Part shown: piece after piece, positions 1-56,663 of the stretch
How the letters are laid out: each line of letters starts with the position of its first letter
Numbering within the stretch: the stretch's first letter is position 1
IMG/VR virus record: IMGVR_UViG_3300036792_000179
Span: 1 to 56,663 of that record
From: a virus
DNA length: 56,663 nucleotides
Direction: 5' to 3' (one strand)
Position numbers and translations under genes: made by a program
Notes under the pieces: generated by a model
Told to the model about the DNA's origin: nothing
Seen by the model: the letters and a program-made list of their open reading frames with translations, nothing else
Database searches by the model: none

Positions 1-138
1 TGGAAGATGCTTGGCAACGGCCCCGATCAGACAGCCCCCGGAGCCGCTGCGCAGGGCTGCGGCGACTGTGTCTGGGCCTCGGCCGATCACGAGACGATGC
101 TCGCTCTGACCGACGCAGGGCAGTCTCCAGCCGACGTT
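1..138. repeat. Terminal direct repeat, left copy
   Basis: Bases 1-138 repeat at 56526-56663 with a single difference (T at 12, G at 56537), which is a silent CTT/CTG leucine change in the overlapping reading frame. This is most simply the overlap left when a circular genome is assembled as a linear contig, so the true unit is about 56525 bp. The mismatch would then reflect strain variation or a read error. A biological terminal redundancy is possible but not needed. Confidence 0.95.
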
Positions 139-696
139 GCGGCGCTGTTCGACGGCTCGACTGCAGTGGCCGACTACGCCGAGTTCACGGGCTATGACCC
201 GCAGAACGGCGAAGGCGACAACGGCACGGAAATCCGCGAAGCGCTCAAGCAGCGAGCGAGCACTGGCATCCGCGACCTGAAGGGCAACCGGCACAAGGTC
301 GGTCTCTACGTCTCGGTCGATCCGCAGAACACGGCGGAGCTTCTAGCGGCCACCTACTGGTTTGAGGCCGTCACGCTCGGCGTGACCGTCACCCAGGCCA
401 ACGAGGAGGCGTTCTCCAAGGCCGAAGGGAGCGGCGCGACCGCCGTCTGGACGCACTCGCGCTCAGAGGAATTGGGCGGGCACTGCATCCCGATCGTGGG
501 CCGGCCGGACGAAGAGCACTTCGCCGCTCTGACCTGGGCGCGACGCATCTTTCTGACGCCGAGCTTTATCGCCGATCAGGTTCAGGAGGCGTGGGCCTAC
601 CTCTCGCCTGAGCGGATCTCGAAGGTCACGGGCAAGAGCTATGAGGGTGCCTCGGAGACTGTGCTCGAGGAATACCTCTCGCTGGTCAAGGGCTAG
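1..696 (+). CDS. Papain-like cysteine peptidase-like protein, C-terminal part (wraps from 56397)
   Basis: Frame open from base 1 to a TAG at 694-696; the start is at 56397 across the circular junction, giving about 274 residues. Just after the junction there is a QGCGDC motif, resembling the catalytic cysteine of papain-fold peptidases, and later LGGHC, resembling the catalytic histidine. Asn/Gln partners cannot be placed by eye. The gene follows a holin-like gene by an ATGA overlap, so a role at the cell envelope or in the virion is plausible. The substrate is unknown, and it could also be a non-enzymatic papain-fold protein. Confidence 0.6.
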   Translation, partial: WKMLGNGPDQTAPGAAAQGCGDCVWASADHETMLALTDAGQSPADVAALFDGSTAVADYAEFTGYDPQNGEGDNGTEIREALKQRASTGIRDLKGNRHKVGLYVSVDPQNTAELLAATYWFEAVTLGVTVTQANEEAFSKAEGSGATAVWTHSRSEELGGHCIPIVGRPDEEHFAALTWARRIFLTPSFIADQVQEAWAYLSPERISKVTGKSYEGASETVLEEYLSLVKG

Positions 697-827
697 CCGC
701 TTCACGGAGCGAAGGCGTCCGGAAGGGCGCTGTCCAAGGCCGGGCAGCGCCCGAGCCGACCCAAAGAGGAGGTACCGCTTGTATCTGGGCACTAGCCACC
801 ACACTCGCTGTCCTGTCGTTTGGGACG

Positions 828-1193
828 GTGCATACGCAGGAGATGACATCGGACGCTGCTCCGGCGGCGAAATCATCTAGTCATCGCTGCATCCCCTGTG
901 ATCGAGCGTGGGCTCGACATCACAGACCGAAGTTCCGGATGACGGCGTTCGAGGTCTGTGATGCCAACATGGAGAGTGGAGCGCCAGAAGATCCCTACGA
1001 CCCTTCGCACATCGACTGGCGGATGGAATCGGGCGGCTATGAAGGTGCGTTCTCCTGGCTGCCTTCGACGTGGCAACGTCAGCGGTTTCCGGGGTATCCG
1101 TCGAGAGCGGTTGACGCTAGCCCTGAACAGCAGACGCTTGTGTTTCGCCGCTACAAAAACGTTGGCGAATGGCCGACGATGGCTCGTTGCTAG
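828..1193 (+). CDS. Transglycosylase (Rpf/lysozyme-like) domain protein, start uncertain
   Basis: The C-terminal part reads like the resuscitation-promoting-factor/transglycosylase fold: a METAL-free catalytic-Glu-type NMESG segment, then GAFSW, a STW motif and a conserved GEWP near the end. This predicts cleavage of peptidoglycan glycan strands. Codons 780-827, upstream and in frame, encode a hydrophobic run like a signal-peptide core (ALATTLAVLSFG), and GGAGG lies at 768-772, yet there is no ATG, GTG or TTG in that frame before 828. The true start may be a rare codon (ATC at 783) or be hidden by a base error. It sits after the cysteine-peptidase-like gene and before tRNA-Arg. Confidence 0.55.
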   Translation: MHTQEMTSDAAPAAKSSSHRCIPCDRAWARHHRPKFRMTAFEVCDANMESGAPEDPYDPSHIDWRMESGGYEGAFSWLPSTWQRQRFPGYPSRAVDASPEQQTLVFRRYKNVGEWPTMARC

Positions 1194-1206
1194 TCGAAGT
1201 TCACAA

Positions 1207-1279
1207 GCGCTCGTAGCTCAACTGGATAGAGCACCGGCCTTCTAAGCCGGGGGTTGCTGGTTCGAGTCCAGCCGAACGC
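1207..1279 (+). tRNA. tRNA-Arg (anticodon UCU)
   Basis: Cloverleaf read directly: acceptor GCGCTCG/CGAACGC with one C-A mismatch, D stem GCTC/GAGC, anticodon stem CCGGC/GCCGG around loop CTTCTAA, T stem GCTGG/CCAGC around loop TTCGAGT. The anticodon UCU reads AGA and AGG, codons usually rare in high-GC genomes, so it may help translate phage messages. CCA is not encoded. It lies at the end of the late region just before a terminator. Confidence 0.9.
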
Positions 1280-1435
1280 TCTCAGATCGTCAACGCAGCG
1301 GAGACGTCCTGCAAAAGAACCCGAGCGCGGCAGCAGCATGTCGCGTGGACTGCGCCGATCTGAATATGGCTGTCCGTGGCCGAGAAGTGCACGGACTGGC
1401 GCCCTCCTGACCTTCCACGGTTGGGGCCGACACGA

Positions 1436-1474
1436 GCCGCATCTACCTTCGGGTGGGTGCGGCTTTCGTCGTTT
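1436..1474 (+). terminator. Rho-independent terminator with UUCG loop
   Basis: A 12-bp stem (GCCGCATCTACC at 1436-1447 pairing with GGTGGGTGCGGC at 1452-1463, three G-T wobbles) closes on a TTCG tetraloop and is followed by TTTCGTCGTTT. Its position fits the end of the rightward late transcript, insulating it from the immunity region. Confidence 0.8.
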
Positions 1475-1767
1475 AAGGGCCATTCCCTCGCACCCTTCCA
1501 CATGCTCAGTTGGCCGGAACGACCGACCGGACTGCGGTCCTACGGACGCCACGGAAACCGACTGAGCGACATGAGGTCAAGCGCTTTACAACCTCGCACT
1601 TTGGGAGTAGTTTGCTCCGTTGGCTGCTCGACCAGTTGGGCCGAGGGCCAGAGGAAGGAGACTCCCAGGGGAAATGACCGGGGTGGATGACCGGAAGGCG
1701 TGGGGATCACCGAGGCGTACCACGGATGCTGACAGGTGGGACGCTCAGACCCAGTACGACCTGGGCG
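1475..1767. other. Non-coding gap between late terminator and repressor
   Basis: Nothing convincing is seen between the terminator and the end of the repressor gene. A rightward frame from ATG 1674 runs to 2006 but lies antisense to the repressor for about 240 bases, so it is not called. Confidence 0.5.
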
Positions 1768-2322
1768 TCATGATCCTTGGCTACCTCTCTCGTCATCGCG
1801 CTCCGGCGGATTCTGTGTACGCCGTCGACGTGGCTGACTGGGGTCGGCGTCTTCTAGACGCCGGCGAAGAGGACCTTGGGGCTGTAGCGCAACGTCATGT
1901 CCGAGAAGCGCCCCAAGTGACCGCAACACGTCCTCGAGAGAGCCAAGCCGATCCTCGATTCGATCGAGCTGGTCTCGGAGATCGGGCGCGCTCAACGCGC
2001 CCATGAGGTCCGGCGACGGCTTGTCCGCGCTCGGCTGGTGGTACAGATCGGCCACGGTGCAGTGGAGCGCCTTTGCGATGTGCTCGAGCGTGTCGTCGCT
2101 GGGACGATGCGCTCCCCGCTCCCACTTCGATACCTGAGTGCCGTTCGACTTGCCGGGCAGTTGTTCGGCAAGAGCATCCTGAGTTAGACCCGCCGCCTCG
2201 CGGTACTCGCGTATGCGCGCGCCCAAGCGCACCACGTGCTCCGCAGCCATGAGAGCGAATCTACGGCGTGCCAGTGCGCTTGTCGTGGCAAAGTTTCTAG
2301 ATAGGGGTTGACTAGTCGCCAT
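1768..2322 (-). CDS. XRE-family (CI-like) immunity repressor
   Basis: A helix-turn-helix of the Cro/CI type covers about residues 31-85 (GLTQDALAEQL, then QVSKWERGAHRPS as the recognition-helix region), followed by a leucine-rich segment (DQLDRIEDRLGSLEDVLRSL) suited to dimerisation and an arginine-rich tail. The ATG at 2322 is chosen because the leftward -10 box ends 6 bases before it, giving a leaderless message; an alternative ATG at 2250 would start at MAAEHVVRLG. It is divergent from a Cro-like gene and is probably the lysogeny repressor acting on the shared operators, including those at its own promoter. Confidence 0.8.
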   Translation of the reverse strand: MATSQPLSRNFATTSALARRRFALMAAEHVVRLGARIREYREAAGLTQDALAEQLPGKSNGTQVSKWERGAHRPSDDTLEHIAKALHCTVADLYHQPSADKPSPDLMGALSAPDLRDQLDRIEDRLGSLEDVLRSLGALLGHDVALQPQGPLRRRLEDADPSQPRRRRTQNPPERDDERGSQGS

Positions 2323-2336
2323 TTAGCCACTATAGT
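2308..2336 (+). promoter_or_regulatory. Rightward early promoter (cro side)
   Basis: TTGACT at 2308-2313, a 17-base spacer, and TATAGT at 2331-2336 match a sigma-70/SigA promoter. The predicted start falls at about 2343-2345, at or just before the ATG of the Cro-like gene (2346), so the message is essentially leaderless. The -35 overlaps the left operator and the -10 overlaps the central one. Confidence 0.85.
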
Positions 2337-2356
2337 CGGCGGCAGATGACTAGTCA
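2309..2356. promoter_or_regulatory. Three palindromic operator sites at 19-bp spacing
   Basis: GACTAGTC (2310-2317), ACTATAGT (2329-2336) and TGACTAGTCA (2347-2356) have centres exactly 19 bp apart, about two helical turns. The outer sites overlap the two -35 boxes and the first codons of the divergent genes, and the central site is the shared -10. They are the likely binding sites of the repressor and the Cro-like protein. Confidence 0.75.
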
Positions 2357-2357
2357 A
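2329..2357 (-). promoter_or_regulatory. Leftward repressor promoter, mirror image of the rightward one
   Basis: Read leftward, TTGACT (complement of 2352-2357), a 17-base spacer and TATAGT (complement of 2329-2334) form a promoter with the same boxes and spacing as the rightward one; the two share the -10 palindrome ACTATAGT. The start is predicted at about 2322, the A of the repressor ATG, again giving a leaderless message. Confidence 0.8.
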
Positions 2358-2585
2358 ACGAATAGCCACCTCGCAGCTACCGTGGCTCGGAACATCCGCA
2401 CAGCGCGCGATTCGGCTGCGCTGACGCAGCGCGCTCTGGCCGAGCAGGTCGGAGTGGACTCCATGGTCATCAGCAAGTGGGAGCGAGCTAACCACAGGCC
2501 AAGTCACGAGAACATGATCCGTCTCGCTGAGGCTCTGGACCGATCTGTCGCATGGTTCTACACCGAGCATCGGGCGGCGGCGTGA
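2346..2585 (+). CDS. Cro-like XRE helix-turn-helix protein
   Basis: A 79-residue protein that is almost entirely a Cro/CI-type DNA-binding domain: ALTQRALAEQVGVDSMVISKWERANHRPS forms the helices, split here as ALTQRALAEQV and SMVISKWERANHRPS. It is transcribed divergently from the repressor and begins the long early operon. The start at 2346 lies inside the right-hand operator and next to the predicted transcription start. It probably acts as an anti-repressor (Cro), competing for the same sites. Confidence 0.85.
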   Translation: MTSQTNSHLAATVARNIRTARDSAALTQRALAEQVGVDSMVISKWERANHRPSHENMIRLAEALDRSVAWFYTEHRAAA

Positions 2586-2923
2586 TTTTGTCTACCGCTG
2601 ATCTCAAGCGCTTTGAGAGCTACGTGCTGCGTCGCGGCGAGGATGAATGTTGGCCTTGGACCGGATGCTCGTATCCGGACGGATACGGCGCGTTCTGGCT
2701 TGTTGATCAGAACAAGCGTGCGCATCGAGTCGCCGCAACGTGGTGTTCACGCCCCGGCTGCTTTGAGCACTTCCACCCGCGCGACGGTGAAGCACGAGGG
2801 TCGCTACCCGATGGTTGGGGACTCGTTCGAGACGACGGCGAAAAGATCCGCGCTGTCGCGGCTGGGGAGCGCTCACCTCGGCTGCTGCCCGTTTGCTCGG
2901 AGCACGCGGAGCACGCAAAGTGA
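2582..2923 (+). CDS. HNH-like N-terminus joined to a zinc-ribbon tail
   Basis: 113 residues from a GTG overlapping the previous stop (GTGA). The N-terminus ECWPWTG...DGYGAFW...RAHRVAATW is the opening of the small phage HNH family (related to HNH_3), but the expected second half with paired His/Asn is absent. The remainder (CSRPGC, then LPDGW, then PVCSEHA) resembles a small actinophage zinc-ribbon. It may be a fusion that has lost nuclease activity. Role unknown. Confidence 0.6.
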   Translation: MILSTADLKRFESYVLRRGEDECWPWTGCSYPDGYGAFWLVDQNKRAHRVAATWCSRPGCFEHFHPRDGEARGSLPDGWGLVRDDGEKIRAVAAGERSPRLLPVCSEHAEHAK

Positions 2924-3153
2924 GCCTTCCCGTCTACGCAGCCCTGATCGGAATCCCGGTCTGGATCTTGGCCCTGCTTTTCGCCATCGGCTGTGCCGCG
3001 AAGGACGGCGACGAGCAGGAGACGAGCGCGGCTGACGCGCGACGCCGCGTTCGTGAGCGAGCCCGTCGACTTGAAGGTCCTCGCCGTGACTGTCACACCC
3101 TCCGCCGGCACGGTGGTCGAGTTGGGGTTCTGGCTAGGAGGGGGCATCGATGA
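2920..3153 (+). CDS. Small single-span membrane protein
   Basis: 77 residues from GTG (overlapping the previous TGA) to a TGA that overlaps the next ATG. Residues about 5-25 (YAALIGIPVWILALLFAIGC) form one membrane span; the rest is strongly basic. Not recognised. The arginine-rich tail is less gene-like than the N-terminus, but the overlaps on both sides support this frame. Confidence 0.5.
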   Translation: MSLPVYAALIGIPVWILALLFAIGCAAKDGDEQETSAADARRRVRERARRLEGPRRDCHTLRRHGGRVGVLARRGHR

Positions 3154-3425
3154 GGACGTGGACACTCGTCCAGGACGAGACTTACTCGCCGCCCCTGATC
3201 TGCGCAGTCGTTCGCCCCTCCCTGTTGCTCGGCCCTCGGCTAGGCCACGAAAGCAAGAAGGGCCACCCGACGGAGGTCATCGAGCTAGAGCCGGTGCTGG
3301 ACTTGCTGATGGAGGCCGCCATCTCCGCGTGTACATGTTCCGAGTGCAAAAAGCACGAGGCCACGATTGACGATCTTCTGCAATCCCATGGCCGTCTCGC
3401 CAGGGCCGGAAGGCTGGAGTCGTGA
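3150..3425 (+). CDS. Hypothetical early protein with CxCxxC motif
   Basis: 91 residues; GGAGG at 3140-3144 precedes the ATG by 5 bases. The C-terminal third carries CTCSECKKH, a possible metal-binding or redox motif. It overlaps both neighbours by four bases. Not recognised. Confidence 0.65.
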   Translation: MRTWTLVQDETYSPPLICAVVRPSLLLGPRLGHESKKGHPTEVIELEPVLDLLMEAAISACTCSECKKHEATIDDLLQSHGRLARAGRLES

Positions 3426-3625
3426 GCGCCCCCTTCAACAATGCCCAGGCCCTCGCCGACGGCTGGGGAGACGCCCCACTCACATGCACTGAATGCGGAG
3501 CCACGATCTGGACCGACACCGAACGGTTCCAGAGAACCGCTCACGGTCCGCGATGCAGTGACTGCTCGTTTGTCGAAGAGGTCGACCCGCGAATCGTTGC
3601 GATGTACCAGGAGCTCGCGGCGTGA
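3422..3625 (+). CDS. Small zinc-ribbon protein
   Basis: 67 residues with two CxxC knuckles (CTECGA and CSDCS) about 22 residues apart, typical of a one-zinc ribbon. GTG start overlaps the upstream TGA. Such proteins are common in actinophage early operons; the function is unknown. Confidence 0.65.
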   Translation: MSAPFNNAQALADGWGDAPLTCTECGATIWTDTERFQRTAHGPRCSDCSFVEEVDPRIVAMYQELAA

Positions 3626-3822
3626 AGTTCCGCAAGCTCACCAAGCTCTTGAGTGAGGCCGACGTCGCTTCAGCTCAGCACCCTCGCACCGGCCGACTGC
3701 TGCTCATGGCCGGAGCCGTCGGCCTCTCACCTGACTACTCACGTACAAGAAGCGCGGGCACCGTTGTAGCGGCCCCGCGCGTGATCAGAACCGCAGGAGG
3801 TTCCGATGCCAGAGAACGGTAA
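3622..3822 (+). CDS. Hypothetical small basic protein
   Basis: 66 residues from GTG overlapping the previous stop, ending 17 bases inside the next gene. Basic, with no motif seen. Kept because it fills an otherwise empty stretch of a tightly packed operon and has a clean overlap start. Confidence 0.45.
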   Translation: MKFRKLTKLLSEADVASAQHPRTGRLLLMAGAVGLSPDYSRTRSAGTVVAAPRVIRTAGGSDARER

Positions 3823-4045
3823 CAACGCAGTCGGCGTGCGCCCGTCGAAAGCCGAAGTCGACGCGGTCGAGCGCATCCTCGCCGAGGCGTGCGACGGGAC
3901 TGCCCCTGACGGCTACTGGCGGCACACGGCTGAAGACGCGTTGGAAGCTGCCAAGGCTGCTCAGCAGGCTGAGGTCGACACGTTCGTCTCGATCGTCGGA
4001 CCGGCGTTTGATCGGGCGCTTGAGGGACGGACGGTGGTCGCGTGA
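3806..4045 (+). CDS. Hypothetical helical protein
   Basis: 79 residues preceded by AGGAGG with a 6-base spacer. Predicted mostly helical, acidic and alanine-rich (AEDALEAAKAAQQAEV). It is co-transcribed directly ahead of the annealing protein, with a four-base overlap, so it may belong to the recombination module. Confidence 0.7.
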   Translation: MPENGNNAVGVRPSKAEVDAVERILAEACDGTAPDGYWRHTAEDALEAAKAAQQAEVDTFVSIVGPAFDRALEGRTVVA

Positions 4046-5040
4046 GCGCCGTTGACGAGACAGTGGAGGCTACGGCCGTTGAGGTTGAGCCGCCACGCCA
4101 AGACATCGTCCGGCGCACGGAGCCGAGCCTGAGCGTCACGCCTCAGATCGGTGCAGCCGACCTCGTTGAGCGGCTGGACATGATCGAGCAGGCGATGCAC
4201 AGGGCCATGAAGCGCGATGTGGACTACGGCGTTGTGCCCGGCACCGACAAGCCCACGCTGTTCAAGCCGGGCGCAGAGAAGCTCGGCGTGCTTTTTCAGC
4301 TCGACGTGCAGATCGATAATGCCAAGACGTGGGGCGACGGCGATCACCTGACAGTCGTCTCACGTGCGACGGCGTTCCATGCACCCACGGGTGCGCGGCT
4401 TGGCTACGGCGAGGGGCTCTGTACGACGCGCGAGAAGAAGTACGCCAAACGCAAGCAGGAGCGCGTCTGTCCCGAGTGCGGAGAAGCCGCAGTGATCAAG
4501 GGCAAGGAGGAGTACGGCGGCGGCTGGCTCTGCTGGGCCAAGAAGGGTGGCTGCAACGCGAAGTGGGCAGACGGAGCTGACGAGATCGAGCGCCAACCGC
4601 AAGGCGAAGTCGACAACCCCGACTTGCCCGACGTGTGGAACACGGTCATCAAGATGGCCGAGAAGCGCGCCCGGGTGGACTGCATCCTCGCAGTGACCGG
4701 GGCGTCGGCGCTGTTCACACAGGACATGGACGATCAGGTAGAGCGCGCTCCACAGACAACTACAGCGTCGGGCAGCAGCTCACGCGTGAGTGCCGCGAAG
4801 CCACAGAAAACCGAACGTGTCGCCACTGCCAAGCAGCGCGGTCTCATCAACGTCAAGGCCTCGGAGGCGGGGCTCACGCAGAACGACTTGGCGAACGTAG
4901 TCAAACTCGCCACTGGCGGCGAGCCCCACGACTTCGAGTCCGAGGAGGCTGCGGCGACGTGGCTCAAGCGCAACCTCGATCGCCTGCCTGAGCGTCTTGT
5001 GGATGCCGTGCTCAACGGAATCACTGAGGCGGCGTCGTGA
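4042..5040 (+). CDS. Single-strand annealing-type recombination protein (putative)
   Basis: 332 residues. The core has the pattern seen in phage annealing-type proteins: DYGVVPGTDKPTLFKPGAEKL near residue 60, split as DYGVVPGTDKP and LFKPGAEKL, and later WNTVIKMAEKRARVD followed by TGAS and LFTQD. An inserted zinc ribbon (CPEC...CWAKKGGC) lies at about 146-175. The C-terminus has a TAKQRGL...ATWLKRN module found at the end of several recombination proteins. The next gene is a RecB-like exonuclease, the usual partner in a two-component recombination system. Family placement is by motif only. Confidence 0.65.
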   Translation: MSAVDETVEATAVEVEPPRQDIVRRTEPSLSVTPQIGAADLVERLDMIEQAMHRAMKRDVDYGVVPGTDKPTLFKPGAEKLGVLFQLDVQIDNAKTWGDGDHLTVVSRATAFHAPTGARLGYGEGLCTTREKKYAKRKQERVCPECGEAAVIKGKEEYGGGWLCWAKKGGCNAKWADGADEIERQPQGEVDNPDLPDVWNTVIKMAEKRARVDCILAVTGASALFTQDMDDQVERAPQTTTASGSSSRVSAAKPQKTERVATAKQRGLINVKASEAGLTQNDLANVVKLATGGEPHDFESEEAAATWLKRNLDRLPERLVDAVLNGITEAAS

Positions 5041-5846
5041 CCGTCGCCGACCTGGAGATCCCGACTCGGCTTCCCGTCGATCACTTCTCGGCTTCGAGCA
5101 TCGGCACGTACCTGAAGTGCCCTGAGAGCTGGCGACGCAAGTACATTGAGCGGGAATACGACCGGCCTAGCGGTGCGATGGTTCTGGGCTCGTCTGTTGG
5201 TGCAGCCGAGAATCACGCCGACCAGCTCGTCATCGACGGTGAGGAGCGGCCCAGCACGGACGACGTGCTCGACCTTTTTACCGACGAGTTCGACGACCGC
5301 ACCGAGCGTGAGGAGGTCGCTTGGGCCGGCGAAACGCCGGGCGAAGCGAAGGACACCGGAATCGCCGCAGTGAAGGCCTATGAGCGCCTAGTCGTCCCGA
5401 CTATCAAGCCCGTATCGGTCGAGCGCGAATTCTGGCTGAACTTCGACGGCGTTGAGTGGGGCTTCCAGGGCTTCTTTGATCTCGAGCAAGAGGACGACAC
5501 GCTTGCCGACCGCAAGGTGATTGGCAAGAAGCTCGGGCAGGCCGACGCCGACGGTGACATTCAGCCGACGTCCTACTTCCTCGCTCGCCGCTCCGAGGGC
5601 AACCCAGCGAAGCGTTTCGACTTCCACACGATGGTCAAGACGAAGCAGCCTTACGCGGAAGTCGTGAAGACCGAGCGCACTGACGCTCAGCTCGATCACT
5701 TCGTCGACCGGCTCTACAGGATCTCGGCCGAGATCCTGTGGCGACTCGAAACGGATAACTGGGCAGGCGCTGCACCGCGCTCGTGGTGGTGCACACAGAA
5801 GTACTGCGGTTTCTGGGGCTCGTGTCCGATGGGTGGGGCGCGATGA
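5037..5846 (+). CDS. PD-(D/E)XK (Cas4/RecB-like) exonuclease with Fe-S cysteines
   Basis: 269 residues. The N-terminal SSIGTYLKCPESW is the usual opening of RecB-family PDDEXK_1 nucleases. The active-site region is GFFDLEQ then DRKVIGKK (Asp and Lys in the D-(D/E)xK positions), followed by the QPTSYFLA helix. Three further cysteines at the end (WWCTQKYCGFWGSC), with Cys in KCPESW, match the four-cysteine iron-sulphur cluster of Cas4/AddB-type enzymes. It probably resects DNA ends for the annealing protein encoded just upstream. Confidence 0.8.
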   Translation: MTVADLEIPTRLPVDHFSASSIGTYLKCPESWRRKYIEREYDRPSGAMVLGSSVGAAENHADQLVIDGEERPSTDDVLDLFTDEFDDRTEREEVAWAGETPGEAKDTGIAAVKAYERLVVPTIKPVSVEREFWLNFDGVEWGFQGFFDLEQEDDTLADRKVIGKKLGQADADGDIQPTSYFLARRSEGNPAKRFDFHTMVKTKQPYAEVVKTERTDAQLDHFVDRLYRISAEILWRLETDNWAGAAPRSWWCTQKYCGFWGSCPMGGAR

Positions 5847-6175
5847 CTCTCTCAAATCCCGCCGCCGTGCAAGAGCGTCTCGAAGCGATCGAGGCCGACC
5901 TGGCCATTGCCCAGAACGAGTTGGAGGACGTGGCGATGGAGCACTTCACCGCGAAGCGCAACAAGGAGAAGGCCCGTGCCACTCGTTTCATCGAGGCCAA
6001 CGACGGTGAACGCTCGGTAGCGGAACGGACTGCGATAGCCGAGCGCGACACAGCGCTTGACGGAGTCGAGGCTGAGGCTCGCTACGAAGCGTTGCGCTCG
6101 AAGGTGCGCGTACTTGACACCAGGGCTGCGATTGGGATGTCGATCCTGAGAGCGCAATCGAGGGCTGGCGCATGA
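5843..6175 (+). CDS. Coiled-coil protein of the recombination operon
   Basis: 110 residues, ATGA overlap with the exonuclease gene. Nearly all predicted helix with heptad-like spacing (QERLEAIEADLAIAQNELED). No catalytic motif. Its fixed place beside the annealing and exonuclease genes suggests an accessory role. Confidence 0.7.
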   Translation: MTLSNPAAVQERLEAIEADLAIAQNELEDVAMEHFTAKRNKEKARATRFIEANDGERSVAERTAIAERDTALDGVEAEARYEALRSKVRVLDTRAAIGMSILRAQSRAGA

Positions 6176-6705
6176 GCCTCAATCCCCAAGCACGCCACGG
6201 AGCCGAGTCGCTGTCTCATCAGGCGAAGAAAGGGGTGCTCCCAGTTGAGCGCTCGGCGAAGCGCGAGAAGTCACCGTCTCGCCTTCGCCGAGCAACCGAG
6301 CTGAAGCGCGGCGCCGGGCCCAAACGGTCTGCGCTCAGGTCTCGGAGCAAATCGATCAGCCCGGCAACCGCCGAGCAGAAAGCGAAGGTCGACGGCCGCG
6401 CCTGCATCGCAGCAGACCTTGGCCCGTGCCTGGGCGACGTCGATCCCGCCCATTTGATTGACCGTTCCCTGGCCCCGTCGATGGGTGATGACGTACGAGC
6501 AGTCGTGCCCCTCTGCCGCCGCCACCACAACGAGTACGACGAACACAAGCTCGACCTGTCGACAGTGCTCGAGCCTCGGTTGCGCGAAGAGGCCGCGTGG
6601 GCTGTTGAAGCGCTCGGTCTCTTCGGCGCCCTTCGGCGCATCACCGGCAAGCACTGGCAGCCCGTTGGCGCTGACCTCCCTCAACCACAAGGAGACCCGT
6701 CGTGA
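6172..6705 (+). CDS. HNH/NinG-like recombination endonuclease (putative)
   Basis: 177 residues. A basic, serine-rich N-terminus leads to a zinc-HNH-like core: two cysteines (RACIA...GPCLG), DPAHLIDRS, and [18 protein letters not shown]. The pattern resembles the DUF968/NinG group of phage nucleases that act on recombination intermediates. ATGA overlap with the preceding gene supports a recombination role. The first histidine is displaced relative to classical HNH, so activity is unproven. Confidence 0.65.
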
Positions 6706-7448
6706 TCCAGATCAAGCGTTGGACGGATGGAAAAGTGTTGTACACGGCCGAGGGCGCAGCCGATGTAAAGGCGGCCCTCGAAGAGGCAGTGAAGGCGAAA
6801 GCCGACCTGCGCTACGCCGACCTGGGCTACGCCGACCTGCGCTACGCCGACCTGCGCTACGCCGACCTGCGCTACGCCGACCTGCGCTACGCCGACCTGC
6901 GCTACGCCGACCTGCGCTACGCCGACCTGCGCTACGCCGACCTGCGCTACGCCGACCTGCGCTCCGCCGACCTGCGCTACGCCAACCTGGGCTACGCCGA
7001 CCTGGGCTACGCCGACCTGCGCTCCGCCGACCTGCGCTCCGCCGACCTGCGCTACGCCGACCTGGACTACAGCCACCCACTTTGGGCCTTCTGGACGGAC
7101 TTCGTCGCAGTCCTCGACCGGGTACCAGCCGAGGCCGCCGGTCTGCGGGCGGCGATTGCAGAGGGCAACATAGACGGCTCCGTCTACGAGGGCGCGTGCG
7201 CGTGTCTCGTGGGCACGATCGCAAACGTTCGGCACGTCTCGTTCGACGAACTCGACATAGGCACTGACGCCTCGCGCCCGGCAGAGCAGTGGTTCATGCC
7301 GATTCGCAAAGGCGATGTTCCGATCGATGATCCAAAGCAGGCAAAGAGCGAGGGTGTCTTCCGAGCGAGCGTTGCGTTGCAGTGGCTCGACGAATGGGTT
7401 GAGCTGCGCAAGGGCGTTGCACAAGCGCTGGTGGCCGGGACGGCCTGA
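6702..7448 (+). CDS. Pentapeptide-repeat protein
   Basis: 248 residues. Residues 34-123 are 18 uninterrupted copies of a five-residue unit of the form A(D/N)L(R/G/D)(Y/S), which folds as a right-handed square beta-helix in known relatives. The C-terminal 120 residues are a separate domain ([33 protein letters not shown]) that I recognise from other actinophage pentapeptide proteins. In some families such helices mimic DNA and inhibit gyrase; here the role is not known. The GTG start overlaps the HNH gene. Confidence 0.9.
6801..7070. repeat. 18 tandem 15-bp repeats
   Basis: Eighteen head-to-tail copies of a 15-base unit (GCCGACCTGCGCTAC and single-base variants). Ten of the units encode ADLRY and are near-identical in DNA, so the array looks recently expanded and could change length by slippage without breaking the frame. 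Long open frames on the other five frames here are by-products of the repeat. Confidence 0.95.
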
Positions 7449-7717
7449 TGCACTACCCGCGCCCCTTGAGCATCCACCGCGCCGACGTCCAACGGCTCCT
7501 CATCCGAGCGGGCTGGACGCGACACGCCGACGGCAGCCTCTCCAGAGCAGGAGTCGTCTGGCGCAACGTCGGCAACCGGCGCGACAGCATCCTGCGCTTG
7601 TTCGAGGGCCACCCAGACTTCGTCGTCGAGTTCTCACCTGAAATCCCAGCCTCGGTTATCGCAGCTGCCTGTATTGCGGCTGCTGAGTTCTATGGGCGAC
7701 GGGCGGTGGCGGCGTAA
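7448..7717 (+). CDS. Hypothetical protein
   Basis: 89 residues. N-terminal IHRADVQRLLIRAGW and SLSRAGVVWRNVG resemble a small winged or alpha/beta fold; the C-terminal helix is alanine-rich. Stop and next start overlap as TAATG. Not recognised. Confidence 0.65.
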   Translation: MHYPRPLSIHRADVQRLLIRAGWTRHADGSLSRAGVVWRNVGNRRDSILRLFEGHPDFVVEFSPEIPASVIAAACIAAAEFYGRRAVAA

Positions 7718-8208
7718 TGGCCTACGAGACCACGACAGTTCCCGTAGAGCGCTCACAGGGCGAGATCCGCAAGTTGCTGATCAAAGCTCAGATCGGTCAG
7801 CTCGCGTTTGGTGAGGACCGCGACGAGACAGGTCAGCGCTGGGCCGCTGTGACCTTCCGCCACACCGTCTACGCCGTCCGCATCCGCGTCCCACTGAAGG
7901 TCGTCGACGAGCGTGCGGTAGGCGCGAAGTACGTGCGCGCTCGCAGCAAGTCGCGCGACGAAGTGCGAGACCTTCTCTACGAGCAGCAGGAACGTCGGAT
8001 CTGGCGCGTGATGGCCTGGAACCTCAAGGCGCGGATGGTTGCCGTCGAGGAGGAGATAGAGACCTTCGAGCAGGCCTTCTTGCCGCACCTGCTCAACCCT
8101 GACACGGGCCGCACGATCTACGAGCAGCTTGCCGAGGACGGCCGCGTTGAGCTTCCTGCGCCGCTGCTCGCGCTTCCCGCCCCTGAAGACGCCGAGGTCA
8201 TCCGATGA
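7717..8208 (+). CDS. Conserved actinophage hypothetical protein
   Basis: 163 residues. The order VERSQGEIRKLLIKAQ, then a beta-rich middle (WAAVTFRHTVYAVRI), then RRIWRVMAWNLKARMVAVEEEIETFEQAFLPHL (cited in parts) is a pattern I recognise from many actinobacterial phages and prophages, where its function is unknown. It lies among early genes of the recombination/replication block. Confidence 0.75.
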   Translation: MAYETTTVPVERSQGEIRKLLIKAQIGQLAFGEDRDETGQRWAAVTFRHTVYAVRIRVPLKVVDERAVGAKYVRARSKSRDEVRDLLYEQQERRIWRVMAWNLKARMVAVEEEIETFEQAFLPHLLNPDTGRTIYEQLAEDGRVELPAPLLALPAPEDAEVIR

Positions 8209-8471
8209 TGCCTCCCGTACAGAGCCGAGCTGAACTTGTCCCCGGCCAGCGCGTGATTCGCGCGAGCGCTCGAATACGGTCTGCGGACGTACTCGGCACA
8301 GTGCTCGAGCAGAGCGATGGACTAGTGCGCATCGGCTTCGAGGACAAGACGGATCGATGGGTGGCACCGTCGCTCTTTCGCCCACTCGGCGAGCTCCGCG
8401 CCGAGGCCGATGAGGGCGTCCTCGCCGAGTGGATGTCCGATGTCTGCGATCACCCAGAGGCGGTCGCCTGA
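8205..8471 (+). CDS. Hypothetical small beta-rich protein
   Basis: 88 residues; the ATG at 8205 overlaps the previous stop (a second ATG follows at 8208). The middle (VLGTVLEQSDGLVRIGFEDK) reads like a small barrel of the SH3/KOW type. Not recognised. Confidence 0.6.
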   Translation: MMPPVQSRAELVPGQRVIRASARIRSADVLGTVLEQSDGLVRIGFEDKTDRWVAPSLFRPLGELRAEADEGVLAEWMSDVCDHPEAVA

Positions 8472-8902
8472 TGCCCCGCCCAGCCCCCAACCGCCCTCTC
8501 ACCCAGCGTGACCACGCACTGATCAAAGCCCTACGAGAGGCAGTAGAGGAGGGCGTGCCGGTGGCTGAAGCTGCGGTGATCGCCGACACGCGATTCCTAC
8601 GCCGAGTCTTCAGCCGCATACGCGAACACGGCTTCGTGATCGGTGAACAGCACGAGCGCTACTTCATCGTCATCGACCCTGAGCGAACCGTCAGTAACTC
8701 GCCGGAGCAGCTCGCCAAGCCGTCCTCCCCCGACGGTCGAGCGGCGGACCTGTCACCGGCCTCGGCCGGGGTTCCGCGTAAGGCTCGGGTGCTCCCAGGC
8801 GACGCAGGGCTCATAACCCGAGCGTCTGCTGACGGTTCGCTGAGTGCCGAGGGCAGGCTTTTCGAGCTGCCGGCGAGGAAGCACTTCGAGGAGGCGGCGT
8901 AG
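8471..8902 (+). CDS. Helix-turn-helix-like early protein
   Basis: 143 residues from ATG overlapping the previous TGA. N-terminus RPLTQRDHALIKALREAVEEG and SRIREHGFVIGEQHERYFIV (in parts) look like a winged-helix DNA-binding domain; the rest is probably disordered. First of four neighbouring genes whose products begin with a KPLT/RPLT motif. Confidence 0.6.
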   Translation: MPRPAPNRPLTQRDHALIKALREAVEEGVPVAEAAVIADTRFLRRVFSRIREHGFVIGEQHERYFIVIDPERTVSNSPEQLAKPSSPDGRAADLSPASAGVPRKARVLPGDAGLITRASADGSLSAEGRLFELPARKHFEEAA

Positions 8903-9169
8903 ATGCCCTCCCGCAAGCCCCTCACGAAGCGCCAGCGCGAAGCTCTGCGTCTGATCTTCGTCTGCGAAAGCAGCGGCGACGGGTGGGCTATCGTCAGCAC
9001 GGACGCGACAGCGAAGATCGACGGCCAGGCGTGGATTCACTGGCGCACAGTTCTCGCGGTTCATCGGCGCGGCCTTGTCGAAGACGAGTACAACCTGTCG
9101 CCGGAAGAGTGGGACGAAGACGCGCGGGTCCGGCTGACGAGCGCTGGCAGGGAGGCTCTGGGTGCCTAA
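8903..9169 (+). CDS. KPLT-family winged-helix-like protein
   Basis: 88 residues beginning RKPLTKRQREALRLIF, then a region that fits a winged helix (WRTVLAVHRRGLVEDEY, ending in VRLTSAGREALG, a typical wing-and-helix ending). It may bind DNA. Its N-terminus is related to the three genes downstream. Confidence 0.65.
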   Translation: MPSRKPLTKRQREALRLIFVCESSGDGWAIVSTDATAKIDGQAWIHWRTVLAVHRRGLVEDEYNLSPEEWDEDARVRLTSAGREALGA

Positions 9170-9326
9170 CCCCAAGCCCCTCACCCCAAAACGTGACATC
9201 ACAGCGCCCCTAGCTCAGATGCCAAGGCGCGCCGATAGGAGCGGTCTGGACCCAGGTGGCTCCGCACAAGAGCACCCGTCTTTCAAGCGGGAGGACCCGG
9301 CAGTGGCAAGCCGGGGGGCGCTGTGA
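9162..9326 (+). CDS. Short KPLTP-family reading frame through the inverted repeat
   Basis: 54 residues from GTG 9162 (GGGAGG at 9150-9155) to TGA 9324-9326, which overlaps the next ATG as TGATG. It begins MPNPKPLTPKRD, matching the neighbours, then becomes low complexity where it crosses the 19-bp inverted repeat. It may be a genuine short gene, or the remains of a KPLT paralogue into which a structured RNA element was inserted. Confidence 0.45.
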   Translation: MPNPKPLTPKRDITAPLAQMPRRADRSGLDPGGSAQEHPSFKREDPAVASRGAL

Positions 9327-9333
9327 TGTCACG
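9192..9333. repeat. Perfect 19-bp inverted repeat enclosing a cloverleaf
   Basis: Bases 9192-9210 pair perfectly with 9315-9333 (CGTGACATCACAGCGCCCC and its complement), with 104 bases between. The 3' arm includes the ATG (9326) of the next gene, so a folded transcript would bury that start codon. This is the longest perfect inverted repeat noticed in the window. Confidence 0.9.
9204..9322 (+). ncRNA. tRNA-Glu(UUC)-like cloverleaf, non-standard
   Basis: Inside the inverted repeat the order of a tRNA can be read: acceptor GCGCCCC/GGGGCGC, then TA, D stem GCTC (9213-9216)/GAGC (9270-9273), anticodon stem CCCGT/GCGGG around CTTTCAA (anticodon UUC), 5-base variable region, and T stem CCGGC/GCCGG. 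Two things are wrong for a normal tRNA: a D loop of 53 bases, and an 8-base T loop lacking TTCRA. It is either a degenerate or interrupted tRNA, a tRNA mimic, or a chance fold in the repeat. Confidence 0.35.
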
Positions 9334-9598
9334 AACCAAGCCCCTCACCCCCGAGATGGTGCGCGACTGGATCGCAACGCGGCTGTTTGATCTGAGCGCC
9401 CGTCTGTTCGCCGCTGCTGAGAGCCTGCGCACCAAGGGACCGACGTGTGCCGACTGCGAGCTTGGGGAGATCGTGGACGGCCGTTGCGCGGTCTGCGATG
9501 AGCGCAACGCTCGGGACCGCGAAATGGGCCGAGCGGAAGAAGCTGCCGCGCACAAGGCGTGGGCCGAGGCAGAGCAGGAGTTCGCGCATGGCTTCTAA
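9326..9598 (+). CDS. KPLTPEMVR-family protein with zinc ribbon
   Basis: 90 residues starting MSRTKPLTPEMVRDW. A ribbon CADCELG...CAVCDE lies in the middle and the C-terminus is a charged helix. The start ATG lies in the right arm of the 19-bp inverted repeat, so translation could be controlled by RNA folding or by coupling to the short frame upstream. Confidence 0.65.
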   Translation: MSRTKPLTPEMVRDWIATRLFDLSARLFAAAESLRTKGPTCADCELGEIVDGRCAVCDERNARDREMGRAEEAAAHKAWAEAEQEFAHGF

Positions 9599-9824
9599 GC
9601 CCTTGACACCAGAGATGGTGCGCATCCTGCGGGCTGCGCGGGATGGGCGGCTGGGATTCGACGCTCAGCGTCGACGGTGGTACATAGACGACGAACTTGG
9701 GCCATTCCCCGCCGAGCTAAGTGCCTTGGTCCCACGCTTCGTTGTAGTCTTTGACGGAGGCCCAGCTTTGTCCGCATACGGCCGCGAAGCCCTCCAAGAC
9801 ATCGAAGCGCAGGAGGGGTCGTGA
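9588..9824 (+). CDS. KPLTPEMVR-family hypothetical protein
   Basis: 78 residues starting MASKPLTPEMVRILRAARDG and so sharing its first ten residues with the previous gene, which it overlaps by 11 bases. The remainder is different (RRRWYIDDELGPFP). It looks like a duplicated DNA-binding N-terminus carrying changed C-termini. Confidence 0.65.
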   Translation: MASKPLTPEMVRILRAARDGRLGFDAQRRRWYIDDELGPFPAELSALVPRFVVVFDGGPALSAYGREALQDIEAQEGS

Positions 9825-10180
9825 TGCGCTGGATCGTCGTGCGCCACCTTCCGCAAGACGGCACCCTCCAGACCGACTGCGCGATAGTCACCGCTGACGA
9901 GGCCGCCAGAGCTGCAGAGGAGGGCGCTAGAGCGCTGATCGCGGAAGCCCCGCTCGAGGTCGGAGACTCACTCGACGAAGTAGTTGCGGTGATCGCAGTC
10001 GACGAGCGGCGAGCTCCCGAGTGGTTCCGATTCGACCTCAACGCCGAACGGTGCGAGCTGCAGTGCTGCGGTGGTGCACCGACGGACGACGGCCATAGTG
10101 GCTACTGCGAACTTCACGAGGACGGCAAGACGCCGTCCTCCACAGACATGGATGTCGAGGAGCGAGAGACGATGGCGTAG
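9824..10180 (+). CDS. Hypothetical protein with Cys/His cluster
   Basis: 118 residues; GGAGGGG (9812-9818) lies five bases before ATG 9824, which overlaps the previous TGA. An alpha-beta N-terminal part is followed by CELQCCGGA...GYCELH, a likely zinc site. Not recognised. Confidence 0.6.
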   Translation: MRWIVVRHLPQDGTLQTDCAIVTADEAARAAEEGARALIAEAPLEVGDSLDEVVAVIAVDERRAPEWFRFDLNAERCELQCCGGAPTDDGHSGYCELHEDGKTPSSTDMDVEERETMA

Positions 10181-10501
10181 ATGCCGTGGGTCAGGCTCGA
10201 CGACAGCTTCTACTCGCACCCGAAGGTGGTCAGCGCGGGCGCCGAGGCAGTCGGTCTCTACGTGATGGCGCTCACCTACGCCTCGCACCATTTGACCGAC
10301 GGTCACGTGCCGGCGGCATGGGTCCGCGAGAAGGTGGGCGCGAAGACGCGCAAGCTCACAGCTGCACTCGTCGAGCACAGCTTGTGGTCGGAGAACGGCA
10401 CCGGCTGGGTCATTCACGACTACCTCGAGTACAACCCCTCACGCGAGAGCATCGAGGACAAACGGCGCAAGGACGCTGCACGGAAGTCGGGTGGATCGTG
10501 A
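10181..10501 (+). CDS. Replication-initiation-like winged-helix protein
   Basis: 106 residues. MPWVRLDDSFYSHPKV, VGLYVMALTYASHHLTDG and WVIHDYLEYNPSRE (in parts) form the winged-helix N-terminal domain common to phage replisome-organiser/replication proteins. The usual longer protein has a disordered tail; here a TGA at 10499-10501 stops after KDAARKSGGS, but the same frame continues open to 10642 with a sequence that looks like such a tail. Confidence 0.65.
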   Translation: MPWVRLDDSFYSHPKVVSAGAEAVGLYVMALTYASHHLTDGHVPAAWVREKVGAKTRKLTAALVEHSLWSENGTGWVIHDYLEYNPSRESIEDKRRKDAARKSGGS

Positions 10502-10642
10502 CGGGACTCCGCACGGATTCCAAACGGAGCAAACGTGGATGCCTCGCGTACGCGTACGAGCGCCTACGCGCGCACGCATCGCGCGGTCCCGAGCCCATAC
10601 CCGGAATACAGCTCTCCACGTCCCTTCACTGCGCTTGCCTAG
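10502..10642 (+). other. In-frame continuation beyond a UGA stop
   Basis: Reading on past the TGA at 10499-10501 gives 46 more codons to TAG 10640-10642, rich in Arg, Pro and Ser (RDSARIPNGANVDASRTRTS), resembling the C-terminal tail of related replication proteins. The stop is followed by C, the context most prone to readthrough. It could be a programmed readthrough, a nonsense mutation or an error. No other gene is seen between 10502 and 10688. Confidence 0.4.
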
Positions 10643-10688
10643 CTCTAGATCTCCCACCTGTTGTCGCGCGAGCGGTGGGAACCGAATC

Positions 10689-11096
10689 ATGAGCGCCCTG
10701 GAGTTCAACTTCCGTCGGCAGCCTGAACGCGAGCAGTGGTCAGGCCGATGGGTGCGAGGGATCGAGCTTGAGGATCAGCGCATCAGTGAGCGAGCCGCGA
10801 AGCAACGCAAGAACAACAAGCAAGCGAGTCGACGTGCGATCGAGATCCATCGTCATCCGTCAGGCCGCTTGCTCGCCGCTTGGACGCCGGTCCAAGCTGC
10901 ACTCCGCGCGGAGCTGGACGAGTCCGTATTCAACATGTGGATTGCCCACCTCCATCCCCACTCGCTCGTCGGGGGCGTGTGGACGCTCGCGGCTCCCCGC
11001 ATTGCCGCAAGCTGGATCGAGGACCGCTTTGGCCGCGTCGTTGAGGCGTGCGCCGGGCGACCGTGCGTCTACGTCATCTGCGGTGGTGCGGCGTGA
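10689..11096 (+). CDS. DnaA N-terminal-domain-like protein
   Basis: 135 residues. The C-terminal 75 residues (WTPVQAALRAELDESVFNMW, then WTLAAPRIAASWIEDRFGR) follow the order of DnaA domain I: a Trp-led helix, F..W, a hairpin, and AP....WI..R. No AAA+ or DNA-binding domain follows. In bacteria this domain self-associates and binds helicase loader or DnaB, so this may recruit or block the host initiation machinery. It follows the replication-initiation-like gene. Confidence 0.6.
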   Translation: MSALEFNFRRQPEREQWSGRWVRGIELEDQRISERAAKQRKNNKQASRRAIEIHRHPSGRLLAAWTPVQAALRAELDESVFNMWIAHLHPHSLVGGVWTLAAPRIAASWIEDRFGRVVEACAGRPCVYVICGGAA

Positions 11097-11470
11097 GCCA
11101 CATGATCTACCGCCCGGAGGTGATCGATCGCGCCAAGAAGCTCGCGGCGAGCGGATGGAATCCGTCGGAGATTCAGCGACTGCTCGAGCGGGAGCTCGGC
11201 GAGCGCCCAACCCGCGACACGATCAAGTGCTGGATAGATCCTGAGTTCGCCAAGCGCAGGTTCGCTCGCAAGGCTGCGTCGATGCGCCGGGCCTACCGCC
11301 CGCGTCCGCGACGGATTTCGCCAGATCTTCAGACCGAGCGCATGCTCGCACTGCGTGAGCGCGGGCTCAGCTTTGGCGCGATAGCGATCGTCAGCGAGGT
11401 GCTCTGGGACGCGCCGATTGCTGCTGAGCGGGTGCGCTATCGACTGCAGCGCCGGAAGGCGGCTGGGTGA
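11093..11470 (+). CDS. Helix-turn-helix DNA-binding protein (putative)
   Basis: 125 residues from GTG 11093 (ATG 11102 is an alternative). YRPEVIDRAKKLAASGWNPS followed by EIQRLLERELGERPTRDTIKCW resembles the resolvase/transposase-type helix-turn-helix, with a second HTH-like unit (LALRERGLSFGAIAIVSEVL) near the end. It precedes the integrase with a four-base overlap and may be a directionality or regulatory factor. Confidence 0.6.
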   Translation: MSHMIYRPEVIDRAKKLAASGWNPSEIQRLLERELGERPTRDTIKCWIDPEFAKRRFARKAASMRRAYRPRPRRISPDLQTERMLALRERGLSFGAIAIVSEVLWDAPIAAERVRYRLQRRKAAG

Positions 11471-12582
11471 TGACTGCCACCGCAACGCGGCCCCCTCGCC
11501 GTCGGACTGCCAGTCGCCTGCCGGCCTCTGCCCGCCCGGATGTTGGAGGATGGCAGTCGATGAAGTTCTCGCAGGCGATCGAGCTGTACGTCAAGGACAT
11601 GCGGCGCTACGGCCGGATCAACTCCGATCGCACGGAGGACAGCTATCGCCACCGGCTCTACAAGCACGGCGAGGACATCGGCAATCGTGACCCGCGAACG
11701 GTCGGTCGCAACGACATCAAGCGCACGCTCTCGCGCTGGGAGGCAGCCAACACTCAACGCAACGCCCACGCGATCCTGATCAGCTTCTACGACTGGTCGA
11801 TGGAGGAGGGCCTGCGAAAAGATAACCCGGCTCGGCAGGTGCGCAAGGCGAAGAAGCGCGAGACCTCGGTATACCGACTGACCAAGAGCGAGGTCGTTTC
11901 CCTGATCGACGCATGCCAAACCCAGCGCGAGCGGCGCGTGATCGTGCTCGGCGTCTGCGAGGGCGTGCGCAACCAAGAGATGCGTGGCCTTCGCGGCGAG
12001 CACTTCCAGCGACCTGGCTTCGTCTGGGTCAGTCCCGATATCGGGAAGGGCAAACGCGAACGCTGGCTCCCGGTCATTCCCGAGGCGCAGGAGGTTGTCG
12101 ATGAGATCTGCGCGGAGGTCGACCTCGACGACTTCATCTTGCCGGCACGGCGCCCGAGCAACCCGCCGTGGAATACGCGGTGGAAGGAGTACCCAGCCAA
12201 GCCCTCGAGCCCACAGTCGATCTGGCGACTCGTCGGCGATGTGGCTGCTCGGGCGGGCATCGCCGCGCACATCCACCCGCACCTTCTGCGCCATGCCTAC
12301 GGCGATCACGTCGCCAAGTACGCCGGTCTTCGTGCCGCCCAGGCACTCCTCGGCCACGCATCCGTCGACACCACAGCATCGACCTACGTCGACAAGCCGG
12401 GGCTCGACGAGCTCTCAGTCAGCGTCCACGGCTTCTCCTACCGTGGAGCTATGGACGGCTACCCCCGCGCAGAACACCCCGCAATCCCGCAATCCGACCC
12501 GACTGGACTCCAACCGGTGGATGCGTCCAAAGACGCTGTAGAGCCGAATCCAGACGGGAAGGTGGAGGGGGAGGGCAGCTAA
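11467..12582 (+). CDS. int: Tyrosine recombinase (phage integrase)
   Basis: 371 residues. A SAM-like N-terminal DNA-binding domain (about 25-120, SQAIELYVKDM) precedes the catalytic domain. Active-site residues can be placed: Arg168 (GVRNQEM), His272-x-x-Arg275 (HLLRHAYG), His297 (LLGHAS) and the nucleophile Tyr307 (STYV). This is full length for the family and shows the phage is temperate. About 50 residues beyond the active site form a disordered tail. The start at 11467 is followed by a second ATG at 11470. A tRNA gene lies 0.3 kb downstream on the other strand. Confidence 0.92.
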   Translation: MMTATATRPPRRRTASRLPASARPDVGGWQSMKFSQAIELYVKDMRRYGRINSDRTEDSYRHRLYKHGEDIGNRDPRTVGRNDIKRTLSRWEAANTQRNAHAILISFYDWSMEEGLRKDNPARQVRKAKKRETSVYRLTKSEVVSLIDACQTQRERRVIVLGVCEGVRNQEMRGLRGEHFQRPGFVWVSPDIGKGKRERWLPVIPEAQEVVDEICAEVDLDDFILPARRPSNPPWNTRWKEYPAKPSSPQSIWRLVGDVAARAGIAAHIHPHLLRHAYGDHVAKYAGLRAAQALLGHASVDTTASTYVDKPGLDELSVSVHGFSYRGAMDGYPRAEHPAIPQSDPTGLQPVDASKDAVEPNPDGKVEGEGS

Positions 12583-13017
12583 ATGCCCTACAAGGACCCC
12601 GCAAAGAAGCGCAAAGCGCAGCGTGAGTGGATCGCGCGCAGACGTGCCGAATGGCTTGAGGGTAAGTCCTGTGTGGACTGCGGCTCAACGGAGAACCTTG
12701 AGCTGGATCACGTCGACCCAGCCGAGAAGATCCACCACGCGATCTGGTCGTGGTCGAAGGTCCGGCGCGACGCTGAGATCGCCAAGTGCGTTCCTCGCTG
12801 CGCCGAGTGCCATCACGAGCGCCACGCGTCCGAACGTCGCAGCCACGGACATGGTGGCTACACGCGTGGCTGCCGCTGCGAGGTCTGCAAGGCGGCGAAG
12901 AGGCGAGGACGCGAATCGAACGCGCGTAAACGGCTTTGCAGGCCGCTGCCTAACCACTCGGCCACCTCGCCAGAGCAGGCATCCTACTCTCAGCTCGAAC
13001 TCGGCGAGGCCGCCTGA
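12583..13017 (+). CDS. HNH endonuclease with a second Cys-rich domain
   Basis: 144 residues. An HNH core (CVDCGS, LELDHVDP, CVPRCAECHHERH) is followed by GYTRGCRCEVCKAAKRR, a small motif often found in actinophage proteins. The last 35 residues are simply the opposite strand of tRNA-Cys, so the natural protein may once have ended earlier. It immediately follows the integrase. Confidence 0.75.
   Translation: MPYKDPAKKRKAQREWIARRRAEWLEGKSCVDCGSTENLELDHVDPAEKIHHAIWSWSKVRRDAEIAKCVPRCAECHHERHASERRSHGHGGYTRGCRCEVCKAAKRRGRESNARKRLCRPLPNHSATSPEQASYSQLELGEAA
12901..12971 (-). tRNA. tRNA-Cys (anticodon GCA), antisense to the HNH gene
   Basis: On the minus strand: acceptor GGCGAGG/CCTCGCC (perfect), D stem GCC/GGC, anticodon stem GCGGC/GCCGT around CTGCAAA, T stem GCGCG/CGCGT around TTCGATT. 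No CCA is encoded. A complete tRNA next to the integrase gene suggests it contains or abuts the phage attachment site, recreating the host tRNA on integration; it may also be expressed from the phage. Confidence 0.88.
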
Positions 13018-13184
13018 TGCGCTCGCTACTCATGGCACGGACCCAGGACGATGAGTCCGAGGGCGTCGTCGTCAACACCGACAATCCGCGTGTCGTCGTG
13101 CTCGAACTGCATGACGGCAAGACGCTGGCGCTCGACCCTGTCGAGTTGCGGTCCTCAATCGAGTCGAAGCGGGTCGCGGCATGA
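13017..13184 (+). CDS. Small hypothetical protein
   Basis: 55 residues in a frame that uses ATG 13017 (overlapping the previous TGA) and ends with a TGA overlapping the next ATG. Beta-rich (VVVLELHDGKTLALDPVELR). The double overlap and codon pattern support a real gene. Not recognised. Confidence 0.6.
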   Translation: MRSLLMARTQDDESEGVVVNTDNPRVVVLELHDGKTLALDPVELRSSIESKRVAA

Positions 13185-13453
13185 TCGGCGTCCGACTCCA
13201 AGGGGGACCGTTCGACGGCGACCGTCAACAGATGGCCGATCTGCTTACGGGCGACCTGCCAGCGACGCTCTGGGTAGCGCGCCGCGCCGATGATCCCGAG
13301 TTCGTCGAATGGTTCGCCGACCCGGTTGACGGCGCCGAGGTCTACGGCCGCGATGAAGAAGACGAGCACGGCTGGCTCATCTACCTCTACACCGACGAAG
13401 ACGCCGAGCGCCACCTGAAGGTCGTTGAGGCTGTCTCGGGAGCCGGCCAATGA
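13181..13453 (+). CDS. Hypothetical acidic protein
   Basis: 90 residues, ATGA overlap on both sides. MIGVRLQGGPFDGDRQQ followed by LWVARR and WLIYLYTDE is a pattern I recognise loosely from small actinophage proteins with no assigned role. Confidence 0.65.
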   Translation: MIGVRLQGGPFDGDRQQMADLLTGDLPATLWVARRADDPEFVEWFADPVDGAEVYGRDEEDEHGWLIYLYTDEDAERHLKVVEAVSGAGQ

Positions 13454-13710
13454 GTGCCGACCAGCTCGAGCTCCCGATCGACGTCGAATTGCGACCGACG
13501 CCTGCGATGCGCAGCGGCAAGAGCCGGGTCGACCAATGCTCGTGGTGTGGAACGCTGGTCTGTGTCGATACTGCGCGCGCCGCGCTAGGCGCTTGTCCGG
13601 TATGTGGCTGCGAGAAGTGGTGGAAGCAGGACCGCGCTCCATTCGATCGCTCGCACTGGTCCGGGCCGTTCTACCACTGCCCGCCTGACGGCGAGAAGGC
13701 ACGAGCGTGA
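13450..13710 (+). CDS. Zinc-ribbon protein
   Basis: 86 residues with CSWCGTLVC and CPVCGCEKWW, a two-knuckle zinc ribbon, and a further Cys/His near the end (YHCPP). It starts at ATG overlapping the previous TGA and lies directly before the VRR-NUC gene, which may be functionally linked. Confidence 0.65.
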   Translation: MSADQLELPIDVELRPTPAMRSGKSRVDQCSWCGTLVCVDTARAALGACPVCGCEKWWKQDRAPFDRSHWSGPFYHCPPDGEKARA

Positions 13711-14045
13711 CCCAGCTCGCCCCCCAGTCCGAGGCGCAGTTCCAGAAGGCTGTGATCGGCTTCGCCCGACTGAACAACTGGCGCGTAGCCCACTTCCACG
13801 ACAGCCGCCGTCAGGTAGGCGACAGGCTCGTAGGCGACAAGGACGCAGCTGGCTTTCCTGACCTCGTGCTTGCACGCAAAGGGCGTGTGATCTTCGCTGA
13901 GCTGAAGACGCAGATCGGCAAGCTCAAACGAGAGCAATGCGAGTGGCTGGCGGAGCTGGGCATTGGCGGCCACCTCGCCCCGCACTGCATGACCTTCCTC
14001 TGGCGCCCCAGTGACTGGGATGAGATTGCGGCGGTGCTGCGGTGA
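13707..14045 (+). CDS. VRR-NUC-type nuclease
   Basis: 112 residues, the usual size of a stand-alone VRR-NUC domain. The N-terminal helix SEAQFQKAVIGFARL, the core GFPDLVLARKGRVIFAELKT (Asp, Glu and Lys of the PD-(D/E)XK site) and the following KREQCEWLAELG helix are all present. These phage enzymes are thought to resolve branched DNA during replication and recombination. Confidence 0.85.
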   Translation: MTQLAPQSEAQFQKAVIGFARLNNWRVAHFHDSRRQVGDRLVGDKDAAGFPDLVLARKGRVIFAELKTQIGKLKREQCEWLAELGIGGHLAPHCMTFLWRPSDWDEIAAVLR

Positions 14046-14440
14046 GCGTGATGAACCCGTACCTGCTGATGGAAGAGGCAGACCGCATGGCCAGGGCAGC
14101 CGCCGCACGTTCCTCAAAGGCGCAGGCGATGCTCAAGAACCTCTCGCAGCCGATGAGCCGCAAGGGGCGTGACCAGCTCCTAAGCGCGCTCAAAAGCAAC
14201 CTGCAGGCGCTTGACGCCGATTTGAACCCGGCATGGCTCGTCCAGCACCGCCAGAGCGAGGCGATCGCGCACCCGCGTGTTCACCAGGCCCGTAAAGACG
14301 CTCCCCCAGAGGGCCTTGTCTGCAAAAAGTGCGGCCGGGAGTGCGCTCCGGAGGCGTTCTTCTTCGATGACGGGCAGGGCACCTACGGATACACCGAGCG
14401 GTGTGCAGAGTGCCGCCCGGCGCGGAAGAGAAAGCGATGA
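14042..14440 (+). CDS. Hypothetical protein with C-terminal zinc finger
   Basis: 132 residues. A helical N-terminal 90 residues lead to CKKCGRECAPEAFFF...ERCAECRPARKRKR, a zinc finger of the kind found at the ends of phage HNH-like proteins. No HNH histidines are visible. Overlaps both neighbours. Confidence 0.65.
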   Translation: MSVMNPYLLMEEADRMARAAAARSSKAQAMLKNLSQPMSRKGRDQLLSALKSNLQALDADLNPAWLVQHRQSEAIAHPRVHQARKDAPPEGLVCKKCGRECAPEAFFFDDGQGTYGYTERCAECRPARKRKR

Positions 14441-14901
14441 CCGAGCGCCTCTGCGCCTGTCCCTGCAAACGCTCCCTGGAGGGGATGCGCAAGGACGCGC
14501 GCTGGTACTCCAGGGCCTGCGCCGTGCGCTGGAGCAGGGAAAACCCCGGCAGAAGTCTGAATGAGGCTCATAGTGCGAACAAAGCCCGAACACATACTGC
14601 CTCCGAACGTGGAGTGCAACTCTCGTACTACCGCGCGTTCAAATCGCTGACTGCGCACACCGATCTCGATGACTGTGCGATCGAGGCGCCACTAAGGGAT
14701 GCGCTGCCGCCGGCACAGCTCAGCCTGAGCACAGGTAGAAGCGAACCGATCAAAGGAGGCAGCTTGACGGTGCTCGGGAAAATCGCTCTCTGCGTCGGGG
14801 TGGTCGTGGTCTGCGTCCTGCTCATGCTCGGCCTCGACGTCGCCCTGACGCTCCTCGTCCACGGGGAAATGTGCATCTCCTCGGCTGGGAAATGTCCGTG
14901 A
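14437..14901 (+). CDS. Cys-rich protein with C-terminal membrane span, possible internal start
   Basis: 154 residues if read through. The first 35 residues are a zinc-finger-like module (CACPC, then YSRACAVRW). From about residue 110 the protein becomes a hydrophobic membrane segment (IALCVGVVVVCVLLMLGL). A strong AAAGGAGG sits at 14752-14759, four bases before an in-frame TTG at 14764, so the last 45 residues could be made separately as a small membrane protein. Confidence 0.55.
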   Translation: MTERLCACPCKRSLEGMRKDARWYSRACAVRWSRENPGRSLNEAHSANKARTHTASERGVQLSYYRAFKSLTAHTDLDDCAIEAPLRDALPPAQLSLSTGRSEPIKGGSLTVLGKIALCVGVVVVCVLLMLGLDVALTLLVHGEMCISSAGKCP

Positions 14902-14931
14902 CTCCACACGCGATCAGAAAGGCGGTGGCAC

Positions 14932-15408
14932 ATGGCTGAGACGACGGAGGGCTACGACTCGACGATCGACACGCAGGAGCACCAGTACGCGGTCCAGGCG
15001 CAGCTGCTCCGCGTCGTGGACGGCCTGAAGGAGCGAGCGCGGGTTCACGACAAGAGCAAGCTTGAGCCGCCGGAGAAGGAAGTGTTCGACCGTGTCACAC
15101 CTCAGCTGGCCGGCTTGACCTACGGCAGCGACGAGTACAAGGCGGCGCTCGCCGACATGGGGCCGGCACTGGATCACCATTACGCCCACAATTCGCACCA
15201 CCCAGAGCACTTCAGCGAGGGCATCACCGGAATGTCGCTGCTCGACCTGATCGAGATGCTGTGTGACTGGAAGGCTGCAGGCGAACGTCACGACGACGGT
15301 GGCGACATCAATCGGAGTTTGAGCCTAAACCGTGGCCGCTTCGGAATATCTCCGCAGCTCGGCGACATCTTGGCTAACACGATCCGAGAGCTGTGGCCTG
15401 ATGCCTGA
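14932..15408 (+). CDS. DUF5662-type protein
   Basis: 158 residues. HDKSKLEPPEKEVF, YGSDEYKAALADMG, HNSHHPEHF and LLDLIEMLCDWKAA appear in the order of the DUF5662 family, a conserved phage protein of unknown role with an HD-like set of histidines and acids. AGGCGG precedes the ATG. Confidence 0.8.
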   Translation: MAETTEGYDSTIDTQEHQYAVQAQLLRVVDGLKERARVHDKSKLEPPEKEVFDRVTPQLAGLTYGSDEYKAALADMGPALDHHYAHNSHHPEHFSEGITGMSLLDLIEMLCDWKAAGERHDDGGDINRSLSLNRGRFGISPQLGDILANTIRELWPDA

Positions 15409-15610
15409 CTCCAACACCCACCACACGCAGTGGCAACACGATCACTCTTCGCCAGCACGCGTTTGGCAGAAGGGCACATACGAGATCGTGTGGGATCCGG
15501 CGGGAGAGACACCCGGCGCACCGGGCGGCTACTACCTCTGGGACGCGCATACGAAAGTCGGGATCTTCCCGTCGCTAGATGAGGCAAAGCGAGTCGCTGA
15601 TGCCCGTTGA
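15401..15610 (+). CDS. Small hypothetical protein, MPDSNTH start
   Basis: 69 residues from ATG 15401, overlapping the previous gene by eight bases. Aromatic and glycine-rich middle (VWQKGTYEIVWDPAG, GGYYLWD). Its first codons are part of an 18-bp direct repeat shared with the next gene (15406-15423 and 15608-15625). Confidence 0.6.
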   Translation: MPDSNTHHTQWQHDHSSPARVWQKGTYEIVWDPAGETPGAPGGYYLWDAHTKVGIFPSLDEAKRVADAR

Positions 15611-15791
15611 CTCCAACACCCACCAGACGGAGCGCCGATGTCGCATCGCGTTCACTTCGCGCGAGCGGCCGATTTGCACATGCCGCGTCTCACCTCGGCG
15701 GTGTCCCGCTCATGCCGGGCCGGTCTGCACATGCCTAACGAATCAACGCGGCCGCTGTCCGCGACACAACGCACGAGGAGGCGCAGCATGA
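15600..15791 (+). CDS. Small cysteine-rich protein
   Basis: 63 residues from ATG 15600 with seven cysteines (ICTCRVSPRRC, CTCLTNQRGRC). It shares the DSNTH N-terminus and underlying repeat with the preceding gene but the rest is unrelated. It could bind zinc; not recognised. Confidence 0.5.
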   Translation: MPVDSNTHQTERRCRIAFTSRERPICTCRVSPRRCPAHAGPVCTCLTNQRGRCPRHNARGGAA

Positions 15792-16003
15792 CCGAACGTG
15801 TTGGCGGATCGTCCGGCCACGATGAATCACCGCGTTTCGCAGGTGGGACTGTAGAGAGGGCGCTAGCCGAGCAGGGGCACCTACCCGACGCGGAGCAGGC
15901 CGAGCGCGAATACAAGGAGACGCGCCAGCGGGTGATCGAGGGCCGGGCGTCGAGGGCTGAGGCGCAGGGGTTCATCGAGTTTCTCGAGGAGGCGATCCCG
16001 TGA
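15788..16003 (+). CDS. Small acidic helical protein
   Basis: 71 residues; AGGAGG lies seven bases before ATG 15788. The C-terminal half is a charged helix (ADAEQAEREYKETRQRVIEG-like). Overlaps the next gene by four bases. Not recognised. Confidence 0.6.
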   Translation: MTERVGGSSGHDESPRFAGGTVERALAEQGHLPDAEQAEREYKETRQRVIEGRASRAEAQGFIEFLEEAIP

Positions 16004-16332
16004 GCGACCACCACACAGAGCGGCCCACGGCGTATCGGAAGAAGCCCGTTGAGATAGAGGCGATGCGCCTTGGCAGCGAGAACGCAGGAGCGGTGGTGCA
16101 GTGGATCAACGGCCACTACGTGGACGGCGACGTCGCGTCGATGCGAGGTGGTCCGGGCGGCGGTAGCAAAGGCGGCAGCGTTCTCATCAGGACGCTGGAG
16201 GGTGTGATGACTGCAGCCCCGGGCGACTGGGTGATCCGAGGTGTCCAGCACGAGTTCTACCCGTGCAAGGCAGAGATATTTGCTGCCACGTACGAAGCCG
16301 TCGGGCAACCCACGACTGAGGAGAGGCGATGA
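16000..16332 (+). CDS. Conserved phage hypothetical protein (PGDWVIRGVQ family)
   Basis: 110 residues. RKKPVEIEAMRL, WINGHY, LIRTLEGVMTAAPGDWVIRG and HEFYPCKAEIFAATYE (in parts) match a widespread small phage protein found in many hosts. Its function is not known. Confidence 0.8.
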   Translation: MSDHHTERPTAYRKKPVEIEAMRLGSENAGAVVQWINGHYVDGDVASMRGGPGGGSKGGSVLIRTLEGVMTAAPGDWVIRGVQHEFYPCKAEIFAATYEAVGQPTTEERR

Positions 16333-16493
16333 GGCGAACGGTCTTCAAGGTGTTCTGGACTCATCCGACGCTCGATGGCGAACGCTGCGGCGCAGACAGC
16401 GACTGGTCCGATCGAGAGAGCGCAGATCACGCAGCTCAGGTCATTCGTGACGCAGGCGGGCGTGATGTCGTGGTCAAGAGGTGGGACCGATGA
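16329..16493 (+). CDS. Small hypothetical protein
   Basis: 54 residues, ATGA overlaps on both sides (ATG 16329, TGA 16491-16493). Contains FWTHPTLDGERCGADSDWSD; not recognised. The overlaps and the lack of any other frame support it. Confidence 0.55.
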   Translation: MRRTVFKVFWTHPTLDGERCGADSDWSDRESADHAAQVIRDAGGRDVVVKRWDR

Positions 16494-16666
16494 GTGAGCA
16501 TGACAGCACGGAGCGGAAGAAGAGAGAACGCTTCAAGTGCCCGAAGGGACGATGTGATCAGCAGCGGCCGTGCGCACATTTCTGTTGGTGGAACGCCTCG
16601 CCGCAGGCGGTCGCGCAGATGGCCGAGGTTCACCGCACTCGCCGTCCGGAGGCCCGTCATGTCTGA
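16490..16666 (+). CDS. Small Cys-rich protein, SEHDSTERKKRERF start
   Basis: 58 residues from ATG 16490. CPKGRCDQQRPCAHFCWW holds four cysteines and a histidine, a plausible zinc site. The next two genes begin with a related MSDST/MTDST N-terminus, suggesting shuffling of gene starts. Confidence 0.55.
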   Translation: MSEHDSTERKKRERFKCPKGRCDQQRPCAHFCWWNASPQAVAQMAEVHRTRRPEARHV

Positions 16667-16835
16667 CAGCACGAAGGGCCGAGCGCCCAAATATGCGTGG
16701 CGTCAGAACAAGGAACGGGAGGCCTCGCTGTTGCGGAAGGGGCCACGGCTAACGCCCGCAGAGCGGTTGGAACTGGAGTCGATCGAACGCTGGCTGAGGG
16801 ATCACGACGAACCTACACCGAGGAGCGCACGATGA
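16659..16835 (+). CDS. Small basic protein, SDSTKGR start
   Basis: 58 residues from ATG 16659. Basic N-terminus and one helix (LTPAERLELESIERWLRDHD). Not recognised; overlaps both neighbours. Confidence 0.5.
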   Translation: MSDSTKGRAPKYAWRQNKEREASLLRKGPRLTPAERLELESIERWLRDHDEPTPRSAR

Positions 16836-17107
16836 CCGACAGCACGGAGCGCCAGCCGCTGACGGGAACACGCATCGCAGACGGTGCGATTCGCACCGAT
16901 CAAACTCCTGGCACCTACGGCCGGGTGCAGCGCGACGGTGACTGGATCTGGATGGCGCGTACCCCAAACGGGCTGCTCGCAGACCTAGTTGAGCACGAGG
17001 TAATCGAGCACGCGGATGGCACGATCACCGTAAAGAATTCGGTGTGGTCGAGGGCGACGAGCACTGGCATGGCTATCTCGAATGCGGCGTTTGGAGGTGG
17101 GCTGTGA
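16832..17107 (+). CDS. Small beta-rich phage protein, probably frameshifted near its end
   Basis: 91 residues. TYGRVQRDGDWIWMARTPNG and HADGTITVKNSV belong to a small actinophage family whose members typically end WHGYLE.GVWR. Here that ending (HWHGYLECGVWRW) is encoded, but in another frame from 17044, one base out; the frame as written ends instead with FGGGL. A single-base loss near 17044 is the likely cause. The written stop still overlaps the next GTG. Confidence 0.6.
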   Translation: MTDSTERQPLTGTRIADGAIRTDQTPGTYGRVQRDGDWIWMARTPNGLLADLVEHEVIEHADGTITVKNSVWSRATSTGMAISNAAFGGGL

Positions 17108-17382
17108 GCCGCGACGCCTATTTCAAGCCGGGGCTGTGCGTGCACGGCCTCGCTGGCGGCTGCCCCGACTGCGTGCCGACGTTCGCCGACAGCAACGACC
17201 CGCTCCAAGGCGCTCCCACAGCGTGGGTGCGCGAGAAGCGCGAAGAGGGATGGGTCGTCGTGCACCGCCAAAACGCCGATGGCACGCTCGGCTGCGCAAC
17301 GTGGCACTTCACGCGCTGGGGCGCACGGCGCGCTGCGCGGCTGTTCGAGCGCACCGGCAAGACGCGAGGGTTCAAGCCGTGA
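17104..17382 (+). CDS. Hypothetical protein with CxxC-like pairs
   Basis: 92 residues from GTG 17104 (GGAGG upstream at about 17093). CVHGLAGGCPDC may bind a metal; EGWVVVHRQNADGTLGCATW and RWGARRAARLFE complete a small alpha-beta protein. This frame is continuous with the displaced ending of the previous gene. Confidence 0.6.
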   Translation: MSRDAYFKPGLCVHGLAGGCPDCVPTFADSNDPLQGAPTAWVREKREEGWVVVHRQNADGTLGCATWHFTRWGARRAARLFERTGKTRGFKP

Positions 17383-17615
17383 CTGACCACGACAAGACAG
17401 CAGTAGAAGCGGCGGCAGCCGTTCTTCGCCAGCGTCTGAGCGAGATCGAGTGGGGCTCCAAGAGTGTCTTCCGTGCAGCTCAGGACGCCTACAACAAAGC
17501 CCTCGCTGAGGCGGAGGCGAATTGCTGCCCCGACTGCGGAAGCACAGAGCAAGTAATCGTCCACGACAGCGACTGCCCCCGTGTGCTCGCTCGGCGACTT
17601 CCGGGAGACGAATAG
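17379..17615 (+). CDS. Hypothetical protein with C-terminal CxxC
   Basis: 78 residues from GTG 17379. Helical N-terminal two thirds, then CCPDCGS...DCPRVLARRLPGDE, a small zinc-binding end. Not recognised. Confidence 0.6.
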   Translation: MTDHDKTAVEAAAAVLRQRLSEIEWGSKSVFRAAQDAYNKALAEAEANCCPDCGSTEQVIVHDSDCPRVLARRLPGDE

Positions 17616-18422
17616 ATGGCCGACCAACGACAGGTTCAACCCGAACAGGGTATGTGCCCGCACTGCTGCGAGCCGGGCATTGCGAATATTCCCTGCAACT
17701 GCGAAGGCGCAAGACGGGCGCGACAGGTTCAACCCGTCAACCCATCGGGGGAGCGGGAGCTAATCGACACTTTGCGTCAAGCGCTTGGATTCGCGCGCTC
17801 GGCGCTCAGGTCGGGTGAGTATCACGCGGCGGATCACCCGATGCTCGTGGACGCGCTTGAGCGCGCCAAGCAGTTTCTCGCCGCCCCCGAGCAAGCACGA
17901 GGCTCCAGCTCCCTAGCAGTCGAACGCGAGGTGCAGGCGTGGCTGGAATGGACGCCGCCAGAGGTCCCTGACAAGCGCGAGGTGCACAGACACGGCTTCG
18001 ATGCCGGAGTCGCTTTCGCCGCCCCCTCCACAGGAGCAGGGGAGGCCTTTGAAGACGCCGAGAGCGGTATTAAATGGAAGGTGCTTCAGTCCACAGGAGG
18101 GATGAGTCTTGATGAACTGACAGAGTTCATCACACAAGCGATCACGGCCCCAAATTCGCAATCACAAACCAAGCGCAAGTTTAGAAAGTACGCGCGCCGG
18201 GCTGCTTATGCATTGCGGGATGCGGGCCTGCTTCACGCACACGCAACAGGAGGGCCCGAGCGGGAGGCGCTGAGCGCTGCTGCGATCGAGCGCGCCTACG
18301 TTGAGGCGGGACGCCAGGGGCTAATCACATTTCCCGTTTCGGCCGAGTCTGAGCGCATTGACGCCAAGCGCGTTGAGGCCGTCGTTGCTGCCGCCCTCGC
18401 CTCTCAGGAGTCGAGCCAGTGA
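17616..18422 (+). CDS. Large early protein of unknown function
   Basis: 268 residues. A Cys-rich start (MCPHCCEPG, IPCNC) is flanked by two RQVQP motifs encoded by a perfect 16-bp direct repeat. Then come helices (IDTLRQALGFARSALRSGEYH), a linker, and a C-terminal helical domain (AAIERAYVEAGRQGL). The ATG follows the previous stop directly. No enzyme motif is visible. Confidence 0.65.
   Translation: MADQRQVQPEQGMCPHCCEPGIANIPCNCEGARRARQVQPVNPSGERELIDTLRQALGFARSALRSGEYHAADHPMLVDALERAKQFLAAPEQARGSSSLAVEREVQAWLEWTPPEVPDKREVHRHGFDAGVAFAAPSTGAGEAFEDAESGIKWKVLQSTGGMSLDELTEFITQAITAPNSQSQTKRKFRKYARRAAYALRDAGLLHAHATGGPEREALSAAAIERAYVEAGRQGLITFPVSAESERIDAKRVEAVVAAALASQESSQ
17628..17736. repeat. 16-bp direct repeat pair around GGTTCAACC
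   Basis: CGACAGGTTCAACCCG occurs at 17628-17643 and again at 17721-17736. Each contains the near-palindrome GGTTCAACC. Both lie in the 5' part of a coding sequence and encode RQVQP. They may be protein repeats or a binding site. Confidence 0.7.
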
Positions 18423-18640
18423 GCGAACACATCAAGCGATCGCTCGGCGGCAGTCTGCTCCTCCTAGCAACAGCCTCAGCCGTGCTCGTTGTTCACCTGC
18501 TCTATTCGACCGAAGAGTTCTCCGAAGTAGGGATCGTGGTGATCCTGAGCTTCGCTGTGATGTTGACGCCGGTTTGGATCGTTGTCGGGGCTTGCGTTGC
18601 CCTTGCTGCTCAGCTCCTAATCGGATGGGGTAGCCAATGA
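18419..18640 (+). CDS. Two-span membrane protein
   Basis: 73 residues. Two hydrophobic segments at about 10-28 (GSLLLLATASAVLVVHLL) and 38-66 (VGIVVILSFAVMLTPVWIVV, ACVALAAQLLI). Size and topology resemble holins but the location in the early operon argues for a different membrane role. Confidence 0.65.
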   Translation: MSEHIKRSLGGSLLLLATASAVLVVHLLYSTEEFSEVGIVVILSFAVMLTPVWIVVGACVALAAQLLIGWGSQ

Positions 18641-18915
18641 GATCAAGCTGCTGCCAAGCCGAGCTAAAGGTCTACTCCGCTGATGAGGGCACGTCGTCCT
18701 ACACATGCTGGGAATGCGGGAAGCCTTGCGATGCTGCGCCGGGACGTGATACCGAACTTCACCGTCTGTACGTAGCTCTAGAGGATTGCCACAAGTGGCT
18801 CACACGGGCTATACCGAATGTCACAGATCCCAAGCGTAAGAAACTGTTCAATACGGCAGCGAAACGAGCGGCAGTGGTTCTGGCGTCCAACTCTCCTACG
18901 GGAGATGAGCAGTGA
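18637..18915 (+). CDS. Zinc-finger protein with helical tail
   Basis: 92 residues. CCQAEL...CWECGKPCD is a zinc-ribbon; the remainder is helical (YVALEDCHKWLTRA). Precedes the HD-hydrolase gene with a four-base overlap. Not recognised. Confidence 0.6.
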   Translation: MRSSCCQAELKVYSADEGTSSYTCWECGKPCDAAPGRDTELHRLYVALEDCHKWLTRAIPNVTDPKRKKLFNTAAKRAAVVLASNSPTGDEQ

Positions 18916-19379
18916 GCGATCTAGCTGCAGCCCTCCAGATAGCCATTCGCGTACACGCGGCGCAGACTGACAAGGCGGGTGCGCCATACCTTTGGCACAT
19001 CGCTCGAGTCGTCGAAGCGGTGAGCGATGAGGCCAAGGTCGTAGCGGCGCTTCACGACGCCGTAGAGGACGCTCAGGACCGGGACGCCGCTTGGACCTGG
19101 ATCACTACGGCAGACCTGTCTTCCCGCGAGAACGACGCCCTGGATCTGCTGACACGCGTGAAGGGCGAGACGTACCGGGAGTACATCAGCGACCTCATCA
19201 CGAATCCGCTCGCCCGCGAGGTCAAGCTAGCCGACCTCCGCGACAACCTCGGGCGCATCCCGCCCGAGCCGCTGTTTGCCGACGACTTTGCGTGCGTTCA
19301 ATGGGGCGACAAGTGGGCCTCCCTCAAAGCCCGCTACGAGAAGGCAGTCGAAGTCCTCGAGGGAGGTGATGCCAGATGA
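18912..19379 (+). CDS. SpoT/MESH1-like HD hydrolase
   Basis: 155 residues, the size of small alarmone hydrolases. IRVHAAQTDKAGAPYLWHIARVV holds the first histidine of the HD set, VVAALHDAVED the HD pair and the following Glu-Asp, and VKLADLRDNLG the last metal-binding Asp and its Asn. All key positions of the (p)ppGpp hydrolase family are present. It may remove host stringent-response alarmone; other HD substrates are possible. Confidence 0.75.
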   Translation: MSDLAAALQIAIRVHAAQTDKAGAPYLWHIARVVEAVSDEAKVVAALHDAVEDAQDRDAAWTWITTADLSSRENDALDLLTRVKGETYREYISDLITNPLAREVKLADLRDNLGRIPPEPLFADDFACVQWGDKWASLKARYEKAVEVLEGGDAR

Positions 19380-19882
19380 GCGAAGCTAACGGCGAGGCGC
19401 TGATCCTGCTGATGAATCGACGAGGGCTACCTGCTGCTTACGCAAAGGTCGACGAGGCTGACCTGTCGATGCTGCGTCTTTATCGTTGGTGGCGCGATGG
19501 GCGTTACGTTGCCGGCAAGCGGCTTGATGGCACCGGGAACGTTGTCAGGATGCACCGTCTGCTATTGGGGCTAACCGAGACTCGCCAACAGGCAGATCAC
19601 ATCAACCGCGATCCGCTAGACAATCGGCGGCAAAACTTGCGCGAGGTTGACCAGGCGCAGAACAACCAAAACTGCGGTTTTGATCGCCGCAATAAATCTG
19701 GCTATCGCGGTGTCCATTGGTCGTCAAGCAAGCAACGATGGATCGCGACCTGTCGGCTAGAAGGCCAGAAATACACGTTGGGCCAGTTCACGGACCCGGC
19801 CGAGGCAGGCCGAGTCGCTGCTGCATTTCGCGCCCGACGCATGCCCTATTCGGAGGACGCATTGCAAACAGCATCCACGTAA
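19376..19882 (+). CDS. HNH endonuclease with AP2 DNA-binding domain
   Basis: 168 residues. An HNH core (VRMHRLLLGL, then DHINRDPLDNRRQNLREVD) is joined to an AP2 domain (SGYRGVHWSSSKQRWIA, then LGQFTDPAEAGRVAA). This is the common architecture of free-standing phage homing endonucleases. It probably moves as a selfish element. Confidence 0.88.
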   Translation: MSEANGEALILLMNRRGLPAAYAKVDEADLSMLRLYRWWRDGRYVAGKRLDGTGNVVRMHRLLLGLTETRQQADHINRDPLDNRRQNLREVDQAQNNQNCGFDRRNKSGYRGVHWSSSKQRWIATCRLEGQKYTLGQFTDPAEAGRVAAAFRARRMPYSEDALQTAST

Positions 19883-19989
19883 CGCGGAGAGCCGCCCCCT
19901 CTGCCCGAGTAGACGGCTCCCCGCCTCCAACGAACTAGCCCTCGTAGGCGTCGTGTCCAACTTACAACCAGTGGAGGACGCGACCACCG

Positions 19990-20577
19990 ATGATCCACGA
20001 GATGAACCAACTGCTAGCTGAAATGCAACTTCTACCGCACGGGACCATCACCAACTACTCACCGACCGGAACCGCCGGTGCTGCAGACTCAAAGCTACCC
20101 ACGGGCGAGTCACGTCCACCGCACCTCTATTGGGCAAGACGCTGGGAGCTCGCAGTCGCACGAGACGAAGAGACCGAGCAGCGAGAGGGAGCGAAGGTCA
20201 CGAAGGCTCGCACGACAGTCCTCGAAGCCGCCCGAGCGGAACTGGAAGCATGGCGTCACCGCCCAGCAGACGCAAAGAGCTTCGCAGAGCCCGAGCAGAG
20301 CGAAGACGCCCGCATGATCTCAGAGGGCAAAGGCTGGCCTGTAGGGGACGTAGCGCAGAAGTTCCGCTGTACGCCTACCCGAGTGCGTCGGGTGCGGTTG
20401 AAGGCCGGCGTCTCTGTGACGAACGGGAAGGGCGCAACGCTTGCGACGGTAGACACCACCAACCAGCGAGAACACGCGCGAGAACTAGCCGAGAACGGCG
20501 CTACTGAGCGTCAGATCGAGTTCATCACGAAACTGCCGAAGACGACGGTGCGCCGGGTGCTTGGCCGCGCTGCATAA
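19990..20577 (+). CDS. Helix-turn-helix regulator-like protein
   Basis: 195 residues. The C-terminal half carries two helix-turn-helix-like units: WPVGDVAQKFRCTPTRVRRV and ENGATERQIEFITKLPKTTV. The N-terminal half is helical and acidic. It follows the only sizeable gap (19883-19989) in this part of the operon, which contains no clear promoter. It may control late transcription. Confidence 0.55.
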   Translation: MIHEMNQLLAEMQLLPHGTITNYSPTGTAGAADSKLPTGESRPPHLYWARRWELAVARDEETEQREGAKVTKARTTVLEAARAELEAWRHRPADAKSFAEPEQSEDARMISEGKGWPVGDVAQKFRCTPTRVRRVRLKAGVSVTNGKGATLATVDTTNQREHARELAENGATERQIEFITKLPKTTVRRVLGRAA

Positions 20578-20591
20578 GCTGAAAGGACGAC

Positions 20592-21023
20592 ATGAGGGAA
20601 TACGCCGTAATGGGAGATGTGGACGCTCGCGCTGTCGAGCAGCTTGCGCGCTGCGCCGAGGCAGGAGACGCATTCGGAGCAGCAATTTGCGCTGATGGGC
20701 ATGTTGGCTACAGCCAGCCAATCGGTGGCGTCGTTGCTTACCGCGACAAGATCAGCCCATCGGGAGTCGGCTATGACATCGGCTGCGGCAACAAGGCGGT
20801 GAAGACGGACATCTGGTGCGGCACGATGCACCAGACCGAGATCGCCAAGATCATGGACGAGATCGTTCGGCGCATCAGCTTCGGGATGGGGCGCAACAAT
20901 GACGAGCCGCTAGATCACCCCGTGCTCGACGACATTGCCGATGCGGCGTTCGTTCCTCAGCGCAAGCTCGCCCAACTCGCAGCCAACAGCCGCTTGACAT
21001 TCCGCCGCAGGCTTGTGGTATAA
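20592..21023 (+). pseudogene. rtcB: N-terminal fragment of an RtcB-type RNA ligase
   Basis: 143 residues against roughly 400-480 for RtcB. ADGHVGYSQPIGGVVAY and SPSGVGYDIGCGNKAVKT are the RtcB N-terminal hallmarks, including the metal-binding D-x-x-C. The frame stops where the ligase core (the QLGTVGSGNH region with the catalytic and metal histidines) should begin, and that core is not seen in any frame downstream. Not expected to ligate RNA. GGAC precedes the ATG weakly. It may be a relic, or a small protein with another role. Confidence 0.75.
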
Positions 21024-21024
21024 A
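20994..21024 (+). promoter_or_regulatory. Candidate promoter at the end of the RtcB fragment
   Basis: TTGACA (20994-20999) and TATAAA (21019-21024) are separated by 19 bases, slightly long for a SigA promoter. They lie exactly where the RtcB homology ends, and would drive the small genes from 21071. Confidence 0.5.
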
Positions 21025-21070
21025 GCGGACCAAGCGCGCCTATTGCGCTGCCCGCAGGAGGTTCCCCGGA

Positions 21071-21286
21071 ATGCAGCTAACTGACCGCATTCGCACACTG
21101 GCCTCCGAGTTCGGCGACGTAGACGCAGTGAGCCTGGACAGCGTTGAGCTACAGGACGCAATTGCGGTCGAGCGTGACGATGGCGTGTTCGTCGTGACGC
21201 CCTGCTGCGCTATGGACGTGAAGGCGACAGTGCGGATGAAGCCTGATCCGTCACAGATCGTTGTGAGCTTCGCAAAGGTCGTGTAG
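21071..21286 (+). CDS. Hypothetical protein
   Basis: 71 residues preceded by AGGAGG. An acidic helix then beta strands (DGVFVVTPCCAMDVKATVRM). Not recognised. First gene after the candidate promoter. Confidence 0.6.
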   Translation: MQLTDRIRTLASEFGDVDAVSLDSVELQDAIAVERDDGVFVVTPCCAMDVKATVRMKPDPSQIVVSFAKVV

Positions 21287-21307
21287 GGCAATGGAGGAGG
21301 TTCCAGT

Positions 21308-21538
21308 TTGCAACCGAATCTCCACGCAGCCTGTCGCTGCAAACGCTGTGAAGCAGGCGAAGCACACAAGCAGCTCTCAACCTCAGAGCTGAAGATGCTT
21401 GAAATCCTCGCCAAGCGTTACCCAAGTCCCAAGCCAGGACGCAGGCTGGCGCTCTACGACGAGCCGCAAGCCAAGAAGTCCGTCAAACGCTCTCAGGTTA
21501 GACAGCCTTGGGAGCCGGTGCGGAGGATTGCGGCGTGA
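21308..21538 (+). CDS. Hypothetical basic protein, TTG start
   Basis: 76 residues; GGAGG ends six bases before TTG 21308. N-terminal CRCKRCEAGEAH may bind zinc; the rest is basic. The good ribosome-binding site decides for the TTG. Not recognised. Confidence 0.55.
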   Translation: MQPNLHAACRCKRCEAGEAHKQLSTSELKMLEILAKRYPSPKPGRRLALYDEPQAKKSVKRSQVRQPWEPVRRIAA

Positions 21539-21753
21539 GTGACCTCGCCGAGGTTCAGTCTCGTGCCCAATGGCTCTACTCAACGTTGAGTGCGTTTGCG
21601 TGGGACGGCTTGTCGTGGGATCAGGCACCTAACGACATTCGGCAGCTCTGGCGAGAACTGGCTCAAGAAGAACTTGACGCTGGCGCCACCGATGAAGCGC
21701 ACGTTTTTGTCATAGACACCGCAAGCTCTAGCCGACAAAGCGGCGCAAACTGA
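21535..21753 (+). CDS. Hypothetical protein
   Basis: 72 residues from GTG 21535 overlapping the previous TGA. Helical, with conserved-looking aromatic residues (WLYSTLSAFAWDGLSWDQ). Not recognised. Confidence 0.55.
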   Translation: MSDLAEVQSRAQWLYSTLSAFAWDGLSWDQAPNDIRQLWRELAQEELDAGATDEAHVFVIDTASSSRQSGAN

Positions 21754-21762
21754 GGAGGGGAC

Positions 21763-21846
21763 GTGTTCTGGAAGCTGCTGCATCTCGCACTCAGATTGTC
21801 GGTCGGAGCAGTTCTGTGGATAGCGCTTCACGCTCTGGGCGTGTGA
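21763..21846 (+). CDS. 27-residue membrane microprotein
   Basis: GTG 21763 follows GGAGGGG (21754-21760) by two bases and a TGA ends it at 21846. The product is a single hydrophobic helix (LLHLALRLSVGAVLWIALHA). Small, but with a strong ribosome-binding site and in a slot with no other gene. Confidence 0.5.
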   Translation: MFWKLLHLALRLSVGAVLWIALHALGV

Positions 21847-21855
21847 GCTACGGAC

Positions 21856-22137
21856 ATGATCCCAGCCACCATCCGTCGCAGAACAGCAGCCCGTCTCAGA
21901 CGTATAGCCGAGAGGCTGTATCCAAGACCCGAGGTCGCTCGCAACGCGACTGACACCGAGCGCTTCGCCGCACGACTGCAGGTCCTTCTGTATGAGGGCA
22001 AGCTTTCAACCAATGACGCACGGCGACTTGCTTGGCAGATAGCACCCGTCGACGCTGACTGGATCTGCGACCTGTTGGAGCGCTCACTTGCGGTTGAGTA
22101 TGAGCAAGCAGTCGCGGCACGGGCGGCGATGCAGTGA
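21856..22137 (+). CDS. Hypothetical helical protein
   Basis: 93 residues, basic N-terminus (RRRTAARLRRIAERLYPR) then acidic helices (WICDLLERSLAVEYEQA). It overlaps the HNH gene by four bases. Not recognised. Confidence 0.6.
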   Translation: MIPATIRRRTAARLRRIAERLYPRPEVARNATDTERFAARLQVLLYEGKLSTNDARRLAWQIAPVDADWICDLLERSLAVEYEQAVAARAAMQ

Positions 22138-22808
22138 AGACGTGCCGTGTCTGTAAGCAGGACCGTGAGCTAGAAGGGTTTGCACGGGATAGCTCACGAC
22201 CAGATGGACTAGCAAACGTCTGTCGTACCTGTGACAACCAGCGATCTAAACGGCGTTACGAAGCGAAGGTTGGGCGACCAACCAACGGGAAACAGCGAGC
22301 GGAGTGGAAGCGGCAGCGAACATGCGTCTACTGCAGCGCACAGTACATGCCCCATCATGTACGACAGAGGTTCTGCTCGCAACGCTGCGAGGCGTCGCGC
22401 CGACAGATATGGCCTGACGAAGCCACTCGCAAGGCAAGACGTTGTGCGGCTGAGCGAACGGCAGGCGGACTATCTAGGTATCGACGTCAGCAACTGCTGC
22501 ACGGTTGGCAGCGAGCGGGAAGAGGTTGCATATTCTGCGATGGAGCCTGCGAGACGGTTGAGCACATTATTCCCGTCACGCGCGGCGGCACTAACTATGA
22601 GGGCAACCTAGCTCCGGCGTGTAGAGCCTGCAATGCGTCGAAGGGTGCGCTCTTGCTTATGGAGTGGCGTGTCTCTTCGCGACTGCGCCGACCAAGCGCA
22701 GCGGCTGGCGTGGGGGCCAAAACTTCGCAGCGTTTAGGTTACCGACCTGCGGGTTTTCGATTTCCCGCCGAGCCAGCTTTAAGCTCAGGCAACCCCAATG
22801 CCCGCTGA
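22134..22808 (+). CDS. HNH endonuclease with several zinc fingers
   Basis: 224 residues. Two N-terminal zinc-finger pairs (CRVCKQD...CRTCDNQRSKRR, CVYCSAQY...FCSQRCE) precede a complete HNH core (CIFCDGACETVEHIIPVTRG, then NLAPACRACNASKG). GTG start. After the HNH, the last 45 residues are not typical of the family and may be translation through a control region ahead of the packaging genes. Confidence 0.8.
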   Translation: MKTCRVCKQDRELEGFARDSSRPDGLANVCRTCDNQRSKRRYEAKVGRPTNGKQRAEWKRQRTCVYCSAQYMPHHVRQRFCSQRCEASRRQIWPDEATRKARRCAAERTAGGLSRYRRQQLLHGWQRAGRGCIFCDGACETVEHIIPVTRGGTNYEGNLAPACRACNASKGALLLMEWRVSSRLRRPSAAAGVGAKTSQRLGYRPAGFRFPAEPALSSGNPNAR

Positions 22809-23064
22809 CCCACGCGGCACGACCACAGAGCGCGGCTACGGGGCCTCTCATCTACGCGAGCGACGTAAGGTCGAGCGCGAAGTCAAGGCCGGGAACGCGT
22901 TCTGCTCGGAATGCGGAAGGTGGATCGCGCCGACTGCGAAGTGGCACCTGGCGCACGACCATCGCAACGGCGGATATGCCGGCGCAGCCCATGCGACCTG
23001 CAACATCCGTGAGCGCAACAAGCGTCATGCGCGCAAGCGTCGGCTTCGATCGAGGATGTGGTGA
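22798..23064 (+). CDS. HNH endonuclease of the packaging module
   Basis: 88 residues. RGYGASHLRERRKVEREV, CSECGRWI and AHDHRNGGYAGAAHATCNIRERN (in parts) match the small HNH proteins found beside HK97-type terminase genes, which are needed with TerL for cutting at cos in several phages. It precedes the terminase genes here, separated by the ART-like gene. Confidence 0.85.
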   Translation: MPADPRGTTTERGYGASHLRERRKVEREVKAGNAFCSECGRWIAPTAKWHLAHDHRNGGYAGAAHATCNIRERNKRHARKRRLRSRMW

Positions 23065-23073
23065 TTTAGGCGG

Positions 23074-23667
23074 ATGCTCGACAGCAACGGATTCGCCGAG
23101 CTGACCAAGCGTCAGCCATTCCTTTGGCATCTCATCTGGGAATCGGATGAGGCCAAGCGCGACTCGATCCTGAGCAACGGTCTCTGTCCTGGCGGCGAGT
23201 CTCGCTATGAAGGGCATTGGCGTTCGCGACCAGGCCATGTCTACATGGGCTCCGCACGAGCGGTTGAAACCAATGGCCGTCAGAGTCTCAAACACGACGC
23301 GCCAAAGCCGTGGGATCTCCTACGCATCGATGTCTCCCAGCTTGAGCCGCGATTGATTGATCCCGACGAGGACCACTTTATGACGCAGGAGTTGAAATCC
23401 GGCGTCAATGAGATCGCCGGTAAGCATGTCTGCCGCGTCTTCGGGTATCCGTTCGCGCCATCGGAGTGGATGGCGGAATGGGCGGCGTGGTTGAAAATTG
23501 GCCCGCTGCCGAGTCTCGGTGAATGGGCCGATCAGGTTGGCCTCGGTAAGCGCTCCGCCGAAACGCGCTACAGCGCGTCGCAGGGTTCCTTGAGCTACGC
23601 CGGGGTTGTGCCACCGTCCGCGTTGCAGCTGGTCGAGACAACGGTCCCGGTCTGTGGCTCCGCGTAA
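23074..23667 (+). CDS. ADP-ribosyltransferase-fold protein (putative)
   Basis: 197 residues. LWHLIWESDEAKRDSILSNG, then GLCPGG, GHVYMGSARAV, LLRIDVSQLEPRLIDPDED and, at the end, GVVPPSALQLVE reproduce the strand order of the small ART/Tpt1/DarT-like fold: a His-led first strand, a loop, and a final P-x-x-L strand. A catalytic Glu cannot be assigned with confidence. It sits between HNH and TerS, an unusual place for such an enzyme, which might modify a host protein, RNA or DNA. Confidence 0.5.
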   Translation: MLDSNGFAELTKRQPFLWHLIWESDEAKRDSILSNGLCPGGESRYEGHWRSRPGHVYMGSARAVETNGRQSLKHDAPKPWDLLRIDVSQLEPRLIDPDEDHFMTQELKSGVNEIAGKHVCRVFGYPFAPSEWMAEWAAWLKIGPLPSLGEWADQVGLGKRSAETRYSASQGSLSYAGVVPPSALQLVETTVPVCGSA

Positions 23668-23962
23668 TTCCGACCGCGGCCCGGTCGCCGCGGCGGTTGC
23701 CAAGGATCTCGCCGAGATTCGCAAACACGACGCGGACCTAGCCGACGGCGCACTTGCCGCCTCTGCCCTCGCACTCGCTTGCGAGATCGACGGCAGCGAC
23801 AACTCCGCCACGTCCAAGAGCATGTGCGCCCGCGAGCTACGCGACACGATGGACCGTCTGTGGCAGTTGATGCCCGAGGAGGAGAATGCCGACGGCATCA
23901 ACGATCTCGAGAAGCAGCGAGAACGGAGACGAGCTAAGCGGGCAGCAGCAGCCTCGAGTTAG
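23654..23962 (+). CDS. terS: Terminase small subunit
   Basis: 102 residues from GTG 23654. RGPVAAAVAKDLAEI, ALAASALALACEID, SATSKSMCARELRDTMDRL and an acidic-then-basic tail match small terminase subunits of actinophages. It overlaps the preceding gene by 14 bases and TerL by 77. It recognises phage DNA for packaging. Confidence 0.8.
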   Translation: MAPRNSDRGPVAAAVAKDLAEIRKHDADLADGALAASALALACEIDGSDNSATSKSMCARELRDTMDRLWQLMPEEENADGINDLEKQRERRRAKRAAAASS

Positions 23963-25457
23963 CTGGGTTCCCCCATCTGTCGCCTCGACCGGCGAGGAAG
24001 CCATCGAGCTGGCCCGGATGACAGGCCTTGAACTCGACCCCTGGCAAGAGCTTGTTCTCGCCGGATCGCTTGGCGAAAAAGCGGACGGCAAATGGGCGGC
24101 ACGCGAGGTTGGCTGCGTAGTCCCGCGTCAGAATGGCAAGAACTCAATTCTTGAGGCCCGCGAGCTCGCAGGTCTGTTCCTCCTCGGTGAGCGGCTGATA
24201 ATCCACTCGGCCCACCAGTTCGATACCTCAGTCGAGCAGTTCCGCAGGCTGCTCTTCTTGGTCGAAGAGGACTCGCAGTTCAAGAAGCGCGTGGCGAAAA
24301 TCTCCCGAGCGCACGGCGCGGAGGGGATCACGCTCAAGAACGGCCAGCGGATCACCTTCCGCACCCGGACGCGTGGTGGTGGACGCGGATTCTCCTGCGA
24401 CTGCTTGGTGCTCGACGAGGCGATGATCCTGCCCGAGTCTGCGCACGGCGCTTTGATGCCGACGCTCTCCGCTCGGCCCAACCCGCAGATTTGGTACACG
24501 GGCTCAGCCGTCGACCAGGAGATCCACGAAGACGGCATCGTGTTTGCTCGTGTTCGTGAGCGCGGAACCGCAGGGAACGACCCCGGCTTGGCCTACTTCG
24601 AGTGGTCAGTCGAGGGCGATAGCCCCGAGGAAGTCGGCAAGGAACGTGCGACCGACCCAGAGGCGTGGGCTGAAGCGAACCCCGGCTTGGGCATTCGGAT
24701 CTCAGCCGAGCACGTCGCGCTCGAGCAACGCTCGATGGACCCACGCACCTTCGCCGTCGAGCGTCTTGGAGTCGGCGACTGGCCGCAGACCGATGGCTTC
24801 GCCAAGAAGAAGATCCACCCGGAGGCCTGGGCGGGACTGACCGACTCAGACTCACGTCCCAAAGACCCAGTCTGCTTCTGCCTGGATGTCTCGCCCGACA
24901 GGGCTTGGGCGAGCATCGGTGTCGCCGGCAGACGCTCGGATGGTCTGGCGCACCTGGAGACAATCGACCGTGGAAGCCTGCGTGGTACGGGCTGGGTCGT
25001 TGAGCGTTGCGTCGAGCTGACCAAAAAGCACCGCAACGTAGGACTGGCCCTCGCCGCGAACGGTCCTGTCGCCTCGCTGCTCCCTGATTTGCAGAAGGCC
25101 GGTCTGACGCTTCAGACCGAGCCCGGCCGAGGAACGATCATCCTCGTCAACTCAGCAGAGGAAGCTCAAGCCTGCGGAGGCCTCTACGACGCGGTCGATC
25201 AGTCACTGCTTAGGCACCTGGGCACACCAGACCTACAAGCTGCCATCGCCGGAGCGGTAGCAAGACCACTCGGCGACCGCTGGGCGTGGAACCGCAAGGA
25301 CTCAACGATCGACATCTCACCTTTGGTTGCGGTCACGCTGGCTTTGTGGGGACTTCAGACGTTCGCCAAGCCCGGCAAAGCACAGGTCGTAGACCTAAAC
25401 GAGTTGGTCAATGAAATGCGAGAGGACGGAGAGGATCTGTCTGATCCCTTCGCGTGA
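23886..25457 (+). CDS. terL: Terminase large subunit
   Basis: 523 residues. ATPase domain with a Walker A-like VVPRQNGKNS and Walker B LVLDEAM; GSAVDQ follows as motif III. The nuclease domain begins near LDVSPDRAWASIGV and ends with the expected acidic C-terminus. Length is normal. GGAGGAGA precedes ATG 23886. It powers DNA packaging and cuts concatemers. Confidence 0.93.
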   Translation: MPTASTISRSSENGDELSGQQQPRVSWVPPSVASTGEEAIELARMTGLELDPWQELVLAGSLGEKADGKWAAREVGCVVPRQNGKNSILEARELAGLFLLGERLIIHSAHQFDTSVEQFRRLLFLVEEDSQFKKRVAKISRAHGAEGITLKNGQRITFRTRTRGGGRGFSCDCLVLDEAMILPESAHGALMPTLSARPNPQIWYTGSAVDQEIHEDGIVFARVRERGTAGNDPGLAYFEWSVEGDSPEEVGKERATDPEAWAEANPGLGIRISAEHVALEQRSMDPRTFAVERLGVGDWPQTDGFAKKKIHPEAWAGLTDSDSRPKDPVCFCLDVSPDRAWASIGVAGRRSDGLAHLETIDRGSLRGTGWVVERCVELTKKHRNVGLALAANGPVASLLPDLQKAGLTLQTEPGRGTIILVNSAEEAQACGGLYDAVDQSLLRHLGTPDLQAAIAGAVARPLGDRWAWNRKDSTIDISPLVAVTLALWGLQTFAKPGKAQVVDLNELVNEMREDGEDLSDPFA

Positions 25458-25468
25458 GGAGGAGCGAC

Positions 25469-25621
25469 ATGAAAACGATCATTCGACGGCTCAGGAAGCA
25501 TTTCCAGCAGCAGTACTTTGACGCCGACGCTACGCCCAAGGGCGTCCTCGTCACAGACGGGACTTTGTCACCGGCTGAATGGGCAGACATAAAGCGACAG
25601 TGGCTGGCGAGGTATCGGTGA
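25469..25621 (+). CDS. Small hypothetical protein between terminase and portal
   Basis: 50 residues, GAGGAGGAG seven bases before ATG 25469, ending in a TGA that overlaps the next GTG. KTIIRRLRKHFQQQYFD, GVLVTDG, LSPAEWADIKRQW. Not recognised. Confidence 0.6.
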   Translation: MKTIIRRLRKHFQQQYFDADATPKGVLVTDGTLSPAEWADIKRQWLARYR

Positions 25622-25788
25622 GTACTTTGCCATCTGGCCGAGAGTATGAGCAGAAGGCGCTGGCCGCAGTAGAAGAGGGAACGATCAACTGCGAACAGTG
25701 GGCGCGTGACTTCGTCCTCAGCGAAGCGCGCGGCGCCATTCAACGCGCTTCTGATCGCGCATTCTTTACGACGCTCGCTCGCAAGTGA
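25618..25788 (+). CDS. Small hypothetical protein
   Basis: 56 residues from GTG 25618. One helical stretch (EYEQKALAAVEEGTINCEQW). Overlaps neighbours on both sides. Not recognised. Confidence 0.5.
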   Translation: MSTLPSGREYEQKALAAVEEGTINCEQWARDFVLSEARGAIQRASDRAFFTTLARK

Positions 25789-26006
25789 GCACCACCCTAG
25801 AGCTAGTCGGCTTCACCGCGATCACAGCGGCTGCCTACGAATGGTCCGGCCGACCGCTCGCTTTCTTCGTTAGCGGCTGTCTACTTTGGTTCATTGCTCA
25901 GGGCACGGAGGGCATAAAGCCTGTGAAGGACACGCGAGCGGCTGCGTTGCGCCTGTTCGCTCGACGGAAGGCCAAACGCGCGGCAAGGGCCTCCGCAAAG
26001 CAATAG
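25785..26006 (+). CDS. Small membrane protein with basic tail
   Basis: 73 residues from GTG overlapping the previous TGA. Two short hydrophobic segments (LVGFTAITAAAYEW, LAFFVSGCLLWFIAQG) and a C-terminal tail of Arg, Lys and Ala. Its place just before the portal is noted but the role is unknown. Confidence 0.55.
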   Translation: MSTTLELVGFTAITAAAYEWSGRPLAFFVSGCLLWFIAQGTEGIKPVKDTRAAALRLFARRKAKRAARASAKQ

Positions 26007-26018
26007 CGGAGGTGCTGC

Positions 26019-27302
26019 ATGTCTTTGACGCGACGGGCGCTCGCAGGGCTTGAGAGCCGATCGGCCGGCGAATGGGGAAACTCCGTTCCGCCGACCAACG
26101 CGGAAGCTGGCGGCTTCGCTTCGGCTGCGGGTATCCCCGTCAGTCAGGAATCGGCGCTCCAGATTGCGGCGGTCTATGGTTGCGTCGGGCTGCTGTCGAG
26201 TTCGGTGGCCACACTGCCGTTGCGCTTGATGGACAACAAGGTCATCAAGAACGCGAACGAGCTGTCCGACTCACCGCTCATCACCGAACCGTACTCGGAG
26301 ATCAGCCTCCTCGATTGGGTGGTGCAGTTCGTCGCCTCACTTGCGTTGAGGGGCGAGTATTTCGGCCAGATCATCAGTCGCGACAAGAAGCTCTTTGCGA
26401 CGCAGATCAAGCCAATCCCCGCTGACAACGCCTCAGTCAGACGCACGACTGGCGGGACGCTCGAATACAAGTTCTTCAACAAGACGGTCCCGATCAAAGA
26501 TGTCTTCCACGTCAGGATGCTGTCCCTCCCGGGGATGCTCAGGGGAGTCAACCCGATCGAGTACCTGCGGCTCACGCTTGGACTCTCGCTAGCGCAAACC
26601 GGCTACGGCGCAAGCTACTTCCGTAACTCCGCCAACCCGCAAGGCGTCATCGAAGTTCCCGGCGAACTGGACCCCACCGAGGCCAAGAAGATGGCCCGCT
26701 CATGGTTGGCGGCTCATCAAGGAATCAACCAGGCCAACCTACCGGCGGTTCTGACCGACGGCTCCAAATTCAATCCCATCACGATCACGCCAGAGGACTC
26801 GCAGTTCCTTGAGAGCCGGGGCTTCTCGGCCGGTGAGATTAGCGGCATGATCTATCGCGTCCCGCCGCACATGATCGGGTTGGTTGACCGCTCAACGTCT
26901 TGGGGCACGGGCGTTGAGCAGCAGGAGATGGGTTACACCCGCAACACTTTGCAGGACTACATCGGTCGCTTGCAGTCATCGCTAACCGCGCTGCATCCTC
27001 CCGGGCAGTACGTGAACTTGGACCTCACCCAGCGGCTTCGTGGCGACACACTCCAGCGGGCCCAGGCTTCTTCGTTTGCCGTGCTTGGCGGGTTCTGGAC
27101 GCCGAATGAGGCACGTGCTCACTTCGACATGCCCTCGCGTCCCGACGGCGACGAACTCAACTCGCCGATCAATACCGAGCTACTGCGTGCCGCACTGGCG
27201 CAGGCCGAACAGCTCGAAAAGGAAGCCAAGCTGCCGGCCCAATCTCCCGCGTCGTCCAACGGCCAAGGCGACCCGGACCTCATCGCCGCACCTGCCCACT
27301 AA
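26019..27302 (+). CDS. HK97-type portal protein
   Basis: 427 residues, normal length. VYGCVGLLSSSVATLPLRL, LHGEYF-like ALRGEYFGQI, GVNPIEYLRLTLGLSL, GVIEVPGEL, and FSAGEISGMIYRVPPHMIGL (in parts) are typical of the HK97-like portal family. Forms the ring at the capsid vertex through which DNA passes. GGAGG precedes the ATG. Confidence 0.92.
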   Translation: MSLTRRALAGLESRSAGEWGNSVPPTNAEAGGFASAAGIPVSQESALQIAAVYGCVGLLSSSVATLPLRLMDNKVIKNANELSDSPLITEPYSEISLLDWVVQFVASLALRGEYFGQIISRDKKLFATQIKPIPADNASVRRTTGGTLEYKFFNKTVPIKDVFHVRMLSLPGMLRGVNPIEYLRLTLGLSLAQTGYGASYFRNSANPQGVIEVPGELDPTEAKKMARSWLAAHQGINQANLPAVLTDGSKFNPITITPEDSQFLESRGFSAGEISGMIYRVPPHMIGLVDRSTSWGTGVEQQEMGYTRNTLQDYIGRLQSSLTALHPPGQYVNLDLTQRLRGDTLQRAQASSFAVLGGFWTPNEARAHFDMPSRPDGDELNSPINTELLRAALAQAEQLEKEAKLPAQSPASSNGQGDPDLIAAPAH

Positions 27303-27314
27303 AGGAGGCAGCGT

Positions 27315-28619
27315 ATGCCCGCAGTTGACCAGATGGGGCGCGTGCCCAGCTCAGAGTGCTCGATCCGTAGAGAGATAGGAGAACTCGCTCGCGGGGACGG
27401 TAGCCATGACAAGGCCCGCAGGGATCTAATCGTCAGGGCCGTCGAGTCCAAACAGCCCGGCATGATTCCCGACAATTGGGCTCATGATGGCTCTCTGAGG
27501 GAGACGACGGGCGCCTGGTCGAGCGAGGAGGAACGCAGCACCTACAAAGACCTCCGCCAAGCGCTCGAATCGGCTATCAGCGACAAGCTCAACGACGGCG
27601 CCAGCGACGAGGACTACTGCTACGTCTGGGTCGCGGACTTCACCGATGAGTGGGTCGTCTACGAATACAAGGGCGACCTGTTTCAGTGCGACTACAGCGA
27701 AGCCGAGGACACGATCGTGCTCGCGGATCCGGTCAAAGTCCGCACTGTCACGAACTACGTCGAGACGAACGCTAAGAAGACGCGTACGGCAGCTTGGTCA
27801 GCGCGCGAAAGCCGGAAGGCCAAAGCGGAGCTGAGGGAGAAGACCTACGAGCGTCGCCATTGCACGCCGGGTCTTCAGGTGCGCGAAGCCCAGGACGGGA
27901 ACCTACTTGCGATCGGCTGTGCTAGCACGACCGAACACGCCTACGAGGTGTTGGACTGGAGTGAGACAATCGTGCGTGGGGCGTTCAAGCGCACCCTGGC
28001 GGCAAATCCCGACGTGGTCTATCTGGCGAACCACGAAGGCATGACGCTGGCCCGTACGACGACGGAAAGCCTCGACCTCGAAGAGGACATGCGCGGGCTC
28101 CAGTATCAGGCTCGCCTGCAATCACACGATCCCGACGTTCTGGCCCTTCGCCCCAAGCTCGAACGCGGCGACATGAACGAAAGCTCCTTCGCCTTCCGTG
28201 TGAATGAGCAGGAATGGGACGCCGACTACCGCAACCGCAGCATCCTCGAGGTCAACCTGCACAAGGGCGATGTCTCGGTAGTCAACTTCGGTGCAAACGA
28301 CACGACCTCAGCCGGGATGCGTGCCCTGCGAGGAGTCGGATTCGAGCACTTGTCCGGGGCGCTTCAGGAGCTTCGCGCGGGCAAAGCGCTTTCAGGCAGC
28401 AACGAACAGACGCTTGCCCGTGTGCTGGAGCTCGTCGCCGAAGCGGATGAATCGGTGGATGAGGCACAGCCACTTCTCGCACAGGTGCTCGGAGTCGCTA
28501 ATCCCGAGGATGAGGATGAGGACAGCACGCCCACCCGGAGCGCCGCAATGCTCACGGACGCAGCACTGGAACTGGACGCCGATGAACTGATGCTCGAACA
28601 GCTGCGCGGTGCACGATGA
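27315..28619 (+). CDS. Prohead maturation protease with extra N-terminal domain
   Basis: 434 residues, twice the usual size. The C-terminal part is an HK97-type (U35/S78-like) prohead protease: YLANHEGMTLARTT with the catalytic His, MNESSFAFRV with the Ser, and VNLHKGDVSVVNFGAN. The N-terminal 150 residues form a separate domain (DYCYVWVADFTDEWVVYEY, FQCDYSEAEDTIVLADPVKV) also seen beside proteases in other actinophages. The last 80 residues are acidic and may serve as scaffold. Confidence 0.85.
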   Translation: MPAVDQMGRVPSSECSIRREIGELARGDGSHDKARRDLIVRAVESKQPGMIPDNWAHDGSLRETTGAWSSEEERSTYKDLRQALESAISDKLNDGASDEDYCYVWVADFTDEWVVYEYKGDLFQCDYSEAEDTIVLADPVKVRTVTNYVETNAKKTRTAAWSARESRKAKAELREKTYERRHCTPGLQVREAQDGNLLAIGCASTTEHAYEVLDWSETIVRGAFKRTLAANPDVVYLANHEGMTLARTTTESLDLEEDMRGLQYQARLQSHDPDVLALRPKLERGDMNESSFAFRVNEQEWDADYRNRSILEVNLHKGDVSVVNFGANDTTSAGMRALRGVGFEHLSGALQELRAGKALSGSNEQTLARVLELVAEADESVDEAQPLLAQVLGVANPEDEDEDSTPTRSAAMLTDAALELDADELMLEQLRGAR

Positions 28620-29884
28620 CCCCGACCATCGAGGCGCGCATTGACGAGCAGATGCCGGAGCAGCGCATAGCAGCGCTTGAGACCGAGCTGCGAGAAGTCC
28701 GCACCGGCCGGGTAGAGATCGTCCGCGAGCCACTGGTCTACGAACGCCATGACGGTCACAAGCCAAAGGGGGAGCGCCACTCCTACTTCGCCGACCGTGC
28801 GATGGCCGAGATCAACGGTGACGAGCGTGCAATGCAAAGGCTCCAGCGCCACGCCGCGCAGATGGACGTGGAGCTACCGCGACTACAGCGCAAGCAGGCT
28901 CCGCCGGACGTTGAAATGCGTGTCAACCCTAACCGGGTCGATGGCCAGGGCGGTTATTTCGCACCGCCGCTGTGGGCAAACGAATACTTCGCCACCGCGC
29001 CGAGGCCCAAGCGCGTACTCGCGCACATGATCCCGAACTTCGATCTGCCGCCGGGGGTTGCCGAAGTCAAGCTCCCACGCATCATCTCGGGCAACCGGGC
29101 CGATGACAAAGTCGACGGCGTCCCGAACGCCGGCAAAGACTTCACGGATGGTGTCGTGGAAGCGCCCGCGATGACCGTCGCGGGACAGTCAGATGTCTCA
29201 CTCCAGGACCTGGAGCAGTCGCCACACTCGGCAGCCCTGGACTTCGTGCTCCTCAAGGATCTGTTGGAGTCCTACGACTTCCATGTCGAGGAAAACCTGT
29301 TCGTCGGAGAATCTGTCGGCAAACAGGAATTCGTCGGGATGCTCGACCTCTCGACAGGTGCTGGTGGTGTGAGCAAGGTCGAATACACCTCCGGCTCACC
29401 CACTGCTGTGGCGATGTACCTTGCGCTCGGCAAGGTCACCGCTCAACTCGGCGACGCCCGCAAAATCCAGCCGCAGGTCGTTCTCATGCGCACCGCCCGC
29501 TGGTCGTGGATCGGATCGGGTGAGGACAAAGAAGAACTGCCGCTGGCCGTGCCGGCGCACACTCCGCCCCCAGCAATCCCTTACCTCTTCGACGACAACG
29601 TGCCGACGCCGGTCTCGGCATACCTCGGCTGGCCGATCTACCTCTCGGACGCGATCCCGGCGAAACTCGGCGCTGGAGAAAACCAGGACGCGATCGTGGC
29701 TTGTCGGCCCTCGGACTCGATGTTGTTCGAGTCTCCGAAGCGCACGAGCGTCAAAAAGGAGGTGCTGAGTGGGACCCTCCAAGCGCGGATTGAGCTTCAC
29801 GCCTACGCGGCTGCTCTCTTTCGTTACCCGACGGGGATAGCGACGCTGACCGGCACCGGCCTGATCGTCCAGGAAGGCTATTAG
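28616..29884 (+). CDS. HK97-fold major capsid protein, copy 1
   Basis: 422 residues, ATGA overlap with the protease. A helical delta/scaffold region (1-105) ends before RVNPNRVDGQGGYFAPPLW, the usual maturation boundary; the core continues with VKLPRI, AGQSDVSLQDLEQSP, and the C-terminal LSGTLQARIELHAYAAALFR. It is clearly paralogous to the gene at 30311, sharing these motifs in order. Either copy, or both, may form the shell. Confidence 0.88.
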   Translation: MTPTIEARIDEQMPEQRIAALETELREVRTGRVEIVREPLVYERHDGHKPKGERHSYFADRAMAEINGDERAMQRLQRHAAQMDVELPRLQRKQAPPDVEMRVNPNRVDGQGGYFAPPLWANEYFATAPRPKRVLAHMIPNFDLPPGVAEVKLPRIISGNRADDKVDGVPNAGKDFTDGVVEAPAMTVAGQSDVSLQDLEQSPHSAALDFVLLKDLLESYDFHVEENLFVGESVGKQEFVGMLDLSTGAGGVSKVEYTSGSPTAVAMYLALGKVTAQLGDARKIQPQVVLMRTARWSWIGSGEDKEELPLAVPAHTPPPAIPYLFDDNVPTPVSAYLGWPIYLSDAIPAKLGAGENQDAIVACRPSDSMLFESPKRTSVKKEVLSGTLQARIELHAYAAALFRYPTGIATLTGTGLIVQEGY

Positions 29885-29886
29885 CG

Positions 29887-30183
29887 ATGGCTGATTCCTC
29901 AAACCGCACCGACGACCAGGCCACGAGCAGCCCCGGCGGAGTCGAAGTCAACAAAGCGAGCATCGAAGTCCTGCCCGATAACCCGGAACGGCTCGGCTCC
30001 TACTGGAGCACTTCTTCGACAGCGACCTTCTCACTCGGACTTGGCGAGGCTGCGGTCGTAGGGCAGGGCATAGTCGTCAGTGCGACGTGTCCATGGAACG
30101 GCCTTATCGGCACGGTCGTCTGGAGCGGTTCGGTGTTCGCAATCGCCTCGGAAAAAGCCGAGCTTGCAGTCGTAGAGCTTTAG
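29887..30183 (+). CDS. Small beta-rich virion protein (putative)
   Basis: 98 residues between the two capsid genes. A disordered N-terminus (SSNRTDDQATSSPGG) leads to beta strands (ATFSLGLGEAAVVGQGIVVS). Suggests a capsid decoration protein, from position only. Confidence 0.55.
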   Translation: MADSSNRTDDQATSSPGGVEVNKASIEVLPDNPERLGSYWSTSSTATFSLGLGEAAVVGQGIVVSATCPWNGLIGTVVWSGSVFAIASEKAELAVVEL

Positions 30184-30194
30184 CGCAGCACCCC

Positions 30195-30272
30195 ACGTTG
30201 GACCCCGTCCTTAGACGTTGGACCCCCTCCTGAACGGAGCGGGCACCGCCTCTCTGTGGCCGGGCACCGCCT
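30195..30272. promoter_or_regulatory. Two pairs of direct repeats between the capsid genes
   Basis: ACGTTGGACCCC occurs at 30195-30206 and 30215-30226 (20-bp period), and CGGGCACCGCCT at 30240-30251 and 30261-30272 (21-bp period). The 127-base gap holds no gene. Two-turn spacing suggests protein binding, or the repeats may be scars of the capsid duplication. No promoter boxes are clear. Confidence 0.5.
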
Positions 30273-30310
30273 GGAGCAATCAGTAACCCACTCCCTAAAA
30301 GGAGGCTCCC

Positions 30311-32011
30311 ATGGCGGAGACCGCAACCATAGAGACTGAGACGGAGGAGCGCTCGATCCTTGAGCAGCTTCAGGAGCGGCGCTCGACGCTGCTCAAAGAG
30401 ATGGCGGATGCCATCGAGGCACGCAAGAAGGAGCGCTCGGAGTTCGAGGGTCGCGCCGCTGAGGCGATCACCGACGAGGACCGCTCCAGTTACGAGACCG
30501 CTGGTGCCGCATACGTAGCGCAGCGCGACCAGCGCAAGGCGGAGATCGCCGAGCTCGATCAGCGCATCGACGAGGAGGAGTTGCTGGAACGTCGCAAAAA
30601 CGACGCCCAGAAGGCCTCCATCGCCGATGTGCGCGTTGAAATCACCCACGAGGAGAAAACCTACGAGCGCGGCAACGGCCGCTCCTACTACCGCGACATG
30701 GCGGTCACGCATCTCCCCGGTGCTCGGGCGGAGCTGGGTGGCGAATCTGAGGCGCTTGAGCGTCTACAGAAACACGCGGCGGAGGTTCGTGTTGAGCTGC
30801 CGAAGATCGAGCAGCGCTACGAAGAGCGTCACGCGATGGGGGAGGTGGACCGGGCCGAGCGCTCGATTCGTCGCGAGCTATCGGGGCCACTCGGCATCCA
30901 CGCGCGAGGCATCGAAGGAAACCCCTTCACCTCCTCGCCGGTTGAAAAACGAGTCAACCCCAACCGCCTCGACGGTCAGGGTGGGTTCTTCGTTCCGCCG
31001 CTGTGGCTGCCCGAGTTCATCAAGGCCCTTCGCGCGGGTCGTCCGACGGCAGACCTCTGCCGCCAGATGCCGCTTCCGCAGGGCACGGACTCGATCAACA
31101 TGCCGAAGATCAAGACGCCGACGGAAGTCGCGGCACAGACGGCGGACTCTGCACCAGTTGCCGAACGAGACTGGACGGACGAAGCGGTCACCTCGAACGT
31201 CAAGACGCTGGCAGGCCAGTCCGACGTCGCGATTCAGCTCTTGGAGCAGTCGCCATACCACCTCGACGAGGTCATCACCGAAGACCTGATCGCTGACCTG
31301 AACCGCAAGGTCGACCGGGAAGTGATCGCGGCCCCGGGGACGAACACGGCAGCGCTGAATGCCGGCCTGATCCAGGGCCTCTATCCGGCCAAAAACTGGA
31401 ACGCCAACACGGTGAACTGGGAAGAAGCGGCTCCGGACGCCAAGGCGTTCAACATGGCGATGGGCGCGGGAATCGCCCAGATCGCCGCGTCGCGTTTCAG
31501 CGTGCAGAACGTGCACGTCGTCACGCACCCACGTCGCTGGTACTGGATGTCCACACAGTTGGATGGCCTGGAAGGCAAGGCTGGACGTCCGATCGTCAAC
31601 GCCGAGGGCTTCGGTCCGTTCAACCTCTCGGCTCTGGTCGATGGCGGGGAAGAGCCCGCCGAGGGTCTTGTCGGGCAGCTACCTTATGGCCCGCACGGCG
31701 TCTACGTGGATGCGAACATCCCGACGAAAGACACAGCCGGCGTTCCCGGTGCAGGCACGGCGGATGTTGCGATCATCGGCAAGTTCGACGACGCATGGCT
31801 GTTCGAGGGCGCGCTGAGGACTCGGGCGCTCTCGGAGGTGCTTTCGGGAACCCTGGAGATTCGCTTCCAGGCCTTCGAGTACTACGCCTTCCTGGTCCGC
31901 TACGGGCAGTCGCTGGCGATCGTCTCGGGCACGGGCTTCGCGCCCCCGGTCGGTACGGGCATCGGCACGTCGATCAAATACACCTCCTCGGTGTACGCGC
32001 CGGAAGTCTAA
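30311..32011 (+). CDS. HK97-fold major capsid protein, copy 2
   Basis: 566 residues; AAAAGGAGG eight bases before the ATG. A long charged coiled-coil region (1-210, e.g. ERRSTLLKEMADAIEARKKE) serves as scaffold; the shell domain starts at RVNPNRLDGQGGFFVPPLW and runs through NMPKIKTPTEVAAQT, AGQSDVAIQLLEQSP and LSGTLEIRFQAFEYYAFLVR. It aligns by motif with copy 1 along its length but has a longer N-terminus. A strong hairpin follows its stop, as is common after abundantly expressed capsid genes. Confidence 0.9.
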   Translation: MAETATIETETEERSILEQLQERRSTLLKEMADAIEARKKERSEFEGRAAEAITDEDRSSYETAGAAYVAQRDQRKAEIAELDQRIDEEELLERRKNDAQKASIADVRVEITHEEKTYERGNGRSYYRDMAVTHLPGARAELGGESEALERLQKHAAEVRVELPKIEQRYEERHAMGEVDRAERSIRRELSGPLGIHARGIEGNPFTSSPVEKRVNPNRLDGQGGFFVPPLWLPEFIKALRAGRPTADLCRQMPLPQGTDSINMPKIKTPTEVAAQTADSAPVAERDWTDEAVTSNVKTLAGQSDVAIQLLEQSPYHLDEVITEDLIADLNRKVDREVIAAPGTNTAALNAGLIQGLYPAKNWNANTVNWEEAAPDAKAFNMAMGAGIAQIAASRFSVQNVHVVTHPRRWYWMSTQLDGLEGKAGRPIVNAEGFGPFNLSALVDGGEEPAEGLVGQLPYGPHGVYVDANIPTKDTAGVPGAGTADVAIIGKFDDAWLFEGALRTRALSEVLSGTLEIRFQAFEYYAFLVRYGQSLAIVSGTGFAPPVGTGIGTSIKYTSSVYAPEV

Positions 32012-32019
32012 GCGGCAAC

Positions 32020-32043
32020 GGCGGGGGGCTTCGGCCCTCCGCC
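32020..32043 (+). terminator. Hairpin after the capsid gene (possible attenuator)
   Basis: GGCGGGGGGC (32020-32029) pairs with GCCCTCCGCC (32034-32043) around a TTCG loop, 10 bp with one wobble, nine bases after the capsid stop. It lacks a T tract, so it is more likely a transcript-stabilising or partial termination hairpin that lowers expression of the next genes. Confidence 0.6.
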
Positions 32044-32153
32044 TCCGTTCTCAGACCAAACCTCTCTGTAAGCCACATCAACGACGGCGGGAGCGCACGG
32101 CATCGAGTCCGTGTGGTGATCCCCCAAATCCTTCGCTCTGAAAGGGGCACAGA

Positions 32154-32777
32154 ATGACTGATCTCATGGGCGGTCGTTGGCCGCAATACAACCCTCTCGA
32201 CAAGATGTTCGGGTCGCTCTCCAGTGCGTCACAGGGGAACATCCCGGCCCGCAGCAATGCCTATTGGTTCGGCACGAGCACGCTTGTCGACCAAGCGACC
32301 GCTGCGACCAAAAAAGGCCTGTTCGTCGCGGTGCCCGTCGAATACGGCGACATCATCTCTCGCGTCTCGGTCCTGGTAGGAGCAACAGAAGGAGAAACGG
32401 GCGTCAAGTCCTTCGTAGCCCTCTACAGCGGCCCGCTGAAAGCCAAAGCGGAAGGCTTGCTGCTCGGTCAGAGCAAAGTCAAAGAAGTGGCGATCAAAAA
32501 ATCCAAACCGCTGACGGAATCGCTGGAATCGAGCGTGATGATCACGCCGACCAACGCGCCCTTCGGTTACGTCTACGCGGGTCTGATCGTGGAAGCCACG
32601 ACGATCAACACGGAGCTCGGCGTCGCAGTTCCGACGGCCGCCCAGTACGAATGGTTCCCCGGCGCCCCGGAAGCCTTCTCGGTTACGGGCACGCAGAAAG
32701 AAGCGGGCGTGGCGTCGGCGACGCTGAAAGTGGAAGGCGAAGCAAACGCCAAATGTCCGCTGGTCTTCCTGACCTAA
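32154..32777 (+). CDS. Head-module structural protein (putative)
   Basis: 207 residues. Mixed beta-rich sequence (GDIISRVSVLVGATE, FVALYSGP, GYVYAGLIVEATTI) like a jelly-roll or Ig-type domain. Codon use switches here to GAA and AAA, unlike the capsid genes. AAAGGGG precedes the ATG. Role inferred from position only. Confidence 0.6.
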   Translation: MTDLMGGRWPQYNPLDKMFGSLSSASQGNIPARSNAYWFGTSTLVDQATAATKKGLFVAVPVEYGDIISRVSVLVGATEGETGVKSFVALYSGPLKAKAEGLLLGQSKVKEVAIKKSKPLTESLESSVMITPTNAPFGYVYAGLIVEATTINTELGVAVPTAAQYEWFPGAPEAFSVTGTQKEAGVASATLKVEGEANAKCPLVFLT

Positions 32778-33028
32778 TGAACCACGCACGCGCAGAGATG
32801 TTCCGCGACGCTCGCACAAAGGCCGGGCGTCGCGGAGACCGCAACATGGTCCGGGCGATGGACGTCGAGCTATCCAGGATGGGCGCGCTCGAGACCCCAG
32901 AGGGGCCTGACACGCTGGAGCGCGCCGTACCGGAGTCGCCCAAGCGCGGCCGTAAGCCCAAGCCCCGCTGTGAGCACGGACAGATCGCGGAACGCTGCGT
33001 TGAGTGCAACCCTGAGCTGGCCGTGTGA
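32777..33028 (+). CDS. Small basic protein with C-terminal zinc motif
   Basis: 83 residues from ATG overlapping TAA (TAATG). KRGRKPKPRCEHGQIAERC, then VECNPE gives a short Cys/His metal site at the end. Not recognised. Confidence 0.6.
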   Translation: MNHARAEMFRDARTKAGRRGDRNMVRAMDVELSRMGALETPEGPDTLERAVPESPKRGRKPKPRCEHGQIAERCVECNPELAV

Positions 33029-33273
33029 TGGATCTTCCCACGGGAGGACTCAGCATTCATCCGCTGCCTGAGGGCACTTCAGAGATTGGCGGAGCCCGGG
33101 TTAAGGTGCTGAAAGCGACATCGTCTGAGGCGCTGTCTGAGCTGATCGTGACCAAGGCGTGCGAGGTCCACGCCGATCAGGCCTACGTGACGGCCTTTCG
33201 TCAATACAGGCAACCTAATCCCCTCTACGGCGAGTTCTATTGCTATGCCGCCTTCTGCCGGAGGCCAGACTGA
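33028..33273 (+). CDS. Hypothetical protein
   Basis: 81 residues; ATG 33028 (a GTG lies just upstream at 33025). ARVKVLKATSSEALSELI and HADQAYVTAFRQYRQPNP. Ends in a TGA overlapping the next ATG. Not recognised. Confidence 0.55.
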   Translation: MDLPTGGLSIHPLPEGTSEIGGARVKVLKATSSEALSELIVTKACEVHADQAYVTAFRQYRQPNPLYGEFYCYAAFCRRPD

Positions 33274-33629
33274 TGCCGGGCAGCTTCACGATCACCGGTC
33301 TCTCAGCTACGGAGCCGGCCGGGGAACGACAGTTCGGACCACTCTCGATCCAAGGCTCAGCGGTCATCGGCGAGACGATTGAGGCTCCGCTGAAATCCGG
33401 CGACAACACGTTCTCTGTGCCTGAACAGGCAACGGCCTGTCTGATCATCCCTCCGCTGAACGGGTCGGCGGAACTAAAGCTTCGCACGAGCAAAAATCTG
33501 CTCGACGAAGGCGTGCCACTCTCGCAGGCCAACCCGACCGTCTACTCCTTCCCGGCCGCTCCGCTCACGTCGCTGGTGATCCATGCCAGCGTCGTGACGA
33601 GCGGTCCAATCACCATCGCGTTCATCTGA
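33273..33629 (+). CDS. Beta-rich virion protein (putative)
   Basis: 118 residues. Consists of short strands (SFTITGLSATEPAGERQFG, NTFSVPEQATACLIIPPL), like a decoration or fibre-type domain. No family recognised. Confidence 0.55.
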   Translation: MPGSFTITGLSATEPAGERQFGPLSIQGSAVIGETIEAPLKSGDNTFSVPEQATACLIIPPLNGSAELKLRTSKNLLDEGVPLSQANPTVYSFPAAPLTSLVIHASVVTSGPITIAFI

Positions 33630-33648
33630 TCGCCTAAGGAGTCTGTCT

Positions 33649-34083
33649 ATGAGCCTCGGTGCTGGAATAGTGATCCAGGAACGAACCTTCAAGGCGTCGC
33701 TTAAGGGCGAAGCCTTTACGCTTCCGGCCAAACTGTTCGTCGCCATCGCCGAAGGCGAACCGACGCACGCCACTACAGGCACGGAACTCGAAGGTCTTGA
33801 GGTGCAGTACACGACGTACGCTCGTGCGGAAGTGCCCTTGGCTGAATGGGAATTCACGCCCGGCACAGGCACCGTCAAAGCCAAAGCCGTCAACAAAGCG
33901 GCGGTCAAATTTGCCACTCCTTCGGCGGTAGGCGCCCGAAAAGTCGCCAAGTTCTTCGCAATCTGCGACGCTGTCACAGCAGGGAATCAGTTCTACACGG
34001 GCAAACTCGAAACCGAACAGACGATCAACGTCGGCGGAACGGTCGAAGTCGCCGCGAAAGCCCTAGAAGTGACCTGGGAATAG
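33649..34083 (+). CDS. Minor structural protein (putative)
   Basis: 144 residues; AAGGAG before the ATG. LPAKLFVAIAEGEP, TTYARAEVPL, VKFATPSAVGARKVAKFFAI and a closing beta region follow the order of a small structural domain I recognise from many phage head and tail modules. Specific role unknown. Confidence 0.65.
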   Translation: MSLGAGIVIQERTFKASLKGEAFTLPAKLFVAIAEGEPTHATTGTELEGLEVQYTTYARAEVPLAEWEFTPGTGTVKAKAVNKAAVKFATPSAVGARKVAKFFAICDAVTAGNQFYTGKLETEQTINVGGTVEVAAKALEVTWE

Positions 34084-34086
34084 CCG

Positions 34087-34935
34087 ATGACCCTGCTGAT
34101 GGGGGTCGAAAGCGGGCCGAGCAAAGCGGAAACGGTAGTCAAGGAAAAGGCTGCAGCCTGTCGTCTGGAATGTCTCGCGACAGGGGTACTGCAGGAAATC
34201 CACATCACCGGCAGTGCCGTGGAATGGACAGGCGTCACCGGAGCCTGGGTCGGTATTTTCGCCGACAGCGCGGGTGTTCCAGGTGCCGTTCTGGGGCAGG
34301 TCAAATTCACCGGGCAGCCGCCCACCGGGACGCCTTTCGCGGTATCGGGACTGTCCGTCCCCGTGACGAAAGCGAGCTTCTATCACCTTGGGTTCGTAAC
34401 ACTGGGGGGAACAGCGCAGTTCTTGACCACCACGGCTGGTTCGTCGACTGTTCGAAAGAGCACGAGCAGCACGCTGAAAGAACTCGCAGAAACGGCCTGG
34501 AACGCACCAAGCGGCAATGGCCCCATGCTGATCTGGGGAACTGGTGTTGAAGGAATACCGACGGTGCTCGCTGGCGCAGCGCACATGACGATGAGCGCGG
34601 CTGCCGTTGCCAGATCGGCGACGATCGTCGCGGGGGCGAGCTCATCTGTGTCAACGAGCGGCGGGGCACTCATGGCCGGAGCGAGGCCGCAAGGCCGGAG
34701 CGCGATGCACATGGATGCATCGAGTGCTTTTCGAGCTGCAGCAATGGCGCGAGGCGGGACATCGATGCGCATGCGGGCCAGCGCTGCGCTACGAGCGCTA
34801 CGAGCGCCGATCTACTCACGTGGGGTCACAAAGCCCAGGCCTGCGCACCGCATACTCGCTCTGACTCCTGCGAAAGGGCTCTACCCGCACAAAGGCCTCT
34901 ATCCGAAGGGTGATGTGACCATTGAGCCCGATTAA
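34087..34935 (+). CDS. Structural protein with two parts
   Basis: 282 residues. The N-terminal 150 residues are a jelly-roll-like domain (WVGIFADSAGVPGAVLGQVK, FYHLGFVTLGG). The rest is a low-complexity Ala/Met/Arg stretch (AAAVARSATIVAGASSS, MRMRASAALRALRAP) and a KGLYPHKGLYPKGD ending. Ends overlapping the TTG of the deacetylase gene. Confidence 0.6.
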   Translation: MTLLMGVESGPSKAETVVKEKAAACRLECLATGVLQEIHITGSAVEWTGVTGAWVGIFADSAGVPGAVLGQVKFTGQPPTGTPFAVSGLSVPVTKASFYHLGFVTLGGTAQFLTTTAGSSTVRKSTSSTLKELAETAWNAPSGNGPMLIWGTGVEGIPTVLAGAAHMTMSAAAVARSATIVAGASSSVSTSGGALMAGARPQGRSAMHMDASSAFRAAAMARGGTSMRMRASAALRALRAPIYSRGVTKPRPAHRILALTPAKGLYPHKGLYPKGDVTIEPD

Positions 34936-36385
34936 CCCCTTCGGCTGGAACGAAAACGCACCGCCTGATATCGATGCAGCCAACCTCGAGCTAGACCGCC
35001 AGGAGATCGCCGCCTACGGCGAAGAACAGGCGGTCCTGAAGTCCGAACCCGGGCGCTTTCAGGAGATCATCGGCGCCGCTCCGCTGACGAGTCGAGGGGT
35101 GTTCACGCCGGTCAGAACGCCCATCCTCCCGACTGCTGTCACGCTGCTGCCGAAACCAGAAAACTCGAACCTCGCAACGGGCCTGAACTGGAAACTGGAA
35201 AACCACTTCGCGTCTGGTTCCTCGCTGGCCGATTCGAGCGACTGGGGGCTCAACGCAGCGACCTGCATCAAGCTCGAAACCGAAGGCGGCGGTCTGCTGG
35301 CAAGCGTTCAGCGCACGCGCGAAACGGAAGTCAATCTCAAAGGCAAGCACCTTCGGCTCTGGCTCAAGCTGGACCCCAACTGCGTTGGCACGTTGAAGGA
35401 ACTCAGCTTCCGGGTCGGCGGCGGTGCGGCAGCGTTCGAAAACGTCTTCAAATCGCAGATCTGGGTCAATCCCGCCAGTTCTACGCAGGCGCGCCTGGAA
35501 GAAGAACTAGGCCAGATCGCCTGCTGCGGTGAATGGTTCCCGTGGACCGTGAACCCCTGTGGTCTGCCGGGCAGGGAAGGCACGCCGAACTGGGAATCGA
35601 TCCGCGACTTCCAGCTGCGCGTAGAAGACAACGGCACGGGTCCGTCGACGGTGCGCTTCGGGGGCATCGAGACCGTCGAAAACGACATGCGCTTCCCCAA
35701 CGGGGTCGTCTCCTTCACGATGGACGACGACTACCTCTCCCAGCGCACGATCCAGGCCGCGATCCTCGCCAAATACGGCTACAAGGCCAGCGTCTACATC
35801 ACAGGCGACTCGATCGGCGAATCGGGCCACCTGACCCGCGAAGAAGTCGAACGCCTCGTGCAGGTCTACGGCTGGGACCTCCATGTCCACTGCATGCTCA
35901 AAGCGAACAACTCGACCGAACCGAGCATCGGGATGACCGGCCTGACGACTCAGCAGCTGATCGAAGACTGGGACCGGATCAAGGGCCTCGTCCACGAAAT
36001 GGGCGGCAATCCGAACCACATCGCGATCCCCTCAGGCAAGGTTTCGGCGTCACTTCTAGCCCTAGCGCGACAGAAGTTCTCCGTGATGCGCCGCACGACT
36101 CCCTATGGCGCGGAGACCGTTCCCCCAGCCGACCCCTATCGAATCCGCAAGGTGGGGATGGTGGTCTCAAGCGCAGCTGGTCCTGACACAACTCCCGGCA
36201 CGATGGAGTGGATCGTCAAGCAGGCATCGGAAACCGGCGGCTGGGTCAATTTCCTCTTCCACGACGTAGCGCCGGTAGCTAAAGAACCGAACACCATCGA
36301 AGAAAAAAAGTTCAAAGAAGTCATCGAATACATCAACGCCAAAGGCGTGCCGGTGCGCAAGGTCTCGGAAGTTCTGGGGGTCTGA
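34922..36385 (+). CDS. NodB-type polysaccharide deacetylase in the head-tail module
   Basis: 487 residues from TTG 34922. The N-terminal 250 residues contain a beta-sandwich (NSNLATGLNWKLENH, LRLWLKLDPNCVG, FRVGGG) that could bind glycan or the virion. The C-terminal 225 residues are a NodB domain: SFTMDDD (Asp268-270 region, catalytic base and metal Asp), YGYKASVYITGD, WDLHVHCM (metal His), FSVMRRTT, NFLFHDV (last catalytic His). The His motif H-V-H differs from the usual H-x-x-x-H. It may deacetylate host surface sugars or peptidoglycan during adsorption. Confidence 0.8.
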   Translation: MSPINPFGWNENAPPDIDAANLELDRQEIAAYGEEQAVLKSEPGRFQEIIGAAPLTSRGVFTPVRTPILPTAVTLLPKPENSNLATGLNWKLENHFASGSSLADSSDWGLNAATCIKLETEGGGLLASVQRTRETEVNLKGKHLRLWLKLDPNCVGTLKELSFRVGGGAAAFENVFKSQIWVNPASSTQARLEEELGQIACCGEWFPWTVNPCGLPGREGTPNWESIRDFQLRVEDNGTGPSTVRFGGIETVENDMRFPNGVVSFTMDDDYLSQRTIQAAILAKYGYKASVYITGDSIGESGHLTREEVERLVQVYGWDLHVHCMLKANNSTEPSIGMTGLTTQQLIEDWDRIKGLVHEMGGNPNHIAIPSGKVSASLLALARQKFSVMRRTTPYGAETVPPADPYRIRKVGMVVSSAAGPDTTPGTMEWIVKQASETGGWVNFLFHDVAPVAKEPNTIEEKKFKEVIEYINAKGVPVRKVSEVLGV

Positions 36386-37348
36386 ATGCCGGCCGACTGG
36401 ATCATCTCTCAGGGCGACACCGAGCCGTTGTTCTTCGATGAACTGAGTTACGAAACCGGTGCGAAGGTCGACCTGACCGGCGCTGCGGTCGAGTTTGTTA
36501 TGCGAGCCCTGACGGCCAATCAGCCCGTAGCGTTGACCGGGACCGTCAGCGTCGTGTCGACCACGGAAGGCAAGGTGGCATTTTCGCCCAGCACGACGGA
36601 CTCGGCGACGGTGGGCAACTATATGGCCCAGTGGGTAGTGACATTCTCCGGCGGGGAAAGGATGACCTTCCCAACCGAAGGCTACCTATGGGTACAGGTG
36701 CAAGCGAATCTGACCAGCGAAGGGGGCGCTCAGCTTGTGGGCCTGCCCGAGCTCAAGGATTACCTGAACATCCCGGCTGACAACCGCACGCACGACACGA
36801 AGCTGATCGGCTATATCGAAACGGTCGCAGCCTTGATCGAATCGGCCATCGGTCCTGTGCTACCCCGCAAGTTCGACGAACTCTACGACGGCGGCAACAA
36901 CATCATCACCCTGCTGCATACCCCAAGCGCGGGATACGGCACAAGCCCCTTCATCGACATCCTCGGCGTCGACGAGTTCAGAGGTCCGATCGACTACTCA
37001 CTGAATGCCGTTCAGAACCCCGTCTTCGGCTCGATCTACTCCTACGAACTGAATCCGCAGTTGGGGGAGATCACTCGCAGGACTGCAGGTGGCGGGGTGG
37101 TCGGGTTCTTCCCTGGTCGGAACACCGTTCATGTGGTCTACGAATGCGGTCAACGCGTCGTGCCGCACAACGTGGCGATGGCGGCTAAGGAGACAATCCG
37201 CGAGGCCTACCAGACCACACAGGCAGTAGGGCGAGGGTCACTGAGTGTGGCCGATGAGCAGGAAACGCAGATGTCACTGGCCCAGGCCTTCACGGTTCAT
37301 GGAAGCCGTCTGCTACAGCCGCAGCGCCGGCACCCGTCCCTGGCGTAA
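36386..37348 (+). CDS. Head-tail connector with N-terminal baseplate-type domain
   Basis: 320 residues. Residues 1-110 (IISQGDTEPLFFDEL, GKVAFSPSTTDSATVGNYMAQ, WVQVQ) resemble the Ig-like N-terminus of BppU-type baseplate proteins. The remainder (LVGLPELKDYLNIPADNR, HDTKLIGYIETVAALIESAI) is a gp6-like head-tail adaptor. Such a fusion at the neck is unusual. Starts directly after the deacetylase stop. Confidence 0.7.
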   Translation: MPADWIISQGDTEPLFFDELSYETGAKVDLTGAAVEFVMRALTANQPVALTGTVSVVSTTEGKVAFSPSTTDSATVGNYMAQWVVTFSGGERMTFPTEGYLWVQVQANLTSEGGAQLVGLPELKDYLNIPADNRTHDTKLIGYIETVAALIESAIGPVLPRKFDELYDGGNNIITLLHTPSAGYGTSPFIDILGVDEFRGPIDYSLNAVQNPVFGSIYSYELNPQLGEITRRTAGGGVVGFFPGRNTVHVVYECGQRVVPHNVAMAAKETIREAYQTTQAVGRGSLSVADEQETQMSLAQAFTVHGSRLLQPQRRHPSLA

Positions 37349-37351
37349 GTC

Positions 37352-37804
37352 ATGCAGCTGCTCATCTCAGGAGAAGGCAAGAAGGCCCAGAACCGCATCA
37401 AGAAACTTGAGAAGCAGATCGGCGGCTCGACAAAGTTGATGGCCGAGGTCGGCGCACTGATAATCGCCCGCAACAAGGCTACGTTCGGCAAAGGCGTTCA
37501 ACTCCAGCCTGAGACCGTGGAATACAAGGAGAAGTACGGCCAGTCCACGGAGCCGCTGGTCGAAACGGGCCGAACGAAGGACGAACTGACCACCGAGCGC
37601 GGCATCAAACGACTGCGCCCCGACGAACTCGTCTTCGGCTCCGATTCGAAGGTCGAAAGGGGCGGCGACGAGATCCCGCTCTCGAAGGCATACCTGCTCC
37701 AGCACGGTTCCAAGCACCAGAAGCCACGCAGGGTTCTGAAGGTCACGCCCGTAACTCGGCGCAAGATCGGCGAGACGATTCTGAAAGGCGTGACCAAGGA
37801 CTGA
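37352..37804 (+). CDS. Tail completion / virion morphogenesis protein
   Basis: 150 residues. Matches the order of the phage virion morphogenesis (Mu gpG / P2 gpS) family: an N-terminal helix, GALIIARNKATFG, a basic middle, and LLQHGSKHQKPRRVL near the end. It probably sits at the head-tail joint. Confidence 0.65.
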   Translation: MQLLISGEGKKAQNRIKKLEKQIGGSTKLMAEVGALIIARNKATFGKGVQLQPETVEYKEKYGQSTEPLVETGRTKDELTTERGIKRLRPDELVFGSDSKVERGGDEIPLSKAYLLQHGSKHQKPRRVLKVTPVTRRKIGETILKGVTKD

Positions 37805-37813
37805 GGAGGCCCC

Positions 37814-38500
37814 ATGCCGGAAAGTCTCTTCGGCCCGATCATCGCCACGCAGAACGTCGAGAACGCGGTGATTGCGACCTACCGCGTCTGGATCAACGAA
37901 TACTTGGCGGAGGTCGAGCGCCAGTCGGGCCTCAGACGGAAGACACTTCCTCGCCCGCCCGCGCCAGAGTCGATTCACGGAGGAGTTGACTTCGAGAGTT
38001 GGTTCCAAGACACCACGCCGCAGGTAATGGTCGTGGTAGAGCCAAACGACGCGCTGGAGTACGGCGAGTCCTCCGGCTACGTCCAGGGCTATGACGTGCG
38101 CGTCGGGTGCCTATGGGTCGGCTCGGGCTCTGAACTCGCGCAGCGCCCGGAGGATGAAGCTAGAGCGGTCGTCTCCTACTACGGAGCGGCACTGATGCTC
38201 CTGGTGCAGACCGGACCGCTTTCCACCCTTGCTGAGTCGCTGCCGTTCGAGCGCTTGAGGATGACCCAAGCCCCGCAGACCTCACTGCCAGATCCCGACC
38301 GCCGGCAGATCGCGCAGTCAGTCGTGACCTTCGAGCTGTGGGTGGCGGAAGTCATCAAGGAGTCGGCAGGCCCCGTTCAGCCGAACCCCAAGGAATCCCC
38401 GCAGTACGGCGGAGAACCAGAAGCGCCGTACGGAGAAGAGCCCGTTGTCTCCAAGGAGACGATCGAGATCACCGCAGTGCCGCTTGAAGACCAACCCTAG
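37814..38500 (+). CDS. Tail terminator-like protein
   Basis: 228 residues with GAGGAGG before the ATG. Position just before the sheath, and a beta-alpha pattern (YDVRVGCLWVGSG, EDEARAVVSYYGAALMLLV), suit a tail terminator. A Pro/Glu-rich end (NPKESPQYGGEPEAPYGEE) is probably flexible. Confidence 0.65.
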   Translation: MPESLFGPIIATQNVENAVIATYRVWINEYLAEVERQSGLRRKTLPRPPAPESIHGGVDFESWFQDTTPQVMVVVEPNDALEYGESSGYVQGYDVRVGCLWVGSGSELAQRPEDEARAVVSYYGAALMLLVQTGPLSTLAESLPFERLRMTQAPQTSLPDPDRRQIAQSVVTFELWVAEVIKESAGPVQPNPKESPQYGGEPEAPYGEEPVVSKETIEITAVPLEDQP

Positions 38501-38508
38501 GAGAACCT

Positions 38509-39999
38509 ATGTCGCCATTGGGCGTAAACGTCACTAGTTCGGAGACGCCACAAAGTGCGGGGGTCTCTACCACAACAGGGCAGATGTTCCTCGTTGCACC
38601 CGCCATCTACGGTCCCGAAACTCCCACGCTGGTCCGGAGCCTGAACGAAGCGGTAACGCTCTACGGACCGCGTGAAGGCGAATCGGTGAAGATCTACGAC
38701 TACCTCAATGCGTTCTTCGCGCTGGGTGGATCGCGTGCCTACGTCAACCGCGTGGCCGGAGAAGGCTCAGCCGCAGCAGCGCTGCTTGAACTGGAAGCGG
38801 GCGCGACCGCGAAAACGCTCGTCGTCACGGCGAAGTACAAGGGCACATACGGCAACGGCTTGAAAGTCGAAGTCGTCGAAAACGAAGCGAAAACGAAAAC
38901 AAAGCTCATCATCCAGAACCCGGCCGGCGAAGTGCTCGAATCCTCCGGCGAATACGCCGAAGCAAAAGAACTAGCGGCGTGGGGCGAAGAAGCCGCGCAC
39001 CAGACTTACGTGCTCGTCACCCAAGGATCTGGCTACTCGACCGGGAAAACGGGCCTCGTCAAAAAAATCGCCGCAACGAAACTCGCGTCAGGTGTGAACC
39101 CGACGGTCGGCGAAAAAACGTTCATCAAATCGATCGAAGGCTTCGCCAAGGGACTCGGCCCGGGACAGCTCTGTGCAGCTACCACGGTGCTCGCCTCATC
39201 CAGCCCCGAAGAAAAAGTTCATACGGCGATGGGCGAACACGCGAGCAAAAACAACCGCTTCGCCCTGCTCGACCTCAAACGCGCCGAAGAAGCAGGTTCG
39301 ACGGTCGCTCAGCTCAAAACGGAACTCGGCACGCCGGCAGTCGGCATCGCGGGCTACATGGCGACGTTCTCAAGCGCTGTCACTGCGGCTGGTCTGACAC
39401 TCGGCACCACGCGGACGATCCCGGCTTCGCCGATTGTGGCAGGGCTCTGCGCTCAGGTCTCCAACACTCCGCAGATCAACCAGGCACCGGCAGGACGTAG
39501 GTGGTCGCTGGCTCCGTTCGTGACGGGCCTGACCAACACCTACTCTGAAGAAAACATGGCGACGCTGGCCGAAGGCGGAATCAACCCCGTAGCGGAACGG
39601 CAGGGGATCTTCTGCCTCTTCGATTTCGTCACCGCCCTGTTGAGGACAAAAGATGCGATCTTCTGCCAGGCCTCGGCCTCGCGGGAGCGGATGCTGCTCG
39701 TCGCCTCCTCTGAACAGATCGGTGAACGCTATCTGTTCGCCACGCTCGACGGGCGGCATCAGAAGCGCGCCAAGTTCCAGGGTGAGCTGCAGGGCCTCAT
39801 CAAACAGGAGTGGGAAGCGGGATCGCTCTACGGCGAAGAAGCGCCAGAAGCGGGGATCGTCGAAGTCGGCGAACCGATCAACACGCTCGCCACTGAACAG
39901 AACGGCGAACTCAACGCCGAGCTGATCGTGCGGCTCAGTCCCTTCGCTGAATACGTGAAGATCGCGATTGTGTTCACGCCCATCACAGAAAACGTCTGA
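38509..39999 (+). CDS. Tail sheath protein
   Basis: 496 residues. N-terminal VTSSETPQSAGVSTTTGQMF and ALGGSRAYVNRVAGE are typical of contractile sheath proteins; the C-terminal INTLATEQNGELNAELIVRL and EYVKIAIVFTPITENV form the conserved strand-exchange domain. This gene defines the phage as a myovirus. An inserted domain (about 95-180) rich in GAA/AAA codons lies in the middle. Confidence 0.92.
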   Translation: MSPLGVNVTSSETPQSAGVSTTTGQMFLVAPAIYGPETPTLVRSLNEAVTLYGPREGESVKIYDYLNAFFALGGSRAYVNRVAGEGSAAAALLELEAGATAKTLVVTAKYKGTYGNGLKVEVVENEAKTKTKLIIQNPAGEVLESSGEYAEAKELAAWGEEAAHQTYVLVTQGSGYSTGKTGLVKKIAATKLASGVNPTVGEKTFIKSIEGFAKGLGPGQLCAATTVLASSSPEEKVHTAMGEHASKNNRFALLDLKRAEEAGSTVAQLKTELGTPAVGIAGYMATFSSAVTAAGLTLGTTRTIPASPIVAGLCAQVSNTPQINQAPAGRRWSLAPFVTGLTNTYSEENMATLAEGGINPVAERQGIFCLFDFVTALLRTKDAIFCQASASRERMLLVASSEQIGERYLFATLDGRHQKRAKFQGELQGLIKQEWEAGSLYGEEAPEAGIVEVGEPINTLATEQNGELNAELIVRLSPFAEYVKIAIVFTPITENV

Positions 40000-40008
40000 G
40001 GAGAACCA

Positions 40009-40431
40009 ATGGCCACCTTTTATCGCTCAGACCAAGCATCGATTGGCGTGACAATCGCTGGGATCACCATCGACAACGAATCCTGGGACATGCTCGAAGA
40101 CGGAGACAACGAAGTCGACACGCTCAAAGTCTTCCCGGGCGGCATGGCCGATGGCGTAGACCTCGGGGGTATTCCAAAACCTGGAGATCTAACGGTCGGT
40201 CGGCTTTGGTCGAGTGTCCTGATCCCGAAGTACAAGGAAGTCTACAACTCCGCCGGACAGGTGGCCGTGACAGTCACCTACTCCGTGCTGGAACGCAACA
40301 AGACAACGATGGGCGTTGTCTTCACCCAAAACGGTGTGCTTGGCACGGTCAAAAAGACGAACTACAAAGCGGGCACCGCAGAAGAGGCGTTCGTGACTAT
40401 CAAAGTTGGACTTAACGCCCAGATCAACTGA
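40009..40431 (+). CDS. Tail tube protein
   Basis: 140 residues, right after the sheath. SWDMLEDGDNEVDTLKVFPGG, LTVGRLWSSVLIPKYKEVYN (in parts), VTVTYSVLERNKTTMGVVF fit a small tube protein, rings of which form the inner channel. GAGGAG precedes the ATG. Confidence 0.8.
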   Translation: MATFYRSDQASIGVTIAGITIDNESWDMLEDGDNEVDTLKVFPGGMADGVDLGGIPKPGDLTVGRLWSSVLIPKYKEVYNSAGQVAVTVTYSVLERNKTTMGVVFTQNGVLGTVKKTNYKAGTAEEAFVTIKVGLNAQIN

Positions 40432-40442
40432 GGAGGCAGTAC

Positions 40443-40934
40443 ATGGAGGCGTCAGTTTCTGACGTGAGGGGGAGTTCCCTACAGCAGCGTGTCCAGGCAG
40501 CGCGTAAGCAGCGCCACAAGCAATCAGTGGTGTATGTGCCTCTGCCGGGCTACGAAGGAATGCTGATCGGTCGCTACAAGACGACCGACTGGCAGACCCG
40601 CGTTGACATCAACATGGCGCTCGAAGGACAGGAAGGGCGCAAGTCCGAGCTGATGTGGAGGCTCGCCAGCGACCACCTGATTGCCGCCTGTGAGGGTATG
40701 GAAGCCAAGGACGGCGAGGAGTCCCTTGACCTCGGCCTGACTTACGGCATCGAGCTCGGCAACTGGCTCGGCCTCGATATGACTGACATCGCCACCCCGC
40801 AAGAGGCGATCTCGCTGATCATCGAGGACGGCGAGGAGTTGATCGAGCACTTCGGTGCCGTGCGCCAGGCTCAGGCCGGCGAGAGCACGAAGATCGACGA
40901 AAGCCTCGCGGGGGAATCGCAAGCGGCCAGTTGA
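40443..40934 (+). CDS. Tail assembly chaperone, short form
   Basis: 163 residues between tube and tape measure. KQRHKQSVVYVPLPGYEGM, LMWRLASDHLIAACEGME, EEAISLIIEDGEELIEHFG are typical. A second product is expected by -1 frameshift near 40910-40916 (CGGGGGAATC), where P-site GGG can re-pair on GGG and GAA on GGA, continuing into the frame at 40931. Confidence 0.8.
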   Translation: MEASVSDVRGSSLQQRVQAARKQRHKQSVVYVPLPGYEGMLIGRYKTTDWQTRVDINMALEGQEGRKSELMWRLASDHLIAACEGMEAKDGEESLDLGLTYGIELGNWLGLDMTDIATPQEAISLIIEDGEELIEHFGAVRQAQAGESTKIDESLAGESQAAS

Positions 40935-41089
40935 GCACCGAAACGGTGGCACTGGCCGCTTTTTGCGTTGAACTAGGCATGACTACTCAAGCTGATCGCC
41001 TGTTTGAAGATTCAGACCCGACGTATCGCATCTGGGTGGCGGGTCTAACTAGACGAGTGCAGGAGGCTCATCGCGCAGGGGGGCGTTGA
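40931..41089 (+). CDS. Tail chaperone frameshift extension
   Basis: 52 residues in the -1 frame, opening upstream into the chaperone gene and ending at TGA 41087-41089. TVALAAFCVELGMTTQADRL, DPTYRIWVAGLTRRV. It probably makes the C-terminal part of the long chaperone form; a TTG at 40931 could alternatively start it alone. It overlaps the end of the opposite-strand HNH gene by 22 bases. Confidence 0.65.
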   Translation: MSTETVALAAFCVELGMTTQADRLFEDSDPTYRIWVAGLTRRVQEAHRAGGR

Positions 41090-41577
41090 TTCATCCGCTG
41101 CTCGGCCGTCGTGGCCCATCGGCAGTTGCCGGGCTCATAGTTCCCGTTTACATCAATCCTGTCGAGCGTCGTGCCAGGAGAGCGCGTGCCCATGTCAGCG
41201 AGGAACTCCTCGAAGCTGTTACGCCAGCGGTCGCAGACCTTGATGCCACGGCCGCCGTAGTTGTGAAACCCCTTGTAAGTCTGTTGGTAACAACGTGCCC
41301 GCATGTTTAGCCAGCTACTCATCGTAGGGGTGGGTCGCCCGGGCGCACTCCACCGATCAGGCTTGCGCTCTGGGCGCGGTGTCCCCAGTTCCCGTTTGAG
41401 ACAGCCGCAGCTCTTCGTGTTGCCAGTTTTCAAGTGATTCGCTTCCACGGACTTGACGGTCCCACAATCGCAGCGACATTGCACTATCCGGCCCCCGTGC
41501 GCAGCACGACGGTCCGGGAAATCGATGATCGTCATGCGACCAAACCGCTGCCCGATAGTGAGGGGTGAGTGAGGCAC
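41068..41577 (-). CDS. Homing-type HNH endonuclease on the minus strand
   Basis: 169 residues. CRCDCGTVKSVEANHLKTGN, SCGCLKRE, SSWLNMRARCYQ, YGGRGIKVCDRWRNSFEEFL and LDRIDVNGNYEPGNCRWAT (in parts) match a known HNH-like phage endonuclease group. It is the only leftward gene in the tail module and separates the chaperones from the tape measure, so it looks like a recent insertion of a mobile endonuclease gene. Confidence 0.82.
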   Translation of the reverse strand: MPHSPLTIGQRFGRMTIIDFPDRRAAHGGRIVQCRCDCGTVKSVEANHLKTGNTKSCGCLKRELGTPRPERKPDRWSAPGRPTPTMSSWLNMRARCYQQTYKGFHNYGGRGIKVCDRWRNSFEEFLADMGTRSPGTTLDRIDVNGNYEPGNCRWATTAEQRMNQRPPAR

Positions 41578-41633
41578 GGGCGTAGCTTATCGCGATCTAG
41601 CTGATGGGGATTGATGCGCAGGAAAGGTGAGCG

Positions 41634-43367
41634 ATGTCTACGACAGAGGAGGCAATCCGCGTCAAGCTGCTCGACGCGAAGAAGGCTGAAACCGAACTCC
41701 GCAAAGTTCGGAAGGAGCTTGAAGACACGACGGGGACGACCAGCGGTCACACGAAGGCCTCCGAGCACCAGTCCAAAGCCGTCGACAAAGTCCATCACTC
41801 CTTCAGCAAGTTCCGGACGGCATTCAACTACGGCGGCGGCTTGCTCGGCCTTGGCGCGGTTGGCTACGGGCTCAAGGATCTGGTGCAGGGCGGTATCCGC
41901 GCCAATGAACAGCAAGAGCTTCTACAGGCAGCCCTACGTGCTACGGGACGCACGGGTGAACAGCATCTGGGGAAGGTCAACAGGGCGATCGAGGAGTCGG
42001 GCGCTCACGGCGGCTTCGGGGTCGTAGAAGAGACCCAGGGCGTCGCTCAGCTCGTCCGCGTCACGGGCAGCTATGAAAAGGCGCTGAAGCTCAACAACTC
42101 AGCGGTACAGCTCGCCCGGGGCACGCACCTCGACTACGCGACCTCGCTGAAAATGGTCGCCCAGATCCAGACGGGCAACACCGGCCGGCTGCAGAAGTAC
42201 CTCGGGATCATCCAGCCTGTCACGAGTCACGTCGATGCCCTGAAGAAGTCGACCAAAGCCGGAAACGAAGCGGTCAAAGAACAGATCCAGCTCTACAAGC
42301 TGGCCCACCCGGGCGTGACGATCCTCGGATCGGCGATGAAAGAAGTCAACAAGCAGGCCCTCGAACACGCGAAACTGCTCGACAAAGAAGCGACCGCTCA
42401 GAAGGCCCAGGAAGCGATTGCCAAGAAGTACGGCACAACGGTCACGACGTACAACAAAACGGCTGCCGGGGCGATCTCCAACGCCAACAACGCCTTCAAA
42501 GCCGCTACCGAGGAACTGGGCCAGAAACTCCTCCCGGCTGTGACCGATGTAGCCAAAGGCTTTGGTTCGCTCGTGACCGAAATCGCTCACGGCGAAGGGA
42601 TCTGGAAAACCGTCGGGCACGATCTGAGCGATGTCGCCGAAGACGCCAAGGATGTCTGGCAGTTCTTCGAAAAAAACAAGTGGGCGCTGAAAGGCCTTGA
42701 GACGGTTCTAGTCGCAGGCGGAACTCTCGCTGCCTTCGAGAAGCTGTCGAAAATCAGCCAGACCTTCCGTGGGCTCTCCATCGTGAAAGCGTTCGCTGGT
42801 CTCGGGCCGACGCTCGCGGCGGAGGATGGTGCGGTAACGCTCGCCGGCACGACGATGGGTGGACTCTGGGCCGGAGCATTTACCGTGGCGGCAGGAGCGG
42901 AGATTGGTCTCTGGCTGAGCAAAGAGCTTCCCAACGGTCTCTTCGGCAGCCCAGAACCGAGCAGCAAACATGCCGAGGGCACGCTAGCCGGTCAAGGGAA
43001 GGGCACGTACCTACGTAGGAACAGCGACGGCACTTACGAGGTCGCGCCTAAGCATGGCTTTGAACACACCCGCGCTGGTGGAAAAGCGGCGAGTGGCCCG
43101 CTCACACCAGCGGAAGCCGCGACTGTCTCACGGTTTCTCGAACATCCACATAGCGAGTCCGGTCTGACGAGTCGGGAGATTGCCCTCATCGAAAAGGCGT
43201 TCGAAAGGGCAGGGAAGCAGCCAGTGAACCTCTACCTCGACGGAAAACTGCTTGCTCACACCGTTGGTGATCACGCGATTAGGCAGGAACCCATCGCGCG
43301 CAAGTTCGCAGAAGCGACGACTAAGCATGTCCAGAGCAAGAACGCTCGCGGCAGCGGCGGACGATGA
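41634..43367 (+). CDS. Tape measure protein
   Basis: 577 residues. A long alpha-helical protein with Ala/Lys-rich coiled coils (1-330) and two hydrophobic stretches near the end (LVAGGTLAAFEKL, AGAFTVAAGAEIGLWL). It lies in the expected place after the chaperones. At about 0.15 nm per residue it predicts a tail near 85-90 nm. Confidence 0.85.
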   Translation: MSTTEEAIRVKLLDAKKAETELRKVRKELEDTTGTTSGHTKASEHQSKAVDKVHHSFSKFRTAFNYGGGLLGLGAVGYGLKDLVQGGIRANEQQELLQAALRATGRTGEQHLGKVNRAIEESGAHGGFGVVEETQGVAQLVRVTGSYEKALKLNNSAVQLARGTHLDYATSLKMVAQIQTGNTGRLQKYLGIIQPVTSHVDALKKSTKAGNEAVKEQIQLYKLAHPGVTILGSAMKEVNKQALEHAKLLDKEATAQKAQEAIAKKYGTTVTTYNKTAAGAISNANNAFKAATEELGQKLLPAVTDVAKGFGSLVTEIAHGEGIWKTVGHDLSDVAEDAKDVWQFFEKNKWALKGLETVLVAGGTLAAFEKLSKISQTFRGLSIVKAFAGLGPTLAAEDGAVTLAGTTMGGLWAGAFTVAAGAEIGLWLSKELPNGLFGSPEPSSKHAEGTLAGQGKGTYLRRNSDGTYEVAPKHGFEHTRAGGKAASGPLTPAEAATVSRFLEHPHSESGLTSREIALIEKAFERAGKQPVNLYLDGKLLAHTVGDHAIRQEPIARKFAEATTKHVQSKNARGSGGR

Positions 43368-44248
43368 GCAAGCCACCGACAGTCATCCGCTCATGGGCGC
43401 AGGGATCTCCCGCCGAACGCGCGTTTCGCAAGCAGAATCAAGCCAAAGCTGCAGCCGCAATCAGGGAAGCGCCCCTTCCACCACGCATCGCCACGACGTC
43501 CCAGGAAGTCGGCTTCACAGGAATAAAAGGCGCAACGGTCAAGCGCTTCTCGGCACTCGCCGGAGAAGGCAACGCCACGATCACGGGCGGCTGGGCCAAG
43601 ATTGCCGAAGTGCCTCGCTTCCAGCGAGTAGCGATCACAGTGCCGGAAGGCTACCCGCCGCTACAGATCACGATCCCGATTCTCTTCGATGCGGTCGTCA
43701 AGACCAAAAACCGCGAATCGGTCGAGGCGGAAATCCTGATCCTCGAATGGATGGCCGGACGTCCTGCGACGAGTGCGGAAATCAAAGGTGAACCGCCGCT
43801 GGTCGAAGTTTATTCGGTGAATGCGAACGGGGCACAGACCAACCTCGTGCCGAAGCCCTTGCAAACCGTGCCGGGGCGCAATCAGTCCTGGTACATCACG
43901 AACCTTGCCTTCGGCGAGAGCGTGCCGAACGAACTCATCCGCAGCTCCGGTGGGGATCGCATCCGACAAGCGGTGACAGTGACTCTCACCGAAGTCGTCA
44001 GCGCTCCGAGCCTCATCCAGCGCCGCCGCGAAGAACGCGAAGCGGTCAAGGGCAAGTTCCAGACCTTCCGCACCACGCAGGCGATCGACTCAATCAAGAA
44101 GGTCGCCAGTGCGGGCTATGGCAAACCGGGGATCTGGAAAGCGATATTGGCTGCCAACCGCAAGCTCGGCAGCAATCCGGAACGAGAACTCAAACCGGGC
44201 ACGAAGGTCAAGGTGCCCGAGGACGCGCTACTTCAGGTGGCTAAATGA
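43364..44248 (+). CDS. LysM-containing baseplate protein
   Basis: 294 residues. A beta-rich N-terminus (RVAITVPEGYPPLQITIPIL) is followed by a region resembling T4 gp53-type proteins and ends in a LysM-like module (KPGIWKAILAANRKL, ELKPGTKVKVPEDAL). Common just after the tape measure in myovirus tails; probably links tube to hub. Confidence 0.75.
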   Translation: MSKPPTVIRSWAQGSPAERAFRKQNQAKAAAAIREAPLPPRIATTSQEVGFTGIKGATVKRFSALAGEGNATITGGWAKIAEVPRFQRVAITVPEGYPPLQITIPILFDAVVKTKNRESVEAEILILEWMAGRPATSAEIKGEPPLVEVYSVNANGAQTNLVPKPLQTVPGRNQSWYITNLAFGESVPNELIRSSGGDRIRQAVTVTLTEVVSAPSLIQRRREEREAVKGKFQTFRTTQAIDSIKKVASAGYGKPGIWKAILAANRKLGSNPERELKPGTKVKVPEDALLQVAK

Positions 44249-46341
44249 GCGAAGCTCTGGGTCAAGTCGCCAACGCGCAGGCGCTGTCGAAGTTCCTCGC
44301 CAAGAAGATCTCCGAAGGGTCGGCGAAGGGAACGGTCTCCGAAGAAGAACTGGCAAGCCGGATCAGCGAGATCGAACTCCAAACGCAGATCTCGGGCGCG
44401 AGCTTCATCAAAGTCCAGATCATCGATCCAGAATGGACGCTACAGACCTCCGGCTTCGTCGATGTGAACGACGAAGGGTTCCTGAACGATGTCGAGGTCG
44501 AATTCCCTGAAGGAAGTGGCTGGCTCTGGACGTTCTGCGCGGTAGAAGGATCGACTGAAGTCGGTAGCCCCAACTTCACGATGACCTTCGAGGACAAGAT
44601 CATCGCTGACCTACGGCAGTACTGGGGTCCAAAGCAGGTTCCACCAAAGACTCAGACGCGCGCTCAGTTCATCCGCGCGCTCATCAACGAAGTCGGTCAG
44701 CACGGTGAACCGAAGATCAAGTTCGTCTGTCCCTCCCTGAACGTCAAGCAGCCCGTCGAAAAGAAGCAAGAAAACGGCGTCGTTCAGTCCAAAACGGCGG
44801 CTCACGAACAGCAGGAAGAAGAAAAGCAGAACAAGACTCGCGGCGTGGGCGCGGGTGCGGCGATCACGATCAAGGGCGCAAAGCCGAGCGCGACGCAACT
44901 GGCCCTGATCAACGAAGTGATGGGTATCGCCAATGGCCTGAACGCCGGCCCCCTTGCCACCGAAGCACTGATCGAGGCTTGCATCGCCGAGAACGATTTC
45001 ACGAACAACCCGGGTGGTGGAGGCGGCTCGAGCGGCCTACTGCAACTGATCCCCTCAACGGCAGCGAGCTTGGGGATAAGCCAGCTCGATGTGAAGGGCT
45101 GCGTTGAAGCTTTCCTACAGAAGGGCTTCGGTGGCAACGGCGGAGCAATCGCCTACGCCAAAGCGCACCCGGGTGCACCGGCCTACGAAGTGGCCCAAGC
45201 TGTACAGGCCTCAGGTGCCGGCGAAGCCTCAAAAGGAGCCTCCAACTACGGCGTTACAGCCGCTGAGGCCAAAGCCATCATCCAAGCGGCCGGAGGGGTC
45301 ACACTCGGCAATGTCGGGGCGAGCAGTGCTGGTGGGGGCGAATCGGACGTCGGCCAGCTACAGCGCGGGACAGAAGACAACCCCGACGAGGACTCCTACG
45401 AATGCATCACCCGCCTTGCGCAGCAGGTCAACTGGTTCGCATTCACCAACGGGCAGAACTTCTTCTATGAGGACGGCAAAGACCTAGCGCGCCAGAAGCC
45501 GACGCTGTATCTGGACATTCCGCGCAACCACATCATCGATGGACACACTGGTAAGAGCGAATACGGAGCACTTCTATCGCCCTCGACCTACACCTTCGAC
45601 AACACCAGCTTCGAATACCGCAAGACGCACAAGCTGAAAACTAAAGTCCTTCGTCGCTCTAAGGCGATCAAGCCTTCGACGCCGTCGGAGGTGCGACTCA
45701 GCATCGTCTGTGACATCGATACCTACCGTGCAGGCGATGTCGTTGTGATTCAGAACTCCGGTCCACCAAACGGCCGCTGGATCGTCTCCGACGTTACGCG
45801 CAACTGCCTCAAAGACACGTTCTCGACGTTGATCCTCGAGCCGCCCGTCGAACCGCTCCCTGAGCCGAAAGCAACCAACAGCGGAACGGTCTCGGCCGGC
45901 GAAGCATCGGGTAGCGCCAACGCTGTCGTCGCGGCTGCAAAGAAAGCGTTGGCGGAAAAGTCCAAGTATCGCTACGTCTACGGTGGCGGACGTGGCGCTG
46001 GTGCCTCACTCTTCGAGGCTCCTCCTCGGGAAATGGACTGCTCGTCCTTTACCGAGCTCTGCTTCAAAGAGGCCGGTGCACCCGATCCCTCCGGAGTCAA
46101 CTACAGCCCCATAGGAACGACCGAAACGCTCATTGCTGGATGCACGAAGGTCTCTACGCCCGCGCCGGGTGATCTCTGCTTCTTCGGCGAAGGGTCGGGC
46201 TCAGCGATCAGGACCACTCACGTCACGATCTACGTTGGCGGAGGAAAGGCGATCTCAATGGGCCAAGAAGGCGATCCGGAGGAAGGCCCGGCGCAGACGA
46301 CTGGACCGGCCGGATTCCTCGGCTACTACAGGCCGAACTGA
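44245..46341 (+). CDS. Baseplate hub with transglycosylase-like and NlpC/P60 domains
   Basis: 698 residues. Hub-type N- and middle regions (SFIKVQIIDPEWTLQTSGF, LARQKPTLYLDIPRNHIID) enclose an SLT-like insert at about 225-345 (ALIEACIAENDFTNNPGG, SSGLLQLIPSTAASLG). The C-terminal 135 residues are an NlpC/P60 domain with Cys599 (REMDCSSF) and His659 (TTHVTIYVG). It would cut both glycan strands and peptide stems as the tail tip meets the cell wall. Confidence 0.85.
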   Translation: MSEALGQVANAQALSKFLAKKISEGSAKGTVSEEELASRISEIELQTQISGASFIKVQIIDPEWTLQTSGFVDVNDEGFLNDVEVEFPEGSGWLWTFCAVEGSTEVGSPNFTMTFEDKIIADLRQYWGPKQVPPKTQTRAQFIRALINEVGQHGEPKIKFVCPSLNVKQPVEKKQENGVVQSKTAAHEQQEEEKQNKTRGVGAGAAITIKGAKPSATQLALINEVMGIANGLNAGPLATEALIEACIAENDFTNNPGGGGGSSGLLQLIPSTAASLGISQLDVKGCVEAFLQKGFGGNGGAIAYAKAHPGAPAYEVAQAVQASGAGEASKGASNYGVTAAEAKAIIQAAGGVTLGNVGASSAGGGESDVGQLQRGTEDNPDEDSYECITRLAQQVNWFAFTNGQNFFYEDGKDLARQKPTLYLDIPRNHIIDGHTGKSEYGALLSPSTYTFDNTSFEYRKTHKLKTKVLRRSKAIKPSTPSEVRLSIVCDIDTYRAGDVVVIQNSGPPNGRWIVSDVTRNCLKDTFSTLILEPPVEPLPEPKATNSGTVSAGEASGSANAVVAAAKKALAEKSKYRYVYGGGRGAGASLFEAPPREMDCSSFTELCFKEAGAPDPSGVNYSPIGTTETLIAGCTKVSTPAPGDLCFFGEGSGSAIRTTHVTIYVGGGKAISMGQEGDPEEGPAQTTGPAGFLGYYRPN

Positions 46342-47069
46342 TGGCAGGCAACGCCGTAACAGAGGTATTCCAGAGCAGGGGCAACCCCGTAGAACAGAGG
46401 CCCGTGCTGCGTGGGTATGTCTCAACGCTTCAGCCAGCCCCCACGGACTTTCCTGTGCCGGGCTCTGAGGAAAACCTGCTCTGGGTGATCACTCCCGAAT
46501 ACTCGACGGAGCGTCCGCTCGGCCCGTGCCAATGGAGTGCCGACCACGGAGCTTCATTGCCGGCGCCAGGCGCAGCCGTGGTCGTGGCCTTCGACGCTCA
46601 GGGCATCCCTACGGTGGTCTGGTGGGAAGGCTCGCAAACCGAACCCGCGCCGTCTGCGGAAAGCATCACCGAAGCGATGCTCGCCAAAGCGGTTCAGGAA
46701 AAGCTCAATGCGAGTGCTTGGAAAACCTTCACGCTCGGAACTAAGGTGGAAGCTGGTGGGCTACAGAGCCCCCGCTATCGCATAGAGGCCGGGGGCTCAG
46801 TCGTTCGCCTGCGCGGCTCGTTGATCGTCAAGTCGGCTCAGACGATAAAAGCGTCGGAAACTCTGTTCACGCTTCCCGAAGGCGCTCGGCCGCCGGGTCG
46901 CGTAATTACTCTTGCCGCCGCCGAAGGCAACCTAGGCATCACGGCCATCTGGCTAGAAGTGTCATCGGTAACTGGCGTCGCCATCCTAGCCGCCTATCTG
47001 ACGGGTACCGAAACGGGAGCCGGGAAAGCGGCGGCGATTCTCGACGGGGTTACATTCAACTTGACCTAA
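46341..47069 (+). CDS. Baseplate spike-like OB-fold protein
   Basis: 242 residues. N-terminal LRGYVSTLQPAPTDFPVPG, PCQWSADHGASLPAPGAAVV and FDAQGIPTVVWW resemble the OB domain of tail spikes (gpV/gp5-like). The C-terminal half is a beta-rich domain of different composition, perhaps a fibre-type module. TGATG overlap with the hub gene. Confidence 0.7.
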   Translation: MAGNAVTEVFQSRGNPVEQRPVLRGYVSTLQPAPTDFPVPGSEENLLWVITPEYSTERPLGPCQWSADHGASLPAPGAAVVVAFDAQGIPTVVWWEGSQTEPAPSAESITEAMLAKAVQEKLNASAWKTFTLGTKVEAGGLQSPRYRIEAGGSVVRLRGSLIVKSAQTIKASETLFTLPEGARPPGRVITLAAAEGNLGITAIWLEVSSVTGVAILAAYLTGTETGAGKAAAILDGVTFNLT

Positions 47070-47078
47070 AGGTGGAGT

Positions 47079-47393
47079 ATGAGCGAACAGCCGGTGCATT
47101 TCACGGGCGAATTCACGCTCACGCCCAACGGCGCTTTGACCGTAGAGCAGGATTCACCGGAAGACGTGGCCTCGTGCATCTTCCGCACTGCTGTCTGCGC
47201 CGAAGGCTTCCGGGAGGATCTGCCGGCCTTTGGAGTACCGGAACTGGCGTTTCAGACGATCCCGCTCGACTTGCCTTCCTACGAAGCCGCGCTGGAGTTC
47301 TGGGAGCCGAGAGCCACGCTGGAAACAGCAGAAGAAGCCGAAGCACTCAACCAGGCGCATAGACGCGTGAGGGTGGAAGTGGGCGCTGAATGA
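47079..47393 (+). CDS. gp25-like baseplate wedge protein
   Basis: 104 residues. The order ALTVEQDSPEDVASCIFRTA, CAEGFREDLPAFGVPEL and an acidic helix fits the gp25/GPW wedge family, normally just before baseplate J, as here. AAAGGTGG precedes the ATG. It shares overlap with the next gene. Confidence 0.75.
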   Translation: MSEQPVHFTGEFTLTPNGALTVEQDSPEDVASCIFRTAVCAEGFREDLPAFGVPELAFQTIPLDLPSYEAALEFWEPRATLETAEEAEALNQAHRRVRVEVGAE

Positions 47394-48814
47394 CGAGCTT
47401 TGTCAACGTCGAAATCACCGCGAACGAACAGGAACTCGCCGAAGTAGCCAAGGCGAAGCTGATCGAACTCGTCGAAGCCAGCGGAGTGGTTGGCTACGAA
47501 CTGGCCGAAGCCGACCTCGAGACGATCCTGATCGATGTCCTGGCGAGCATGGCGCTTACAGCGGCGCAGATCGCGGCCGTCGTCCCAGCAGCGATCTTCC
47601 GTCAGTTCGGCACGCAGCTGCTCAAACTGCCCTTCAACGAAGGCGCAGCAGCTACCGGGACGACCAAATGGACGATCGTCCCCGAAGCAGCGGTGCGCCA
47701 CATCTCCGCCGGCACCACGATCGAAGCAGGCGGCCTGGGCTACGAAGTCGAAGTGGAAACCGAAGTCCCCGCAAGCGCATCGTCAGTGTCATTGCAGGTC
47801 ATCGGCGTGGAAAAGGGGACCGAATACAACGGTGTCTCTGGCGTAGCGCAGCAGACCAACCCGCTCAACTACGTCACCGAAGTCCAGATCGTGGGCGAAA
47901 CCTCGGGCGGCGCGGGCGAAGAATCAGATGAAGAATACCTGAGCCGTTTGGCAGCCACGCTGACACTCCAGGCTCCGCGTCCGATCACCGCAGAAAACTA
48001 CGCCACGTTCGTCCTGGACGTGCCGAGGTCGGTCCTTCCGTCTGGGGTCGTCGTAGGCAGAGCCACCGCGATCGACGGGTACAACGGTGCGACGAACGAA
48101 CCGGAAGCGAAAGTGACGAACGGCTCGGTGACGATGACCGAAGTCACGTCATTCACGGGCATCACGGCCGGGACCGAAATCGTCGGCTCAGGCGTACCAG
48201 TCGGCGCGACTGTCGTCTCATTCAACAGCGGCGCCAAAGAAATCACGATGAGCGCGAAAGCTACGAGCTCGCCCGCCAAAACGAAATACAAAATGGTCGG
48301 CAGCTATGAAAACCAGCGCTACGTGACTACGTTCGTCATCGACAAGAGCGGCAAAGCGCTCAGCAGCACGGCGATGAAAGACATCGAAGAATGGCTCAAA
48401 GGCTTCCGGGAGATCAACTTCAAAACGCCTGTGGCCGCTCCGACCGAAAACGAAGTCTTCGTCAAAGCCAAGATCCACATCCTTCCCGAATACACATCAG
48501 CTACGGTCAAAGCGAATGTCGAATCGGCGGTCAAAGAATTCCTGAACCCCGCCAAATGGGGCAACCCCACGGCAGCCACGACAGGGTCTAACCAGTGGCT
48601 CAACTACGTAAACGGCGTAAGGCTCTACGGGATCGTCCGCTACAACCAAGTGCTCGGCGTGATCGAGAACACCCCCGGAGTGGCCTATGTCTTCGCTGGT
48701 TCAGCCGGCCTGGCAATCGGCCTCACGTTCCCGGCCACTGAAACCAATGACATAGCGATGGTCGGACCGGCACCACTGCCATCTGTTGGCGGCATCACAG
48801 TGAACGTGGAATAG
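47390..48814 (+). CDS. Baseplate J-like protein
   Basis: 474 residues. LIDVLASMALTAAQIAAVV, RQFGTQLLKLPFNEGAAA, GESDEEYLSRL-like EESDEEYLSRLAATL, and the C-terminal EVFVKAKIHILPEYTSATVK are characteristic. A roughly 60-residue beta domain (about 240-310, TNGSVTMTEVTSFTGITAG) is inserted, unusual for the family. Glu and Lys codons are almost all GAA and AAA. Confidence 0.85.
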   Translation: MTSFVNVEITANEQELAEVAKAKLIELVEASGVVGYELAEADLETILIDVLASMALTAAQIAAVVPAAIFRQFGTQLLKLPFNEGAAATGTTKWTIVPEAAVRHISAGTTIEAGGLGYEVEVETEVPASASSVSLQVIGVEKGTEYNGVSGVAQQTNPLNYVTEVQIVGETSGGAGEESDEEYLSRLAATLTLQAPRPITAENYATFVLDVPRSVLPSGVVVGRATAIDGYNGATNEPEAKVTNGSVTMTEVTSFTGITAGTEIVGSGVPVGATVVSFNSGAKEITMSAKATSSPAKTKYKMVGSYENQRYVTTFVIDKSGKALSSTAMKDIEEWLKGFREINFKTPVAAPTENEVFVKAKIHILPEYTSATVKANVESAVKEFLNPAKWGNPTAATTGSNQWLNYVNGVRLYGIVRYNQVLGVIENTPGVAYVFAGSAGLAIGLTFPATETNDIAMVGPAPLPSVGGITVNVE

Positions 48815-48823
48815 GAGAGCCCG

Positions 48824-49177
48824 ATGGCGTGGATCAAACTGTCCTGGGTCGAAAAGGTCACTCGCGCGACCGAACCGACGATGAACAACATCGAACTCGG
48901 CATCGAAGAAGCGAAAACAGCAGCCGCCGCCGCCCAAAGTTCCGGCACAGAAGCACTGGGCAAAGTAGTCATCGAACGCGGTGAAGTAACGCTCTCGGGC
49001 ACACCCGGCAAAGCCGAAGTCACAGCGGCTAAAGCCACGGCGAGCAGCATCATCATCGTCAGCCCCCTGAGCGGTACGGCGATAGCCGTAGGCGTAACAG
49101 AACGCAAAGCGGGCTCGTTCAAGATCGAAGCCACTGGAGTGAGCACCGACAAAGTCGCCTGGGCGATCGTCGGATGA
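48824..49177 (+). CDS. Short tail-fibre-like protein
   Basis: 117 residues; AGGAG before the ATG. WIKLSWVEKVTRATEPTMNN resembles fibre attachment ends, then a helical linker and a beta domain (VVIERGEVTLSGTPGKAEVT). Probable baseplate-attached fibre component. Confidence 0.6.
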   Translation: MAWIKLSWVEKVTRATEPTMNNIELGIEEAKTAAAAAQSSGTEALGKVVIERGEVTLSGTPGKAEVTAAKATASSIIIVSPLSGTAIAVGVTERKAGSFKIEATGVSTDKVAWAIVG

Positions 49178-49818
49178 CGAGCATCCCGGAGACGATCCCG
49201 TTCACCATCGGCGTCTCGCCACCGTCGCTCCTCGGCCAGCGCTACGTCTCCAAGCTGACGCCCTGGCTCACGCCGGATCTCGAGCTGTACGCCGAAGCGG
49301 TCGGCGAGGCCTTTCAGCAGGTGCTCGAACTGGCCGAAGAAGAAGGCGAGCCGGGAACGCCTGGGTGGGTGCCGAGCTGGGGCAAGCTTCTGAATCCGGC
49401 GACTTGCCCCGAACAGTACCTGTTCTTCCCCGCGCAGCTCGCAGGCGTGGAACTTCCCAAAGAAGCCTCAGCGGCTGAAAAGCGGGAAATCATCCTCAAG
49501 GAGTCGGGCCTTGAACGCGGGACGCTGAAATCGATCGAAGCGGCCTGCGAACGGGTGCTGGGCCCTGGTGTGCCGTTCACGATAGAGGAGCGCACTGAAG
49601 CCAACGGGACCGAAGGCGCGTATCACTTCAATGTCGTTATTCCTACGGGCAAAGGCTCGACCGCGCTTAGAGAAGCCGTAGAAAACCAGAAGCCCGGAGG
49701 AGTGATGTTTTCGATACTTGAAGTCACCGGCGCTTGGATCAACGTGGCCGGTGGCAAGAAATGGTCCGAAGCGACCCCCGGCGAGAAATTCAGCGAAGCC
49801 AAAGAAGGAGCCCCGTGA
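49174..49818 (+). CDS. Tail protein I-like baseplate protein
   Basis: 214 residues. WLTPDLELYAEAVGEAFQQV, GWVPSWGKLLNPATCPEQYL and a middle alpha region fit tail protein I (P2 gpI) that follows J in P2-like baseplates. C-terminal GAWINVAGGKKWSEA may be a fibre-contact peptide. Confidence 0.75.
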   Translation: MTSIPETIPFTIGVSPPSLLGQRYVSKLTPWLTPDLELYAEAVGEAFQQVLELAEEEGEPGTPGWVPSWGKLLNPATCPEQYLFFPAQLAGVELPKEASAAEKREIILKESGLERGTLKSIEAACERVLGPGVPFTIEERTEANGTEGAYHFNVVIPTGKGSTALREAVENQKPGGVMFSILEVTGAWINVAGGKKWSEATPGEKFSEAKEGAP

Positions 49819-49970
49819 GCAAAAGCGCCGAGGAGCTGCGCGCACTCTGGCGACTAAGCGAGGAAGGCCGCTCCTACGAGGAGTTCCCCGATGGTGCTAC
49901 GTGGGCCGATCTAGAGGACGCCAAGCAGCTGTACGAAAGGGAGCACGGCGATGCCGGGCGAAACGACTAA
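49815..49970 (+). CDS. Small hypothetical protein in the baseplate module
   Basis: 51 residues from GTG overlapping TGA. Acidic and helical (SAEELRALWRLSEEGRSYEE). Overlaps the fibre gene by 20 bases. Uses GAG codons unlike its neighbours. Not recognised. Confidence 0.55.
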   Translation: MSKSAEELRALWRLSEEGRSYEEFPDGATWADLEDAKQLYEREHGDAGRND

Positions 49971-50652
49971 CTACAAATTCAAGTACGCCATCGCGGTCGA
50001 TGAAATCAAAGCCTTCCCGGCCGAAGTCAGCCAACCGGGGGCCGAAAAGGTCGACGCGATCATCAAAGAACGTACCCTAACGATCAAAACCTATGCCGGG
50101 GCCGGCACCTTGAAAACCGGCGAACTGGCAATTCAGGAAAAATCGAATGAAACGTTCACGCTGCCGTCGGCGTCAACGGCCAACCAACTCATTGGAGTCT
50201 TTGCGGGTGCCTCCGCCACGGGCGTCAAAGTCACGACGAGCGGTGGCGTGAACATTGCCGGTGACTTCTTCGCCGGCCCGACTCTCACGCTGGCGAACAA
50301 TCAGCATGTGCTGTTGCTCAGTACCGGGGTCGGCTGGATCATCCTCGCCGGGGAACCAAAGCGTGAACAGACGTATGGCACGTTCCTGGCACTTACAGCC
50401 GCGAAAGAAGAAGAAGTAAGCGCATCGCGGCCAGCACTCGTAATCATTGGTGCGGAAAAGATTACGAGTGCTGGCGAACTACACGTCGAAGCCCAGGTTG
50501 GCGGCCAGACGCCTGGGATTATCAAAGTGGCAAAAGCGGAAGTCGGCGACTTTTATTCGATAGGCGGGTTTCGTGTTCCGGCCGGGCTCAAGTATAAGGC
50601 CACTAGTTCCGGCGGCGCATCCGCCCTGTTCCGGCAGATTCTCCTGGAATAG
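49951..50652 (+). CDS. Tail fibre / receptor-binding protein (putative)
   Basis: 233 residues, last gene of the tail module. Almost entirely beta (TLTIKTYAGAGTLKTGELAI, TFTLPSASTANQLIGVFAG), with a repetitive polar sequence typical of fibre shafts, then a different C-terminal region that could bind receptor. No enzyme motif. Confidence 0.65.
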   Translation: MPGETTNYKFKYAIAVDEIKAFPAEVSQPGAEKVDAIIKERTLTIKTYAGAGTLKTGELAIQEKSNETFTLPSASTANQLIGVFAGASATGVKVTTSGGVNIAGDFFAGPTLTLANNQHVLLLSTGVGWIILAGEPKREQTYGTFLALTAAKEEEVSASRPALVIIGAEKITSAGELHVEAQVGGQTPGIIKVAKAEVGDFYSIGGFRVPAGLKYKATSSGGASALFRQILLE

Positions 50653-50653
50653 C

Positions 50654-51199
50654 TCAGTGAAAGGCAAGTGCGATACGACCATTGGGCATGCGTAGACGAT
50701 AAGGTACGCAAATAGTGGGTACTTCACCTACTAGTTCCCAATCCATCACAGACGAGCCCGAGGTGTGGAGCTCCGGGATGCCCAAGAGATTCCCGAACTC
50801 GTGTAGGAACATAGTGCAGAGCGACCAAAACGCCTGGTCGTCAGTGGTCCAATCGGGCCACGCGCGGCGATTGAGGACGATCGCGCATTCGGTAAAACTA
50901 GTGGCTGGCGATTCCTTGCTGTTACGCCCTGAGGGCGAGTTCCACGTTGACCAACCTTCAGGTTCTATGCCGCCGAGGGCAGCTTCGAATTCAGGCGTTG
51001 GGAGTTCAGATCTGACTTCTACGTGGCCGCCGCAGGGGTATTGGTGCCAGAAGATGCTCGCCCGTTTGACTGCCAACGTGATCGGATTATCGGCCGCGTA
51101 AGAAGCATGTGCATCAGGCGGAACGAGCGCGGCGAGCAGAGCAAGAGAGAGGGCTACCTTGAGCGCCCAGACATTAGGTGAGGGCACCGTGAGAGTCAA
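50654..51199 (-). CDS. Secreted metzincin-like protein with altered zinc site
   Basis: 181 residues from TTG overlapping the lipoprotein stop. A Sec signal peptide (LKVALSLALLAALVPPDAHA, cut before SYAA) is followed by a domain ending in HEFGNLLGIPELH and SVMDW, resembling the HExxHxxGxxH motif and Met-turn of metzincin proteases (matrixin type). The second histidine is Asn, from a single-base change (AAT for CAT), so zinc binding and activity are doubtful. Leftward, opposite to the surrounding tail and lysis genes. Confidence 0.7.
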   Translation of the reverse strand: MTLTVPSPNVWALKVALSLALLAALVPPDAHASYAADNPITLAVKRASIFWHQYPCGGHVEVRSELPTPEFEAALGGIEPEGWSTWNSPSGRNSKESPATSFTECAIVLNRRAWPDWTTDDQAFWSLCTMFLHEFGNLLGIPELHTSGSSVMDWELVGEVPTICVPYRLRMPNGRIALAFH

Positions 51200-51708
51200 A
51201 TGCGCGGAGCGGGATGCACATCCGCGCGGCCCCAGACTCGATCAACGCCACGATCCCATTCTTCCCGTGCAGGCCCGTACTGTGCAGTGAAGCGCGCAAG
51301 CGTCGCAGGGTTGGGATTGCCGGTGTAGGTCACAAGCGATCCCATCGCGTTCTTGAGTTCGTTCGCGGAATGCCAGATTTCTGTCTCAGCTTCTTCGAGG
51401 TGCGAGTCGCCTTTGCTATCGGCAAACGAGTTGCGCACCTGATCTAGCTGATCGTGCGCTTCTTGAGCCAGCTTTGCTAGTTCGTCGACCGTTTCCGTGG
51501 TTTCTTCTTTCTCGACAAGGCCAACGTCGGTGAGCACCGCTTGCACATTGGCCTGGACAAGCTTCGCCGCTTCGCCGTGTTCGTGAACATATTCGGCCGC
51601 CGCGCTGCTTGGCCCAGTCGAGTCAGCCGAGCTGCTGCTAGACGAGCTCGAGGAGGCACAGCCGCCAAGCACCAGCGCCATCCCTAGCGCGATGATTGCG
51701 TTTCGCAT
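51196..51708 (-). CDS. Lipoprotein with serine-rich linker
   Basis: 170 residues from ATG 51708. Signal sequence AIIALGMALVLGGC ends in a lipobox (L-G-G-C), so the mature protein is lipid-anchored at Cys17; a run of nine serines follows. The mature part is helical and acidic (VDELAKLAQEAHDQLDQVRN). First gene of a two-gene leftward operon with the metzincin-like protein. It may be expressed from a prophage to alter the cell surface. Confidence 0.75.
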   Translation of the reverse strand: MRNAIIALGMALVLGGCASSSSSSSSSADSTGPSSAAAEYVHEHGEAAKLVQANVQAVLTDVGLVEKEETTETVDELAKLAQEAHDQLDQVRNSFADSKGDSHLEEAETEIWHSANELKNAMGSLVTYTGNPNPATLARFTAQYGPAREEWDRGVDRVWGRADVHPAPRI

Positions 51709-51754
51709 GCCGAGCACCGTACACGATACCAACCCTCCGAACAACTCCAGCGTC

Positions 51755-51785
51755 CCCCCAGCGGCCCGCTACAGACCGCTGGGGG
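51755..51785. repeat. 10-bp GC-rich inverted repeat
   Basis: CCCCCAGCGG (51755-51764) pairs with CCGCTGGGGG (51776-51785), loop 11 bases, in the divergent gap between the lipoprotein and the lysis genes. No T tract on either side. Could be a regulator site or a transcript hairpin. Confidence 0.6.
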
Positions 51786-51870
51786 AACTAACCCACGAGG
51801 AGTCCAACCTCCCCAATGAGCTTCCTCAAACGCTACAGAATCAGCCTCAATTCCACCAGCCGGGATTTCC

Positions 51871-52203
51871 GTGGCTGGCGTTGAGGACCGCGTAGCGCGC
51901 CTTGAGCGCGACTACGCACGCCTGGATCAACGCGACGTGAACGCCTCCCAGCAGCTGCAAAGCCTCACGCCCCTGCCGACCCAGATGGTGCGGCTGGAGT
52001 CGGGGCTCGAAGCCCTGCGCGACGGGCTGAAGGCGGTCAAGGAGGACATCGACGAGCTGCGCGACGGGATCAGCGACAGGACCAAAGAACAATCAGAAGA
52101 GCGACGGTCCTTGAAGCTCGCCCTGATCGGCTTGACCGGCGTCATCGGAGCGGCCTTGATCGGCGGCGTCTTCCTCCTACTGGCTGGGAGCGGTGTCTCG
52201 TGA
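51871..52203 (+). CDS. Coiled-coil protein with C-terminal membrane anchor
   Basis: 110 residues from GTG 51871 (no ATG in frame; a stop lies upstream). Residues 1-80 form an alpha-helical coiled coil; residues 86-106 (ALIGLTGVIGAALIGGVFLLL) are a membrane span. First of four small membrane proteins before the lysozyme gene, so probably part of the lysis system, for example a holin regulator or spanin-like factor. Confidence 0.65.
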   Translation: MAGVEDRVARLERDYARLDQRDVNASQQLQSLTPLPTQMVRLESGLEALRDGLKAVKEDIDELRDGISDRTKEQSEERRSLKLALIGLTGVIGAALIGGVFLLLAGSGVS

Positions 52204-52532
52204 CGCACATAGAGCGAAAGCTGGGTCTGACCCTTCTTACCGGCGTCATCGTTGCGATAGCTCTGACGCTGGCGATCAGCGGCACAGTCCTCGGAGTCCT
52301 GGCCCTGACCCACGTCACCAAAGACGAGCACAAAACCTGCATCGTGCAGAACCGGGGCCTGAAAGCCCAAGCCCACCTGACGGGGATCATGAGCGACATC
52401 GCCACGCTGCTCGAAACTCCGACGAACGCCCCGATCCCGCCGCGCATCCGCCATCCGCTGGAGGACTTGAAAGCCCAGCTCCCCGCCTACACCACCCTGG
52501 AGCACAAGCAGCCGAAGGGGAGGCACTGCTGA
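52200..52532 (+). CDS. Membrane protein with N-terminal span
   Basis: 110 residues from GTG overlapping TGA. Membrane span at about 8-36 (LTLLTGVIVAIALTLAISG) then an external/periplasmic-type region. Possibly a lysis accessory protein. Not recognised. Confidence 0.6.
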   Translation: MTHIERKLGLTLLTGVIVAIALTLAISGTVLGVLALTHVTKDEHKTCIVQNRGLKAQAHLTGIMSDIATLLETPTNAPIPPRIRHPLEDLKAQLPAYTTLEHKQPKGRHC

Positions 52533-52546
52533 GGGAAAGGTGAGCC

Positions 52547-52750
52547 ATGAACAAGCTCAGGATCGGGATCGCCATTGCCATCACCGTCGTCTGGGCCGTC
52601 GGCTACATCCTGAGCTACGTCAAACCGCACCTCTACCGCCCTCCCGACGCCCTGACGCCACTGCTCGGAGCCGTGGTCGCATACCTGGCCGCCAGAGAGA
52701 CGCGCGACGTTTGGCGCAACGGAAAGGACAAACGGCAAAATGGCTTCTGA
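52547..52750 (+). CDS. Holin-like protein, two membrane segments
   Basis: 67 residues; GAAAGG precedes ATG 52547. Hydrophobic segments at about 6-24 (IGIAIAITVVWAVGYILSY) and 36-50 (LTPLLGAVVAYLAA), with a basic tail. Size and topology suit a class II-type holin. Confidence 0.6.
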   Translation: MNKLRIGIAIAITVVWAVGYILSYVKPHLYRPPDALTPLLGAVVAYLAARETRDVWRNGKDKRQNGF

Positions 52751-53192
52751 ATCGCACTCGATGAGCGTGGCGAAGCTCGCCACCGTCCTGGCCGTTCTAG
52801 CGCTCTTGGTCGCAGCTGCGGCGGTCACGGTGACGATCGTGCTCAACCACCGCGAAAACGTCAACGGCCAGCGGATCACCGAAGGCGAGGTTCGTCTCTG
52901 TGAACGCTTGAATGTCGTACGCCACCAGAGCAACCTTGGTCACTGGGTGCAGTGGCTCACCTTGGAGCAGAGCGTGACGCGCTCACGAAAGCTCGCCGAC
53001 GCCGAGCCTAGTTCACGAGCGATCAGGCTCAAGGGTGCTGAGGAATCAGAAGCGCTCGCGGTGAAGCTCACCTGGACGCAATTGACCGACTGCACTCAGG
53101 CGGTGGGGAACCCGAAGGGCTATCACGCTCCTGCGCCTCAGCCGTTCAGCTCAGGGGATCGTGTGCAGCCGCCTGATGACTCCGCTCACTGA
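52740..53192 (+). CDS. Membrane-anchored protein of the lysis region
   Basis: 150 residues. One N-terminal span (VAKLATVLAVLALLVAAAAV), then a soluble region with RLCERLNVVRHQ and a C-terminal Pro-rich end. Overlaps the previous gene by 11 bases. Role unknown. Confidence 0.6.
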   Translation: MASESHSMSVAKLATVLAVLALLVAAAAVTVTIVLNHRENVNGQRITEGEVRLCERLNVVRHQSNLGHWVQWLTLEQSVTRSRKLADAEPSSRAIRLKGAEESEALAVKLTWTQLTDCTQAVGNPKGYHAPAPQPFSSGDRVQPPDDSAH

Positions 53193-53395
53193 GACCCGTG
53201 TTGCCGTTCGTTCTCCGTCGGCATTCCAAGATCAACCCAAGGTGTCCCGTCGAATGAGAGTGACTGCCCGCGCTCGTTGATTGCGCACTCAGGCGCTCGA
53301 TGGTGCTCGCCGCACGAGCGACACCACGGGTAGTCGGCTTCGAAATGCCAGCAGTCGACATCTCCGCATAGACATGTCTGTACCTCAACGCTCAC
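53186..53395 (-). CDS. Small leftward zinc-ribbon protein
   Basis: 69 residues on the minus strand from GTG. CLCGDVDCWHFE and CRSCGEHHRAPEC hold six cysteines plus histidines, a double metal site. It overlaps the end of the rightward gene by seven bases. A leftward insertion within the lysis region; not recognised. Confidence 0.55.
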   Translation of the reverse strand: MSVEVQTCLCGDVDCWHFEADYPWCRSCGEHHRAPECAINERGQSLSFDGTPWVDLGMPTENERQHGSQ

Positions 53396-53417
53396 AGCTC
53401 TGAATCCTACTCCTCAA

Positions 53418-53621
53418 TCAGGAGGACTCCAGCCGCTCTAGACGAGCAAGCAGGGCGCGTCCACGCGGATTCAGCCGGAAGAAGCGCGACCGCTCGATGC
53501 GCCGCAGGACCGACGCGAACCGGAACGTACTTGCGACCGCTACGCCGAGCTCTCGGAGAGCCGCTTCGAGATCCCGCAGCTGTCCGGCGAACGTCCGCGC
53601 GTAGCGCTCGTCGTCGTTCAT
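53418..53621 (-). CDS. Small leftward basic helical protein
   Basis: 67 residues on the minus strand from ATG 53621. Helical and arginine-rich (RTFAGQLRDLEAALRELG, RGRALLARLERLES), ending in a winged-helix-like tail. Paired with the zinc-ribbon gene, perhaps a small regulatory pair. Not recognised. Confidence 0.5.
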   Translation of the reverse strand: MNDDERYARTFAGQLRDLEAALRELGVAVASTFRFASVLRRIERSRFFRLNPRGRALLARLERLESS

Positions 53622-53655
53622 CCCGTTGATCCTAACCCCTCACGAGGAGGACTCA

Positions 53656-54639
53656 ATGCCCCGCAACACTCGAGCAGCGTTTGCTGCCTTGATCTTCGCC
53701 GCTCTGATTGCGGCCCTATTCGTGACTGGCCGCGGCTCCTCTCCTCCTCCCTCGCCGGGGGGGCAGCCAGTCACGGCCCCCTTCGTCTGCCACACGAAAG
53801 TCCCGGCCCAGGCAGGCGAATGCATCGAGCAGGAAGAGAAGGCCAAGGGCTTCGAGCTGATCGCGCCGCTGACCTCGAGCGCTCCGTCGCAGGGAGTGGA
53901 CATCAGCAACTGGCAGGGCATCCCGGATCTCCGAGCAAGCGGAGTCAAGTTCGTATTGATCCAGACCAACGACGGGACGTTTCACAACCCGTTCCTCAGC
54001 GCTCAGGTAGCAGCTGCTCGACGAGCTGGAATCCCCTTCGGCTTCTACACCTTCGTCGAGGCCTTCTCGGGCTCCGAGCAGGCGTCGATCGCCCTGAGTC
54101 TCGGGCAGCGCTACGCGCCTCAGCTCGGCTACTGGGCCGACGTCGAGAAGACGGGAGCGTACGAACACGCCTGCGCGTATGTGAGTCGGATCAAACAGGC
54201 GGGACTGAAGATCGCGGGCGTCTACTCATCACCCGGTCTCTACTTCGCTGGGCGCTGCGCCGGGTACATCTGGCCGGCGGAGTGGGGCTCGGGGCGTGCC
54301 TATCCACTGAACGGCTATCCGTCGAGCGCGATCAAGGTCCGGCAGTGGTGCGGGACTTGCAGCTTGGCCGGTTTCAGCGGTCAGGTCGATCGAGACGAAT
54401 CGCTCGGGCTGCTCTCGCTCATCACTCCGCCGAAGCCCAAACGGACGCTCGACGAGGCCTATCACCTTCGGCGTGTCCTGCGGGCTGATCTGACACGTCA
54501 CCACTGCCGCCAACCGCCTTGGCACGTAGCAGTCGGACTGAGCGGCAAGCCCAATGGTCACTACGAGCACAGCTGCCACGTGTGGCTGGCTGAGGGCGCG
54601 GCTGTGAACAAAGACATCCGAGCGAAAGGCGGCAAGTGA
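53656..54639 (+). CDS. GH25 lysozyme (endolysin) with membrane-type N-terminus
   Basis: 327 residues from ATG 53656 (GAGGAGG upstream). An N-terminal hydrophobic segment (AAFAALIFAALIAALFVTG) may be a signal or signal-anchor-release sequence. The GH25 domain (75-270) shows VDISNWQG with Asp82, and YWADVEK with the catalytic pair Asp162/Glu164. The last 60 residues, with several His/Cys, are a separate small domain. Cuts N-acetylmuramic acid to N-acetylglucosamine bonds in peptidoglycan. Confidence 0.88.
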   Translation: MPRNTRAAFAALIFAALIAALFVTGRGSSPPPSPGGQPVTAPFVCHTKVPAQAGECIEQEEKAKGFELIAPLTSSAPSQGVDISNWQGIPDLRASGVKFVLIQTNDGTFHNPFLSAQVAAARRAGIPFGFYTFVEAFSGSEQASIALSLGQRYAPQLGYWADVEKTGAYEHACAYVSRIKQAGLKIAGVYSSPGLYFAGRCAGYIWPAEWGSGRAYPLNGYPSSAIKVRQWCGTCSLAGFSGQVDRDESLGLLSLITPPKPKRTLDEAYHLRRVLRADLTRHHCRQPPWHVAVGLSGKPNGHYEHSCHVWLAEGAAVNKDIRAKGGK

Positions 54640-54830
54640 TGAAGTTTGTTCTCTATGTCTACAAGTACGCCAAATACGTTGGCGGCGAACTTGAGTGCCA
54701 CGCCTATGGCCCGGCCGACGGCGAGCTGTTTGCGGATGAGCAGACTGCGCAGAATGCCGGCGTCGCCGTGGCGCAGAACGACGGTGCCGAGTTCATGGTT
54801 CTCCCCGTCGAAGGGCTGCCGACGATCTGA
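54639..54830 (+). CDS. Small hypothetical protein
   Basis: 63 residues from ATG 54639 (TGATG overlap). KFVLYVYKYAKYVGGELECH and EFMVLPVEGLPTI. Mixed alpha-beta, not recognised; lies between two glycosidase genes. Confidence 0.6.
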   Translation: MKFVLYVYKYAKYVGGELECHAYGPADGELFADEQTAQNAGVAVAQNDGAEFMVLPVEGLPTI

Positions 54831-55942
54831 TGACTGTCACCCCGACAAACCTCAAGATCACCCCCGGAGTCGAAAAGCTCTCGCTCGCCTGGTCCGCCTC
54901 ATCGACCGAAGGTCTCGGCGGCTGGGTGATCCACTACAGGCCGAAGGGCGTCACTGCTTGGACGACGGACGAGCTCGCGGCGGAAGCCCGCAGCTTCTCC
55001 ATCACCGGCTTGCAGGCAGAGAGCTACGAAGTCCAGGTACGCGCTCTCGTTGCCGGTGGGCTCGCTCAGGGCGTCGCTACGCCGGAAGCGAAGCCTGCGC
55101 CTCCGGTCGAACCACCGCAGTCGGCCCTCGTCATCGGAGTTGACACCGGAGGATGGGGCGGAAGTCTTCTAGCCGAACTCTCAGCTGCCGGGATCAAGCG
55201 AGTGCGCACGAGCGTCCTCTCCGCAGCCCACCACGACGAACTGGCCAAAGCCGGGCTCACTGCAGCAGCGGTGACGGTCGGCGCCTACGGCTCGCTCGCT
55301 GGCCGCAATCCGCAGACCTACGCACAGGAATGGGTCGCCGCTGCGAAGGTCTACGCGACGCCTGGCTCAGAGGATGAAACGCGCTGTGAAGTGATCAACG
55401 AGCCCGAGCTCTCCTCGGACCCAACCGACTTCGCCGCCTACGTGGCGATCCTCAAGGCGGTCTACGAAGCCCGCAACGCCGCGTTCCCGGGCAAGCGTCC
55501 GAAGATCCTCGCGTCCTGGGCGCCGACGTACGGATTCGGCAAGGGCTGGGCTGCGCTTGGAGGTCTGCAGTACGTCGATGAGGTCGTCGTCCACGCCTAC
55601 GGCGGCAACGCTCATCAGCACAAAGGCCTCGAAGGCGGCCGGGAACTGATCGAACAGGCGTACAACGAATCGAAAAAGCCCGTGGCCGTGACCGAGGTCG
55701 GCTGGCCTACCGGACGCAGTGTCGGGATCACGACTCCAACGGGCGACTCCGAACAGTGGACTGAACTGCAGCAGGCCGAAGCGATCAAGCGCTTTGCCGC
55801 CTGGTGTCACTCAAAGCCCTACGTGAGCGTGTTCATCTACTTCAACGCTGTCGACTACGGCACGAACGACCTCTACGGGATCGAGCGTGCCGACCGGACG
55901 CACAAGCTTGGGTTCAAGGCCCTGGCTGAAGTCGCCGCCTGA
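54830..55942 (+). CDS. Fibronectin type III plus clan-A glycoside hydrolase
   Basis: 370 residues. Residues 1-95 are an FN3 domain (LKITPGVEKLSLAWSASSTE, ESYEVQVRALV), then a linker of Pro, and a (beta/alpha)8 hydrolase: VINEPE with the acid Glu191, and VTEVGWPTG with the nucleophile Glu289, as in GH5/17/39-type enzymes. Probably attacks a wall or surface polysaccharide. No signal peptide, so it may travel on the virion or need lysis. Confidence 0.75.
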   Translation: MTVTPTNLKITPGVEKLSLAWSASSTEGLGGWVIHYRPKGVTAWTTDELAAEARSFSITGLQAESYEVQVRALVAGGLAQGVATPEAKPAPPVEPPQSALVIGVDTGGWGGSLLAELSAAGIKRVRTSVLSAAHHDELAKAGLTAAAVTVGAYGSLAGRNPQTYAQEWVAAAKVYATPGSEDETRCEVINEPELSSDPTDFAAYVAILKAVYEARNAAFPGKRPKILASWAPTYGFGKGWAALGGLQYVDEVVVHAYGGNAHQHKGLEGGRELIEQAYNESKKPVAVTEVGWPTGRSVGITTPTGDSEQWTELQQAEAIKRFAAWCHSKPYVSVFIYFNAVDYGTNDLYGIERADRTHKLGFKALAEVAA

Positions 55943-56025
55943 CGTCCGCGCTCCGTCACCACCCAAACATACCCAGCGATGGACGGCTCACCGCTGAGCA
56001 AATCAATCAATAGGAGGAGACGCAA

Positions 56026-56400
56026 GTGAAGCTCTGGACCCCTGCAAAGATCAAGGCGGATCTCGTATTCGTCGCATCGCTCATCGCCGTGTTTGGCTTC
56101 AAGCTGCCGGACTCGATCTCAGTCGCGCTCATCGCCTCGGCCGGGCTCATCGCCGCCGGTCTGAACCTCGGCGACGCATTGCTCGAGAAATACGCTCCGC
56201 AGTTCCTCCCAAGCGTGCTCGGCGAGGTCAAGACGCTGGAGTCCGACGTTGAGAAAGGCCTGCCGTTGATCCTCCCGGTGCTTGAGCAGTTGCCTGGCAA
56301 GATCGGTGAAGAGGTCAAGCAGGCGATCGAAGCGATCGAAAAGGGACCAGTCGCGCAAGTCACGAAGGCGCCTGAAACGAAAACGGAAACGAACTCATGA
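56026..56400 (+). CDS. Holin-like membrane protein with helical tail
   Basis: 124 residues from GTG 56026 (AGGAGGAG upstream). Two membrane segments (LVFVASLIAVFGFKL, SVALIASAGLIAAGLNLG), then an acidic helical tail with Lys/Thr at the end. Located after the glycosidases, so a candidate holin. Confidence 0.6.
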   Translation: MKLWTPAKIKADLVFVASLIAVFGFKLPDSISVALIASAGLIAAGLNLGDALLEKYAPQFLPSVLGEVKTLESDVEKGLPLILPVLEQLPGKIGEEVKQAIEAIEKGPVAQVTKAPETKTETNS

Positions 56401-56663
56401 GCGCTCGCAACTTCGGTCTCAAGCCCAAGACGCAGGACGGCCGCGACTTCCTCCTGAGCGCTCAGACGCTGCCGCCGGTTCCGAAGAAGGTATTCGGCCA
56501 CGGCAACACGTTCGCGGGAGACGCGTGGAAGATGCTGGGCAACGGCCCCGATCAGACAGCCCCCGGAGCCGCTGCGCAGGGCTGCGGCGACTGTGTCTGG
56601 GCCTCGGCCGATCACGAGACGATGCTCGCTCTGACCGACGCAGGGCAGTCTCCAGCCGACGTT
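56397..56663 (+). CDS. Papain-like cysteine peptidase-like protein, N-terminal part
   Basis: ATG 56397 overlaps the previous TGA. The first 45 residues (RNFGLKPKTQDGRDFLL, PPVPKKVFGHGNTFAG) and the QGCGDC motif are here; the rest continues at base 1 through the circular junction to 696. See the entry at 1-696. Confidence 0.65.
   Translation, partial: MSARNFGLKPKTQDGRDFLLSAQTLPPVPKKVFGHGNTFAGDAWKMLGNGPDQTAPGAAAQGCGDCVWASADHETMLALTDAGQSPADV
56526..56663. repeat. Terminal direct repeat, right copy
   Basis: Right-hand copy of the 138-base overlap with the start of the window, differing at one base (G at 56537). Confidence 0.95.

Follow-up and report, generated by a model that had tools for sequence, protein, structure and literature searches.

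Most HK97-fold viruses place one protein at both the five-fold and the six-fold positions of the shell, and a splitting of this job between two proteins is known in few cases. What, then, do two full-length capsid genes do side by side in one head module? We address this question for a 56,663-base IMG/VR virus record (IMGVR_UViG_3300036792_000179), hereafter the window. The window encodes a contractile-tail structural module (tail sheath match to PHROG 23, E = 4.6e-24), and its head genes, all on the + strand, follow the standard order with a second capsid gene added: terminase large subunit (23886..25457; PHROG 9, E = 1e-79), portal protein (26019..27302; Pfam PF04860, E = 1.9e-64), S78 prohead protease (27315..28619; Pfam PF04586, E = 1.6e-21, residues 199-334), the short-pro-domain capsid protein MCP-A (28616..29884, 422 aa) and the long-pro-domain major capsid protein MCP-B (30311..32011, 566 aa). 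The ATG of MCP-A overlaps the stop codon of the protease (ATGA), and MCP-B has its own leader and an AGGAGG ribosome-binding site (30300..30305, + strand).

Several neighbouring features were observed. The protease carries a long extra N-terminal domain of the WVxDF type (residues about 75-172), and a domain of this type is fused in frame ahead of MCP-A in five relatives (L092, L102, L136, L146, L165). Between MCP-A and MCP-B lies a 98-aa ORF (29887..30183, + strand) with no PHROG or Pfam match, whose homologues follow A in six loci (L088, L156, L157, L158, L159, L163; phmmer E = 8e-14 to 6e-9) and which is possibly a head accessory protein. Two relatives have a tRNA gene between the capsid genes (L156, 7792-7863; L154, 7786-7856). 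Elsewhere in the window we noted by eye an ORF (6702-7448) containing an extended array of ADLRY-like pentapeptide repeats and an integrase-like ORF (11467-12582); the latter, near an opposite-strand tRNA-Cys gene (12900-12971), suggests a temperate phage. A host search started from the Acidimicrobiia MAG behind one relative (L190) and covered 396 genomes of its phylum and 395 of its class; the matches were weak and at outgroup level only.

An earlier note on this DNA had read 28616-32011 as two paralogous, full-length HK97-fold capsid genes that share three motifs in the same order and differ in scaffold length (about 105 against 210 residues). Both ORFs are intact, and their products are 30% identical by BLASTP (141/475, 168 bits, E = 5e-51), with RVNPNR.DGQGG.F.PPLW, AGQSDV...LEQSP and LSGTL all present in identical order. 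Both proteins hit PHROG 2263 ('major head protein'), A at 5.8e-20 and B at 1.1e-37. B also matches Pfam Phage_capsid (E = 3.1e-11); the Pfam search with A gave no match, and a PDB sequence search with A and B found no relative. AlphaFold2 models (mean pLDDT 81.4 for A, 73.6 for B) have the HK97 fold in the mature domain of both proteins (best Foldseek E = 5.7e-13 and 7.8e-14; VIA Z = 21.5 and 19.4, for A and B respectively), and hhalign aligns their two profiles along the mature length (E = 1.3e-84). T4 gp24 is absent among the 50 structure matches listed for A, which has no bearing either way. Helices precede the mature domain in both models, downstream of an adjoining prohead protease gene. 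The predicted pro-domain of A (delta, 28616..28921, + strand, placed from the alignment and from residues 99-115 being modelled with low AF2 confidence) ends near residue 102 and that of B (30311..30952, + strand, from the AF2 model, helices 16-46, 55-105 and 145-191) near residue 214, close to the scaffold lengths given before.

Relatives were collected by three profile scans of viral contigs and then scored with A- and B-specific profiles, redundant loci being dropped by eye; the profile scans succeeded where peptide scans with the single A or B protein found nothing. Counts from these scans are among the matches listed (the best 80 in two scans) and are not frequencies. The short-then-long A/B tandem occurs in at least 44 distinct viral contigs, window included, in the order protease-A-B wherever the contig retains its upstream end. 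In a 120-row tree, 44/44 A sequences fall in one clade (50 rows, SH-aLRT 100) and 44/44 B sequences in another (45 rows, SH-aLRT 100), so that two homologous shell proteins are kept together in one lineage. A accompanies 44 of the 45 rows of the B clade, and the remaining row (L162) is cut by the contig start. The A and B distance matrices correlate (r = 0.79; 0/2000 label permutations as high), with the nearest partner identical in the two trees for just 18/44. A evolves faster: its path is the longer one in 98% of the phage pairs compared, and in 20/22 disjoint pairs. A further scan recovered deeper pairs in other arrangements, A-protease-B in L253, L257 and L258 and B before A in L256 and L259.

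The earlier note had proposed substitution rates as a check on whether both genes are under selection. Estimates rest on a single close pair (L048-L111), the only one in which NG86 and YN00 both returned values for A as well as B, since synonymous sites are saturated in most other pairs; here NG86 gives a dN/dS of 0.122 for A and 0.156 for B, and YN00 0.048 for A and 0.034 for B, which shows purifying selection on both genes in this pair. Because the pairs are deep, conserved and co-diversifying, include other gene orders and show purifying selection, the A/B pair is old and maintained. These results confirm a real, conserved system that is neither a recent duplicate nor decaying. The decay of one copy, which the note had envisaged, is contradicted by the joint retention and co-diversification of both genes in 44 contigs and by dN/dS.

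The word 'paralogous' survives in part. A tree of 52 rows recovers A as one clade and B as another (bootstrap 100 for each) and places the single-MCP phages, both mycobacteriophages and contigs, with B. An origin of A by duplication of B within the lineage was rejected: a clade of A plus B is disfavoured by a log-likelihood difference of 50 (p-AU 0.0026), a result to be read with caution in view of the long stem of A. Judged from these trees, A is not the nearest relative of B, long-branch effects being possible. Rejection of the A+B clade implies either that the duplication is older than the single-MCP phages, which would then have lost A, or that A was acquired from an unsampled line. The two genes are thus a homologous pair whose split predates the lineage or whose A member was transferred in. 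Duplicate capsid genes are uncommon, as had been remarked, among isolates, the mycobacteriophage relatives Bipper, Courthouse and prophiGD43A-5 having one MCP each, but within the metagenomic lineage carriage of both is the norm.

The two proteins differ most plainly at their N termini. In 44/44 A the match to the B profile begins at position 76 or higher; in 44/44 B and 36/44 single MCPs it begins at 40 or lower. The N-terminal coiled-coil part of the B pro-domain is thus missing in A, and the long helices 16-46 and 55-105 of the B model are without a counterpart there. Both starts could be assigned in 31 pairs and the motif measured in 29; the pro-region is shorter in A, the putative vertex protein, in all 29 (median 103 for A, 217 for B).

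Highly expressed mycobacteriophage genes are described as preferring C-ending codons (PMC2817497), and we used the C-ending fraction of two-fold codons as a proxy for expression and copy number. B has a median of 0.923 and A one of 0.831, B being higher in 35/44 (Wilcoxon p = 1.7e-6, contigs not being phylogenetically independent). A lies at the level of the portal (0.825) and protease (0.817), and B exceeds the portal in 35/38. In the window alone the two fractions are close (A, 0.831; B, 0.876). As a control, single MCPs exceed the portal in 35/38 and the protease in just 25/41. The proxy fails for Bipper, one of three cultured single-MCP phages (MCP 0.921, portal 0.935), and gives like values for the two capsid proteins that are annotated as hexamer (0.927) and pentamer (0.933) subunits in mycobacteriophage PRodriguez. 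Shine-Dalgarno strength is alike overall for A and B (B stronger in 23/42, p = 0.63, start choice being biased); the duplex energy in the window is -10.9 for B and -5.3 for A.

With an ancient split, a given A need not resemble the B of its own phage above any other B. Identity between A and B is nevertheless higher within phages (0.339) than between phages (0.325; 43 pairs, 0/1000 permutations). The strongest within-phage co-variation among 68 alignment windows is in the maturation-site/N-arm region (z = 7.96, 0/1000 permutations), and the peak coincides with a motif flagged by the earlier note. This region still ranks first when the set is reduced to 26, 13 or 10 distant phages (z = 6.3, 5.1 and 4.5, respectively; 0/2000 permutations each). 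A common protease and a common shell would be the simplest reasons for such co-variation. Cleavage of MCP-A is expected near VEMR-VNPNR. Proteolytic removal of the pro-domain from both A and B is putative, the shared E-x-R site motif and its co-variation being what was observed.

We also observed group I intron-like sequence interrupting MCP-B in four relatives (L165, 8639-8867; L088, 10787-11021; L156; L168). The insertion site is common to all four, at the GG before YFVPP, just past the predicted maturation site; matches to RF00028 have E = 1.1e-9 and 1.5e-10, both under the gathering score. In L242, MCP-B is in three pieces.

At least five further contigs or elements carry A without B or a portal gene (L108, L211, L246, L105/L106, L099), and their A sequences nest at several points within the phage A clade. 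L108, a whole 17,991-base contig that was scanned as L234, encodes leftward an integrase (Phage_integrase, E = 6.3e-23) and then an ORF at the regulator position (1149-1793) with no family match, and rightward an AAA ATPase (AAA_25, E = 3.5e-15), TerS (Terminase_4, E = 2e-11), a charged coil-like ORF and MCP-A; profiles found no terL, portal, protease or B in it. This is the gene order described for PICIs in PMC6092414, with integrase and regulator leftward and a replication gene and terS rightward; PICI-like induction by a phage and packaging in helper particles are putative for this element. In L211, terS and A are accompanied by a coil-like ORF and an S78 protease, and the 8 kb beyond contain no B. 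L105 and L106 encode terL and A, without a portal between them, together with a coil-like ORF and a protease; L106 also has a D5-type primase and no B in the 860 bases beyond. L099 has no B within 850 bases past its protease, and L246 has A and a protease followed by a tape-measure-like ORF (by eye). Coil character was judged by eye throughout. We left out of this count contigs that end within or just after the protease, where B may lie beyond (L097, L213/L214), and contigs that end soon after A (L087, L104). If A is a vertex protein, as proposed below, the A-only elements would be satellites, each furnishing a vertex subunit of its own for the shell of a helper.

The earlier note had offered a mixed shell, a special vertex or different head sizes. 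The evidence favours the second, and the other two are less probable. We propose, with a probability of about 0.6, that B is the major hexamer shell protein and A a low-copy HK97-fold subunit dedicated to the pentamers (vertices), the pentamer placement being inferred. A and B would co-assemble into one procapsid, with most of the scaffold supplied by the long coiled-coil pro-domain of B. The single S78 protease would then cleave A and B at one kind of site, an E-x-R close to VNPNR, and release the pro-domains, and satellites with A alone would provide their own vertex protein for the shell of a helper. A role of A in pentamers and of B in hexamers agrees with the shorter pro-domain of A, its lower expression signal, the shared maturation site and the occurrence of A alone in satellite-like elements. 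The same placement is favoured by the conserved short-then-long tandem right after the protease, with each gene in one clade and correlated distances, by co-variation that is strongest around the maturation site, by the asymmetry in which A occurs without B and B not without A, and by the faster evolution of A. Against it stand the Shine-Dalgarno strengths, the codon controls in PRodriguez and Bipper, the 25/41 of single MCPs above protease, the small codon difference in the window itself and the 18/44 nearest-partner agreement; the A-only elements, moreover, could mean that A alone builds a complete (small) shell.

Sharing of hexamers and/or pentamers by A and B, as in two-component family 2B encapsulins, would tune stability or surface. 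In its favour, both proteins are full-length and HK97-fold, their common maturation-site motif co-varies, and the PDB structure matches include the two-component encapsulin shells 9bje and 9bix. We consider this unlikely, as the weaker codon bias of A, the loss of pro-segment in A only and the A-only elements point to distinct roles and not to interchangeable subunits. Somewhat more doubtful is the formation of separate shells of different size or shape, such as a small A head. It would account for the elements in which A occurs without B, mostly beside a protease and a separate coil-like ORF; in such satellites A might assemble alone. In the phages, however, the two genes are kept as a pair and their products co-vary at the maturation site, and one portal and one protease serve both proteins, while the A-only elements have no portal gene in the available sequence and so are not apparently self-sufficient for heads. 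The portal-like codon bias of A and the overlap of its start codon with the protease stop would also suit a minor or non-shell head component that retains the HK97 fold, such as a portal-vertex adaptor or core protein; the conserved HK97 core of A and its profile alignment with B over the mature length make this improbable. That A is a relic being lost is scarcely credible, its faster evolution notwithstanding, given reading frames that are open in the pairs examined, dN/dS of at most 0.12 in L048-L111 and the persistence of A across deep divergence.

The large and diverse set of A/B pairs, the homologous single-MCP relatives and the A-only elements would form a comparative data set on the residues that make a capsid protein choose pentamers, which would also address whether satellites take vertex proteins to control head size. 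In the literature searched we found no description of this two-capsid lineage. Among its closest comparators are the single-MCP actinophages (Bippervirus, Omegavirus, prophiGD43A-5), which share with the window a homologous MCP and the terminase-portal-protease-MCP order and differ from it in having one MCP and no A-type copy. Tandem capsid genes are also present in the cluster B mycobacteriophage PRodriguez, where genes 13-14 are annotated 'major capsid hexamer / pentamer protein', but there the order is long-then-short and the pentamer protein has only 268 aa. Comparison of the cluster B pair with A and B by hhalign, from single sequences only, gave no sign of similarity (probabilities 0.2 and 1.3), so A and B look like a further, separate case. 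A hexamer/pentamer capsid pair is also named for Gordonia cluster DR in PMC9413003.

The T4 pair offers a described parallel for the division of labour proposed here. The vertex protein gp24 is given in PMC9958956 as a homologue of the hexamer protein gp23 that has a shorter propeptide (10 residues lost, against 65 in gp23) and is cut by the same protease. Like A and B, these are two HK97-fold shell proteins in one virus, the shorter propeptide belonging to the vertex protein and one prohead protease cutting both (PMC9958956, PMC5694885), a cleavage that is inferred for A and B. The T4 proteins, likened here by description, are about 20% identical, against 30% for A and B, and B differs in its fused, long scaffold-like pro-domain.

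On the satellite side, which is the newest and least proven part of the case, the parallel is SaPIbov5. According to PMC8569155, the satellite-encoded Ccm fills the pentamers and the CP of the helper phi12 fills the hexamers, with pro-domains of residues 1-87 and 1-128, respectively. Ccm resembles A as a satellite-carried capsid-protein homologue with a shorter pro-domain; a pentamer placement of A is putative. The two systems differ in that helper-type phages here carry both genes and the A-only elements sit inside the phage A clade. It is possible, and we put it forward tentatively, that an unnamed, actinophage-like soil virus lineage has an independent hexamer/pentamer system from which integrating satellites have repeatedly captured only MCP-A, with or without a coil-like protein and their own protease, redirecting helper shells; this would be the SaPIbov5/Ccm strategy in a second, unrelated setting.

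What the first reader, a model, noticed from the sequence alone, without database searches (positions are those of the whole stretch)
50654..51708. Leftward cargo operon: lipoprotein plus metzincin-like protein with His-to-Asn change
Two exported proteins, transcribed against the surrounding late genes, are typical of lysogenic-conversion cargo. The motif HEFGNLLGIPELH differs from a normal zinc-protease motif by one residue and one base. It may be an inactive protease used to bind, a protease with changed metal use, or a strain mutation. The lipoprotein may anchor or regulate it.
Basis: partly seen in the sequence, partly recalled or inferred. Interest (0 to 1): 0.7.

Follow-up and report, generated by a model that had tools for sequence, protein, structure and literature searches.

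The report
Phage-borne matrixin-like protein, altered zinc site
A virus of soil actinobacteria carries two host-type exported proteins, a membrane-anchored lipoprotein and a relative of secreted zinc proteases whose metal site is altered at two of three positions, so it is probably a surface-acting gene pair whose protease-like member may no longer cut protein.

Summary
The two leftward genes are real. The second (51199-50654) is a secreted member of a matrixin-like (M10-type) family in Solirubrobacterales. Homology holds with the active-site region removed (E 9e-25), and four cysteines and the catalytic Glu are kept. Against HExxHxxGxxH/D, position 5 is Asn and position 11 is Glu. All 34 homologues aligned have His at position 5; at position 11, 26 have His and 6 Asp. 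So Asn is unique to this sequence, while Glu could still bind metal. The first gene is a lipoprotein of a rare, separate host family. Prophages with related terminases place the host in Solirubrobacteraceae. The closest syntenic phage lacks the pair, and host homologues are not found together, so this is accessory cargo assembled in the phage. The nearest published analogue is the Listeria prophage mtz-tim pair, which needs an active HExxH. Function here is unproven. Best reading: lysogen surface cargo with a catalytically impaired metzincin. With one sequence only, polymorphism or error at the Asn codon is not excluded.

The parts
51196..51708 (-). Lipoprotein gene, 170 aa (ATG 51708; start uncertain, possibly GTG or TTG upstream). 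Signal peptide with lipobox VLGG|C, Ser-rich linker, helical domain.
   Evidence: homologues L104 (39-40% id, E 8.9e-28), L105, L121, L122; model (four helices, low confidence)
50654..51199 (-). Secreted matrixin-like (metzincin) protein, 181 aa (TTG 51199, overlapping the lipoprotein stop as TTGA; alternative GTG 51187). Type I signal peptide ending near AHA|SY, four family-conserved Cys.
50765..50803 (-). Zinc-site motif HEFGNLLGIPELH: His1 (50803-50801), Glu2 (catalytic), Asn5 (50791-50789), Gly8, Glu11 (50773-50771), His13 (50767-50765).
50741..50752 (-). Met-turn-like SVMD (Met152 codon 50746-50744), retained although most of the Asp-ligand subgroup lacks the Met.
49951..50652 (+). Upstream rightward tail gene; converges on the cassette with a 1-base gap. 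Its first part is conserved in L011.
51871..52203 (+). Downstream rightward coiled-coil/TM protein at the start of the lysis-side region; L011 has a similar gene right after its tail gene, without the cassette.
50430..50475 (.). 19-bp inverted repeat (95% complementary, 8-nt loop) about 180 nt downstream of the metzincin stop; strong hairpin, no U-tract; possible terminator of the leftward operon.
   Evidence: z -4.9

Best explanation
A temperate contractile-tailed phage of Solirubrobacteraceae carries an accessory (moron) operon inserted between its tail and lysis genes and transcribed leftward. It encodes (1) a lipoprotein anchored on the outer face of the cytoplasmic membrane with a helical domain and (2) a secreted matrixin-like protein. 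Both were recruited separately from host gene families. The matrixin-like protein keeps the fold-defining residues (four Cys, catalytic Glu, Gly8, Met-turn) but has lost the second zinc-ligand His (Asn) and has Glu as the third ligand. It is therefore most likely a catalytically dead or strongly weakened metzincin that acts by binding at the cell surface (envelope protein, peptidoglycan-associated target, or the partner lipoprotein). In the lysogen this would alter the envelope, either protecting against other phages or tuning sensitivity to lysis. Shown here: gene content, homology, export signals, ligand changes, accessory status. Inferred: lysogenic expression, partnership of the two proteins, inactivity, and the phenotype.
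For: Homology without the zinc region, E 8.9e-25. H-bearing homologues hit Pfam Matrixin, one well above its cut-off (32.5 vs 24 bits). Position 5 is His in 34/34 homologues; position 11 is His in 26 and Asp in 6. The cassette is absent from the syntenic phage L011 and no metzincin was found in the terminase-related prophage regions fetched. Prophage terminases 48-56% identical lie in the same bacterial family. Host copies of the two genes are in unrelated neighbourhoods, not paired. A phage metzincin plus lipoprotein pair acting on the cell wall has been characterised in Listeria (PMC8235301). Lipoprotein superinfection exclusion by temperate phages is known (Ltp; PMC3952083).
Against: Only one sequence of this exact gene is known, so the Asn cannot be shown to be under selection; polymorphism, error or decay remain possible. 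The contig's own end overlap shows one mismatch in 138 bases. Retention of the catalytic Glu and Met-turn would suit a protein still binding metal through His1 and Glu11. There is no expression evidence, and only one promoter-like site was found, at chance level. The AlphaFold model is poor (pLDDT 62) and Foldseek is inconclusive.
Confidence: 0.5

Rival explanations
1. Active but non-canonical metalloprotease: His1, Glu11 (and perhaps Asn5 or His13) hold a metal, so the protein still cleaves, as a variant of the Asp-ligand subgroup. It may cleave and release its partner lipoprotein, as Listeria Mtz does with Tim.
For: The catalytic Glu, Gly8 and Met-turn are intact. Third-ligand Asp is natural in the family, and Asp-to-Glu at this position is reported in the related mini-zincin family (PMC3890501). 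The pair layout resembles mtz-tim, where cleavage matters.
Against: No homologue lacks His at ligand 2. Asn is a poor zinc ligand (general knowledge). Listeria Tim is described as TIMP-like, whereas this lipoprotein is predicted helical (low confidence) and belongs to a family without fixed metzincin neighbours.
Confidence: 0.2
2. Random mutation, assembly consensus error or early decay of an otherwise ordinary active cargo protease.
For: The Asn codon AAT is one base from a His codon. Single contig; 1/138 mismatch in the contig end overlap. Low codon-usage score. Long branch in the tree (1.77 changes per column).
Against: The ORF is full length with no stop or frameshift, and all structural Cys are kept. 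A second ligand position (Glu11) has also changed, and by two bases from any His codon, so a single error does not give a normal H/H/H site.
Confidence: 0.25
3. The two genes are not lysogenic cargo but lysis-stage helpers: surface proteins expressed late to loosen the envelope next to the endolysin and holin region.
For: The location abuts the lysis-side genes (TM proteins, GH25 endolysin). Listeria mtz-tim often lies next to holin-lysin and increases lysis.
Against: The genes run against late transcription. L011 has lysis genes in the same place without them.
Confidence: 0.15

Closest known systems
Pfam PF00413 Peptidase_M10 (Matrixin) / metzincins
   Same: Host homologues hit this family (32.5 bits vs cut-off 24). 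The window protein shares the C....HE.G..G scaffold, Met-turn and catalytic Glu with them.
   Different: The window protein gives no Pfam hit, and two of three zinc ligands differ (Asn5, Glu11). The family here has four conserved Cys and, unlike secreted MMPs, no propeptide was recognised.
HExxHxxGxxD subgroup within the same Solirubrobacterales family (L032, L034, L035, L043, L055)
   Same: Window protein is 23-34% identical to the four members aligned in A2, with a carboxylate third ligand and the same Trp/Cys pattern and C-terminal VP..C.
   Different: All have His at ligand 2 and lack the Met-turn Met. Tree placement of the window sequence is unresolved.
Listeria prophage mtz-tim pair (PMC8235301)
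   Same: Secreted metzincin plus lipoprotein, adjacent genes, accessory in prophages, often near lysis genes of a Gram-positive host.
   Different: Mtz has canonical HEXXHXXGXXH/D and its activity is needed. Tim is described as TIMP-like, ours is predicted helical. Gene order is reversed here. No sequence relationship was tested.
Ltp-type superinfection-exclusion lipoproteins (phage TP-J34; PMC3952083)
   Same: Temperate-phage lipoprotein tethered outside the cytoplasmic membrane.
   Different: ltp lies in the lysogeny module. No sequence similarity was tested, and there is no exclusion phenotype for our gene.

Membership tests
Metzincin / matrixin (M10) | HExxHxxGxxH/D zinc-binding motif | tested here: not met
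   HExxNxxGxxE in the window protein; 34/34 homologues have His at ligand 2
Metzincin / matrixin (M10) | Catalytic Glu after the first His | tested here: met
   Glu134
Metzincin / matrixin (M10) | Met-turn downstream of the motif | tested here: met
   SSVMD, aligned with the homologues' Met column
Metzincin / matrixin (M10) | Sequence homology to members outside the motif | tested here: met
   Profile lacking the motif, E 8.9e-25; homologues pass the PF00413 cut-off. Direct Pfam scan of the window protein: no hit
Metzincin / matrixin (M10) | Metzincin fold | tested here: inconclusive
   Model pLDDT 62; the motif lies at the end of a helix; Foldseek hits weak (selecase E 0.55, archaemetzincin E 6.1)
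Metzincin / matrixin (M10) | Zinc-dependent proteolysis | not testable with these tools
   needs purified protein
Bacterial lipoprotein | N-terminal signal with lipobox ending in Cys | tested here: met
   MRNAIIALGMALVLGG|C; homologue L105 has ASSG|C; others are TM-anchored
mtz-tim type phage pair | Secreted metzincin and anchored partner encoded together in a prophage or mobile element | tested here: met
   the window is a temperate phage genome
mtz-tim type phage pair | Catalytically competent HExxH metzincin | tested here: not met
   Asn at ligand 2
mtz-tim type phage pair | TIMP-like (beta) partner | tested here: inconclusive
   Single-sequence model all helical, pLDDT 52
Lysogenic-conversion cargo (moron) | Accessory: absent from close relatives at the same locus | tested here: met
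   L011
Lysogenic-conversion cargo (moron) | Expressed in the lysogen from its own promoter | not testable with these tools
   Promoter scan at chance level

The most novel reading that the evidence does not exclude
The phage uses a fixed pseudo-metzincin with an HExxNxxGxxE site (altered or no metal), paired in one operon with a helical surface lipoprotein, as a non-proteolytic envelope-modifying or superinfection-exclusion device: a counterpart of the Listeria mtz-tim pair in which catalysis has been given up.
Probability: 0.25. Interest if true: 0.6.

Novelty: new variant of a known kind. Interest (0 to 1): 0.36.

Why it matters
If the substitution is fixed, it is a phage-borne matrixin relative with two altered zinc ligands, beside a lipoprotein. 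It would widen the phage metzincin/lipoprotein theme from Firmicutes to deep-branching actinobacteria, whose phages are almost unstudied. It would also give a natural test of what a metzincin does without its normal zinc site. It further documents a secreted matrixin-like family with H or D third ligands in Solirubrobacterales.

Tried and rejected
Direct searches with the protein found nothing in Pfam, PHROGs, NCBIfam, PDB sequences, phages, IMG/VR or GTDB contigs. HExxN DNA patterns in viral contigs gave only unrelated short frames. Two further family patterns and the A1 alignment found no viral relative, so no close viral homologue is known here. Alignment A2 was not conserved enough for a viral scan. 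Typing slip: in A1 one N-terminal letter of the L014 fragment was wrong; A4 was rebuilt from DNA references and gives the same invariant columns. Structure: AF2 was limited to loci allowed by the tool, Foldseek inconclusive. TIMP-like inhibitor reading of the lipoprotein considered and not supported. Conserved host pairing of the two genes tested and not found. Weak lipoprotein hits (E above about 1e-10) were treated as lipobox or low-complexity matches.

Full report
What is there. The window is a virus record of 56,663 bases. Its two ends overlap by 138 bases with one mismatch, so it is close to a complete, circularisable genome. It encodes an integrase, terminase, portal, capsid, tail sheath, baseplate J and a GH25 endolysin, so it is a temperate contractile-tailed phage. 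Between the last tail gene (49951-50652, +) and a coiled-coil/TM gene at the start of the lysis side (51871-52203, +) lie two leftward ORFs: a lipoprotein (51708-51196) and a second exported protein (51199-50654) that overlaps its stop codon.

Host. Patterns built on the metzincin hit Solirubrobacterales genomes. Six of 146 genomes of the family of G327 carry terminases related to this phage's, the best four 48-56% identical over most of the protein. The host is therefore very probably Solirubrobacteraceae.

The metzincin-like protein. No library recognises it directly. Homologues from Solirubrobacterales align end to end: W51, C56, G58, C105, C128, H133, E134, G136, G140 and C164 are invariant in both alignments. 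A profile of six homologues with the zinc region cut out still finds the window ORF at E 8.9e-25, against 7.3e-35 with it, so the relationship does not rest on the motif used to fish for it. Several homologues match Pfam Matrixin; L029's scores 32.5 bits against a cut-off of 24.

The zinc site. Across 34 homologues ligand 2 is always His; ligand 3 is His in 26 and Asp in 6, one has Gln and one is cut off by a contig end. The window has Asn at ligand 2 and Glu at ligand 3. Glu for Asp is a mild change, and Glu-for-Asp swaps at this position are reported in a related mini-zincin family (PMC3890501). Asn for His is the severe change and is unique here. Substituted HExxH sites are known in many zincin families, with roles mostly unknown (PMC3650047).

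The lipoprotein. It has a lipobox and belongs to a small family: L104 (39-40% identical, E 8.9e-28), L105, L121 and L122, anchored by lipobox or TM helix. A single-sequence model is four long helices (pLDDT 52), unlike the TIMP-like partner reported in Listeria. Its homologues are not beside metzincins, and host metzincins sit among unrelated genes. The pairing therefore seems to be the phage's own.

Accessory status. L011, with 38-61% identical tail proteins in the same order, has no such genes between its tail gene and its coiled-coil/TM gene. No metzincin was found in the fetched parts of terminase-related prophages; those with unrelated tails are weak evidence.

How it may work. Closest in concept is the Listeria prophage mtz-tim pair: a secreted metzincin cleaves a lipoprotein and changes the cell wall, and loss of the catalytic Glu abolishes this (PMC8235301). 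Our pair shares the layout but not the intact zinc site, and sequence kinship was not tested. I therefore favour a surface cargo whose metzincin is impaired and acts by binding (0.5). Rivals are an active variant site (0.2), a polymorphism, error or decay (0.25), and a lysis-stage helper (0.15); the last is not exclusive of the others.

Limits. One sequence only. No expression data. Promoter scan at chance level. Structure models are of low confidence. The tree leaves the window sequence's place unresolved on a long branch.

Noticed in passing
window 50430-50475: 19-bp near-perfect inverted repeat inside the upstream tail gene, forming a very stable hairpin (MFE -37.9, z -4.9); absent from the L011 counterpart. 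Possible terminator of the leftward operon.
   Followed up: partly
window 1-138 and 56526-56663: Contig ends overlap by 138 bases with one mismatch, so the genome is nearly complete and circularisable.
   Followed up: yes
window 12900-12971 (-): tRNA-Cys gene about 300 bp after the integrase; possible attachment site.
   Followed up: no
window 54830-55942: Fibronectin/glycosyl-hydrolase-core-like protein downstream of the GH25 endolysin; weak Pfam hits only.
   Followed up: no
L125 7600-8280: Lipoprotein-family homologue next to a serine recombinase, KAP-type P-loop proteins and a secreted HNH protein; looks like a mobile or defence-type island.
   Followed up: partly
L119 2511-3779: Lipoprotein-family homologue in a host contig beside a gene that looks phage-like (tail-completion type) by eye; possible prophage remnant (Pfam scan negative).
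   Followed up: partly
L036, L028, L066: Host members of the metzincin family with other active-site substitutions (HNVGH, REVGH, HEYEH...Q): active-site loss recurs in the family.
   Followed up: no
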